A program made the translations under genes and the position numbers. This document shows, in pieces, positions 1 through 40,771 of a stretch of DNA of 40,771 nucleotides. The stretch's first letter is position 1. Each line of letters starts with the position of its first letter. The stretch is from Bacteroidales bacterium (GTDB lineage: Bacteria; Bacteroidota; Bacteroidia; Bacteroidales; GWA2-32-17). Where the stretch lies: the NCBI GenBank assembly GCA_013314715.1, contig JABUFC010000031.1, positions 1 to 40,771 of the forward strand, read 5' to 3'. Under the pieces are notes generated by a model. The model ran no database searches. It was not told the DNA's origin and worked only from the letters and a program-made list of their open reading frames with translations.

Positions 1-2
1 AA

Positions 3-329
3 AATGAACCAACAGCAAACTATGAGCTTATCGAGTACAAAGGCGACAAAATGCCCGTAGCTATTCATATTATAATGAACAACTTCACCAATTACGAATT
101 CCAACTCGAACAAGGCGATATGCTCTATCTCTTCTCCGATGGCTATGCCGACCAATTTGGGGGCGAACATGGCAAAAAATTTATGTACAAGCGTTTTAAA
201 GAACTTATTTTAGCAAATGCCCATAAACCTATGAACGAACAAAAACAAGCATTCGAAGAAACCATTGTGCAGTGGATTGGAAATGGAGAACAGACTGATG
301 ATATCACTGTGGTTGGAATAAAAGTATAA
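3..329 (+). CDS. SpoIIE/PP2C-type serine phosphatase, C-terminal end (partial)
   Basis: This is the 3' end of a gene that starts before the window. The frame is open from base 3, and codons before the first in-window ATG (51) continue the protein naturally, so that ATG is internal. What remains is the last ~108 residues of a SpoIIE-type PPM phosphatase. The metal-binding FSDGYADQFGG stretch and the late TDDITVVGIKV strand, which carries the paired Asp residues of the family, are both visible. In Bacteroidota this domain usually closes large sensors with TPR or seven-bladed propeller N-termini, which dephosphorylate anti-sigma-factor antagonists or related targets. The N-terminal sensor is not visible, so the specific role is unknown. 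The family call is firm. Confidence 0.88.
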   Translation, partial: NEPTANYELIEYKGDKMPVAIHIIMNNFTNYEFQLEQGDMLYLFSDGYADQFGGEHGKKFMYKRFKELILANAHKPMNEQKQAFEETIVQWIGNGEQTDDITVVGIKV

Positions 330-345
330 AATTATTTTTTACAAG

Positions 346-648
346 TTAAATAAACTTCAAAATATAACTAACCAAAATAATCAAAGTATTTATAATAAAC
401 CAAAAAATTAATATACGAGCTCCATGTTTAAATTGAAATTTAAGATGTAGAATTAAAAAAATAAACATTAAAATAAGAGGAATTAAAGCAGGGAACAATT
501 GTAAACTCTCAACAATATTACCCTTAAGCAAAGCTATTAACGAGCGTTGCATACCACACCCCGGGCATTCAATGCCCAAAAATTTCTTATAAAAACAAGC
601 CCCCTGGTGATCTTCAAGCCATTGAATAATAGAATAATACCAATGCAT
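346..648 (-). CDS. DUF2752 small membrane protein
   Basis: A 100-aa protein with the DUF2752 hallmark CPGCGMQRS (residues ~28-36) and two hydrophobic helices (about 51-68 and 80-99). The function of the family is not established. Its start codon overlaps the stop of the upstream gene in a TAATG arrangement (646-650 on the minus strand), so the two are probably translationally coupled. It ends 16 bases from the convergent phosphatase gene. Length and motif are typical, and nothing looks broken. Confidence 0.85.
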   Translation of the reverse strand: MHWYYSIIQWLEDHQGACFYKKFLGIECPGCGMQRSLIALLKGNIVESLQLFPALIPLILMFIFLILHLKFQFKHGARILIFWFIINTLIILVSYILKFI

Positions 649-1331
649 TATTCATCATAATTTTTATAATCTTTAGGAATAATAAAAAGCGACTTATCAA
701 GAAGCTTTTTTTGTATTGAAATAACGCGTAAAGTCATTTTTTGCTCACGTAGTGTTGTTCGTTCTTCGCTAAGCATAGGAAAATAACCATAAGAATCGGG
801 TATTTTTAAAAAATAGCTGGCATGTTTTTCTGACCTGTTCCAAAGTCGAAGAAAATCTACAAAAAAATCAAAATTATCTTTTGCCACCCAGTAAGCAATT
901 TCAGTGTTTTGTTTTTTATTGCGAACACGCCACTGGTAACATTTATAACCCAAAATTTTCTTACTATTATTTGTTTTTAAAATTGTATAATCATCTATAT
1001 TTAATTTATTTTCATGATATTCATTAACAGGTAAATATAAATACATTTTTCGCTGTGGATTAACGGCTATGATGGTCTTTTTTTCAAGATTATAAAGTAT
1101 ATAATTTTCGGGGGTTTTACAGTTTTTGCATCGATTATGCTCATCCATTCGAACTAATTTATCCTTTACATAATAAGTGTAATAAAGCGTGTCCGAAAAC
1201 ATTTCCATCGAAAAGAAAATAATTCCCTCGAAACTTTTACTTAAATCAGAAACAATTTCTGTTTTTACACTTGGTTGTGCCATCAATCCTAAAAACGATA
1301 AACAAAAGCAAAAAATATTAAAATACTTCAT
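648..1331 (-). CDS. Secreted protein of unknown function (DUF4412/GLPGLI-like)
   Basis: A 227-aa protein with a clear Sec signal peptide (MKYFNIFCFCLSFLGLMAQ) and no membrane segments afterwards. The body has the pattern of small periplasmic beta-rich Bacteroidota proteins: a residue run ending in a CKNC pair near residue 69, then a 'KKILGYKCYQW' segment resembling the 'lGykCkky' signature of DUF4412/GLPGLI-type proteins. That assignment is tentative and rests on one motif. It is the first gene of a two-gene unit with the DUF2752 gene, to which it is joined by a one-base overlap. No function can be assigned. Confidence 0.7.
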   Translation of the reverse strand: MKYFNIFCFCLSFLGLMAQPSVKTEIVSDLSKSFEGIIFFSMEMFSDTLYYTYYVKDKLVRMDEHNRCKNCKTPENYILYNLEKKTIIAVNPQRKMYLYLPVNEYHENKLNIDDYTILKTNNSKKILGYKCYQWRVRNKKQNTEIAYWVAKDNFDFFVDFLRLWNRSEKHASYFLKIPDSYGYFPMLSEERTTLREQKMTLRVISIQKKLLDKSLFIIPKDYKNYDE

Positions 1332-1411
1332 TCAAAATAATATTTAGTTTGTAAAAAAGTAATTTTTTTACGAATGATGATATTAAAAGTTTCGTTTATT
1401 TTGCATTAATT

Positions 1412-1777
1412 ATGAACAATCTAAATCATTTAGCAATAGGATTAAAAGGAGAATCGATTGCCTCGCAATTTCTTATCGAAAAAGGGTACGAAATACTTAA
1501 AACCCGATGGACTTATAAGCATAAAGAAATTGACATCATTGCAAAGCATGGCAACATATTAGTGGTTGTAGAAGTAAAAACCCGAACCAATAATCAATAT
1601 TCACAACCCGAAGAAGCTGTCGATATAAAAAAACAACATTTTTTATCCGAAGCCGTCGAAGCATTTATTCAAGAATATAACGATTTTGATGAAATTCGTT
1701 TCGATATAATAGCTATTATTTTGAAACAAAAAGAATATACCATTTACCATATCGAAAACGCATTTGAACCTATATAA
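1412..1777 (+). CDS. yraN: YraN/UPF0102 family endonuclease-like protein
   Basis: A 121-aa protein matching the small UPF0102 family in length and motifs: GESIASQFLIEKGYEIL at residues ~13-29, then EIDIIA and VVEVKTR (around residues 39-58). The Asp, the Glu and the Lys of EVK form a PD-(D/E)XK-like nuclease core. The biochemical role of the family is not settled. The next gene, dtd, begins three bases after the stop, so the two form a tight unit. No perfect TAnnTTTG box precedes it; the closest is an imperfect one just before the start (around 1396-1404). Confidence 0.9.
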   Translation: MNNLNHLAIGLKGESIASQFLIEKGYEILKTRWTYKHKEIDIIAKHGNILVVVEVKTRTNNQYSQPEEAVDIKKQHFLSEAVEAFIQEYNDFDEIRFDIIAIILKQKEYTIYHIENAFEPI

Positions 1778-1780
1778 GCT

Positions 1781-2233
1781 ATGAGAGTAATAATACAGCG
1801 AGTCAAACAAGCTAAAGTTGAAATAGAAAACAAAACGCATTCCCAGATTTCTAAGGGATTATTGATTTTTGTCGGCATCGAAGAGCAAGACACCGCCGAA
1901 GATGCTACTTGGCTTGCTCGTAAAATTGTCAATCTTCGCATTTTCGACGACGAGAATGGAGTGATGAATAAATCAGTTAAAGAAGTAAATGGTGAAATAT
2001 TACTTGTAAGTCAATTTACTTTACACGCTCTTACCAAAAAAGGCAATCGTCCTTCGTATATTCGTGCCGCTCGACCCGAATTAGCAATCCCTTTATATGA
2101 ACATTTTCAAAAGGAGTTGGTATTAGAGCTTGGCAAAAAAATTTGCACCGGCGTGTTTGGTGCCCATATGCAAGTATCCTTAATCAACGATGGGCCTGTA
2201 ACCATTTGGATTGATAGTAAAAACAAAGAATAG
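1781..2233 (+). CDS. dtd: D-aminoacyl-tRNA deacylase
   Basis: A 150-aa, full-length DTD that hydrolyses D-aminoacyl-tRNAs (and Gly-tRNA(Ala)), protecting translation from mischarging. The SQFTL motif is at residues 77-81, and the Gly-cisPro motif sits in NDGPVT at 136-141; together these build the chirality-selective pocket. The start MRVIIQRV is the family's usual N-terminus. The gene follows yraN by three bases and ends two bases from the stop of the convergent flippase-like gene, leaving no room for a separate terminator. Confidence 0.96.
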   Translation: MRVIIQRVKQAKVEIENKTHSQISKGLLIFVGIEEQDTAEDATWLARKIVNLRIFDDENGVMNKSVKEVNGEILLVSQFTLHALTKKGNRPSYIRAARPELAIPLYEHFQKELVLELGKKICTGVFGAHMQVSLINDGPVTIWIDSKNKE

Positions 2234-2235
2234 CC

Positions 2236-3297
2236 TTATTTTTTATGCGTTCTGCGTATCCATGGAGGTAAAAGAAATACACCTACAAAAAGATAGGGAT
2301 AATAACTAACCATTCGCCAGGATAGAGCAAGCAAAGCGACAAATCCTACAGGTATAAATACCGATAAATAATCGGAAAAGACGACTTCGGCAAAACCGCT
2401 TGCACCCGGACTTGGAAGCACTAACATCATAACCCACATTACCAATTGACGTGCAAAAATCTCAAAATGCTCGTATAAAGTTATACCATTATTTTGCAAA
2501 TTGATACCGGCAAGCAAAGCAAGCAACAAAAAATTTACCACCCAATAACGAGCCGTCCATGAAATAACCGTAGCCCCAAATGTTTTTAACCAAAATATAA
2601 ACGATTTACCTTTTAATTCGTTCGATGCTAAAATAATATCATCTCCAATATGATCTGCTTTTTCTCGCCATTTCTTTAAAAACCATAAGCGAAATATAGC
2701 CGTCAGAATATTTTTTAAAGCCTGAGGATTTATAAATAAACCATAAGCAATAAAAGCATCGAAAATAAATTTAATGCCATAACCAATAAAGGCAAAATAC
2801 AAATAATTGCCAGCAAACGCACTGCTACTAATAAAAAGCTGATGAATGCCAACCGAAAAAACAATAAGAGGAAAAAATATTATAAAATAAAGCTCATCTA
2901 AAAAAGCCGTTGCCATAACAAGTGCCGTGCTTTTTCCTAATGGAATTCCTTCTTTGTAAATAAAATAGGTAGCAACGGTTGTTCCTCCAACCGCAGAAGG
3001 CGAAATGGCAGAAGCAAATTCCCAAAGCATAATAATATAAAAAACTTTTTTCCACGGTAGTTTTTTATCGCTCAGTATTCGCAAACGAATCATGTACCCC
3101 ACATCGCGCAAAAACATCATAAAAAATGATATGACAATAAAGAGCAAAACTACATGATTGAACGAAAAGGTATCAACCGCTTGTTGATTCCAATCTTTGT
3201 AAATTAAATAACCCACAATAGCCAAACCAAATAAAATAGGAAGAATAATTTTTATGGGCGATACTTTACGTAATATAGTAGGTTTAGCTTCTGTCAT
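2236..3297 (-). CDS. YbhN/AglD (UPF0104) flippase-like integral membrane protein
   Basis: A 353-aa polytopic membrane protein with about eight predicted helices. It has the 'lysylphosphatidylglycerol synthase transmembrane region' pattern: a conserved SPSAVGGT segment near residue 100 and a second PSPGASGFAE segment near residue 295. These match the paired glycine-rich half motifs of the YbhN/AglD/MprF-N family. Members are associated with flipping or handling lipid-linked substrates in the inner membrane. The substrate here cannot be told. It is transcribed divergently from the M1 peptidase across only 48 bases. Confidence 0.85.
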   Translation of the reverse strand: MTEAKPTILRKVSPIKIILPILFGLAIVGYLIYKDWNQQAVDTFSFNHVVLLFIVISFFMMFLRDVGYMIRLRILSDKKLPWKKVFYIIMLWEFASAISPSAVGGTTVATYFIYKEGIPLGKSTALVMATAFLDELYFIIFFPLIVFSVGIHQLFISSSAFAGNYLYFAFIGYGIKFIFDAFIAYGLFINPQALKNILTAIFRLWFLKKWREKADHIGDDIILASNELKGKSFIFWLKTFGATVISWTARYWVVNFLLLALLAGINLQNNGITLYEHFEIFARQLVMWVMMLVLPSPGASGFAEVVFSDYLSVFIPVGFVALLALSWRMVSYYPYLFVGVFLLPPWIRRTHKK

Positions 3298-3345
3298 TTT
3301 TTTTCAGCATAAAAGTAATTATTTTTAAACAAATTTTTTACGACT

Positions 3346-5697
3346 ATGAAGCATAATAGTTTTTTAATAAGCATCCTTTTTTTAGTTTATTCAATTCAAA
3401 TAAGAGCATCGCACAGCGATTCTATTGATGTTGTTCATTACGATATACATTTAGAAATTACCGACTTTACCAATCAAATAATTAGCGGTTACGTGGAGTT
3501 AACGGTGGTTTCAAAAATAAATAATCTTCAGCAGGTGAATTTAGACTTGCTCGAAATGGTTATCGACAGCATTACGGTTAACGATGTTAAAATTCCTTCT
3601 TTTACTTACGACGACAGAACCTTACAAATACCCCTTTCGTCGGCAATCAATGCCAATGACACCGTGCGGATAGCGGTTTTTTATTTTGGACACCCTCAAG
3701 AAGACCCAGGTTCGAGCCATTGGGGAGGATTTAAATGGACTTCGAATAGTGCGTTTAATTTAGGCGTGGGCTTCGAAACCATTCCACACGTTTTTGGGCG
3801 TTGCTGGATTCCTTGTAACGATGATTTTGAAGATCGAGCTACCTACGATTTTTATATCAACGTGAATGCGGCACTGAATCATATGGCTGTATGCAATGGC
3901 GAATTAGTCGATTTTCAAAATACATGTAGCGGTAAAAGACTTTGCCATTGGCGCATGCGAGACGAAATTCCCACTTATTTGGCTTCGGTTGCCGTTGCCC
4001 CTTATGTTTGCCTAACCGATACCTTTAATGGAATGTTAGGACAAATTCCCATTGAGCTTTGGATATTGGAAGCCGATACATTAAAAGCTAAAAACTCTTT
4101 TGCAAATCTTAAAAACATACTCCAGCTATACGAAAGCAAATTTGGACCTTATCGTTGGCAGCGAGTAGGTTACGTTTCGGTCGATTTTTCAAGTGGTGCG
4201 ATGGAACATGCCACCAATATTGCCTATCCACGCTTAGCCATCAACGGCAATACCACATACGAAACCTTGTATGCTCATGAGCTTTTTCACCATTGGTTTG
4301 GAAATTTAATTACATGCAGTAAAGCAGAAGAGATGTGGATAAACGAAGGCTGGGCAACTTTTAGCGAATTTTTACATGATGAGACCTTTTCAGATTACAA
4401 CACTTATCTTACTAACAAAAGAGCTATGCAATATAATGTTTTACGTTATGCTCATATCGAAGATGGTGGTTACTATGCCCTCAATAATATTCCTCAATCG
4501 AATACTTACGGAAAATCATCGTATGACAAAGGAGCATTGATGGTTTTAAATCTTCGGCATTTCTTGGGCGATAGTTTGTTTTATGCCGTTATGACGAATT
4601 ATTTGGCTGATAGAGCTTTTAAAACAGTCAGTTCCGAAGATATGCGCGATTATTTAGCTCAACACGCCAATCCCAAGGTGCACGATTTTTTCGACACTTA
4701 TATTTTTACACCCGGATTCCCTCATTTTTCGGTCGATTCGTTCAAAGTTGAGCCTCTCGGTTTGCAATATCGACTCATCGTGTATTCTAAAGAAAAATTA
4801 AGAGGACGTTCTACGTTCTCATCTTATGCTCAAACCGAAGTTACAGCGTTAGATAACGCTTGGAATATGCGTACATTCAGAATCACCCTGCAAAATGGTT
4901 ATGGCATCGACACTTTTTATACCGATATTAATCCTATAACTCTGATAACCGATCTTTTTGAACGTGTAAACGATGCAACCACCGACCAATATAAGGTTAT
5001 TAAAACAGCCACCAATTATACGTTCGACAAATGTAATTTTGTCGGAATTGTATCTGCCATTTCCGATTCTGCATTAGTAAGAGTTGAAAACAATTGGGTG
5101 GCACCCGATGGTTTTAAAAATCCTATACCCGGCTTATTTATTTCGCATGAGCATTATTGGTCGGTAAATGGCATTCTACCCCAAAACTTTGTCATGAAAG
5201 GACGGTTCCAATACATAAGAACAACCACACCCGAAGGCGGCGGATTCGATAATGAGCTCATCAACAACAGCATCGATTCGCTGGTATTATTGTATCGCCC
5301 CGACAGAGCACACGATTGGCATATCATCCCATTTACAAAGACTGGCACCCCTTATTCAGGATATTTAACCACCGATACCGTGCATACCGGCGAATATACT
5401 TTTGGTATATGGAATTGGGCTGCATGGAACAATATGGGACAAATTACCAAACCTAAACCCGAAATACAAATCATACCTAATCCCACCACGGGCGATTGTG
5501 CGCTAAATTATGCTTTTGTTCCCAACACCTTGCTAGAAATAGTAAATGCTAATGGACAAGTTGTTTTTCAAGATAAGATAAAGCATGCAACTGACCATTA
5601 TTGGCTTTCAATGGCAAATTTAAAGAATGGTATTTATTGGGTTAAAATATCAAACACAAGCAACATGCCTGTATTTACTAAGATTGTAAAAAAATAA
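3346..5697 (+). CDS. Secreted M1 family metallo-aminopeptidase with T9SS sorting domain
   Basis: A 783-aa protein with a signal peptide (residues 1-21), an M1 N-terminal beta domain, the catalytic domain and a C-terminal T9SS type A domain. The zinc site is complete: H311-E-x-x-H315, an 18-residue spacer, then E334 in the INEGW motif. The exopeptidase motif reads GAMEH (284-288) instead of the commonest GAMEN, a variation also known among M1 enzymes. The last ~80 residues (starting near IIPNPTTGD) are the sorting domain, predicting export through the T9SS and attachment or release at the cell surface. Likely role: trimming extracellular peptides. It stands alone, divergent from the flippase-like gene. 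Confidence 0.94.
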   Translation: MKHNSFLISILFLVYSIQIRASHSDSIDVVHYDIHLEITDFTNQIISGYVELTVVSKINNLQQVNLDLLEMVIDSITVNDVKIPSFTYDDRTLQIPLSSAINANDTVRIAVFYFGHPQEDPGSSHWGGFKWTSNSAFNLGVGFETIPHVFGRCWIPCNDDFEDRATYDFYINVNAALNHMAVCNGELVDFQNTCSGKRLCHWRMRDEIPTYLASVAVAPYVCLTDTFNGMLGQIPIELWILEADTLKAKNSFANLKNILQLYESKFGPYRWQRVGYVSVDFSSGAMEHATNIAYPRLAINGNTTYETLYAHELFHHWFGNLITCSKAEEMWINEGWATFSEFLHDETFSDYNTYLTNKRAMQYNVLRYAHIEDGGYYALNNIPQSNTYGKSSYDKGALMVLNLRHFLGDSLFYAVMTNYLADRAFKTVSSEDMRDYLAQHANPKVHDFFDTYIFTPGFPHFSVDSFKVEPLGLQYRLIVYSKEKLRGRSTFSSYAQTEVTALDNAWNMRTFRITLQNGYGIDTFYTDINPITLITDLFERVNDATTDQYKVIKTATNYTFDKCNFVGIVSAISDSALVRVENNWVAPDGFKNPIPGLFISHEHYWSVNGILPQNFVMKGRFQYIRTTTPEGGGFDNELINNSIDSLVLLYRPDRAHDWHIIPFTKTGTPYSGYLTTDTVHTGEYTFGIWNWAAWNNMGQITKPKPEIQIIPNPTTGDCALNYAFVPNTLLEIVNANGQVVFQDKIKHATDHYWLSMANLKNGIYWVKISNTSNMPVFTKIVKK

Positions 5698-5854
5698 TAT
5701 TCCAAAATATTCATACCGTTTTAAACTACTTTCGGTTTAGCTATATGTAAAAAAAGAATTTTGATTGAAAGTTTACTGCACATCATACCCGTCCAAAATA
5801 ATTTATAAAATTAAAAAAGTAGGGGTTGGTAACACTTCAAAAATGAAGTAATTT

Positions 5855-5870
5855 AGACCTTTGCAAAACT
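5855..5870. repeat. 16-bp direct repeat, left copy (island boundary candidate)
   Basis: The sequence AGACCTTTGCAAAACT occurs here and again at 15559-15574 in the same orientation. The two copies bracket the AraC-type regulator, both beta-helix genes and the GH3 gene. It shares a CCTTTGCAA core with the start of the IS-like repeat at 15436. It could be a recombination scar, the end of a small mobile element, or chance. Confidence 0.5.
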
Positions 5871-5902
5871 CTCGATGTATATAATACAACCATTTATCGA
5901 GA
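5870..5902. promoter_or_regulatory. Inverted repeat upstream of the AraC-type gene
   Basis: Seven-base arms TCTCGAT (5870-5876) and ATCGAGA (5896-5902) are separated by 19 bases. They lie about 30 bases upstream of the regulator's -7 box, which has no recognisable -33 element. The position would suit an operator. The hairpin alternative is weak because of the long loop. Confidence 0.3.
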
Positions 5903-5930
5903 ATAGCTATAAATAATGCAAACTATTTTA

Positions 5931-5938
5931 TATCTTTG
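5931..5938 (+). promoter_or_regulatory. -7 box (TATCTTTG) of the AraC-type regulator gene
   Basis: A perfect match to the Bacteroidota -7 consensus TAnnTTTG. Transcription would begin near 5944. That rules out the upstream TTG at 5936 as a start and supports the ATG at 5990. No TTG is seen at the -33 position. Confidence 0.6.
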
Positions 5939-5989
5939 TTTGTTTTTGGTTTTAACTGTTTAAAACAATTTCAGATAAAAGCTATTTTT

Positions 5990-7162
5990 ATGAGTATATT
6001 TTCAGCTTATCTGCCTTTATTACCATTATTGCAAAGTATTTTCTTTTTGATTTTATTCTTATCGTTTTTTAAAAAGTCTTTGTCTTATATTTTATTAACA
6101 TTAAATTTTATTTTTTTATTTCTAGGTTTTACCATTGAGTATTTTAGTTCTTTAGCCAATTATTCAGTTTCAAGCTGGTCTTATTATATATTTTTTTTGG
6201 TTTTATTATCAGTAAATCCTCTTTTTTATTTATTTATTAAAAGTATTTTAACTGAACATTTTAAGTTTAAACTAAAATATCTGTTTCATTTTTTACCCTC
6301 ATTATTATTTTTTATTCTATCTATTTTTATAATTTACTATTTACCTAAATATATTTTTATACGTTTAGTAGAAAACAATCTAATAAAAAATGATTACAAT
6401 AATATTTACTTAATCATATTAACAAATATATATTGGATAGTACAATATGGTATTTATAATATTCAATTATTATTCTATTCAATATTAATATTCATTATGT
6501 TAAGAAAATACATGTTAGAAATAAGTAAAAACTATTCTAATGCTGAAAAAATGAAAGTTAAATGGATATATGTCTTAATAATAATTAACTTATTATTTAA
6601 TATTTGGGATATAGCCTCTATATATATACATGTTTTTCAGAAGTTTCCAGACATGTATTATTTAATGAACTTTTTATATATTACATTGTTTGGAATCAAT
6701 GCCTTAAAGCATCAACTTTTATTAACTAAAAACGATAAAATTCATATTTTACAAAGCGTAGAACTATTAGATGATATTCAAGATAAAGATGATAACGAGC
6801 AATCATTTAAAATTGTAAAAGAAAGGGAACTCATTGGTAAATTAGAATACTTAATGAACCGTGAGCAACTTTTTTTAAACCCTGATTTAAAACTTAATGA
6901 TATTTCTCAAAAGTTAAAAATACATAGAAATGTTATTTCTAAGGTTATAAACCAACATTGGAAAGTAAATTTTTTTCAATGGGTTAATAATTACAGATTG
7001 GAAAAAGCTAAAGAATTATTATCGAGCCATGATTTCAATCATTTATCTATTGAAGGCATTGCTAAAACAGTAGGCTTTAATTCAAAATCAGTTTTTAATC
7101 CTTTGTTTAAAAAAAAGTATGGTATCACGCCGTCCGATTTTAGAAAAAAATATGCTAAATAA
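5990..7162 (+). CDS. Seven-TM membrane-bound AraC-family transcriptional regulator
   Basis: A 390-aa protein whose first ~240 residues contain about seven hydrophobic helices and whose last ~110 residues form an AraC/XylS-type DNA-binding domain with two helix-turn-helix units. The first HTH lies in the LNDISQKLKIHRNVISKVIN segment, and the second ends in the family signature GFNSKSVFNPLFKKKYGITPSDFR. A long frame opens at a TTG at 5936, but the -7 box overlaps it, so the ATG at 5990 is chosen. Such 7TM-HTH proteins are common in Bacteroidota, and ligand sensing by the membrane part is inferred. It is strikingly AT-rich. Its position directly upstream of the secreted beta-helix genes, which carry AraC-style direct repeats in front, makes them its likely targets. 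Confidence 0.88.
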   Translation: MSIFSAYLPLLPLLQSIFFLILFLSFFKKSLSYILLTLNFIFLFLGFTIEYFSSLANYSVSSWSYYIFFLVLLSVNPLFYLFIKSILTEHFKFKLKYLFHFLPSLLFFILSIFIIYYLPKYIFIRLVENNLIKNDYNNIYLIILTNIYWIVQYGIYNIQLLFYSILIFIMLRKYMLEISKNYSNAEKMKVKWIYVLIIINLLFNIWDIASIYIHVFQKFPDMYYLMNFLYITLFGINALKHQLLLTKNDKIHILQSVELLDDIQDKDDNEQSFKIVKERELIGKLEYLMNREQLFLNPDLKLNDISQKLKIHRNVISKVINQHWKVNFFQWVNNYRLEKAKELLSSHDFNHLSIEGIAKTVGFNSKSVFNPLFKKKYGITPSDFRKKYAK

Positions 7163-7225
7163 TGTAATAATATAAACTCTTCATTTTTACACATAATACA
7201 CAAAATCAGGTTAATATACAAATAA

Positions 7226-7257
7226 GAACGTTTAAATTTAAAACTCGAACGTTTAAA
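7226..7257 (+). promoter_or_regulatory. Paired direct repeats, probable AraC-type operator
   Basis: The 11-mer GAACGTTTAAA occurs at 7226-7236 and again at 7247-7257. The copies are 21 bases apart start to start, which is two helical turns. The second copy ends 25 bases before the -7 box at 7283, covering the approach to the -33 position. AraC/XylS proteins bind such same-face direct repeats beside the promoter, and the gene for one ends 63 bases upstream. The repeats are seen directly; the identity of the regulator is inferred. Confidence 0.6.
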
Positions 7258-7282
7258 AAGAATATTTAATTTTAATATATAC

Positions 7283-7290
7283 TACTTTTG
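7283..7290 (+). promoter_or_regulatory. -7 box (TACTTTTG) of the beta-helix operon
   Basis: A perfect TAnnTTTG box without a recognisable TTG at -33, as expected of an activator-dependent promoter. Transcription would begin near 7296-7298, so the mRNA would be leaderless or nearly so for the ATG at 7298 or 7304. Confidence 0.6.
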
Positions 7291-7297
7291 CAAAAAC

Positions 7298-10072
7298 ATG
7301 GTTATGAAAAATTATCTTTTAATAGTATGTGTTTATTTTGTATTGCTCAATTTTAATTACATCAAAGCAGCAAAATTTACGGTAACAAATACAAGCGACT
7401 CTGGGACAGGTAGTTTAAGAGAAGCCATAAATTCGAGTAATTCAAATTTTGTGGCCGATACAATTATATTTAATATACCAACATCCGATTTAGGATATAA
7501 CCCACAAACCAATACCTTTACCATATCAATAAATAGTTTGTTGCCTTATTTAATCGGTGGTAATTTATTTATTGATGGAACAAGTCAGCCTGGTTATTCC
7601 GGGTTACCTAAAATAGCAATAACAACTGGTAATCCTTTGTCCGTCCCTTGGGCTTTAGGTATATTTTCTTCGAATAATAAAATCAAAGGGTTACAAATTA
7701 TTGGTTTTTCTATTGGAATTTTATTATCTGAATCTACAGGCACCAATAACCATGTTGAATCTTGTTTTATTGGCACAAATCATAATGGTACTTCAGCAAT
7801 GCCTAACACAAACGGTATTGTTATAAACAATAACGCTAATGGGAATGTTATTGCAAACAACATTATTTCAGGTAATACAGCCAATGGTATTGTCATTAAA
7901 AAATCGAACAATACTTCAATAATTGGAAATAAAATTGGCTGTGATTTTAATGGCACCCATCCCATCCCTAATGAGAATGGAATAACAGCCGATTCATCAA
8001 GCAATAATGTTATTGGTGGATTATTAAGTTCAGAACGCAATATTATATCAGGTAATAGCCAGAGTGGTATTCTGATTACAGGCAGAACATCAACAAATAA
8101 TATTGTACAAGGCAATTACATTGGCATAGATGTTACAGGTACAGCCAAACTTTCAAATTTATATGGAATAACTGTAACTAAGGCATACGGCAACATTATA
8201 GGAAGAAATAATATTATTTCTGGCAATATAGATATTGGTGTTCTCTTTACAGGGAAGCACACAAGAAACAATATAGTAAAAGGAAATTTTATTGGTACTG
8301 ATTATACTGGGACTCAATTATTAGATAATCATAAAGGTGTTGTTATTAAAAGCTTAGCAAATTCTAATATTATAGGAGGAAATACGGCATTGGATAGAAA
8401 TATAATTTCTGGTAACATAGAAATTGGTGTGTATATCGAAGCAGCTGATAGCAATAAAATTACCGGAAATTATATAGGTCCCGATGTTACCGGAACAAAT
8501 AAAGTTCGAATTCCGGACGTAAACGGCAATGATTCTTTGATACAAGGCAATGGAGTAGAATTTAATATTGTTGCAAAGTATAATATTTTAGGAGGACCAT
8601 CATACGGCGAAAGAAACATAATATCGGGACACAAAGTTTATGGTGTGGTATATTATGGTCATTGTAATAATAATACTACTATAAACAACTTTATTGGTAC
8701 CGATGTTACAAGCAAAAATTCTTTGCCTAATGCTACCGGAATTTGTTTCGATTGTGCTTCAAATCATAACGACGTTATTAATTGTGTATTGTCTGGCAAT
8801 ATTGGATATGGATTATTTTATGTAACCCGAGGTACAGAATATAATAGATTGTTAGGCAATATGATTGGAGTCGATTCATCTGGAACTCAAGCGGTACCAA
8901 ATGATATTGGCATGGTAGTCTCTACAGGTACAGCAAATAATATTATTGGAGGAAATTCGCCAAACGAAAGAAACATTTTTTCGGGTAATAATTTGAGTGG
9001 ACTAATGATAACAAATCAATTGACCGAAAATAATATTATTAAAGGCAATTATTTTGGAACAGATATAACGGGAACAGTTGCAATTCCAAATTTATATGGA
9101 GTAATGTTCTCTACATTTACAAAACATAATACGTTAGACAGCAATCTCATTTCCGGAAATTTATCATCAGGTATTATTATATACGAAGAAGCCGATAGTA
9201 ATTTAATAATTAATAATAAAATAGGTACAGATATCTCAGGCATGAACGCTCTTGCTAATCAATCTGCTGGAATTTATATTGACCAAGGAGCGAAATACAA
9301 CACGGTAGGAACCCTAAATAAACCAAATATAGTGGCATATAATATCGGAGGTGGAATATTGATTAATAATGAAAATACTAAGTTTAATAAATTATCAGGT
9401 AATGCTATATTTGATAATGATGGGTTGGGAATTGATATTTTCCCATTTGGCATAGTAAATCAAAATGATTTGGGCGACTTAGATGATGGACCTGCTAAAA
9501 TGATGAATACACCTCTTATCAATTATGCAGAATACAATGGAGTTGATACATATGTTCAAGGAACAATAGATACACAAAACCCATCGGGAGTTACTATTGA
9601 AGTTTATGCCGCAAAACCTGATGCATATAATTGTGGACAAGGTCAACGTTTTGTTGGGGCTGCCTTGGCTGATGTAAATGGGAATTGGAATTTAACTACT
9701 AATTTGCTTTTAGGAACAGATGTAGTTACCGCAATTGCTATTGATAATGAAGGTAATACTTCAGAATTTTGTCAAAATGCTTCAATTATTACCAATATCA
9801 GTCAACATGAATTTTTGCAAGTAGAAATGTTTCCTAATCCTTGCTCGGATAAATTTGTAATAAGAATACCTAATTCATACAATAATTTTTGTGTTTCAAT
9901 TTATGATATGCACGGAAGAATTATTAATAAAATGATAGACTGTAAAAATACTAAAGAATACATTTGGAATTTAGAAAATGACCAAAAACAAAGAGTAGTC
10001 TCTGGACAATATATTATTTCGATAAGTTTTAACGATGGTTCTTCGATATCTAAATTAATAACTGTTTTATAA
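7298..10072 (+). CDS. Secreted right-handed parallel beta-helix protein with T9SS sorting domain
   Basis: A 924-aa protein with a signal peptide ending near KAA (residue ~26), an N-terminal segment of the 'TVTNTSDSGTGSLREAI' type, a long beta-helix and a T9SS C-terminal domain (about 842-924, from VEMFPNPCSDKF). The helix is built from about eleven copies of a ~60-residue unit with the wording N-x-I-x-G-N-x-IGTD-x-TGT, then IGG, RNIISGN and GI-x-I. Beta-helix proteins of this type include polysaccharide lyases and adhesins, but no catalytic motif could be identified, so a glycan-binding or glycan-cleaving role is only a guess. The ATG at 7304 (MKNYLL) is an alternative start. A shorter paralogue follows after eight bases. 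Confidence 0.88.
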   Translation: MVMKNYLLIVCVYFVLLNFNYIKAAKFTVTNTSDSGTGSLREAINSSNSNFVADTIIFNIPTSDLGYNPQTNTFTISINSLLPYLIGGNLFIDGTSQPGYSGLPKIAITTGNPLSVPWALGIFSSNNKIKGLQIIGFSIGILLSESTGTNNHVESCFIGTNHNGTSAMPNTNGIVINNNANGNVIANNIISGNTANGIVIKKSNNTSIIGNKIGCDFNGTHPIPNENGITADSSSNNVIGGLLSSERNIISGNSQSGILITGRTSTNNIVQGNYIGIDVTGTAKLSNLYGITVTKAYGNIIGRNNIISGNIDIGVLFTGKHTRNNIVKGNFIGTDYTGTQLLDNHKGVVIKSLANSNIIGGNTALDRNIISGNIEIGVYIEAADSNKITGNYIGPDVTGTNKVRIPDVNGNDSLIQGNGVEFNIVAKYNILGGPSYGERNIISGHKVYGVVYYGHCNNNTTINNFIGTDVTSKNSLPNATGICFDCASNHNDVINCVLSGNIGYGLFYVTRGTEYNRLLGNMIGVDSSGTQAVPNDIGMVVSTGTANNIIGGNSPNERNIFSGNNLSGLMITNQLTENNIIKGNYFGTDITGTVAIPNLYGVMFSTFTKHNTLDSNLISGNLSSGIIIYEEADSNLIINNKIGTDISGMNALANQSAGIYIDQGAKYNTVGTLNKPNIVAYNIGGGILINNENTKFNKLSGNAIFDNDGLGIDIFPFGIVNQNDLGDLDDGPAKMMNTPLINYAEYNGVDTYVQGTIDTQNPSGVTIEVYAAKPDAYNCGQGQRFVGAALADVNGNWNLTTNLLLGTDVVTAIAIDNEGNTSEFCQNASIITNISQHEFLQVEMFPNPCSDKFVIRIPNSYNNFCVSIYDMHGRIINKMIDCKNTKEYIWNLENDQKQRVVSGQYIISISFNDGSSISKLITVL

Positions 10073-10080
10073 TTAAGAAT

Positions 10081-12144
10081 ATGAGAAAGTTTATTTTACT
10101 TATCCTTTTAATATTTAGTGTTAACTTTTTATTAGCTAATACTTACGTTGTTACTAACACAAACGATTATGGAACAGGCTCATTAAGAGCAGCCCTGCTC
10201 AATTGTTTATCTAATCCAGGAACACCCCATACTGTTGTTTTTAATATTCCAACTTCCGATCCGGGATATAATCCAACCACGGGTGTTTGGACTATTGTGT
10301 TCTACGACGAAGGTTTACCTCCTTTAACCACGGGTCATATTACTATTGACGGTACTACACAAACCAATTATGCAGGGAATACAAATCCCTATGGTCCCGA
10401 AATTTGCCTTAATGGAAATATGAATACCGTTGAATATTGTATTACCATTCAGAATTCGGCTTATAATGTAATAAAAGGGTTAATAATTAATGAATTTCTT
10501 TATGGCATTCAAATTTATGGATCGGGCTCTCATCACAATTCTATATTAGGATGTTATTTAGGTTGTAATCATGATGCTACAGTTAGAAAAGGGAATTATA
10601 ATGCTATCGAAATTATAAGTGGAGCTAACCAAAACCAGGTTGGTGGACGTACACCCGATGAGCAAAATATCGTTTCGGGCAATGAATATGCAGGTATTAG
10701 AATAAGTGATGCGCACTATAATCTTATAATTAATAATTTAGTTGGGGTTAATCGAACAGGAAGTTCCGAATTACATAATTATGATGGTATTACAGTTGAA
10801 GGAGCTTCAACATATAATCAAATTGGTGGTGATTCAACTATTGAACGCAATGTAACTTCTGGAAATGTTGCCTATGGTATAGATATTTTTGGAGTTGGAT
10901 GTATGGGAAATAAAATACAAGGAAATTTTATTGGTACAGATATTACAGGTTCGTATGCCATTGCAAATACTTATGGTCTATTATTTGACGACCGTTCTCA
11001 TCAAAATTTGGTAGGTGGTTATAATGTAGGCGAAGGGAATTTAATTTCTGGAAATACTGCCTTTGGAGCTTATTTTTATAATAATGGAACGAATAGTAAT
11101 GCATTAATTGGTAATAAAATTGGAACCGATATAACTGGAACATATGCTATTCCAAATGAAACAGGTGTTCATATTGATGGTTGTACTTTTGCCAATTTAG
11201 TAGATAGTAATTTAATTTCCGGGAACTTAGCAAATGGCATCACTTTATTTGCTACATATACCGATTACAATACCATTATCCGAAATAAAATCGGCACCGA
11301 CATTTCAGGTCATTTACCATTAGGTAATGGAAACCAAGGTATATTAATAACACAAGGTTCTGCCAATAATACTATTGGTGGTACGATTCAAAATGCTAAT
11401 ATAATTGCATTTAATGGAAAAAATGGCGTAAAGATTGAATCTGAAAATTCAGATCATAATCTCATTTCATGTAATTCAATTCACAGTAACGGAAATTATG
11501 GTATTGAGCTTTATCCTGTTGACGGTTTTAATCCAAATGACCTTAATGACTCCGATACTGGTCCAAACGATTTATTAAATAGCCCAGTAATTGATACAAT
11601 AATATATTCTGGTTCGCAAGCAACCATTCAAGGACATATAGATGTAATAAATCCAACTACTACTAAAATTGAAATATATAGAGCGTTACAAAATATAAAT
11701 TATTGTTCAGAAGGTAAAGATTATCTGGGATACACTTATTGTAATAATTTTGGCTTATGGTCGTTCTCGTTTAATTTTTTAAATGCGAACGATTATTATA
11801 CTGCTTTAGCTATTGATAATGCTAACAATACTTCAGAGTTTAGTAGGGAGTTCCCATTACAACCAACAACTTTAGTAAAACCGAAAGATATAGAAAATAG
11901 AAATCTGCGTATATATCCCAATCCAGCTTACGACAAAATATATGTAGATTTTGATACTAATAATGAAAATAAAATGTCATATGAAGTCATAAATATGCTT
12001 GGAACTATTGTAAAAGAAGGCGAATTTTGCCCTTTAACGAACAAGGTTATTGAAATTAATAATTTAGCCGAAGGGAAATATATTGTTCGTTTAAAAAATG
12101 AGCAAAATATACTTATTGGTAGTTTTGAAAAAAATATCTATTAA
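10081..12144 (+). CDS. Secreted right-handed parallel beta-helix protein, paralogue of the upstream gene
   Basis: A 687-aa protein with a signal peptide (MRKFILLILLIFSVNFLLA). It has the same architecture as its neighbour: the 'VVTNTNDYGTGSLRAAL' N-terminal segment, fewer copies of the IGTDITGT/IGG/ERN-x-x-SGN unit, a beta-sandwich-like spacer and a T9SS domain from about residue 605 (LRIYPNPAYDKIYVDF). It begins eight bases after the stop of the first copy, so the two are co-transcribed and probably arose by tandem duplication. The two share the FNIPTSD-GYNP segment near the N-terminus, but the helices differ in length by roughly 200 residues or more, i.e. several repeat units. No enzymatic motif is recognised. 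Confidence 0.88.
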   Translation: MRKFILLILLIFSVNFLLANTYVVTNTNDYGTGSLRAALLNCLSNPGTPHTVVFNIPTSDPGYNPTTGVWTIVFYDEGLPPLTTGHITIDGTTQTNYAGNTNPYGPEICLNGNMNTVEYCITIQNSAYNVIKGLIINEFLYGIQIYGSGSHHNSILGCYLGCNHDATVRKGNYNAIEIISGANQNQVGGRTPDEQNIVSGNEYAGIRISDAHYNLIINNLVGVNRTGSSELHNYDGITVEGASTYNQIGGDSTIERNVTSGNVAYGIDIFGVGCMGNKIQGNFIGTDITGSYAIANTYGLLFDDRSHQNLVGGYNVGEGNLISGNTAFGAYFYNNGTNSNALIGNKIGTDITGTYAIPNETGVHIDGCTFANLVDSNLISGNLANGITLFATYTDYNTIIRNKIGTDISGHLPLGNGNQGILITQGSANNTIGGTIQNANIIAFNGKNGVKIESENSDHNLISCNSIHSNGNYGIELYPVDGFNPNDLNDSDTGPNDLLNSPVIDTIIYSGSQATIQGHIDVINPTTTKIEIYRALQNINYCSEGKDYLGYTYCNNFGLWSFSFNFLNANDYYTALAIDNANNTSEFSREFPLQPTTLVKPKDIENRNLRIYPNPAYDKIYVDFDTNNENKMSYEVINMLGTIVKEGEFCPLTNKVIEINNLAEGKYIVRLKNEQNILIGSFEKNIY

Positions 12145-12183
12145 CTTAAGTTTATTTATGATTTATGAAATAGCCATGAGAAC

Positions 12184-12221
12184 AAATTCACACAAACCGA
12201 AAATGAAATTTACACACAAAC
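12184..12221 (+). repeat. Imperfect direct repeats upstream of the GH3 gene
   Basis: AAATTCACACAAAC (12184-12197) and AAATTTACACACAAAC (12206-12221) start 22 bases apart, about two helical turns, in the 146-base gap before the GH3 gene. No perfect TAnnTTTG box is found in this gap. It may be a second regulator site or simply AC-rich sequence. Confidence 0.35.
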
Positions 12222-12290
12222 AAACATCACTATTTGTTCGAATGGCGTATTCCATGTAACCTTAGTATATAATTTAAAAAATAATTACAC

Positions 12291-15200
12291 ATGAAAAGAT
12301 TATTATTTATATGCCTAATTTTATTAGCAAATTACTCTCAAAGTCAGGTTTTAACAATTGAGAACAAGATTGATAGTATTTTAAGTAAAATGACGTTCTG
12401 GGAGAAATTGCAACAATTATACCCCTATGATGTACTCAACACGGGCGATAATCCACGTTTGGGAATTCCGGGTTTCTATATGACTGATGGTCCACACGGT
12501 TACAGATATCCTGAATCAACAGGTGGAATGACCTATCCGGTTCCAACCGAGGCAATGGCTACAAGTTTTCCAGTAAATATGGCCATTGCAGCAACCTGGG
12601 ATACCGATTTGGCTTATCGAATGGCAAAATCAATGGGAAACGAATTTGTAGCAAAAGGAATCAATCAACCATTAGCACCAACCCTATACTTGTGTAACGA
12701 TCCTCGAAACGGAAGAAGTGGCGAAAGTTATGGCGAAGATCCCTATTTATGTGCAAAGATAGGAACGGCTACAGTTAAAGGCATTCAGGCTACACCATCT
12801 ATAGCAACCATTAAATCGTATATATGCGAAAATGCTCAGAATACCCGCATGACAGATACTATCACCGTCAGTCGTCGTATGCTCATGGAACATTGGGGAT
12901 GGCCTTTTAAACAAGCGATTCAAGATGCAAATGCAATGTGTGTGATGAGTGCTTATGTAAGGGTAAACGATACAGCCGCATCGCACAATTATACATTAAA
13001 TACCGAAATTCTTAGAAATGATTGGGGATTCCCATATTATATGGTTTCCGATTGGGGGTCGGTTTATGATGCAGAAAAAGCTATAAAAAGTGGCTTAGAT
13101 ATTTGTATGGGAAGTTGGCATTATGCATTTGACTTATGGCCCTTGTTTTATTCAGGTTCATTGCCAGAATCTTATTTAAATAAAGCAGTGAAAAGAGTAT
13201 TACGTACCAAGTTTTTATCTGGAGTTATAGATTGGCAACCCACAGTTCCAACAAACGTTGTTAGTGGTTCAGAAAGTCAGGCTATTAATTACGAAGCAGC
13301 ATTAAAAAGTTTAGTTTTATTAAAAAATTCAAATAATATTTTACCGTTAAATAAAAATACCATTGGTTCTGTTGCTGTAATTGGTCCAAGTGCTGCAATT
13401 ACTCAACTCGATGGTTACGGAAGCAGTTATGTTTTTCCAACCTATACTGTTAGTCCTTTACAAGGAATTATACAAAAAATTGGTGGTTCAAAAGTAAAAT
13501 ATGCCAAAGGGTGTGGTATAAACGATAATGATTATACAGGTTTTAATGATGCCATTAATAAGGCAGCAAATTCTGATGTTGTAATTTTTATAGGAGGCTT
13601 AGATTATACTCAAGAAGGCGAAACTTTAGATAGAGTCGGAGGTTCTGTTGAATTGCCAACAATTCAACAAATCTTAATCAATTACTTAGCTTCAGTTAAT
13701 CCAAATATTATTGTTGTAATAGAAAGTGGTGGTGTTGTTAGTCTAAGCCAATGTTTAAATAATATAAAAGGTTTAATCTATGGTTTTTACCCAGGGCAAG
13801 AACAAGGTCATGCTATAGCCGATGTTATTTTTGGAGACTATAATCCGGGTGGTAAACTTCCGATAACGATGCCAGTAAATGATTCACAATTACCTCCAAG
13901 AAACAATAATTTTAATGACGATTGGGGATGTGGTTACCGATGGTTCGACAAACAGTCTATTACTCCTGCATTTGCATTTGGTTATGGATTGAGTTATACT
14001 ACTTTTACATATAATTCTATGAATATTCTGAATCCCAATGTTACAGAAGGAGAAACCATTTCTATTGATATTACCCTTACAAATACTGGTAATCGAGATG
14101 GAGATGAAGTAGTTCAGCTCTATATATCACATCCTGTAAGTGGCTTACCAATGCCCGTTAAACAATTAAAAGGTTTTAAAAGAGTTCATATAAATAGCGG
14201 ACAAACCATAACTTTAAATTTTAAACTAAAACCAGAAGATTTATATGTGTATGACGAAACAACAGCCTCATATAAATTACTAACAGGAACTTATACTATT
14301 AAAGCGGGCGGAGCATCTGATAATCTTCCGCTAAATGGTTCATTTACAATAATGCCAGGCATTCACAAACCAGACCTAAGCGTATCTTCTCTGCTTTTTT
14401 ATCCTCCATACCCACACCAAGGCGATACCGTTTTCTTTTTAGCCAATGTTAAAAATCAAGGAATAGCAGATATTAACAATGAACATCTAACAGCTGAAAT
14501 TTATCTCAATAATCAGCTAATTGCTGAAATGGATACCTCTATATCCATTAAAATAGGAGGCATGAAACAGATTGATGCCCATAAGTGTGTACTTGGAAAA
14601 AATTTTTGGATAGCCGATGCACCCGGTCAATATAACCTGTCAATAACTCTAGACAATACTCAATTAATTGATGAAACCGATGAAAATAATAATGTTTTTA
14701 ATAATATTTTAACGGTCTATAATAGCATATCAGACTCCCTTGAAATTAATTTAGCATGGAAAAAACCAGTTATATCATCTTCTTTTTCAGATTCTAGCTT
14801 TTTGCCTCAATATGCTGTAGATGGGCTTAGAAACTCGCGTTGGGAATCTGATAGTGCTATCAATCCGTTTTTTCAAGTAGATCTTTTAGCACCTTATCAA
14901 CTTTCATTGGTTAGGATAAAATGGGCTGATGCCTATGCTAATCAATATACTCTATTAAGCTCAATTGATTCTCTACAATGGGATACTATTGCAGTAAGCT
15001 ATTTTGGGAATGGACAAGTAGATGAATTTAATACCAATAAATTGGCAAGATACCTAAAATTGGCAAACATCTGTCCTGCAACGAATAGGGGTATTTCTAT
15101 TTTTGAATTTCAGGCATTTGGAAAATCGTATCAATCATCAATTGAAAATAATACTGTAAATTTATTTTCAGATTTAAATGTGTTTCCCAATCCATGTAAT

Positions 15201-15413
15201 ATTAATGATAAAATATATGTTGCAAAAAATAACTTGAATTATGTTAATGTTTATATTTGTGACCTATATGGAAGAAAATGTTACGAAGAATTAAATAAAA
15301 ACGGAAATATAATTCAAATACCTACTGATAATTTGAAAAAAGGAATATACATTATTAGGATAGATGATTTAAATAAAAACTATTCTGTTTTCAAAAAAAT
15401 AATGATTATTTAG
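12291..15413 (+). CDS. Secreted GH3-family glycosidase with CARDB, F5/8-type C and T9SS domains
   Basis: A 1040-aa protein: signal peptide (1-18), GH3 N-terminal barrel (~20-310), GH3 C-terminal domain (~335-560), fibronectin-III-like domain (~595-670), CARDB-like domain (~690-795), F5/8 type C (discoidin) domain (~815-945) and T9SS domain (~960-1040). The nucleophile is D254 in MVSDWG, and the C-terminal domain keeps the EGE-x-x-DR stretch (442-447). The usual KHF...NNQETNR substrate-site segment reads K175-S-Y...NAQNTR, so the conserved His and the Glu of QET are replaced. It may act on an unusual beta-linked sugar or have reduced activity. Its place after the beta-helix pair suggests a shared extracellular glycan target. 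Confidence 0.9.
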   Translation: MKRLLFICLILLANYSQSQVLTIENKIDSILSKMTFWEKLQQLYPYDVLNTGDNPRLGIPGFYMTDGPHGYRYPESTGGMTYPVPTEAMATSFPVNMAIAATWDTDLAYRMAKSMGNEFVAKGINQPLAPTLYLCNDPRNGRSGESYGEDPYLCAKIGTATVKGIQATPSIATIKSYICENAQNTRMTDTITVSRRMLMEHWGWPFKQAIQDANAMCVMSAYVRVNDTAASHNYTLNTEILRNDWGFPYYMVSDWGSVYDAEKAIKSGLDICMGSWHYAFDLWPLFYSGSLPESYLNKAVKRVLRTKFLSGVIDWQPTVPTNVVSGSESQAINYEAALKSLVLLKNSNNILPLNKNTIGSVAVIGPSAAITQLDGYGSSYVFPTYTVSPLQGIIQKIGGSKVKYAKGCGINDNDYTGFNDAINKAANSDVVIFIGGLDYTQEGETLDRVGGSVELPTIQQILINYLASVNPNIIVVIESGGVVSLSQCLNNIKGLIYGFYPGQEQGHAIADVIFGDYNPGGKLPITMPVNDSQLPPRNNNFNDDWGCGYRWFDKQSITPAFAFGYGLSYTTFTYNSMNILNPNVTEGETISIDITLTNTGNRDGDEVVQLYISHPVSGLPMPVKQLKGFKRVHINSGQTITLNFKLKPEDLYVYDETTASYKLLTGTYTIKAGGASDNLPLNGSFTIMPGIHKPDLSVSSLLFYPPYPHQGDTVFFLANVKNQGIADINNEHLTAEIYLNNQLIAEMDTSISIKIGGMKQIDAHKCVLGKNFWIADAPGQYNLSITLDNTQLIDETDENNNVFNNILTVYNSISDSLEINLAWKKPVISSSFSDSSFLPQYAVDGLRNSRWESDSAINPFFQVDLLAPYQLSLVRIKWADAYANQYTLLSSIDSLQWDTIAVSYFGNGQVDEFNTNKLARYLKLANICPATNRGISIFEFQAFGKSYQSSIENNTVNLFSDLNVFPNPCNINDKIYVAKNNLNYVNVYICDLYGRKCYEELNKNGNIIQIPTDNLKKGIYIIRIDDLNKNYSVFKKIMII

Positions 15414-15435
15414 GAACTATGTTCAATAATAATTT

Positions 15436-15561
15436 GAGTCCTTTGCAAGGCTATTAACATGCAAATATCTGATTGTTAATAACTTATTGATATTTTTATT
15501 TTAAATTCCAGAAATAATGCTTATTTTAGCGTTATGAAATTAGAAAAATCAGGAAATAAGA
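15436..15561 (+). mobile_element. 126-bp IS-like left end, solo copy
   Basis: This segment matches 40646-40771 with five mismatches in 126 bases. It starts GAGTCCTTTGCAAGGCT. Next comes an inverted repeat, TATTAACA (15452-15459) and TGTTAATA (15474-15481), around a 14-base loop. It ends with an ATG (15534) opening a short frame MKLEKSGN. That arrangement (end, subterminal hairpin, start codon) looks like the 5' end of an insertion sequence. No transposase body follows, so this would be a remnant. The family cannot be named. Confidence 0.65.
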
Positions 15562-15574
15562 CCTTTGCAAAACT
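15559..15574. repeat. 16-bp direct repeat, right copy (island boundary candidate)
   Basis: An exact second copy of AGACCTTTGCAAAACT, in the same orientation as 5855-5870. It begins where the IS-like end stops being comparable with its other copy, because the window ends there. It lies 145 bases after the GH3 stop codon. Confidence 0.5.
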
Positions 15575-15604
15575 TCTTTTTTGGTCGAGTCCAACCTTTC
15601 TCTC

Positions 15605-15631
15605 GTCATTCTGAGCTTGTCGAAGAATGAC
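15605..15631. repeat. 27-base palindromic (REP-like) repeat
   Basis: Eight-base arms GTCATTCT (15605-15612) and AGAATGAC (15624-15631) enclose GAGCTTGTCGA. From memory, this 'cattctgagcttgtcgaagaatg' element is scattered between genes in many bacterial genomes, Bacteroidota included. It is present once here. Confidence 0.55.
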
Positions 15632-15915
15632 CCCCATGCACATTTAGTTTTATGAATGGTTATACCTCGAAAGACTCTCAGTATGCCGATGGGTATAGAA
15701 TTGATTGCTCTAAAAATATTTCTATTTTTATTAGACTGGTTGAATTTGTTTATTCATCGTACTTAGATTTAATTTTATTTTACTACCTCTCAACTCAAAC
15801 TTTATATATACAAAAAACACTTGAATATATATAAGCAACTCATTAAATGGTTTTAAAAAAGTATTATCTCGAATACACTTTTTGTTTAATCCTTTATTGT
15901 TTTAACTAATTTTCA

Positions 15916-15923
15916 TAAATTTG
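15916..15923 (+). promoter_or_regulatory. -7 box (TAAATTTG) of the polysaccharide operon
   Basis: A perfect TAnnTTTG box with a TTG at 15897-15899 (16-base spacer). It predicts a start near 15930, a dozen bases before the ATG at 15942. It is the only good promoter seen for the six-gene operon. Confidence 0.6.
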
Positions 15924-15941
15924 CAAGCATAAAATTAAATC

Positions 15942-16529
15942 ATGAATAAAACATATTTCGCACACGAAACAGCTGTTATTGACGAAGGTTGTACGATCGG
16001 CGAAGGCACTAAAATATGGCATTTTAGTCATATTATGCCACAATGTATCATTGGTAAAAACTGCAACATAGGTCAAAATGTTGTAGTATCGCCCGAAGTT
16101 GTTTTAGGAAACAATGTAAAAGTTCAAAACAATGTCAGCATTTATACAGGCGTTATTTGCGAAGACGATGTATTTCTTGGTCCATCAATGGTTTTTACCA
16201 ATGTTATAAATCCTCGAAGTGCTGTTGTTCGTAAAGACCAATACAAAAAAACCATTGTTAAAAAAGGTGCAACCATAGGCGCCAATGCTACTATTGTTTG
16301 TGGCGTTACAATAGGCGAATATGCTTTTGTAGGAGCTGGTGCTGTAGTAACAAAAGATGTTAAACCATATGCCTTAGTCGTTGGTAATCCTTCGCGACAA
16401 ACCGGATGGATGAGCGAATACGGTCATAAACTCCATTTTAATGAAGAAGGTATAGCCATTTGCCCCGAAAGTAAAGAAAAGTACAAATTAGAAAACAATC
16501 AAGTTATTAAACTTTCAACTCATGATTAA
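15942..16529 (+). CDS. wbpD: UDP-2-acetamido-3-amino-2,3-dideoxy-glucuronate N-acetyltransferase (WbpD/WlbB-like)
   Basis: A 195-aa left-handed beta-helix acetyltransferase made of hexapeptide repeats ([IV]-G-x-x-x-x). It has the characteristic [10 protein letters not shown] loop (~residues 87-96) and the C-terminal [16 protein letters not shown] segment of the WbpD/WlbB family. It would acetylate the 3-amino group of UDP-GlcNAc3NA, the last step to UDP-GlcNAc(3NAc)A, a precursor of surface polysaccharide. It is the first gene of the operon and overlaps the WbpB-like gene by eight bases. The symbol is by family; the gene's own substrate is untested. Confidence 0.88.
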
Positions 16530-17466
16530 AAATTTTGCCATCATTGGCATAGCCGGCTATATTGCTCCACGCCATGTTAAAGCAATAAAAGATACAGGCA
16601 ATAAACTCATTGCAGCCCTCGACCCTTTCGATAGCGTAGGCTTTTTAGATTCTTATTTCCCCGAAGCCGATTACTTTTCTGAATTTGAACGCTTCGACCG
16701 TCATATAGACAAATTAAAACGACAAGGAATTAAAACCGATTACATTAGTATTTGCTCGCCTAACTATTTACACGACTCACATATACGTTTTGCACTCAAA
16801 AGCGGAGCCGAAGCAATTTGCGAAAAGCCCCTAGTCCTTAACCCATGGAACATCGACGCACTTACAGAAATCGAAAAAGAAACCGGCAAAAAAGTAAATA
16901 CTATTTTACAACTTCGCTTACACCCAAGCATTATTAAACTCAAACAAGAAATCGATCAAAATCCTAATAAAATTTACGATATCGATCTAACTTACATCAC
17001 AAGTCGAGGCAATTGGTATTATTTTTCATGGAAAGGCGACATTCAAAAATCGGGCGGTATTGCTACCAATATTGGCATTCATTTTTTCGATATGCTCATC
17101 TGGCTCTTTGGTTGTGTTCAAGATCAAAAATTATACTTATCTAAACCCAATAAAGCTTCAGGATTTATCACCTTAAAAAATGCTCGCGTGCGTTGGTTTT
17201 TAAGCCTCGACCTTAACGATATTCCACAAGAAATTAGAACACAAGGCAAACGTACTTTTCGTTCAATAACCCTTAATGGTAATGAGATTGAATTTAGCGA
17301 TGGCTTTACCGATTTACATACAGAAAGCTATAAAAATATTATTGAAGGTAAAGGATTCGGATTATGCGAAGCACGCCCTTCTATAGAACTCGTTTATAAT
17401 ATTCGAAATGCTCCTATAAGTGAATTAAAAAGCGATTTTCATCCATATTGTATAAAAAATAAATAA
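16522..17466 (+). CDS. wbpB: UDP-N-acetyl-2-amino-2-deoxyglucuronate 3-dehydrogenase (WbpB/WlbA-like)
   Basis: A 314-aa Gfo/Idh/MocA oxidoreductase. The N-terminal Rossmann fold ([11 protein letters not shown], ~8-18) and the EKP catalytic Lys (101-103) are clear, followed by the family's HPSIIKLK and [15 protein letters not shown] segments. These are typical of WbpB/WlbA, which oxidises C3 of UDP-GlcNAcA. It overlaps the acetyltransferase gene by eight bases and ends two bases before the UDP-sugar dehydrogenase. Context and family agree well. Confidence 0.88.
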
Positions 17467-17468
17467 CT

Positions 17469-18764
17469 ATGAACCTTTTCGAACAACTATTAAAAAAAGA
17501 GACGAAACTATCGGTCATTGGATTAGGTTATGTGGGTCTTCCTATTGCCCTTGATTTTGCAAAAAAAATATCTGTCGTAGGTTTTGACATTAAACCCGAA
17601 CGCATAGAAATGATGAAAAAGGGTATAGACCCAAGCAAAGAGCTCGACAACAAGGAATTTGAAGGATGCGATATTCTTTTTACAAGCAATTTAGAAGATT
17701 TAAAACAAGCCTCTTTTCATATTGTTGCAGTTCCTACACCTATCGATAAACACAATTTGCCCGATTTGCGTCCTGTTTTGAGTGCAAGCGAAACAGTGGG
17801 TAAAATACTCAAAAAAGGCGATGTAGTCGTTTACGAATCGACCGTTTATCCAGGATGCACCGAAGAAGATTGTATTCCTGTACTAGAAAAATTTTCCGGC
17901 TTAAAATACCCCGAAGATTTCAAAGTAGGTTACTCCCCCGAACGCATCAATCCTGGCGACAAAGAACACACTTTTAAAACCGTTGTAAAAGTAGTTTCGG
18001 GCTGCGATGCTCCCACACTCGACATTGTTGCTAAAGTCTATGAATTAGTGGTTGCCGCAGGAGTACATAAAGCCTCTTCTATAAAAGTTGCCGAAGCAGC
18101 TAAAATTATTGAAAACACTCAACGCGATGTAAACATTGCTCTTATGAACGAACTTTCAATTATTTTCAACCGCATGGGCATTAACACTTACGAAGTACTC
18201 GAAGCCGCTGGCACTAAATGGAATTTTCTAAAGTTTTCGCCTGGACTTGTTGGTGGACACTGTATTGGCGTTGACCCTTATTATCTCACATACAAAGCCA
18301 AAGAATATCGATATCATGCTCAAATCATTAATTCTGGACGTTTTGTCAACGATTCCATGGGCTATTATGTGGCAAAGCAAACCGTAAAAAAAATCATTGC
18401 TGCCAATAAAAATGTTTTAAATAGCCGCGTTTTAGTTATGGGCATTACATTTAAAGAAGACGTTGCCGATCTACGCAACTCACGTGTTGCCGATGTGGTA
18501 AACGAACTTAAATCGTACGGCATTAAAGTTGATATTGTTGACCCCCTTGCTGACAAAGAAGAACTCAAAGAAGAATACGGATTTGAATTATCCGTTGAGC
18601 CTAATGGGAAATACGATGCTGTTATTGTAGCCGTAGCTCATAAACAATACAAAGATTTAAGCGAAACATATTTCGAAAACTTACTAAACGAAAACGGCAT
18701 TTTAGTCGATGTAAAAGGCATATACAGAAAACGTCAACATACTCTAACTTATTGGTCTTTATAA
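17469..18764 (+). CDS. UDP-N-acetylhexosamine 6-dehydrogenase (WbpA/WbpO/TviB-like)
   Basis: A 431-aa nucleotide-sugar dehydrogenase. It has an NAD-binding GLGYVGLP motif (~18-25), an ESTVYPG segment, and the catalytic Cys in GGHCIGVDPYYL (C265). The C-terminal UDP-binding domain ends TYWSL, as in the TviB/WbpO branch. It oxidises the C6 hydroxyl of UDP-GlcNAc (or UDP-GalNAc) to the uronic acid. Next to wbpB- and wbpD-like genes, the likely product is UDP-GlcNAcA, which enters the GlcNAc(3NAc)A route. Which epimer it prefers cannot be read from the sequence. Confidence 0.92.
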   Translation: MNLFEQLLKKETKLSVIGLGYVGLPIALDFAKKISVVGFDIKPERIEMMKKGIDPSKELDNKEFEGCDILFTSNLEDLKQASFHIVAVPTPIDKHNLPDLRPVLSASETVGKILKKGDVVVYESTVYPGCTEEDCIPVLEKFSGLKYPEDFKVGYSPERINPGDKEHTFKTVVKVVSGCDAPTLDIVAKVYELVVAAGVHKASSIKVAEAAKIIENTQRDVNIALMNELSIIFNRMGINTYEVLEAAGTKWNFLKFSPGLVGGHCIGVDPYYLTYKAKEYRYHAQIINSGRFVNDSMGYYVAKQTVKKIIAANKNVLNSRVLVMGITFKEDVADLRNSRVADVVNELKSYGIKVDIVDPLADKEELKEEYGFELSVEPNGKYDAVIVAVAHKQYKDLSETYFENLLNENGILVDVKGIYRKRQHTLTYWSL

Positions 18765-18765
18765 A

Positions 18766-19794
18766 ATGGGAAAAAAAATCTTAATCACAGGAGGCACCGG
18801 TTATATTGGCTCACACACAGCAGTAGAGCTTATACAGCAAGGATACGAAGTTTTTATTGTAGATAATTTTTCAAATTCGCATAGTTCTGTATTGCAAGGC
18901 ATAAAAAATATTACTGGTATTGAACCTCATTTTACAAAACTCGATCTAACGCTCAAAACCGATGTAGATAATTATTTTGAACTTCATCACGATTTAGATG
19001 CCGTTATTCATTTTGCTGCCCTTAAAGCAGTTGGCGAATCGGTAACCAAACCCCTGTTATACTATAAAAATAACTTATTATCGCTTATTCACGTACTCGA
19101 AAACATGGTAGAATATCAAATCCCTTATTTAGCCTTTTCATCTTCGTGTACGGTATATGGCGAACCTGATAAATTACCAATAAAAGAAAATGCTCCTATT
19201 AAACCAGCTATTTCGCCCTATGGCAACACAAAACAAATTGCCGAAGAAATTATTCAAGAAACTGCTAAAGCTTCTGAAATTATTAAAGCCTCATTATTAC
19301 GCTATTTCAACCCCATTGGAGCCCACCCATCTGGTTTAATTGGTGAACTTCCTATTGGCATTCCTAATAATTTAGTCCCCTACATTACCCAAACAGCAGC
19401 TGGTATTCGCGATGTATTAAGAATTTATGGCGACGATTACGACACGCCCGATGGCACTTGTATTCGCGATTATATTCATGTAGTTGACTTAGCAAAAGCT
19501 CATATTGCGGCACTCAACCGCTTATTAAAGTCAGAAAACGAAAGCGATTGCGAAATCTTTAACATAGGAACAGGACAAGGAAATTCTGTTCTCGAAGTCG
19601 TTCAAACATTCGAAAAAGTAAACAACATAAAACTAAAATACATTATAGATGAACGACGCGAAGGCGATGTCGAAAAAATTTGGGCTGATCCGTCTAAAGC
19701 GAATAAAATGCTTCATTGGAAGGCAGAATTTACACTCGAAGATGCACTTCGTGATGCTTGGAATTGGGAAAAAAGGTATCGTGGAATACAATAA
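18766..19794 (+). CDS. galE: UDP-glucose 4-epimerase
   Basis: A 342-aa extended short-chain dehydrogenase. The NAD motif is GGTGYIGSHT (residues 9-18), and the SSSCTVYG and SPYGNTK segments supply the catalytic Ser/Thr and the Tyr-xxx-Lys pair. The RDYIHVVDLAKAH stretch is typical of GalE. It interconverts UDP-Glc/UDP-Gal and possibly their N-acetyl forms, feeding the polysaccharide. It starts one base after the dehydrogenase stop, so it is the fourth gene of the operon. Confidence 0.94.
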   Translation: MGKKILITGGTGYIGSHTAVELIQQGYEVFIVDNFSNSHSSVLQGIKNITGIEPHFTKLDLTLKTDVDNYFELHHDLDAVIHFAALKAVGESVTKPLLYYKNNLLSLIHVLENMVEYQIPYLAFSSSCTVYGEPDKLPIKENAPIKPAISPYGNTKQIAEEIIQETAKASEIIKASLLRYFNPIGAHPSGLIGELPIGIPNNLVPYITQTAAGIRDVLRIYGDDYDTPDGTCIRDYIHVVDLAKAHIAALNRLLKSENESDCEIFNIGTGQGNSVLEVVQTFEKVNNIKLKYIIDERREGDVEKIWADPSKANKMLHWKAEFTLEDALRDAWNWEKRYRGIQ

Positions 19795-19816
19795 TGATAT
19801 AATTTAATAAATAAAC

Positions 19817-20878
19817 ATGCAAACCCAAAGAAATATACTAATAACCGGTGGAGCAGGTTTTATTGGCTCCCATGTAGTACGATTATTCGTCAATAAATAC
19901 CCTAACTGGCATATATTTAACCTCGATAAATTGACCTATGCCGGTAATCTCGAAAACATTAAAGATATTGAACATAAACCAAACTATACCTTTATTAAAG
20001 GCGATATTTGCGACACCAACTTAATTCAACGTATTTTTGAACAATATAACATCGATGGTGTAATACATTTAGCTGCCGAGTCGCATGTCGATCGCTCCAT
20101 TGCTAACCCTATGGAATTTATACAAACCAACATTGTAGGTACCGTTACACTTTTAAATGCTGCAAAACATTACTGGCACAATCAATTTAATAATAAACTT
20201 TTTTATCATATTAGCACCGACGAAGTATATGGCTCATTAGGCAATGAAGGTTATTTTAAAGAAACCACACCCTACGATCCACGTAGTCCCTATTCTGCAA
20301 GCAAAGCAAGCAGCGACCATATAGTTAGGGCATATTTTCACACCTATGGATTACCTATCATTATTTCAAATTGTTCAAATAACTATGGTCCCTACCAATT
20401 TCCTGAAAAGCTTATTCCACTTATGATTAACAACATTAAAAACAACAAACCCCTGCCAGTGTATGGTAAAGGTGAAAACATTCGCGACTGGCTATTTGTA
20501 GAAGATCATGCACGAGCTATTGATTTAATTTTTAATAAAGGTAAAACAGGCGAGACCTATAATATTGGTGGCGAAAATGAATGGCAAAATATTCAACTTG
20601 TAAAAAAACTTTGCGAAATACTCGATTTTAAACTACAACGCCCCAAAGGTACTTCTGAAAAACTCATTACGTTTGTAAAAGATAGAGCCGGACATGATTT
20701 ACGTTATGCCATTGATTGTAGCAAATTAAAACAAGAATTAGGATGGCAACAGCAAGTTGACTTTGAAACCGGGCTTCACATTACTGTTGATTGGTACCTA
20801 AATAACGAAGATTGGCTTCAAAACGTAATTACCGGAGAATACGAAAAATATTATCAAAAACAATATTTTCAACGATAA
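19817..20878 (+). CDS. rfbB: dTDP-glucose 4,6-dehydratase
   Basis: A 353-aa protein with [12 protein letters not shown] (residues 11-22), [12 protein letters not shown], the active-site STDEVYG (Thr-Asp-Glu) and [12 protein letters not shown] (Tyr-xxx-Lys) motifs of RfbB/RmlB. It converts dTDP-glucose to dTDP-4-keto-6-deoxyglucose, the branch point for rhamnose and other deoxysugars. rfbA, rfbC and rfbD are not next to it, which is unusual; they would have to be elsewhere. It lies 22 bases after galE and shares one base with the next gene (TAATG). Confidence 0.95.
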
Positions 20879-21576
20879 TGTTGCAAAACATAACAACAGA
20901 TATACATTCGCACATTTTACCATGTTTAGACGATGGAGCTAAAAGTATTAGCGAAACCATCGAAATTTGTAAAATGATGCATCATTTAGGATATAAAAAA
21001 CTTATTACTACTCCTCACAATCAAAAAGGATGGTTTCATAATCCACCCGAAAAAATATATGAAGCCTTAAATAAAGTGAACGTTGCCCTTTCTATTCATC
21101 GTATTCCAATAGATATAAAAGTTGCCTCTGAATATTATCTCGACGATCTTTTTATTCAACAAGTAAAAGCTAAAGAATTGTTAACATTTGGTAAGCAATA
21201 TGTTCTAATCGAATTATCACCTTTTATTTGTAGTAAAACATTATGGGACGATATTAAAACTATTTTCGATTCGGGTTATATTCCAGTTTTGGCGCATCCT
21301 GAGCGTTATATTTATTTTTATAATTTTAAAGAAAAATACCATAAGTTAAAAGAAATGGGTGTTAAATTTCAATTAAACCTTATATCGCTTTCTCCTACTG
21401 TATCAAAAGAATTGCGATGTCATGCTGAGTATTTAGTAGATCAAAAATTAATTGATTTTTGTGGAAGTGATAGCCACTCTATTAAGAATCCTACCATAAT
21501 AGCAACATTAAAAACAAGCACTCCATATTATAATAAACTATTAGAATCAAACTTGTTACTTAATGAAACTTTATAG
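20878..21576 (+). CDS. CpsB/YwqE-type PHP tyrosine-protein phosphatase
   Basis: A 232-aa PHP-fold metallophosphatase: DIHSHILPCLDDGA (residues 8-21), TTPHN (~45-48), LAHPERY and GSDSH supply the metal-binding His/Asp residues. Relatives (CpsB, CapC, YwqE) dephosphorylate bacterial tyrosine kinases that control polysaccharide chain length and export. The frame is open further upstream (from 20812), but the ATG overlapping the rfbB stop as TAATG gives the family's usual N-terminus. It is the last gene of the operon; its partner kinase is not in the window. Confidence 0.92.
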   Translation: MLQNITTDIHSHILPCLDDGAKSISETIEICKMMHHLGYKKLITTPHNQKGWFHNPPEKIYEALNKVNVALSIHRIPIDIKVASEYYLDDLFIQQVKAKELLTFGKQYVLIELSPFICSKTLWDDIKTIFDSGYIPVLAHPERYIYFYNFKEKYHKLKEMGVKFQLNLISLSPTVSKELRCHAEYLVDQKLIDFCGSDSHSIKNPTIIATLKTSTPYYNKLLESNLLLNETL

Positions 21577-21605
21577 TAAGATTTTTATAACTTATAATAA
21601 AATAA

Positions 21606-21637
21606 AAAGGCGATTCAAAAAACAGAATCGCCTTTTA
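21606..21637. terminator. Bidirectional intrinsic terminator
   Basis: A perfect 12-bp stem, AAAAGGCGATTC (21606-21617) with GAATCGCCTTTT (21626-21637), around an eight-base A-rich loop. It lies between two convergent stop codons and can serve the phosphatase gene and the minus-strand T9SS gene. The T-rich tail is longer on the minus strand. Confidence 0.88.
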
Positions 21638-21658
21638 TAATTATTAGAAAAAATAACT

Positions 21659-22711
21659 TTATTTTACAAACTTAGAATTGAATACTTTACCATTATTGCT
21701 TAAAGCCACAACCGAATAAATACCATTTGTTAAATCTTTTACATCTATTTTAATTTCTTGCTCTGCTGATAATGCTAGTTGTTTTACTACTTTACCTTGC
21801 ATATCGTAAATTTTCACATTGGCAATATTTTCATTAGCAGAAATCATTATAAAATCTTTTGCAGGATTTGGATATAAGCTTGCTTGCATAAAACTATTTT
21901 CATTTACACTTTGTGGAGTTGGAGTTACCGAAGCCCAAGTTGTTCCCACTCTAATTTCGTCAATTTCTGCTTTAGGAGTTCCACACGTATTGGTATTATC
22001 CCAACCATTTCTAATGCATATGGCTGCAATTGCCGATGCTGTAGAAGTAGAAGCATTATTTGACACAAAACCTGTTGGTTCATTTTGCCCTAAATCAGTT
22101 GGGTTTACCCATAAATATGCTGTATTTGCAGAAATGTCATATTTTACAACAGCAAAAACGGGTGTATTAAAAGGCAAATCTACCGTGCTTACAGTATATG
22201 CATTAACAGCAACATTTAGATTAGAAACAGCAAGATTAAAAGTACCTGGTGTACTGCCTTTTTTTATTCCTAAACGAGCAGGGAAAACAGTTACATTCGA
22301 ATTTCCACTTGTAGTTGCAAAATGCATAAAATAATTCACGTTGGTTTCATGCAAATTTGTGCTATCTAAAACATTAATAATAGCTGAATAGTAAGCAACA
22401 TTGCCTGAAATAGTAACGGGATGGTTAACATCTCTCGAAAGTTGTGTGTTATTGCCAATAATGTAAATTTTATTGCCAGTAGATGCTTGTAAGCCGTTAT
22501 ATGACAAACTACCTGCAATAATATCGATAGTACCATTAGTACCACTATGAGTATACCATCCATTGCTTTCGCAATCGGGTGTAGCTCCTATTGTAGTACA
22601 ATTACCACCAATGTTTCCTGTACCTGTAAAACCATCGTAAAACTGACCAAACGAAATTTGACTTATGGCTAATAATGCCACTAAAAATAAAGATTTGTAA
22701 AATTTTCTCAT
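21659..22711 (-). CDS. Secreted LamG/concanavalin-like protein with T9SS sorting domain
   Basis: A 350-aa protein with a signal peptide (MRKFYKSLFLVALLAISQISFGQ), a beta-sandwich body and a T9SS domain (~270-350, from ASLYPNPAKDFIMIS). The body ends in the phrase PKAEIDEIRVGTTWASVTP, common in Bacteroidota jelly-roll proteins of the LamG/concanavalin type, which often bind carbohydrates. The frame is open to a TTG at 22744, but that codon lies inside the -7 box, so MRKF at 22711 is preferred (MYLIM at 22723 is possible). It is a single gene between a terminator and its own promoter. Ligand unknown. Confidence 0.82.
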   Translation of the reverse strand: MRKFYKSLFLVALLAISQISFGQFYDGFTGTGNIGGNCTTIGATPDCESNGWYTHSGTNGTIDIIAGSLSYNGLQASTGNKIYIIGNNTQLSRDVNHPVTISGNVAYYSAIINVLDSTNLHETNVNYFMHFATTSGNSNVTVFPARLGIKKGSTPGTFNLAVSNLNVAVNAYTVSTVDLPFNTPVFAVVKYDISANTAYLWVNPTDLGQNEPTGFVSNNASTSTASAIAAICIRNGWDNTNTCGTPKAEIDEIRVGTTWASVTPTPQSVNENSFMQASLYPNPAKDFIMISANENIANVKIYDMQGKVVKQLALSAEQEIKIDVKDLTNGIYSVVALSNNGKVFNSKFVK

Positions 22712-22741
22712 AATTAAATACATTTTATTAGTTTTGAACAA

Positions 22742-22749
22742 CAAATATA
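22742..22749 (-). promoter_or_regulatory. -7 box (TATATTTG) of the LamG-like gene
   Basis: On the minus strand this is a perfect TAnnTTTG box about 30 bases before the ATG at 22711. No clear -33 TTG is seen. It decides against the longer TTG-initiated frame. Confidence 0.55.
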
Positions 22750-22782
22750 CAACGAATATTGATAATATTAGATATTTTGGAG

Positions 22783-23184
22783 TTATATTTTTGTAAACTC
22801 TTTTTTAATTTTTTCGCACACTTCATTCAATTCACTTGGACTAAGTTTTAATTTTTCATGCGAAAAATTAATATCTTCGACATGATTGATAGGTATTAGA
22901 TGTATATGAGCATGAGGAACTTCTAAGCCTATAACAGCAATTCCAATACGTTTACATGGTACTGCCTTTTCGATAGCCTTTGCTACCTGTTTAGCAAAAA
23001 TGATCATTTCGCCCAACATATTATCGGGTATATCAAATATATAATCGATTTCTTGTTTAGGAATAACGAGTGTATGGCCTTTAGCAAGAGGATTAATATC
23101 TAAAAATGCCATAAACTTTTCGCTCTCTGCAACTTTATAGCATGGAATTTCACCTACAACAATTTTTGAAAAAATACTGCTCAT
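22783..23184 (-). CDS. HIT family nucleotide-binding hydrolase
   Basis: A 133-aa HINT-branch protein with the histidine triad H91-A-H93-I-H95-L near the C-terminus and the family's FSKIVVGEIPCYKV opening. HIT proteins of this branch hydrolyse purine nucleoside phosphoramidates and related adenylylated compounds in the cytoplasm. The start lies one base after the greA stop, so it is translated from the greA transcript. Length and motifs are standard. Confidence 0.93.
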   Translation of the reverse strand: MSSIFSKIVVGEIPCYKVAESEKFMAFLDINPLAKGHTLVIPKQEIDYIFDIPDNMLGEMIIFAKQVAKAIEKAVPCKRIGIAVIGLEVPHAHIHLIPINHVEDINFSHEKLKLSPSELNEVCEKIKKEFTKI

Positions 23185-23185
23185 A

Positions 23186-23659
23186 TTATCTCGATATTTC
23201 TAGTATTTCAAATTTTACTTTGCCATTTGGAACCTGAACTTCTACAATATCGCCTACCGATTTTCCTAATATTCCTTTTGCAATCGGTGTATTTATAGAA
23301 ATTTTTCCTTCCTTCAAGTTTGCTTCGCTCTCAGAGACAATGGTATATTCAACTTCCATTTTATTGGATAAGTTGCGTATTTTAACTTTAGATAAAATTT
23401 GTACTTTGCTATTATCTATTTTTGAGTCATCAAGAATTCTACTATTATTGAGTGTTTCTTCGAGTTTTGCTATTTTTAATTCGAGCATTCCTTGTGCTTC
23501 TTTGGCAGCATCGTATTCGGCATTTTCGGATAAGTCGCCTTTATCGCGGGCTTCAGCTATCATAGCAGAAATTCGCGGGCGTTCAACAGTTTTAAGATAT
23601 TCTAATTCTTCTTTTAATTTTTTATAGCCTTCTTCAGATAAATAAAATACTTTGTTCAT
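23186..23659 (-). CDS. greA: Transcription elongation factor GreA
   Basis: A 157-aa GreA. It has an N-terminal coiled coil (~1-75) carrying the tip motif DKGDLSENAEYDAAKE, whose acidic residues stimulate RNA cleavage by backtracked RNA polymerase, and a C-terminal FKBP-like domain ending in IAKGILGKSVGDIVEV. It is the first gene of a two-gene unit with the HIT gene. A promoter box lies at 23722-23729, and a hairpin followed by a T-run (23680-23712) sits between promoter and gene, so expression may be limited by attenuation. Confidence 0.97.
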   Translation of the reverse strand: MNKVFYLSEEGYKKLKEELEYLKTVERPRISAMIAEARDKGDLSENAEYDAAKEAQGMLELKIAKLEETLNNSRILDDSKIDNSKVQILSKVKIRNLSNKMEVEYTIVSESEANLKEGKISINTPIAKGILGKSVGDIVEVQVPNGKVKFEILEISR

Positions 23660-23679
23660 AAGAGTTTCGATTTTAATAG

Positions 23680-23712
23680 AAAAAAAGAATTCTTCTTTTT
23701 CAAGAAGAACCC
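23680..23712 (-). terminator. Terminator-like hairpin in the greA leader
   Basis: On the minus strand TTCTTCTT (23709-23702), loop GAAA and AAGAAGAA (23697-23690) are followed by TTCTTTTTTT (to 23680). It lies 31 bases beyond the stop of the upstream PorV-like gene and could end that operon. It also lies downstream of the greA promoter. The stem has only two G-C pairs, so its strength is uncertain. Confidence 0.6.
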
Positions 23713-23721
23713 TTTTTAATG

Positions 23722-23729
23722 CAAATATA
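23722..23729 (-). promoter_or_regulatory. -7 box (TATATTTG) of greA-HIT
   Basis: A perfect TAnnTTTG box on the minus strand, with a TTG (23748-23746) 16 bases upstream overlapping the end of the PorV-like gene. Predicted start near 23715, just before the leader hairpin. Confidence 0.6.
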
Positions 23730-23742
23730 TAAAAAAATATTA

Positions 23743-24870
23743 TTACAACGTTACTTTTGCTCCAATAGAATGTACTCCGTTAAATGGGTTTGTTGCTCTA
23801 TACGAATAATCAATCGAAAAAGTACTTCCTTTTTCTTTGTTCATGGGTATCTGAATGGATACTCCTGCTGTAGGACCTGTAAATGCGGTAGTACGAGTAT
23901 CATAATCGAATATGCCTTTTTCGTAGATATAGCCACCTCGTATCATAATCATTTCTTTAAATGCAAACTCTATTCCGCCATGTATTTGATCTTTTGTAAA
24001 TGAGTTTGACGTAAAATTACCAGCAATAGATAACCGATAGTCGCTTGATATTTTGGAAGCTACGGTATCAACTTTGGTTCCTAAATGAAAATCGAATGTC
24101 GCTCCAATGGTTATTAAAGCAGGTAGTTCGAAGTCGGCCGAACGCGATAATACCGTCATAACTACATCATTAGGTGGCACATTCGATCTAAACGATAACC
24201 CATCGCCACTATAACGCATGGTGGGACCCCAGTTTTTGAGTGATATACCTAAATGCAAATTGTCTCGAATTTTTTTACCTAATTTATTAACACCTAAACC
24301 TGTGAGATATTGAATACCTGCATCTACACATACCCCATTGGCTGCAAGGTTAGCAATCTTTTCGTTTATTACCTTTACATTTAATCCGCCATAAATACTA
24401 TTTGAAAATTCTTTAGCATAAGCTAATCCAATTATAGTATAGGATGGATGGAATGTACCAATGCCACCTTCGGGAAGGTCGTAGGTTGTAATATCAATTT
24501 CGCCAAAATCCATATTCATAAATGACAGGCTTAATACTCCGGTTTCGCCAACTTTTTGCGATAATCCAAAAGCATTGATATTAATACCGGTTCCGGCTAG
24601 CCAATTTGTATGTGAGAAAATTAATTCTGTTTTTTTGGTAAATGCTGTTCCGGCAACGTTTAGGCTAAGTGCTTCTAATCCTTTGGCACCACCTGTGTTG
24701 GCCCCTCCCCATCCTGTACTTCTAGCCCAAGGATTAATTAACAATTCGCTTGCACCAGCTTGACCAGCACGCTGTTCATTACCTGCTTTAGTATATTGAG
24801 TAAATGTTATTCCCAATATTACTAAAACTCCAATAACTATTTGCTTTTTCATATAGCTCATCTTTTTCAT
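23743..24870 (-). CDS. PorV/PorQ-family outer membrane beta-barrel protein
   Basis: A 375-aa protein with a signal peptide and the PorV/PorQ (UPF0164-like) opening: GQAGASELLINPWARSTGWGG, then a stretch matching 'a.sl..NvAG.a..k...l.f.h..wl.g'. The rest alternates beta strands as in a FadL-like barrel. In the T9SS, PorV is the outer-membrane shuttle that accepts cargo from the translocon. Many Bacteroidota carry extra copies beside large cargo genes, as here, suggesting a dedicated partner of the 1397-aa protein. It begins nine bases after that gene. A second start at 24852 (MKKQIVIG) fits a signal peptide equally well. Confidence 0.82.
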   Translation of the reverse strand: MKKMSYMKKQIVIGVLVILGITFTQYTKAGNEQRAGQAGASELLINPWARSTGWGGANTGGAKGLEALSLNVAGTAFTKKTELIFSHTNWLAGTGININAFGLSQKVGETGVLSLSFMNMDFGEIDITTYDLPEGGIGTFHPSYTIIGLAYAKEFSNSIYGGLNVKVINEKIANLAANGVCVDAGIQYLTGLGVNKLGKKIRDNLHLGISLKNWGPTMRYSGDGLSFRSNVPPNDVVMTVLSRSADFELPALITIGATFDFHLGTKVDTVASKISSDYRLSIAGNFTSNSFTKDQIHGGIEFAFKEMIMIRGGYIYEKGIFDYDTRTTAFTGPTAGVSIQIPMNKEKGSTFSIDYSYRATNPFNGVHSIGAKVTL

Positions 24871-24879
24871 TATTTTCTA

Positions 24880-27800
24880 TTAGAAATTATTTAAATCGAT
24901 GGGACGTAATGCACCAAACCATTTAATAACTTTTTCACCTATACCAGGCGCATCAATATGAACAATGTACATACCACTTGCTATGGTTATATTATATTCA
25001 TTTTTCAAATCCCAATCCTGATAAGAAACAGGGCTGTCTTTTTTAAAGCGACGAATTAATGTTCCGCTCACATTGTATATACTAATAGTACATTTTTGTG
25101 GCAAGTTTGTTATTCTAACTTTATTATCAACTTGCGAAGTTTCATAACCACTATAACCATAGTATGGATTAGGTACTACTTTAATTAAATCGAGTGCATT
25201 TTTTGCAGTAGCATTGTCATTAGTAATAGGGCTTACGTCTTTTAATGAGAAGTAATACATGGGATAACCGTTATTGGGGTCGGTGGTCGTTAACAGTTCG
25301 TTTGTTTTCTTTTGATATGGGTTGGCAACTGAAATATGAATTTTAACATCGCCTTTAATAAACCAATAAGGATCGTTATTATTACTGGGTTTTACTAATT
25401 CAGAATTGAGTAAAGGAACAGATACCCACATTGCATTATTCCATACCATAGACATTCTTGTTTCATATTGAGAACCACTAAAGCTTTGAATTTGTTTGAG
25501 TTTGCGAATTAAGTATCTTCCTTCATCGTATCTTGGCATAGTATCAACGTATGTGGTACTATTGGATGGTTTATCGTTATGACCAAATACCCAGATATAG
25601 TGCTGTCCTCCGATAAATAATCCATTTAAATCGCCGGTTTGGAAATAAATATTGCTAGCATATTCAGCAGTGGGGTTCCATATCATATCAGTACCATTTT
25701 GTGATGCATAACGTGAGTTTTCACCAAAAACAATGTTTAAGCGTTCGCCTGTTTCCATATCGATAGCATATCCGGGGAACCATCCCATACCTGTTGATGA
25801 TATATAATTTGAATAATTAGCATTAGTGCTATCGCCAATATTATTAGTCCTTCCTTCTTTATCAACTGAAGGATGGCGGCGTAATTCAAATTTTTTAGCT
25901 CCTCCTTCGCTAATTCCTGCCGCATAGTTACCCGATGCTAAATCTAAATCGGCGGTTTCAATAACAGGACAACGACTCCATTTCGATTTATCTTTGGTAA
26001 TAACAACCATTATACTCGACAACCTGTGTTTACTAGTAGAAACCTGAGAATCTACGCGTTTATAGAATTGCATTCCTTTTGTTTGTATGCTTGCATTAGA
26101 AGCAGGTTTTGAATCTTTCATAGTTAGAGCATAGGGTGCCCATGTGCCTTCTACAACTTTTTCGTAAAAACCCTTAGAATCTGGTGTAGATGATGTTGAA
26201 GCATAATCATTACAGCTTACATCGTTAGCATCGCTTACAGTACCAGAACGAATCCAATTGGGGAAGTCGCAACCATCTACATCAGGTATAAAGTTTACCC
26301 AACGTTCCATGGGGTTTTCGTAACTTATACTGCTGTTAATATAACCGTTCTGGAATGATTTAGCATCATCTTTTAATGGCCATGGCACTTGTGTTATGGT
26401 TACTGAAATACCCCATTTGGGAATAAGTTGTTCATTTTGAATATCGATGGCAGATTCTGAATATACGGTATCGCCTTTTGTAGCATTATTAACTTTGTAA
26501 ATCATCCATCTTGTTTTTGTTATGCTATTATCGTTAGTATTAATGGTAGTTGAATCGGGTAAAAATTTAAGAATAAAATCGTTGGGTTTAACATTCAAGG
26601 GGTCAACTACTTTAATAGCAATAGGACCGTAATTATTTTCATATTCAACACTATCTGTTTTATGTAATGGCGAAGTAAGTATTCTATTAATAGTATTATC
26701 GGTAAGTTTTAATTCATTATTACCGTTTCCATGTCCATCTAATTGTATTATTTTAGGACCATATCCATATGTGGCATTAAGTATGGTTCCATTATTAGCA
26801 GGATTTGAGATATGTGGCATAGCCGAATAGGTTTGAATAGGTTTTCCATAACCCGAACGACTGGGCAAATATGGTAATTTTTGACCATCAAGTTTATTTG
26901 GATCGTTAGGATCGTAGGTTTTATAATTATTATATGCATAAGCGATAGCAACATAATAGTATGTTTTATGATTTACTAAACGTTTATCGCCTGTAGCAAA
27001 AGCATCATCTGTTAATCTAAAAGTATGTTGAATACCAGCATCTGCACCTTCAACTTTTACTTTAGGAACAGAATAACCAATTTGATTATCGTATTCAAAA
27101 TTAACAATTCGTGAAACGCTATCTTTAATATCGCATTGGAATACTAAACGAGCTTTAGTTACATCGTTAATGTCATTTACTGAACATGATTGATCTTTTA
27201 ATTGGAATACTTGATAACCTTGGAATCGGTATTTGGTATCGCAATTTGGGTTATCAGTAGGGCATACAATAAATGGATCTTCTTCAACGTAATCTTCGCT
27301 TGTTTTTAAGTTATTATTTGAACCTTTTATGTTGTAAATATGGAAAATTAACTCTCTATCTAACTCAACTATTTGTAATTCGGGTGCATGAGGGGCATCA
27401 ACAATTTTAAAACATACTTCGAACAAACGTTGTGCTTTATCGTCAGCGCGTTTAACTTCTCCTACCGAAGCCCATGCGCCTCCCTGATTAGCGCGTGCCC
27501 ATACCATACCCACAGTAATATCATTTGTTGCTCCTGGTAATAATGTAAATGGTCCAGCAGATTGTACAAAACGGCGGTCAGCAGGTGTATTGTTTTCAGA
27601 TTGTTCTGACCATACAGGTACTTGAACACCACCTGTTCCCCAATAGCAGGGATCGGTATCATCGGGAAACATAAAATCAGCAGGAGTAGTACCACCATAA
27701 CCTGTTCCTCCATAGGTCATACGCGAACCGTCTTTCCAATAACCTCTTAAATAACGATAATATTCAACCGCAGTAGAAGGGTCGGACATAGGACCACTGG

Positions 27801-29073
27801 CTTGATTATTAAAATATAAAAATCTTCTCATTCCCCAACGTTCATCGTCAACCACACCATCTTCGAAATTCAAACCATTTATACTTCCTTCGGTTATGGG
27901 TGCTCTATTACAATCAAGTTGCTTTTTACCAGTTGAAGGATTTTTATACCAGTTGCTAGCATTATCAATTCCATCAGGGTCTTGGTAAGGACCTTCAAAA
28001 AAGTCAACTCCTACAGCTGGAGGTTGTGTTCCATAAGTTTTTCCATTACCATCACCATCTTGTTCGTCACCATTATACAGATAACCTAAACCTCTGTTTA
28101 CATCAGTTCCAACATAGTCGTCTGAATGGTCACCTAAATCAGCATCAGTCCATACACCAAAGTAGGTATCTTGTAAGGTATAAGTTGAACGATTGATAAG
28201 TGCATAATTTCCAAAGGTCATATTATTTAATTCGTCGTTGGTAGCAAATGCAAAATATTGTGCTTGAATTTCCATACCAACACTAGCACCTTTTGACTCT
28301 GTATGAATATTACCACGATCGTTATATACCCACCATAATGTAGCATCGCCATAGAGGCGTGGGCGACGTTTATCGGGTGTAGTTCCACAAGGAACAATTT
28401 TATCAAGATCGTAAAATGGATAATCGCCATCTTCGTAATTATAAACGCCGTCGCCGTTTTCATCCCAGAAAGGAGCTAAGGTAGGCATATAATCAGGTTC
28501 TGTATTATTGCCTGGCCAATTTTTAATATTATCGGGTACTTCATACCCTGCAAAGACATCTTGTAATAATTGTTGATTATTATCGCGTACAGCTCTCCAC
28601 CATGAGCGGAAACGAACAACTTCATCTTTGGTAACAGGAAAATGTTTATCGTAACGTGTACACATTTCGGCAGATGTATTTCCTTTATCATTACCAAAAG
28701 CTTTCAAAGGTCCTGTAAAATAATCTTGACCAACTTGTCTGTATCGTGCAGCGGCTACACGCAATTGACCATTCACGTCTGTACCTCCAATCCAAATGGC
28801 TCCTGCAAACAAAGCATGTTTTCCGCTAAACTTAGGTACTTCATAAAAGGGATTATCCAATAAATCCCACCACATGTCGCCACCTGTAAAAATCATGGTG
28901 CGGACATTATTATATTCAAAAATAGTACGTCCACCCGGTGTAACACATCCAGCAACAACCGACTTTTCGCCTTCGCTATTTTTTGCACCTCCAATATATT
29001 TGTAGGCAAACGTATATGTGCTCAAAAGCATGCTTGCTACAAAAAAGACTTGAATTTTTTTACTATGTCTCAT
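24880..29073 (-). CDS. Giant secreted protein with T9SS C-terminal domain, unknown function
   Basis: A 1397-aa protein with a signal peptide (residues 1-23). The N-terminal ~130 residues contain GGDMWWDL, ALFAGAIWIGG and QLRVAAARYRQVG. I recall this wording from uncharacterised large Bacteroidota proteins encoded beside PorV-like genes. The central region shows Asp-rich calcium-site-like loops (e.g. DENGDGVYNYEDGDYP, near residue 205). The end is a sorting-domain-like fold from about residue 1300 (KVVPNPYYGYSGYE), running past the usual Lys-rich tail to WFGALRPIDLNNF. No enzymatic motif is seen. It is the middle gene of an operon: 24 bases after the TonB receptor and nine before the PorV-like gene. 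Confidence 0.8.
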   Translation of the reverse strand: MRHSKKIQVFFVASMLLSTYTFAYKYIGGAKNSEGEKSVVAGCVTPGGRTIFEYNNVRTMIFTGGDMWWDLLDNPFYEVPKFSGKHALFAGAIWIGGTDVNGQLRVAAARYRQVGQDYFTGPLKAFGNDKGNTSAEMCTRYDKHFPVTKDEVVRFRSWWRAVRDNNQQLLQDVFAGYEVPDNIKNWPGNNTEPDYMPTLAPFWDENGDGVYNYEDGDYPFYDLDKIVPCGTTPDKRRPRLYGDATLWWVYNDRGNIHTESKGASVGMEIQAQYFAFATNDELNNMTFGNYALINRSTYTLQDTYFGVWTDADLGDHSDDYVGTDVNRGLGYLYNGDEQDGDGNGKTYGTQPPAVGVDFFEGPYQDPDGIDNASNWYKNPSTGKKQLDCNRAPITEGSINGLNFEDGVVDDERWGMRRFLYFNNQASGPMSDPSTAVEYYRYLRGYWKDGSRMTYGGTGYGGTTPADFMFPDDTDPCYWGTGGVQVPVWSEQSENNTPADRRFVQSAGPFTLLPGATNDITVGMVWARANQGGAWASVGEVKRADDKAQRLFEVCFKIVDAPHAPELQIVELDRELIFHIYNIKGSNNNLKTSEDYVEEDPFIVCPTDNPNCDTKYRFQGYQVFQLKDQSCSVNDINDVTKARLVFQCDIKDSVSRIVNFEYDNQIGYSVPKVKVEGADAGIQHTFRLTDDAFATGDKRLVNHKTYYYVAIAYAYNNYKTYDPNDPNKLDGQKLPYLPSRSGYGKPIQTYSAMPHISNPANNGTILNATYGYGPKIIQLDGHGNGNNELKLTDNTINRILTSPLHKTDSVEYENNYGPIAIKVVDPLNVKPNDFILKFLPDSTTINTNDNSITKTRWMIYKVNNATKGDTVYSESAIDIQNEQLIPKWGISVTITQVPWPLKDDAKSFQNGYINSSISYENPMERWVNFIPDVDGCDFPNWIRSGTVSDANDVSCNDYASTSSTPDSKGFYEKVVEGTWAPYALTMKDSKPASNASIQTKGMQFYKRVDSQVSTSKHRLSSIMVVITKDKSKWSRCPVIETADLDLASGNYAAGISEGGAKKFELRRHPSVDKEGRTNNIGDSTNANYSNYISSTGMGWFPGYAIDMETGERLNIVFGENSRYASQNGTDMIWNPTAEYASNIYFQTGDLNGLFIGGQHYIWVFGHNDKPSNSTTYVDTMPRYDEGRYLIRKLKQIQSFSGSQYETRMSMVWNNAMWVSVPLLNSELVKPSNNNDPYWFIKGDVKIHISVANPYQKKTNELLTTTDPNNGYPMYYFSLKDVSPITNDNATAKNALDLIKVVPNPYYGYSGYETSQVDNKVRITNLPQKCTISIYNVSGTLIRRFKKDSPVSYQDWDLKNEYNITIASGMYIVHIDAPGIGEKVIKWFGALRPIDLNNF

Positions 29074-29097
29074 ATTTATATCTTTTTATTTCTAAAA

Positions 29098-32000
29098 TTA
29101 AAAACTAAATAAAACACCTAAACGAATAGTGCGTGCAAACGAATAGTTATATGGATAATTAATATACATAGTATAATAATTTCTGTATGCAGTTGGGTCA
29201 ACTTGTGAATTAATTGTTACTTGATTTTTTGCGTTAGATAAATATCCATCATCGTTTGCATTACCAGTGGTTTCGTAAACATTAAGAATACCTTTATTGT
29301 TTAATAAATTATTGATTTCTAGATAAACATTGAGTCCAGCAGTTTTATTTTTTTCAGCTCCATATTTAATTTCAATATCTTTATCAAAGCGAGCATTAAT
29401 GGTTAAGCGTGCTGGTTTGCGAGCACCATTAAGCGATCCTACTAAATAACCCGTATTTAAATCGCGTTTGCTATAGGGACTTCCGGTTCCATAATTAATT
29501 GTAAAGTTAGCACCTGTATTTTGTAAGAAGTCCATACCAAACCATTTTGGTCCATTGTATGCAGGGCCACTGGCAAAGCGATAATCTAAGTTTCCGCTAA
29601 TAGCATGACGTTGGTCAAAATCAAGTGGAATGGTAGCTCTTAGGTTTGGTTGTCCTGTTTGGATAAGTGCTTTACTTGTTTCGGCATTTGAACCAGTACC
29701 ATTAGCAAATTGCAATGTATAATTAATACGTAAAGTAACATTACCTGTTCTACGTAAATCATAACCAACGGTTAATCCTTTTACGGTTCCAAAGTCGATA
29801 TTCGTATATGTCATATATCGAACAGGATAAGCTCCATTTACATATTGTACTTGTATCATATCACGCATTTCGCGATAAAATACTGATAATTTTAATGATG
29901 AAGTATTGGATAATTTTTGTTGGAACCCTAACTCATAATCGATGGTTTTTTCTGTTTTTAAGTCAGGATTGTTAATAGCATCAGAACCTTGTTGTATAAT
30001 GTATAGGTATTCGATAGGGTTCATACGCACATAGCCACTTGGACGTTTGGTAAGAATATCGTAATGAGCGAAGAACAAAGCAACGTCAGAAATTGGAAAC
30101 GAGAATGCAACACGTGGCATTACATTGATTTGAGGTTCATAGTCCTTAAAGGCTTTAACGGTCATACCTGCTTGTGGGTCGGCTAATATAGGTGCCATGC
30201 CATTTGCTGAAGATATTAACGATGGGTCGTTAACTTGAGTACCATTAGCATCGTACCATTTAGCATCTTGTATATTAGTTCCTACCCTATATCCAGTAAT
30301 TTTTGATGGATTGGCCACATCGTCGGCGTAAACAACTGCATCTGAAGGCATATTGCCTGGGTGTGCTCCATTAGGATTTAAACTACCTGATACTTCGCTT
30401 AATTTTTTAGTTTCATATAATGAGAATGGGTCTTTTAATACCATTTGGTTTGCATCAAAACGGTCAACGCGAACACCTATATTAAATATAAGGTCGTTAA
30501 AAGCAAATTTATCTTGTATATAGGCAGCACCATAAATAGGTTGGAATGAAGGTATTTCGCGTAAATAACGACCATTTTCATCTTTTTTGGTAAAGAAATC
30601 GTTTAAGGTAGGTTTGCCTGATAATTTTTTACCATGAGCATCGAAGCCGTAATAAGTAACAAGGATATTACCATTATTTAATAACTCATCAGCGCTGAAA
30701 AAATCGATTTTATAAATAGATGGATCGTAAGAGTCAAAATCAATCCAATTGGTACCATTGATAGGCATTCCTAATGCTTCGCGGAGTTTTTGGTCGAATT
30801 GATATTGAGTAGCAGCAGAATAAAGACGATCGTACCATATTGTATCTTGAAATACTCCATTGGCATCGTATACAGGGTGAGGATTCGCTTTGTCTAACTC
30901 TAGTATGTGTGCATTGGTAAATGCTCGTCCATATGTCCATAAGGCCATGGGACTAACACCAAAATAACGGTCATCGCGTTGTTCAAATTCGAAACCTAAT
31001 GATATTTCATGATCTTTCACGTCGGCAGAGCCATTGGCAGAAACACGATATTGTGTTTGATTAAGTTTATAATATTGATTATATGGAGTTCCTGGCGATG
31101 TGTAAAGTCCATAAACACTTCGAGGTGCTTGTCCATTTAATAAGCCACCACCAGCCTCAACCAATACTGAATTTGAGTACATAAAGCTCATCGGATCGTA
31201 CAATGAATAATAGTAAGAAGTATAAGCGGCTAAGTCGGGGTTAATATCGGAAGGAGTAAATGAATATCTTAAATCTCTGAAACCATCGTGTTGCCAAACT
31301 CCAGAAGAGTATCCGGGAACCGTATCGGTATATGAATAAGAACGGACTTGTGTAGTTGTAAATTTACCAACATACCCATAATTAAATAATTGATCTTTAT
31401 GACGAGGGTCTTGTACAATTTCGTTGAAATAATTATAGTCTAATTGTAACTGATAATAGGCATTTTTAATAAGTGCAGTAGCATTTTCTTTTTCGTCAGC
31501 ACTTTGGAACTTTTGTGTAAAACGTACAAATCCTCGTAAGGTATTGTCGATTGCTTCGCCATTGTTATTTGAATTAAATAAGGTATTAGCGTAACTAAAC
31601 AAACGATTTTGCTGATGATCGTAGGTAGCACCCACCGTTAAACTTACATTTTTAGATAACTTAAAATCTACCTTACCTTGTAACATCATTTGTTTTTGCG
31701 ATACATCGGAGCGTGCTTTAACCTTTTCGAATTTATCACTACCTAAAAATTCAGCATTTAATAATGTACCGAATCCTGTTTCGTTGGTTCTATAAGGATT
31801 GGCTAAAAGATCATCGACAACTCCATCTTTGGCTTTCCAAATACCAATAACCGAAGGAGCATTATCTTTTTCGTAATTAAAAGAAGCTGTTAAAAAATAA
31901 CCGGCTTTTACATCTTTTTTCGTTTTGGTAGAATCGTAGGGATCTTTATATTTTTTTGAGAATAAAGGTCCTGTAATTGAACCTTCAGCTAAATAATAGC

Positions 32001-32733
32001 CATAAGGGTCAAGAAATTTTGATGTTGATAATTCTACTGATCCATGTGTTTCACGCGAAGGTTCCTTAGTTGTAATACTAATAATACCGCCCGTTACGTC
32101 GCCATATTTAGCAGGGATCCCACCCATAATAACGTCAACCTGTGCTGTTGCTGATTTAGGTAATGCTGTAGTACCACGAACCTTAACACCATCTATAATG
32201 TATACGGTAGCTTCGGCACGAGCACCACGAATACTCCCCACTTCACCACGTTCGCTATATACTCCCCCTACGGTGGTTGCTACGGCTTCTGCCGAACGTC
32301 CGGGCATTTTGGCTATTTCTTTATCGGTAACACTACCGCCCGATTGGGTTTGGTCTTTGCTAATTAAAGGAACTTTATATTCTTTAACTTCTACTTCTTG
32401 CAGTTGTTGAACAGCAGGCGAGATTCGAAAATCTTGGAATGTAATTTTACCAGCCATAATTTTCACACCCCTATATTGTAAAGGATGATACCCCACATAT
32501 GATGCTTTAACATCATAAGTTCCAGCAGGAATAGGTTTAATTACAAACTTTCCATCAAAATCGGTCATACCACCAGTAATTACTTGACCATTTGCTTCGA
32601 TAGAAACGTTAGCAAATGCAATTGCCTCACCCGTGGTAGCATCAATCACTTTACCTTGTAAAGTTCCAGATTGTGCAAAAATGGTAGCCGAAACCAGCAA
32701 ACCAAAACAAACTATAACTAACCTTCGCAACAT
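29098..32733 (-). CDS. TonB-dependent receptor with N-terminal carboxypeptidase-regulatory-like domain
   Basis: A 1211-aa outer-membrane receptor: signal peptide (1-20), CarboxypepD_reg-like beta-sandwich (~23-105, GKVIDATTGEAIAFANV...), plug domain (~120-235, with GSIRGARAEATVYIIDGVKV) and a 22-strand-type barrel ending in LGVLFSF with the C-terminal Phe. It imports, or positions, a substrate using TonB energy. No SusD-like gene follows, so it is not an ordinary SusCD polysaccharide locus. The genes behind it are a giant T9SS protein and a PorV-like barrel. No TonB box is obvious. First gene of the operon, with a good promoter at 32799-32829. Confidence 0.93.
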   Translation of the reverse strand: MLRRLVIVCFGLLVSATIFAQSGTLQGKVIDATTGEAIAFANVSIEANGQVITGGMTDFDGKFVIKPIPAGTYDVKASYVGYHPLQYRGVKIMAGKITFQDFRISPAVQQLQEVEVKEYKVPLISKDQTQSGGSVTDKEIAKMPGRSAEAVATTVGGVYSERGEVGSIRGARAEATVYIIDGVKVRGTTALPKSATAQVDVIMGGIPAKYGDVTGGIISITTKEPSRETHGSVELSTSKFLDPYGYYLAEGSITGPLFSKKYKDPYDSTKTKKDVKAGYFLTASFNYEKDNAPSVIGIWKAKDGVVDDLLANPYRTNETGFGTLLNAEFLGSDKFEKVKARSDVSQKQMMLQGKVDFKLSKNVSLTVGATYDHQQNRLFSYANTLFNSNNNGEAIDNTLRGFVRFTQKFQSADEKENATALIKNAYYQLQLDYNYFNEIVQDPRHKDQLFNYGYVGKFTTTQVRSYSYTDTVPGYSSGVWQHDGFRDLRYSFTPSDINPDLAAYTSYYYSLYDPMSFMYSNSVLVEAGGGLLNGQAPRSVYGLYTSPGTPYNQYYKLNQTQYRVSANGSADVKDHEISLGFEFEQRDDRYFGVSPMALWTYGRAFTNAHILELDKANPHPVYDANGVFQDTIWYDRLYSAATQYQFDQKLREALGMPINGTNWIDFDSYDPSIYKIDFFSADELLNNGNILVTYYGFDAHGKKLSGKPTLNDFFTKKDENGRYLREIPSFQPIYGAAYIQDKFAFNDLIFNIGVRVDRFDANQMVLKDPFSLYETKKLSEVSGSLNPNGAHPGNMPSDAVVYADDVANPSKITGYRVGTNIQDAKWYDANGTQVNDPSLISSANGMAPILADPQAGMTVKAFKDYEPQINVMPRVAFSFPISDVALFFAHYDILTKRPSGYVRMNPIEYLYIIQQGSDAINNPDLKTEKTIDYELGFQQKLSNTSSLKLSVFYREMRDMIQVQYVNGAYPVRYMTYTNIDFGTVKGLTVGYDLRRTGNVTLRINYTLQFANGTGSNAETSKALIQTGQPNLRATIPLDFDQRHAISGNLDYRFASGPAYNGPKWFGMDFLQNTGANFTINYGTGSPYSKRDLNTGYLVGSLNGARKPARLTINARFDKDIEIKYGAEKNKTAGLNVYLEINNLLNNKGILNVYETTGNANDDGYLSNAKNQVTINSQVDPTAYRNYYTMYINYPYNYSFARTIRLGVLFSF

Positions 32734-32798
32734 AATAATTTGATTATTATTTATTTAACAATTATTTTACGTTTATTTAACACCTTTTAACAAGCGTT

Positions 32799-32829
32799 CA
32801 AATATAAATATTTTTATTTAAATCAACAA
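32799..32829 (-). promoter_or_regulatory. Promoter of the TonB receptor operon
   Basis: On the minus strand: -33 TTG (32829-32827), a 20-base spacer, then a perfect -7 box TATATTTG (32806-32799). The predicted start near 32792 leaves a leader of about 60 bases before the ATG at 32733. Confidence 0.68.
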
Positions 32830-32901
32830 CTATGATTTTTTTTTTAAGACAAAAGTTTTCATAAAAAATGTTGCAAATTCATATTTTATTAATTATATAA
32901 A

Positions 32902-32934
32902 AAAAGAGGCTGTCTCGAAAAAACAGCCTCTTTT
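32902..32934 (-). terminator. Intrinsic terminator after the PCMD-like gene
   Basis: A 12-bp stem, AAAAGAGGCTGT (32902-32913) with ACAGCCTCTTTT (32923-32934), and a nine-base loop. On the minus strand it is followed by a run of seven T. It lies 25 bases past the stop of the minus-strand T9SS gene and separates it from the TonB operon. Confidence 0.88.
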
Positions 32935-32958
32935 AAATTATTGATTATTTTTAAACCA

Positions 32959-33834
32959 TTATTCGATAGTAACTTTATGCGAACGTCTATATTCACCATT
33001 ATTTACTTCGATATAATAAATTCCTTTAGAATACCCTTTAAGGTCGATTAATTGTTGATGAACTACATTATCTCTTTCGTATATTTTTTGTCCCATCATA
33101 TTATATACTTTAACGGTATATACGCTTTGATCGCCTAAAGTTAAATTAAATAAACCATCAGAAGGATTGGGATATACCTTTTGCATAAACATGGCTAGTG
33201 GCATTTTTTCGCCTAAAGTTCCAACAAAACTTAAATCATCAACATATAGTGTTGAATTTTCTTGTGGTGCATAGCCGGCAGAAGAAACACAAATAACTTG
33301 AAAAGTATCGGGCACAACTGTAGGTGGATCATATTGAATGGGTTGATTAAATGGTGTATAATCGGTAACCGATTGATTGGTCATAACTCCTGCCATGCCT
33401 ATAGTATCGCGCGAAGTTCCATTCCATTTGGTCATAATAACTGCAATAACCATGGTATCGCCATTCACACTATTGTATTTAAACCAACCTGAAAAAGATT
33501 CGGGTTTTACGGTCATTGGAACTCCACCAGTTATACCAGAACCTCCCAGTAAGTCTATGTTTCCTGTTACCGCAATACCCGGCAATAATCCTAATAATGA
33601 GGCATTTATGGTTTTTAATTTCATTGCATATGACCCCGTATGTTTATCGGTTGTTTGAGTAACTGGAGCATATGAAAAAAAACCTAAATTTAGATTTGTT
33701 GTTCCCCAACTATTGGGTGTAATAGTATCGGTCCATTGCTCAAAGCCATTATTTGGAATAGTTGGCTGAGCCATTAAGAAATTCATGCTAATAAAGCATG
33801 CAGAAACAAAAAGTAAAAATTTTTTCATAAGCAT
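32959..33834 (-). CDS. Secreted PCMD-like carbohydrate-associated protein with T9SS sorting domain
   Basis: A 291-aa protein with a signal peptide (to ~residue 22), a jelly-roll body beginning IPNNGFEQWTDTITPNSW and ending ENSTLYVDDLSFVGT, and a T9SS domain (~216-291, from VYPNPSDGLFNLT). The 'NGFEQW ... T..h.GSYAMKLKT ... YVDDLSF' layout matches PCMD, a putative carbohydrate-metabolism domain found in Bacteroidota secreted proteins. Substrate unknown. The start may be MLMKKF at 33834 or MKKF at 33828. It is a single gene with its own promoter and terminator. Confidence 0.82.
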   Translation of the reverse strand: MLMKKFLLFVSACFISMNFLMAQPTIPNNGFEQWTDTITPNSWGTTNLNLGFFSYAPVTQTTDKHTGSYAMKLKTINASLLGLLPGIAVTGNIDLLGGSGITGGVPMTVKPESFSGWFKYNSVNGDTMVIAVIMTKWNGTSRDTIGMAGVMTNQSVTDYTPFNQPIQYDPPTVVPDTFQVICVSSAGYAPQENSTLYVDDLSFVGTLGEKMPLAMFMQKVYPNPSDGLFNLTLGDQSVYTVKVYNMMGQKIYERDNVVHQQLIDLKGYSKGIYYIEVNNGEYRRSHKVTIE

Positions 33835-33858
33835 ATAGTTTTATGGTTAAACTGGTTT

Positions 33859-33889
33859 CAAATATATACCGTTTTATTGATTTATGCAA
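33859..33889 (-). promoter_or_regulatory. Promoter of the PCMD-like gene
   Basis: On the minus strand: -33 TTG (33889-33887, within TTTG), a 20-base spacer, and -7 box TATATTTG (33866-33859), about 25 bases before the ATG. A complete Bacteroidota-type promoter. Confidence 0.68.
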
Positions 33890-33948
33890 ATATTAGTTTG
33901 AATTTTTTTAATATTTATTCAATTGTTATTTTTTTTTTTTGATTAGTC

Positions 33949-33976
33949 TTGAATTGAAAAAATTACTCTACTTTTG
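33949..33976 (+). promoter_or_regulatory. Promoter of the TMTC-like gene
   Basis: -33 TTG (33949-33951), a 17-base spacer and -7 box TACTTTTG (33969-33976), 20 bases before the ATG at 33997. It is divergent from the PCMD-like gene's promoter about 60 bases away. Confidence 0.65.
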
Positions 33977-33996
33977 AATTTAAATTATTAAAATAA

Positions 33997-35664
33997 ATGA
34001 TACCCAAAAAGTGGTTTACATTCATAGCGATTATAGTTATAGTATTGTATGCACATACATTACATTTTCCACATTTGCTTTATTGGGACAATGCTAATTA
34101 TTCTTATACGCATCATCCAATTATTCAACAACTTAACATCAATCATCTTATTTCATATTTTACACAAAGCTTCGACAACCATTACCATCCTTTAACACTC
34201 ATAAGCCTTTCAGTTGATTATTCATTGGGGCATGGAAAGCCCATTTATTTTAGACTTACAAACCTTATCTTATATATTGGAATTGTTTTATTTCTTTTCG
34301 TTTTTATTTTAAAACTATTAAAAAACTTAAAGGCAACTTTATTTGTAACGCTTTTTTATGCTATTCATCCTTTTAATGTGGAATCGATTGTTTGGATTTC
34401 TGAGCGTAAAAATTTACTTTTTATGTTTTTTCTTTTACCGTCGCTTATATATTATATAAGGTATATTGAAGAGCCAAAACGGAAATATATTGGCATTAGT
34501 TGCTTTTTTTTCATTTTAAGCTTATTATCAAAATCGCAAGGCTTACCGCTAGTGGGATTACTATTTATTGTTGATTATATAAAACAAAGGTCATTTAATA
34601 AATATTTATTTTTTGAAAAAATACCATACTTAGTTATAGGAACTATTTTTTTGTTTTTTATGTTTTATTTTCATGTTCCAGAAAACTTTGTTAGAACCCA
34701 TCCTCACCAATTTAGCGATTATTTTTTTAGTGGCTTTCGTAATATCTTTTTTTATATCTATAAAACTTTTATCCCCTTTAATTTTTCACCATTTTACCCG
34801 TATCCACAAAATCCAACTGCATCTTATTGGTATTTTCCTTTATTGTTTATTTTGATTTTATTCTTATTATTAAAATATTTTAAAACGAATCGTCTTTTTA
34901 TAGCAGGTATTGCATTTTATATAATTAGTATTTTCCCATTGTTAAAGTTTTTTTCTATTCCTTATGGAAACTATATAGCAGCCGACCGTCATATGATATT
35001 GCCTCTCATAGGATTATCTGTTGTAGCATGGAGTATTATAGAACAAAAAGCTAACAGACCCTTTTTAAAATATACTTACTTTGCCTTTCTTTTAATATTA
35101 TTTATTTCTACTTATTATTATAGCTCACAATGGCAGAATAGTAAACACTTTTATAGTTATTTAATTAAACAATACCCTCAAGTTATTTCGGGTTGGGGCA
35201 ACAGAGGTCGTCTCTTTTTAAAAGAACATAAATATAAACTTGCTATTCAAGATTTTAAACAAGCATTAAAATTAAAATCGGACAATTCCAATTTAAATAT
35301 AAATCTAGGCTTAGCTTATGTTCATTTAAATCAATTTGACAGTGCTTATTATTACTTTTCAGAAGCAATTCGCTGCGATTCGAGCAATTTTAAAGCTTAT
35401 AGCAACCGGGCCTTAACCTTAATCAAACTAAATAAACCCAACGAAGCTTTAATAGACATAACCAGTTGTGTAATTTTACAACCCAATTTTGCTGAGGGTT
35501 GGTTTAATAAGGCTTTAATAGAATTTAGACTTCATTATTACCAGCAAGCCATCGAAAGTTTGAAGCAATCTCGAAATTTAAAAATGGATGAGCGTAAAAT
35601 TGTTTTACTAGAAGAACAAATAACTTCAGAAATGAAAAAATTAAATCATTCTTCTTTTTATTAA
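33997..35664 (+). CDS. TMTC-like GT-C membrane protein with C-terminal TPRs
   Basis: A 555-aa protein with about ten membrane helices (~1-385) followed by about four tetratricopeptide repeats (~395-535). The membrane part resembles eukaryotic TMTC O-mannosyltransferases and their bacterial relatives. It has WDN near residue 29 (where TMTCs have WDD), HYHPLTLISLSVDY (~65-78), HPFNVESIVWISERKNLLF (~126-144) and a later LLSKSQG. It may transfer a lipid-linked sugar to surface proteins, with the TPRs binding acceptors; this is inferred from the fold. Its stop codon shares the bases TTAA with that of the convergent queG gene. Confidence 0.82.
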   Translation: MIPKKWFTFIAIIVIVLYAHTLHFPHLLYWDNANYSYTHHPIIQQLNINHLISYFTQSFDNHYHPLTLISLSVDYSLGHGKPIYFRLTNLILYIGIVLFLFVFILKLLKNLKATLFVTLFYAIHPFNVESIVWISERKNLLFMFFLLPSLIYYIRYIEEPKRKYIGISCFFFILSLLSKSQGLPLVGLLFIVDYIKQRSFNKYLFFEKIPYLVIGTIFLFFMFYFHVPENFVRTHPHQFSDYFFSGFRNIFFYIYKTFIPFNFSPFYPYPQNPTASYWYFPLLFILILFLLLKYFKTNRLFIAGIAFYIISIFPLLKFFSIPYGNYIAADRHMILPLIGLSVVAWSIIEQKANRPFLKYTYFAFLLILFISTYYYSSQWQNSKHFYSYLIKQYPQVISGWGNRGRLFLKEHKYKLAIQDFKQALKLKSDNSNLNINLGLAYVHLNQFDSAYYYFSEAIRCDSSNFKAYSNRALTLIKLNKPNEALIDITSCVILQPNFAEGWFNKALIEFRLHYYQQAIESLKQSRNLKMDERKIVLLEEQITSEMKKLNHSSFY

Positions 35665-36593
35665 TTTTCAAAAAGATTATTTTTTACTGCATCAATATTT
35701 CTCCTTAATGCTCTTAAACCTATTCTACTAATAGGAGTTTTAGATAAAAATTTCTTAAAACGTCCTGTTGTAATGGTAAGCCATTCGTCATTTGTCCAAT
35801 AGACATGTGGTTGAAGCTTAAAAAAATAATTTTGCTGAGCACTAACACGTTTATTAAATGGACAGACTAATTGACAGATATCACATCCGGCAATATAATA
35901 AGTAGAGTTTTTATGGGGCAATTGAGGGTCTTTATTTTCTAGTGTTAAGTATGAAACACATTTAGCCGCATTAATTATTTTAGGTTCAACAATAGCGTTA
36001 GTTGGACAAGAATTTATACAAATATTACAATTGGTTGGGCATTGCAAATTTAACGCACGATCATATTCAAGCTCCACATTTAGCGCAATACCACCTATAA
36101 CCACCCATGACCCCAATTCGGGATGAATTAAAAGCCCATGCTTACCAATCCACCCTAATCCAGCCGAAACCGCATACGATTTTTCAAATATAGGAGATGT
36201 ATCGCAAAAAATATTTCCATCTATATTATTGGATATATTAGCTTTGATATAATTAAGCAATTCGGCTAATTTCGATTTAACTATATAATGATAATCGTTT
36301 GAAAAAGTATAGTAAGCAATTTTAAATTTTGAGTAATTTGTTTTTATTTCTGGAAGATAGAAGGCTAAAACAATAATAATTGATTTTGTTCCTGGAAATA
36401 AAAGTTGAATATCACGACGTTGTTCAATTGTATTTTTCAGATAATGTAACGAAGCATGATAACCATTTTTTAAATATAACTCAAGTGCTGCCTTATCAAA
36501 TTCTTTTAACTCTGGTTGAGCAATACCAATTGCATTAAAACCCAACGAGAGTGCTTTTTGCTTAATAAGCCTCGTCCATTGAGTTTTTTCCAT
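35661..36593 (-). CDS. queG: Epoxyqueuosine reductase
   Basis: A 310-aa cobalamin- and iron-sulfur-dependent enzyme for the last step of queuosine synthesis in tRNA (epoxyqueuosine to queuosine). The two [4Fe-4S] clusters are fully served: Cys 185, 189, 192, 196, 212, 237, 240 and 244. The GWIGKHGLLIHPELGSW segment (147-163) and the Asp of DTSP (131) are also conserved. A GTG at 36608 would overlap lpxA; the ATG at 36593, four bases after the lpxA stop, is preferred. It is the third gene of the lipid A operon. The reason for that linkage is unclear. Confidence 0.95.
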   Translation of the reverse strand: MEKTQWTRLIKQKALSLGFNAIGIAQPELKEFDKAALELYLKNGYHASLHYLKNTIEQRRDIQLLFPGTKSIIIVLAFYLPEIKTNYSKFKIAYYTFSNDYHYIVKSKLAELLNYIKANISNNIDGNIFCDTSPIFEKSYAVSAGLGWIGKHGLLIHPELGSWVVIGGIALNVELEYDRALNLQCPTNCNICINSCPTNAIVEPKIINAAKCVSYLTLENKDPQLPHKNSTYYIAGCDICQLVCPFNKRVSAQQNYFFKLQPHVYWTNDEWLTITTGRFKKFLSKTPISRIGLRALRRNIDAVKNNLFEN

Positions 36594-36597
36594 GAAA

Positions 36598-37398
36598 CTA
36601 AAACTCACCGTTAGATCTTCCTGCCATATAGCCCCTCATTATTCCACGTGTTGAATTGCGAATGAACATAATAATATCATCACGTTCTTTCGATACGGGC
36701 AATTCTTTCTCAATATATTCGAGTGCTTGCGAAATATTTAGATTACGTAAATACAAATAACGATAAATTTCTTGAATTTGTTGAATTTGTTCGTTGGTAT
36801 AATTTCTTCGTCTTAAACCAATAGAATTAACTCCTACATAACTCAATGGTTCACGAGCAGCCTTTACAAAAGGTGGCACATCTTTTCGAACTAAACTACC
36901 TCCCGAAATATAGCAATGAGCTCCTATTTTTACAAATTGGTGAACAGCTACTAATCCGCCTAAATTTGCAAAATCTTCAATTTCAACATGTCCGGCCAAA
37001 GTGGTATTATTGGCTAAAATACAATTATTTCCGACTATACAATCGTGTGCAACATGAACATAAGCCATAAGCAAACAATTACTACCAACTACTGTTTTAT
37101 AACTGGCTTTGGTACCACGATTGATGGTTACAAATTCTCTTATCATGGTATTGTCGCCAATTATAGCTACAGTATTTTCGCCGGTAAACTTTAGATCTTG
37201 TGGTACTGCTGAAATAACTGCACCCGGGTATATTTTGCAATTTTTACCGATACGTGCACCCTCCATAATTACAGCATTCGAACCTATCCAAGTTCCCTCG
37301 CCTATTTCTACATTTTTTTCAATAGTAACAAAGGGATCGATAATTACGTTATCAGCAATTTTTGCTTCAGGATGAATATATGCTAATGGTTGCTTCAT
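36598..37398 (-). CDS. lpxA: UDP-N-acetylglucosamine O-acyltransferase
   Basis: A 266-aa trimeric hexapeptide-repeat acyltransferase for the first step of lipid A synthesis. The catalytic His is in AHDC (H118), followed by NNTTLAGHVEIEDFANLGG and HQFVKIG, with the helical C-terminus typical of LpxA (GLRRRNYTNEQIQQI). It lies 18 bases after lpxC-fabZ, and together they form the usual Bacteroidota early lipid A unit. Complete and unremarkable. Confidence 0.96.
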   Translation of the reverse strand: MKQPLAYIHPEAKIADNVIIDPFVTIEKNVEIGEGTWIGSNAVIMEGARIGKNCKIYPGAVISAVPQDLKFTGENTVAIIGDNTMIREFVTINRGTKASYKTVVGSNCLLMAYVHVAHDCIVGNNCILANNTTLAGHVEIEDFANLGGLVAVHQFVKIGAHCYISGGSLVRKDVPPFVKAAREPLSYVGVNSIGLRRRNYTNEQIQQIQEIYRYLYLRNLNISQALEYIEKELPVSKERDDIIMFIRNSTRGIMRGYMAGRSNGEF

Positions 37399-37416
37399 AC
37401 TATTATGAAATTATAA

Positions 37417-38817
37417 TTATTCTTTTTTTGCAATTTGTGCCGTTAATAAACCTTCGGTAACAACAGTTTCACCGACAAAAGCAGTCCCTTTCATAGTAGC
37501 AATACCACGACGAACAGGACTCATCAACTCTAACTTGAAAACCAATGTATCACCTGGAATTACTTTTTTCTTAAAACGAACTTGTTCTATTCTTAAAAAG
37601 TAAGTAGCATAATTTTCTGGATCTGGAACGGAATTTAACACTAATATACCACCTACTTGTGCCATTGCTTCAACAATAAGTACTCCGGGCATAACAGGCT
37701 CATTAGGAAAATGACCAACAAAAAAACCTTCGTTATAAGTTACATTTTTTAACCCTATAACACTATTTTCGTCTATTTTCAATATTTTATCAACTAATAA
37801 AAAGGGATAGCGATGGGGTAAGCGTTTTTGAATTTCGGCAATATCCATTATAGGTTTGGCATAAATATCAATAATTGGTAATGCTGGTTTGTTTTTTTCT
37901 TTACGAATAATTTGCGTAAGATATTTAGCAAATTCAACATTGGCTTTATGCCCTGGTTTTTTGGCAAATATCTTTCCCTTGATAGGCATTCCCACTAACG
38001 ATATGTCGCCAATAAAATCGAGTAGTTTATGTCGTGCTAATTCGTTCGAAAAATGTAATGAAGTGTTGTTTAAAAGTCCTAACTCGGGTTCATATTCAAG
38101 ATGAGGTTTGTTTAAAACATCAGCTATTTTATTAACCTCTTCTTTGGTTAATTTTTTGTCAACTACTACAATAGCATTATTAAGATCGCCTCCTTTTACC
38201 AAACCATTTTGAGCTAAATATTCTAGTTCATGTAAAAAAACAAATGTTCTACAAGAAGCTAATTCCGTTTTGTAAAAAGGTAAAGAAGTTAAAGTTGCAT
38301 ACTGATTGTTTACAATCTCAGACGGATAATCAATTAAAACAGTAGCATTAAATTCATCATCGGGCAAAGCTATAAATTCGCTACCTGTATCGGCAAAAGT
38401 AAAATTTATAGGTTGTTTTATCTCAAAAAAAGTTTTAGGTTCGTCTTGTTCGAATATTCCAACATTTTCAATTCCATTTACGAATGCAATAGAACTTCCA
38501 TCCATAATGGGGACTTCTTCGCCCGATATTTCAATAAGCAGATTGTCTATTTCCGAGCCATAAATTGCACTTAATAAATGTTCAACCGTATGAACCGTTA
38601 CTCCATTTTCGGTCAACGAAGTTCCACGTGAGGTATGGCTTACATTATCGACATGACATTTTATAATAGGGTTACCATCTATATCTACACGCTGAAAAAT
38701 AATGCCATGATTTACTGGAGCAGGTTTAAGAGTAATGTTACATATAGAACCTGTATGCAAACCATTTCCAGAAAAAGAAACGGGCATTTTTACAGTTCGC
38801 TGCATTTTTCCTATCAT
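37417..38817 (-). CDS. lpxC: LpxC-FabZ fusion (UDP-3-O-acyl-GlcNAc deacetylase / hydroxyacyl-ACP dehydratase)
   Basis: A 466-aa bifunctional protein. Residues 1-~310 are LpxC, the zinc deacetylase and committed lipid A step: the zinc ligands are H80 in HTVEHLL and H263/D267 in ARHKLLDFIGD, and H290 follows. Residues ~320-466 are FabZ: LPHRYPFLLVD (333-343), catalytic H369 in GHFPNEPVMPG and E383 in VEAMAQ. This fusion is characteristic of Bacteroidota and balances lipid A against fatty-acid synthesis, which compete for hydroxyacyl-ACP. First gene of the operon, with its own promoter. An alternative start is at Met5. Confidence 0.97.
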   Translation of the reverse strand: MIGKMQRTVKMPVSFSGNGLHTGSICNITLKPAPVNHGIIFQRVDIDGNPIIKCHVDNVSHTSRGTSLTENGVTVHTVEHLLSAIYGSEIDNLLIEISGEEVPIMDGSSIAFVNGIENVGIFEQDEPKTFFEIKQPINFTFADTGSEFIALPDDEFNATVLIDYPSEIVNNQYATLTSLPFYKTELASCRTFVFLHELEYLAQNGLVKGGDLNNAIVVVDKKLTKEEVNKIADVLNKPHLEYEPELGLLNNTSLHFSNELARHKLLDFIGDISLVGMPIKGKIFAKKPGHKANVEFAKYLTQIIRKEKNKPALPIIDIYAKPIMDIAEIQKRLPHRYPFLLVDKILKIDENSVIGLKNVTYNEGFFVGHFPNEPVMPGVLIVEAMAQVGGILVLNSVPDPENYATYFLRIEQVRFKKKVIPGDTLVFKLELMSPVRRGIATMKGTAFVGETVVTEGLLTAQIAKKE

Positions 38818-38842
38818 GATAAAATTTTTTAAAAAAGTGGCA

Positions 38843-38872
38843 CAAAGATAGGTTAATCATATTGATTTTCAA
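38843..38872 (-). promoter_or_regulatory. Promoter of the lpxC/fabZ-lpxA-queG operon
   Basis: On the minus strand: -33 TTG (38872-38870), a 19-base spacer and -7 box TATCTTTG (38850-38843). Predicted start near 38836, about 20 bases before the ATG at 38817. Confidence 0.7.
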
Positions 38873-38894
38873 AACAAATTTTACATATAATCTA

Positions 38895-40034
38895 TTATTT
38901 CATAAAATGCATCATTTTTCTTAATTGTGCTCTGGTTAGTCGATGTATCATACCTGTAGGTTTATTTTTCATTAAAAGCGATTCAAATGTTTTTTGCTGA
39001 TTTAGATCTAAATTTAAATCATTAAATCGAATCGGGCAATTTATTGCTAGGAAAAAGTCTTCTATTTGCTTAATCGTTTTTGAAGTTGTTTTTATACCCC
39101 ACCATTCATTTCCAAGCCATATTATCCGCTGATTTAATTTACGACGATGCAATTTTAACCAAGCAGGATAAACAACAGAAAGACTGGCACCATGAGGAAT
39201 ATCAAATAATACCGATAAATGATGAGCTACGTCGTGAACACCCCAATCGCCCGACTTTCTACCATGAAATGTAATCCCATTTAAAGCACAGGTAGATGCC
39301 CACATCATGCGTTCACGTAATTCATAATTTTGCAAATCGCTTAAGAGTAGCTCTGCTATTTGGCTAACTTCTTTTAATACACTTATCACAAAACGGTCAG
39401 AAAGCAGAGCATTACCATCGCCAAAATAAGCTTCTAACAAGTGGGCAACAATATCGGCTAAACCATAAGCAGTATATTCTTTAGATACAGTTAAGGTGTA
39501 AGTTGGGTCGCAAATAGATATAGTTGGATAAGTAAAAGGCGAACCAAAACCAAGTTTTTCGTTAGTTTCGTTATTTTGTAAAACAGCAAAAGGATTCATT
39601 TCTGAACCGGTTGCCGCTAATGTTAAAACGGTGATAATGGGCAAAGCATGTGTTGGTTTTTCTTTACCTTTCATTACATTCCAAGGGTCGTTATTCTTTG
39701 GAATGCACAAGGCTATTATTTTGGCAGAATCAATAACACTGCCTCCTCCGACAGCTATTACCATATCTACTTTTTCTTTAATCCCCAAGGCAATTGCTTC
39801 TCGCACTTCTTCAACACGAGGATTAGGTTTTATACCCCAAAATTCAACAAAACGAATCTGGGCTTTTATTAATTGAGCTATCACATCATCATAAGCTCCA
39901 TTCGCTTTTGCAGACTTACCACCAAAAACTAATAAAGCCTTTTGCCCAATTCGTGGCAAATGCTTCGATAAATATTCTATACTTTGCTTTCCAAAAAACA
40001 ATTTGGTAGGATTATAGGCTATAAATGTTTCCAT
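38895..40034 (-). CDS. Iron-containing alcohol dehydrogenase (YqhD/BdhA-like)
   Basis: A 379-aa type III alcohol dehydrogenase. The N-terminal nucleotide-binding domain has GGGSVIDSAK (96-105), and the metal ligands fall at D194, H198, H267 and H281, the same numbers as in E. coli YqhD, its closest recognisable relative. Such enzymes reduce aldehydes with NAD(P)H, in fermentation or detoxification of lipid-derived aldehydes. Which cofactor is used cannot be read with confidence. It is a single gene, convergent with nothing, 77 bases downstream of which lpxC starts on the same strand. Confidence 0.93.
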   Translation of the reverse strand: METFIAYNPTKLFFGKQSIEYLSKHLPRIGQKALLVFGGKSAKANGAYDDVIAQLIKAQIRFVEFWGIKPNPRVEEVREAIALGIKEKVDMVIAVGGGSVIDSAKIIALCIPKNNDPWNVMKGKEKPTHALPIITVLTLAATGSEMNPFAVLQNNETNEKLGFGSPFTYPTISICDPTYTLTVSKEYTAYGLADIVAHLLEAYFGDGNALLSDRFVISVLKEVSQIAELLLSDLQNYELRERMMWASTCALNGITFHGRKSGDWGVHDVAHHLSVLFDIPHGASLSVVYPAWLKLHRRKLNQRIIWLGNEWWGIKTTSKTIKQIEDFFLAINCPIRFNDLNLDLNQQKTFESLLMKNKPTGMIHRLTRAQLRKMMHFMK

Positions 40035-40050
40035 AAATATTTTTTTTAAA

Positions 40051-40071
40051 ATTAGAAATTCTTTTTCTAAT
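40051..40071. promoter_or_regulatory. Inverted repeat between the alcohol dehydrogenase and TM2 genes
   Basis: Perfect eight-base arms ATTAGAAA (40051-40058) and TTTCTAAT (40064-40071) are separated by five bases, in the short gap between two divergent genes. It would suit an operator for a dimeric repressor. An AACTTTTG box with one mismatch to TAnnTTTG follows at 40079-40086. Confidence 0.4.
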
Positions 40072-40128
40072 AAAACGAAACTTTTGTATTATTACTTTAG
40101 TATAAAGTATTGTAAATTGTTAAAACTT

Positions 40129-40689
40129 ATGCTTATGAAAAAACTATCTATTTTTTTATTTTTTGGTGTTTCGATAGCCTTGTTGCTTCAAACATCGTGC
40201 AGCATTGAAAAACGTCATTATCGTCCAGGTTTTTATGTAAATAATGGCTCTAATAAAAATACCAAAGGAACAATGGTTGAAAAGAAAGCCAGTCCTGCTG
40301 TAGCTATTAACAACACTGTTGCTGAAGTACAAAGCGAACCAATGACCGAAGCCAACGCTCAGCCTATTTTCCATCAAAAAGCCGAAGAACATTTGGTGAT
40401 CACTACACAAACCGCCTTTGCTCACAAAGCTAACCCTTCAAAAACGGAGGCTAATGTAGAAGCAAAGCAAATAAACAAAAGCGAAGCCATCAAAGCATTA
40501 AAACAAAATGCGAAAGCCTTAGCTTTTTATGCACAATCGCATAAAAACAAAGGAGGTGGAGGCGAACAAATTGTTGCACTTTTACTCTGCTTCTTTTTAG
40601 GATTCCTTGGCATTCATAGCTTTTATTTAGGGAACAAGAAAAAGGGAGTCCTTTGCAAGGCTATTAACATGCAAATATGTGATTGTTAA
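40129..40689 (+). pseudogene. TM2-domain lipoprotein gene, 3' end disrupted by an IS-like element
   Basis: The protein begins MLMKKLSIFLFFGVSIALLL with a Bacteroidota-style lipoprotein signal (…TSC at ~23-25, then SIEKRHYRPGFYVN). A low-complexity linker follows, and then the start of a TM2 domain: IVALLLCFFLGFLGIHSFYLGNKKKG. The domain should continue with a second helix and its DLI/R turn. Instead the frame runs into the 126-bp repeat at 40646 and stops at 40687-40689 after eleven to twelve foreign codons. The open frame extends upstream to 40084, but a non-ATG start there is unlikely. MKK at 40135 is an alternative. The rest of the gene may lie beyond the window, after the element. Confidence 0.78.
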
Positions 40690-40771
40690 TAACTTATTGA
40701 TGTTTTTATTTAAAATTCCAGAAATAATGGTTATTTTAGCGTTATGAAATTAGAAAAATCAGGAAATATGA
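40646..40771 (+). mobile_element. IS-like element, left end (continues past the window)
   Basis: This is the second copy of the 126-bp segment at 15436-15561, with five mismatches. It carries the same GAGTCCTTTGCAAGGCT start, inverted repeat (40662-40669 with 40684-40691) and ATG (40744) opening MKLEKSGN. Here it interrupts a TM2-domain gene, which marks its left edge within a base or two. The transposase, if any, would lie beyond base 40771. Confidence 0.72.

Follow-up and report, generated by a model that had tools for sequence, protein, structure and literature searches.

A TonB receptor, a giant T9SS-type protein and a PorV/PorQ-family barrel share a conserved gene unit in Bacteroidota and may form one outer-membrane machine

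Introduction

What joins a TonB-dependent receptor (TBDT), a giant T9SS-type surface protein (GIANT) and a barrel of the PorV/PorQ family (PorVL), whose genes lie packed together in the genome of a Bacteroidales bacterium? A preliminary description of this locus proposed that PorVL is a private PorV-like shuttle for GIANT and noted that the triplet is not known to have an assigned function. Among the papers listed by literature searches, judged by titles and abstract openings, none describes the triplet. We propose, with a probability of about one half, that the three proteins constitute one outer-membrane machine, in which GIANT, exported by the T9SS and anchored by PorVL, would be the ligand-handling surface subunit of TBDT.

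Organization of the gene unit

The window, which is the whole stretch of 40,771 nucleotides analysed, carries the three genes on its minus strand in the order TBDT, GIANT, PorVL, with gaps of 24 and nine bases, as had been described. The features of the region are:

32902..32934, minus strand: terminator-like hairpin that separates the unit from the PCMD/T9SS gene upstream of it, stem of 15 or 16 pairs
32799..32830, minus strand: candidate Bacteroidota-type promoter, match to GTTG-N20-TATATTTG
29098..32733, minus strand: TBDT, first gene of the unit, 1211 aa, with CarboxypepD_reg N-terminal extension, plug and TonB barrel (Pfam/NCBIfam)
24880..29073, minus strand: GIANT, T9SS-type surface protein, 1397 aa, with a weak T9SS type A tail
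27403..28947, minus strand: predicted beta-supersandwich domain, GIANT residues 43-557 (predicted structure; VIA)
24907..25200, minus strand: predicted PorZ-like T9SS C-terminal sorting domain (CTD), GIANT residues 1292-1389 (VIA, Foldseek and profile matches)
24883..24921, minus strand: conserved tail of 13 residues that follows the invariant lysine K1384 (WFGALRPIDLNNF), from alignments
23743..24870, minus strand: PorVL, dedicated PorV/PorQ-family outer-membrane barrel, 375 aa (NF033709)
23682..23717, minus strand: terminator-like hairpin 3' of PorVL, stem of 15 or 16 pairs
22783..23659, minus strand: greA and HIT genes, downstream and outside the unit

The candidate promoter matches a pattern which we take to be the Bacteroidota-type promoter consensus. 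The window has 2 matches to this pattern against 1.73 expected from shuffles, a number not above chance. The two hairpins flanking the unit have stems of 15 and 16 pairs, and terminator-like sites in the window are also not above shuffles (7 found, 7.6 expected). A single promoter for all three genes is plausible. The greA and HIT genes often adjoin the triplet downstream in related and named loci as well.

SusCD systems combine a SusD lipoprotein and a SusC-family receptor, and the unit contains neither: Pfam gives no SusD match in the seven proteins scanned, which agrees with the preliminary description, and the SusC models have no match in the four proteins scanned with them. A simple SusCD system is thereby ruled out. 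TBDT has no close relative in the host genome, where the next-best protein scores 48 bits against 2767 for TBDT itself, and a PDB sequence search with TBDT returned no useful match.

Conservation and distribution in the phylum

The order TBDT-GIANT-PorVL on one strand is present in 51 of the 84 GIANT copies held by 80 named loci, which are the best 80 of at least 573 relatives, and in 11 of 14 borderline loci. It is also present in 20 of 20 distant loci, which were picked for having a GIANT match, one per family, and which test the arrangement and not its frequency. Since the same order recurs in genomes across the phylum, the arrangement is far beyond chance. Within the same best 80 of at least 573 relatives, 55 of the 84 copies adjoin one or both barrel genes and 29 lie apart from both, 20 of these with room on both sides; GIANT may therefore work without a linked receptor. 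PorVL is encoded in 34 of 38 genomes searched, which include all 25 genomes with a locus classed as barrel-less, and 21 of these 25 encode it. The outcome that the preliminary description had named as fatal, homologues of GIANT that usually occur without either barrel gene, thus did not come about.

Almost every one of the 34 genomes that encode PorVL has a single close copy of it. Several strong PorVL genes are found in some genomes (G389 and G171), and locus L113 has two receptor-GIANT pairs; the set with G171 covered 14 of 15 genomes, all except G427, the sole genome with GIANT only.

Among 392 genomes of the phylum, GIANT and PorVL are both present in 188, GIANT alone in one, PorVL alone in six and neither in 197, so that the two agree in 385, in counts whose Fisher tests ignore shared ancestry. 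PorVL is found in 194 genomes, about half of the sample, by a cut of E ≤ 1e-40 that was set after the values were seen, with no genome between 4.5e-44 and 3.8e-35. GIANT is found in 189, also about half, by a cut of 1e-10 that the CTD alone can pass and that missed at least three genomes with the triplet (L140, L144 and L149). All 189 belong to the 319 genomes that have the T9SS channel SprA, and none to the 73 that lack it, which is the distribution of a T9SS-dependent protein; GIANT was not found in the other 130 SprA-positive genomes, at least three of which nonetheless carry the triplet. Gene order and co-occurrence together support, across the phylum, the suggestion that one giant T9SS protein encoded next to a TonB receptor has a PorV-family partner of its own.

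The PorVL barrel

PorVL is a member of the PorV/PorQ family NF033709 (140.3 bits, cut-off 90), and the barrels of seven relatives match the same model with 105.9 to 172.4 bits. It falls below the cut-offs of the equivalogs for PorV (NF033710, 57.1 bits against 250), PorQ (NF033711, 57.2 against 220) and PorVQ2 (NF052325, 42.2 against 325), while the true members in the host genome reach 455, 341 and 478 bits, respectively. Because the host has its own PorV, PorQ and PorVQ2, PorVL is a separate barrel. PorVL of the window is equal in its PorV and PorQ scores, and in the relatives the PorQ score is the higher one in 7 of 7. These scores and the host's own PorV rule out PorVL as the canonical PorV shuttle, and the presence of PorQ and PorZ in the host rules out the module as part of the PorQ/PorZ attachment complex itself.

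The sorting domain of GIANT

The CTD of GIANT has a predicted type A fold, which matches the CTDs of PorZ, PorU, mirolase, RemA, RemZ and NucA. PorZ is its first match by profile, Foldseek and VIA: the profile search returns only PorZ (E 0.0025) and PorU (E 0.032), Foldseek gives PorZ with E 7.6e-6, and VIA aligns 84 residues with PorZ 5m11 (Z 10.3, rmsd 2.0). Below PorZ the ranking does not split uncleaved from cargo CTDs, as Foldseek places the CTD of the NucA cargo ahead of PorU, and VIA gives 9.2 for PorU, 9.2 for a subtilase fibril and 8.4 for the mirolase CTD. An uncleaved CTD is reported for both PorZ and PorU (PMC11285876), and PorQ is reported to hold PorZ (PMC5562754; PMC10202324).

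GIANT misses the cut-offs for type A cargo in both models (TIGR04183, 22.0 bits against 23; PF18962, 16.5 against 27). The invariant lysine near its end is present in 30 of 30 alignment rows, and the tail after it has 13 residues in 28 of the 30. The PorZ equivalog NF052228, which describes the whole protein with a cut-off of 260, gives 26.6 bits for GIANT, from the CTD only, and 23.4 to 35 bits for three distant relatives; in the profile scan of four window proteins GIANT has no PorZ match at E ≤ 1. The type B CTD (TIGR04131) and the PorP-family barrel (TIGR03519) have no match at E ≤ 1 in the four window proteins, and two of the seven relatives' barrels score 20.3 and 24.1 bits against TIGR03519, with a cut-off of 90.55.

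With a barrel that is not PorV and a CTD closest to that of PorZ, GIANT and PorVL therefore fit better as an anchor pair than as a cargo and its shuttle. The earlier interpretation, a PorV-like shuttle, is modified in this respect, and as a whole it is partly supported.

The body of GIANT

Residues 43-557 of GIANT are predicted to form a beta-supersandwich, the fold of the N-terminal domains of GH94/GH65/GH116/GH15-type enzymes, which is common to glycoside phosphorylases and hydrolases in the structure search. The N-terminal model has pLDDT 89.7 and pTM 0.86, and VIA matches the domain with 9ju0 (Z 19.2, rmsd 3.0, 255 aligned) and 8xi1 (Z 18.6, rmsd 3.4, 256 aligned). The Foldseek whole-model TM-scores are low, 0.14-0.27 among the 50 matches listed, because one domain of the 720-residue model aligns. 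GIANT has no glycoside hydrolase Pfam match at E ≤ 1, and thus no GH94/GH65/GH116-type catalytic domain by this measure, and the predicted supersandwich fold is no proof of sugar binding. The middle of GIANT (about residues 746-1290) has no clear fold match among the matches listed, which the CTD matches filled, so that this result excludes nothing. PDB sequence searches with GIANT, by single sequence and by profile, gave no useful match. An alignment of 20 homologues has 236 invariant columns of 1710.

Co-divergence of the parts

In 42 named loci, taken from the best 80 of at least 573 relatives, the GIANT body tracks TBDT most (r 0.94; partial 0.90 after control for GreA), whilst PorVL is what the CTD tracks most (0.74, against 0.63 for TBDT and 0.64 for the body), an excess found in 497 (against TBDT) and 495 (against the body) of 500 bootstraps. 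This split is absent in 28 distant loci, where CTD-PorVL is 0.74, CTD-TBDT 0.73 and CTD-body 0.81, body-PorVL is 0.86 and body-TBDT 0.84, and none of 500 bootstraps places the CTD nearer to PorVL than to the body. Paralogue CTDs within one genome show no clear sign of a shared anchor: among five pairs, two lie above, two lie below and one is neutral.

Proposed mechanism and related systems

GIANT would enter the periplasm by the Sec system, as suggested by an N-terminal hydrophobic stretch read by eye, and SprA would carry it out on account of its CTD. PorVL would catch the exported protein, whose CTD, unlike that of ordinary cargo, would stay uncut; GIANT would remain bound to PorVL as PorZ to PorQ, and PorVL would be its permanent anchor. 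The N-terminal supersandwich body may then lie over the neighbouring TBDT and capture a ligand or pass it on to TBDT for import; a glycan would be the most probable ligand. GIANT would thus take the place of the SusD lipoprotein of SusCD systems.

The PorZ-PorQ pair of the T9SS attachment complex closely resembles this arrangement: a T9SS-exported protein with a reportedly uncleaved CTD, the nearest to that of GIANT, is held at the surface by a PorV-family barrel. The reported task of PorZ is delivery of A-LPS to the sortase PorU (PMC8545088), whereas GIANT has the predicted supersandwich body and an adjoining receptor gene, and the host carries its own PorZ and PorQ besides. In type B systems (SprB-SprF, PG1035-PorP) the cognate PorP/SprF barrel gene often lies directly 3' of the substrate gene, and the barrel is reported to be linked to the destination (PMC12618676; PMC9143113); the module differs by its type-A-like CTD, its PorV/PorQ-family barrel and the TonB receptor in the unit. 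SusCD/RagAB systems also place a TonB receptor gene beside that of a large surface partner, but in the module the proteins scanned lack SusD and SusC-family matches, and a T9SS protein next to a barrel takes the place of the lipoprotein. Oar, described with N-terminal extension, plug and barrel (PMC6434023), has the same architecture as TBDT; the module differs from Oar-type receptors in showing no sign of export by TBDT and in its tight link to SprA-positive genomes.

Alternative explanations

The triplet could instead build or maintain the envelope, with the receptor-family barrel and GIANT as an extracellular canopy that aids assembly or stability of other outer-membrane proteins, similar in idea to the extra BAM subunits of Flavobacterium, which provide a precedent for a surface canopy (PMC12611786). 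Phylum-wide conservation, the one close PorVL of almost all positive genomes and the housekeeping synteny with greA are in its favour, but the BAM subunits named in that source differ from the triplet proteins, GIANT is patchy among SprA-positive genomes, and there are genomes with several PorVL genes and a locus with two receptor-GIANT pairs, a pattern more typical of nutrient systems than of a core machine for assembly. We regard such a role as unlikely.

GIANT could also be a normal T9SS cargo or adhesin that is cleaved and is served by canonical PorV and the sortase, with its link to PorVL and the receptor due to some other reason; this is rather improbable. Standalone GIANT genes are common (the 29 of 84 copies from the best 80 of at least 573 relatives), and the CTD keeps the predicted type A fold, with the NucA and mirolase cargo CTDs among its nearest structures; against this, GIANT and PorVL agree almost throughout the 392 genomes although the host has a true PorV, and the CTD lies under the type A cut-offs with the uncleaved PorZ CTD as its best match. 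Export of GIANT by the receptor itself, with PorVL catching it and no part for the T9SS, has its model in Oar, which is reported to be needed for PopC secretion in Myxococcus (PMC6434023). The T9SS CTD of GIANT with its invariant lysine and the absence of GIANT from every SprA-negative genome make it very unlikely.

Implications

The anchored surface subunit remains our preferred reading. More tentatively, the module may represent an ancient, phylum-wide class of TonB-dependent importers with a surface subunit that the T9SS installs and that an uncleaved CTD ties to a PorQ-like barrel of its own. This would add a third pairing of T9SS signal and barrel to those of PorV with type A cargo and PorP/SprF with type B cargo, and would be a counterpart of SusCD that uses no lipoprotein. 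The module is a large natural family of candidate CTD-barrel pairs, which is suited to swaps of CTDs and barrels. If the proposal is true, the T9SS can supply outer-membrane importers with a surface subunit, and two proteins that were each detected in about half of the sampled genomes of the phylum, the giant one and the barrel with its family, would receive their first role.

Organization of the unit

The unit consists of three genes, followed by a further gene pair:

29098-32733, - strand: TonB-dependent receptor (TBDT), 1211 aa, first gene of the unit
24880-29073, - strand: T9SS-type protein (GIANT), 1397 aa, second gene
23743-24870, - strand: PorV/PorQ-family barrel (PorVL), 375 aa, third gene
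22783-23659: greA and a HIT-domain gene, downstream of the unit

The tight packing of the preliminary description is borne out by the gene coordinates in the window, with gaps of 24 bases between TBDT and GIANT and 9 bases between GIANT and PorVL. A terminator-like hairpin flanks the unit on each side and a candidate Bacteroidota-type promoter match lies at 32830-32799; neither the terminator-like sites (7 observed, 7.6 expected) nor the promoter pattern are enriched relative to shuffled sequence. In many loci of the related and named sets (the named being the best 80 of at least 573) the greA/HIT pair likewise follows the triplet, a synteny with no evident functional meaning. Just upstream, beyond a terminator-like hairpin, lies the gene for a T9SS protein (32959-33834) that has a PCMD domain and ends in an ordinary type A tail.

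According to family models, TBDT has a CarboxypepD_reg extension, a plug and a barrel, and GIANT has a weak T9SS tail only, slightly below the cut-offs. PorVL belongs to the PorV/PorQ family (140.3 bits against a cut-off of 90) and falls far short of the cut-offs for PorV, PorQ and PorVQ2. The best PDB sequence for its profile is PorV (E 4.6e-27), and the PorQ score exceeds the PorV score in 7/7 relatives, the two being equal in the window protein. The 3.0 Mb host genome, of which the window is one contig, encodes the T9SS channel SprA (2677 bits), PorZ (704 bits) and separate true PorV (455 bits), PorQ (341) and PorVQ2 (478), so PorVL is a further barrel of this family. The next-best host receptor matches TBDT with 48 bits, inside the first 240 residues (E <= 1e-6).

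Conservation of the triplet

GIANT is present in 31 of 60 related genomes, host counted. Among 25 loci from these genomes, including the window itself, the receptor lies upstream of GIANT in 24, the remaining locus starting inside GIANT, and PorVL lies downstream in 21, the other four stopping short of it. Named loci are the best 80 of at least 573 that encode a relative, and 84 GIANT copies longer than 600 aa were scored in them: 51 are flanked by both barrels and 4 by one, the locus being cut on the other side. Neither barrel adjoins the remaining 29, of which 20 have room on each side and 9 are cut on one. PorVL was searched for in 38 genomes and found in 34; among the 25 of these with standalone GIANT loci, 21 encode PorVL elsewhere, so many standalone copies are paralogues. 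Two of the 21 also carry a triplet (L061 with L048, L067 with L068). Three standalone copies (L031:5765-8914, L032:5747-8893 and L047:4410-7556) immediately follow a gene for a regulator-propeller histidine kinase, a sensor type common in sugar-utilisation loci.

A profile search across the phylum finds GIANT in 189 of 392 genomes and 117 of 179 genera. With PorVL counted at E <= 1e-40, a threshold chosen after a gap in the values was seen, 188 genomes have both proteins, 1 GIANT only, 6 PorVL only and 197 neither. One locus was read from each of the six: three have a recognisable GIANT-type gene in a triplet (L140, L144, L149), two show the variant arrangement described below and one is truncated. 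Of the 392 genomes, 319 encode SprA, and GIANT occurs in 189/319 SprA-positive and 0/73 SprA-negative genomes, which establishes its restriction to the former. The shared ancestry of the genomes means that p-values for co-occurrence are not readable as probabilities; the pattern is clear despite it.

The gene order is equally established: all 20 distant loci, each from another family and selected for a GIANT match, have TBDT, GIANT and PorVL in the same order on one strand. The receptor at L110:10246-13651 is split into two overlapping frames, by frameshift or sequencing error. A tandem pair of PorVL-type genes, the second shorter (219 aa), follows GIANT at L093:13207-15114. L113 has two receptor-GIANT pairs in one stretch and two more strong PorVL genes just outside, and the pairs suggest a tandem duplication of the module. 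Borderline loci, 14 in number, come from 14 of 15 genomes with a weak or missing GIANT match; the triplet is present in 11, counting L145 and L149 where the receptor is cut or broken up, one is cut by a contig end and two are variants (L139, L142). The variants open with a shorter protein that is GIANT-like in part, followed in order by a second protein (with a type A sorting domain in L139), a 517-525-aa probable lipoprotein assigned by eye, the receptor and PorVL. This lipoprotein may assume part of the role of GIANT.

In at least 13 of the 34 distant and borderline loci (L106, L115, L116, L121, L137, L140, L141, L143, L144, L145, L146, L148 and L150) the gene 3' of PorVL encodes a GWxTD domain; the scan covered these 13, chosen by eye, and all were positive. 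The GWxTD protein is a possible fourth partner of the module. In the three loci tested, L116, L119 and L148, the gene preceding the receptor has a type A sorting domain above the TIGR04183 cut-off.

Sorting domain of GIANT

A profile of 30 GIANT C-terminal sorting domains (CTDs) matches PorZ (E 0.0025) and PorU (E 0.032) only among PDB sequences at E <= 0.1. Residues 736-1397 were modelled with pLDDT 86.4 and pTM 0.83, and Foldseek places PorZ at the top (E 7.6e-6), followed by an S-layer protein (8.3e-4), the CTD of the cargo NucA (1.2e-3) and PorU (3.1e-3). Structure comparison by Z score (VIA) also has PorZ at the top (Z 10.3, rmsd 2.0, 84 aligned residues, 25% identity); PorU (Z 9.2, rmsd 2.7, 83 aligned) shares second place with a subtilase fibril (9.2) and the mirolase CTD (8.4), and the CTDs of RemA, RemZ and NucA reach 7.4-7.7. 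PorZ leads by all three approaches, and therefore the link of the GIANT CTD to PorZ is consistent and that to PorU is not. PorZ and PorU are described as T9SS components that keep their CTD (PMC11285876), and PorQ is reported to hold PorZ (PMC5562754, PMC10202324).

The type of the CTD is established. A lysine close to the end of type A CTDs, functionally important according to PMC10994853, is invariant in 30/30 GIANT CTD rows, with exactly 13 residues after it in 28/30 and a final F in 22/30. The CTD is the best-conserved part of GIANT, with a mean pairwise identity of 0.59 vs 0.56, 0.51 and 0.40 elsewhere (79 named copies from the best 80 of at least 573 loci, every seventh pair). Type A CTDs are generally below 40% identity according to PMC12618676, but across different cargo proteins, not orthologues.

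Body of GIANT and divergence of the partners

The body of GIANT was modelled over residues 26-745 (pLDDT 89.7, pTM 0.86). Residues 43-557 of the model adopt a beta-supersandwich fold, as do the N-terminal domains of glycoside phosphorylases and of hydrolases related to them; VIA aligns the model with dextran dextrinase (Z 19.2, rmsd 3.0, 255 aligned) and cellodextrin phosphorylase (Z 18.6, rmsd 3.4, 256 aligned). No glycoside hydrolase domain of Pfam matches GIANT at E <= 1. The modelled fold suggests that the body may be in contact with sugars.

Pairwise distances were compared in 42 named loci, from the best 80 of at least 573. In these, body and receptor correlate at r 0.94 (partial 0.90 given GreA), and the CTD correlates with PorVL at 0.74, body at 0.64, receptor at 0.63 and GreA at 0.53. 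The CTD is nearer to PorVL than to the receptor in 497/500 bootstraps and than to the body in 495/500, and 19 of 20 body blocks favour the receptor, the exception being the last. This split is absent in 28 distant loci, possibly because distances there are near saturation: correlations are 0.86 for body-PorVL, 0.84 for body-TBDT, 0.81 for CTD-body, 0.74 for CTD-PorVL and 0.73 for CTD-TBDT, and in bootstraps the CTD is nearer to PorVL than to TBDT in 303/500 and than to the body in 0/500, and the body nearer to TBDT than to PorVL in 181/500.

Proposed function

Among the papers listed in literature searches, judged by title and abstract opening and with few subscription papers covered, none describes the TBDT-GIANT-PorVL module, and an earlier description elsewhere is possible; the same literature yielded no paper on GWxTD. 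We propose that GIANT would be exported by the T9SS, that PorVL would catch and keep it through an uncleaved CTD, and that its body would act together with the TonB-dependent receptor, most likely so that a glycan or comparable ligand is captured and imported. We give this scheme as a whole even odds (about 0.5). The parts of the module are each of known kinds, and their combination is a new variation on these.
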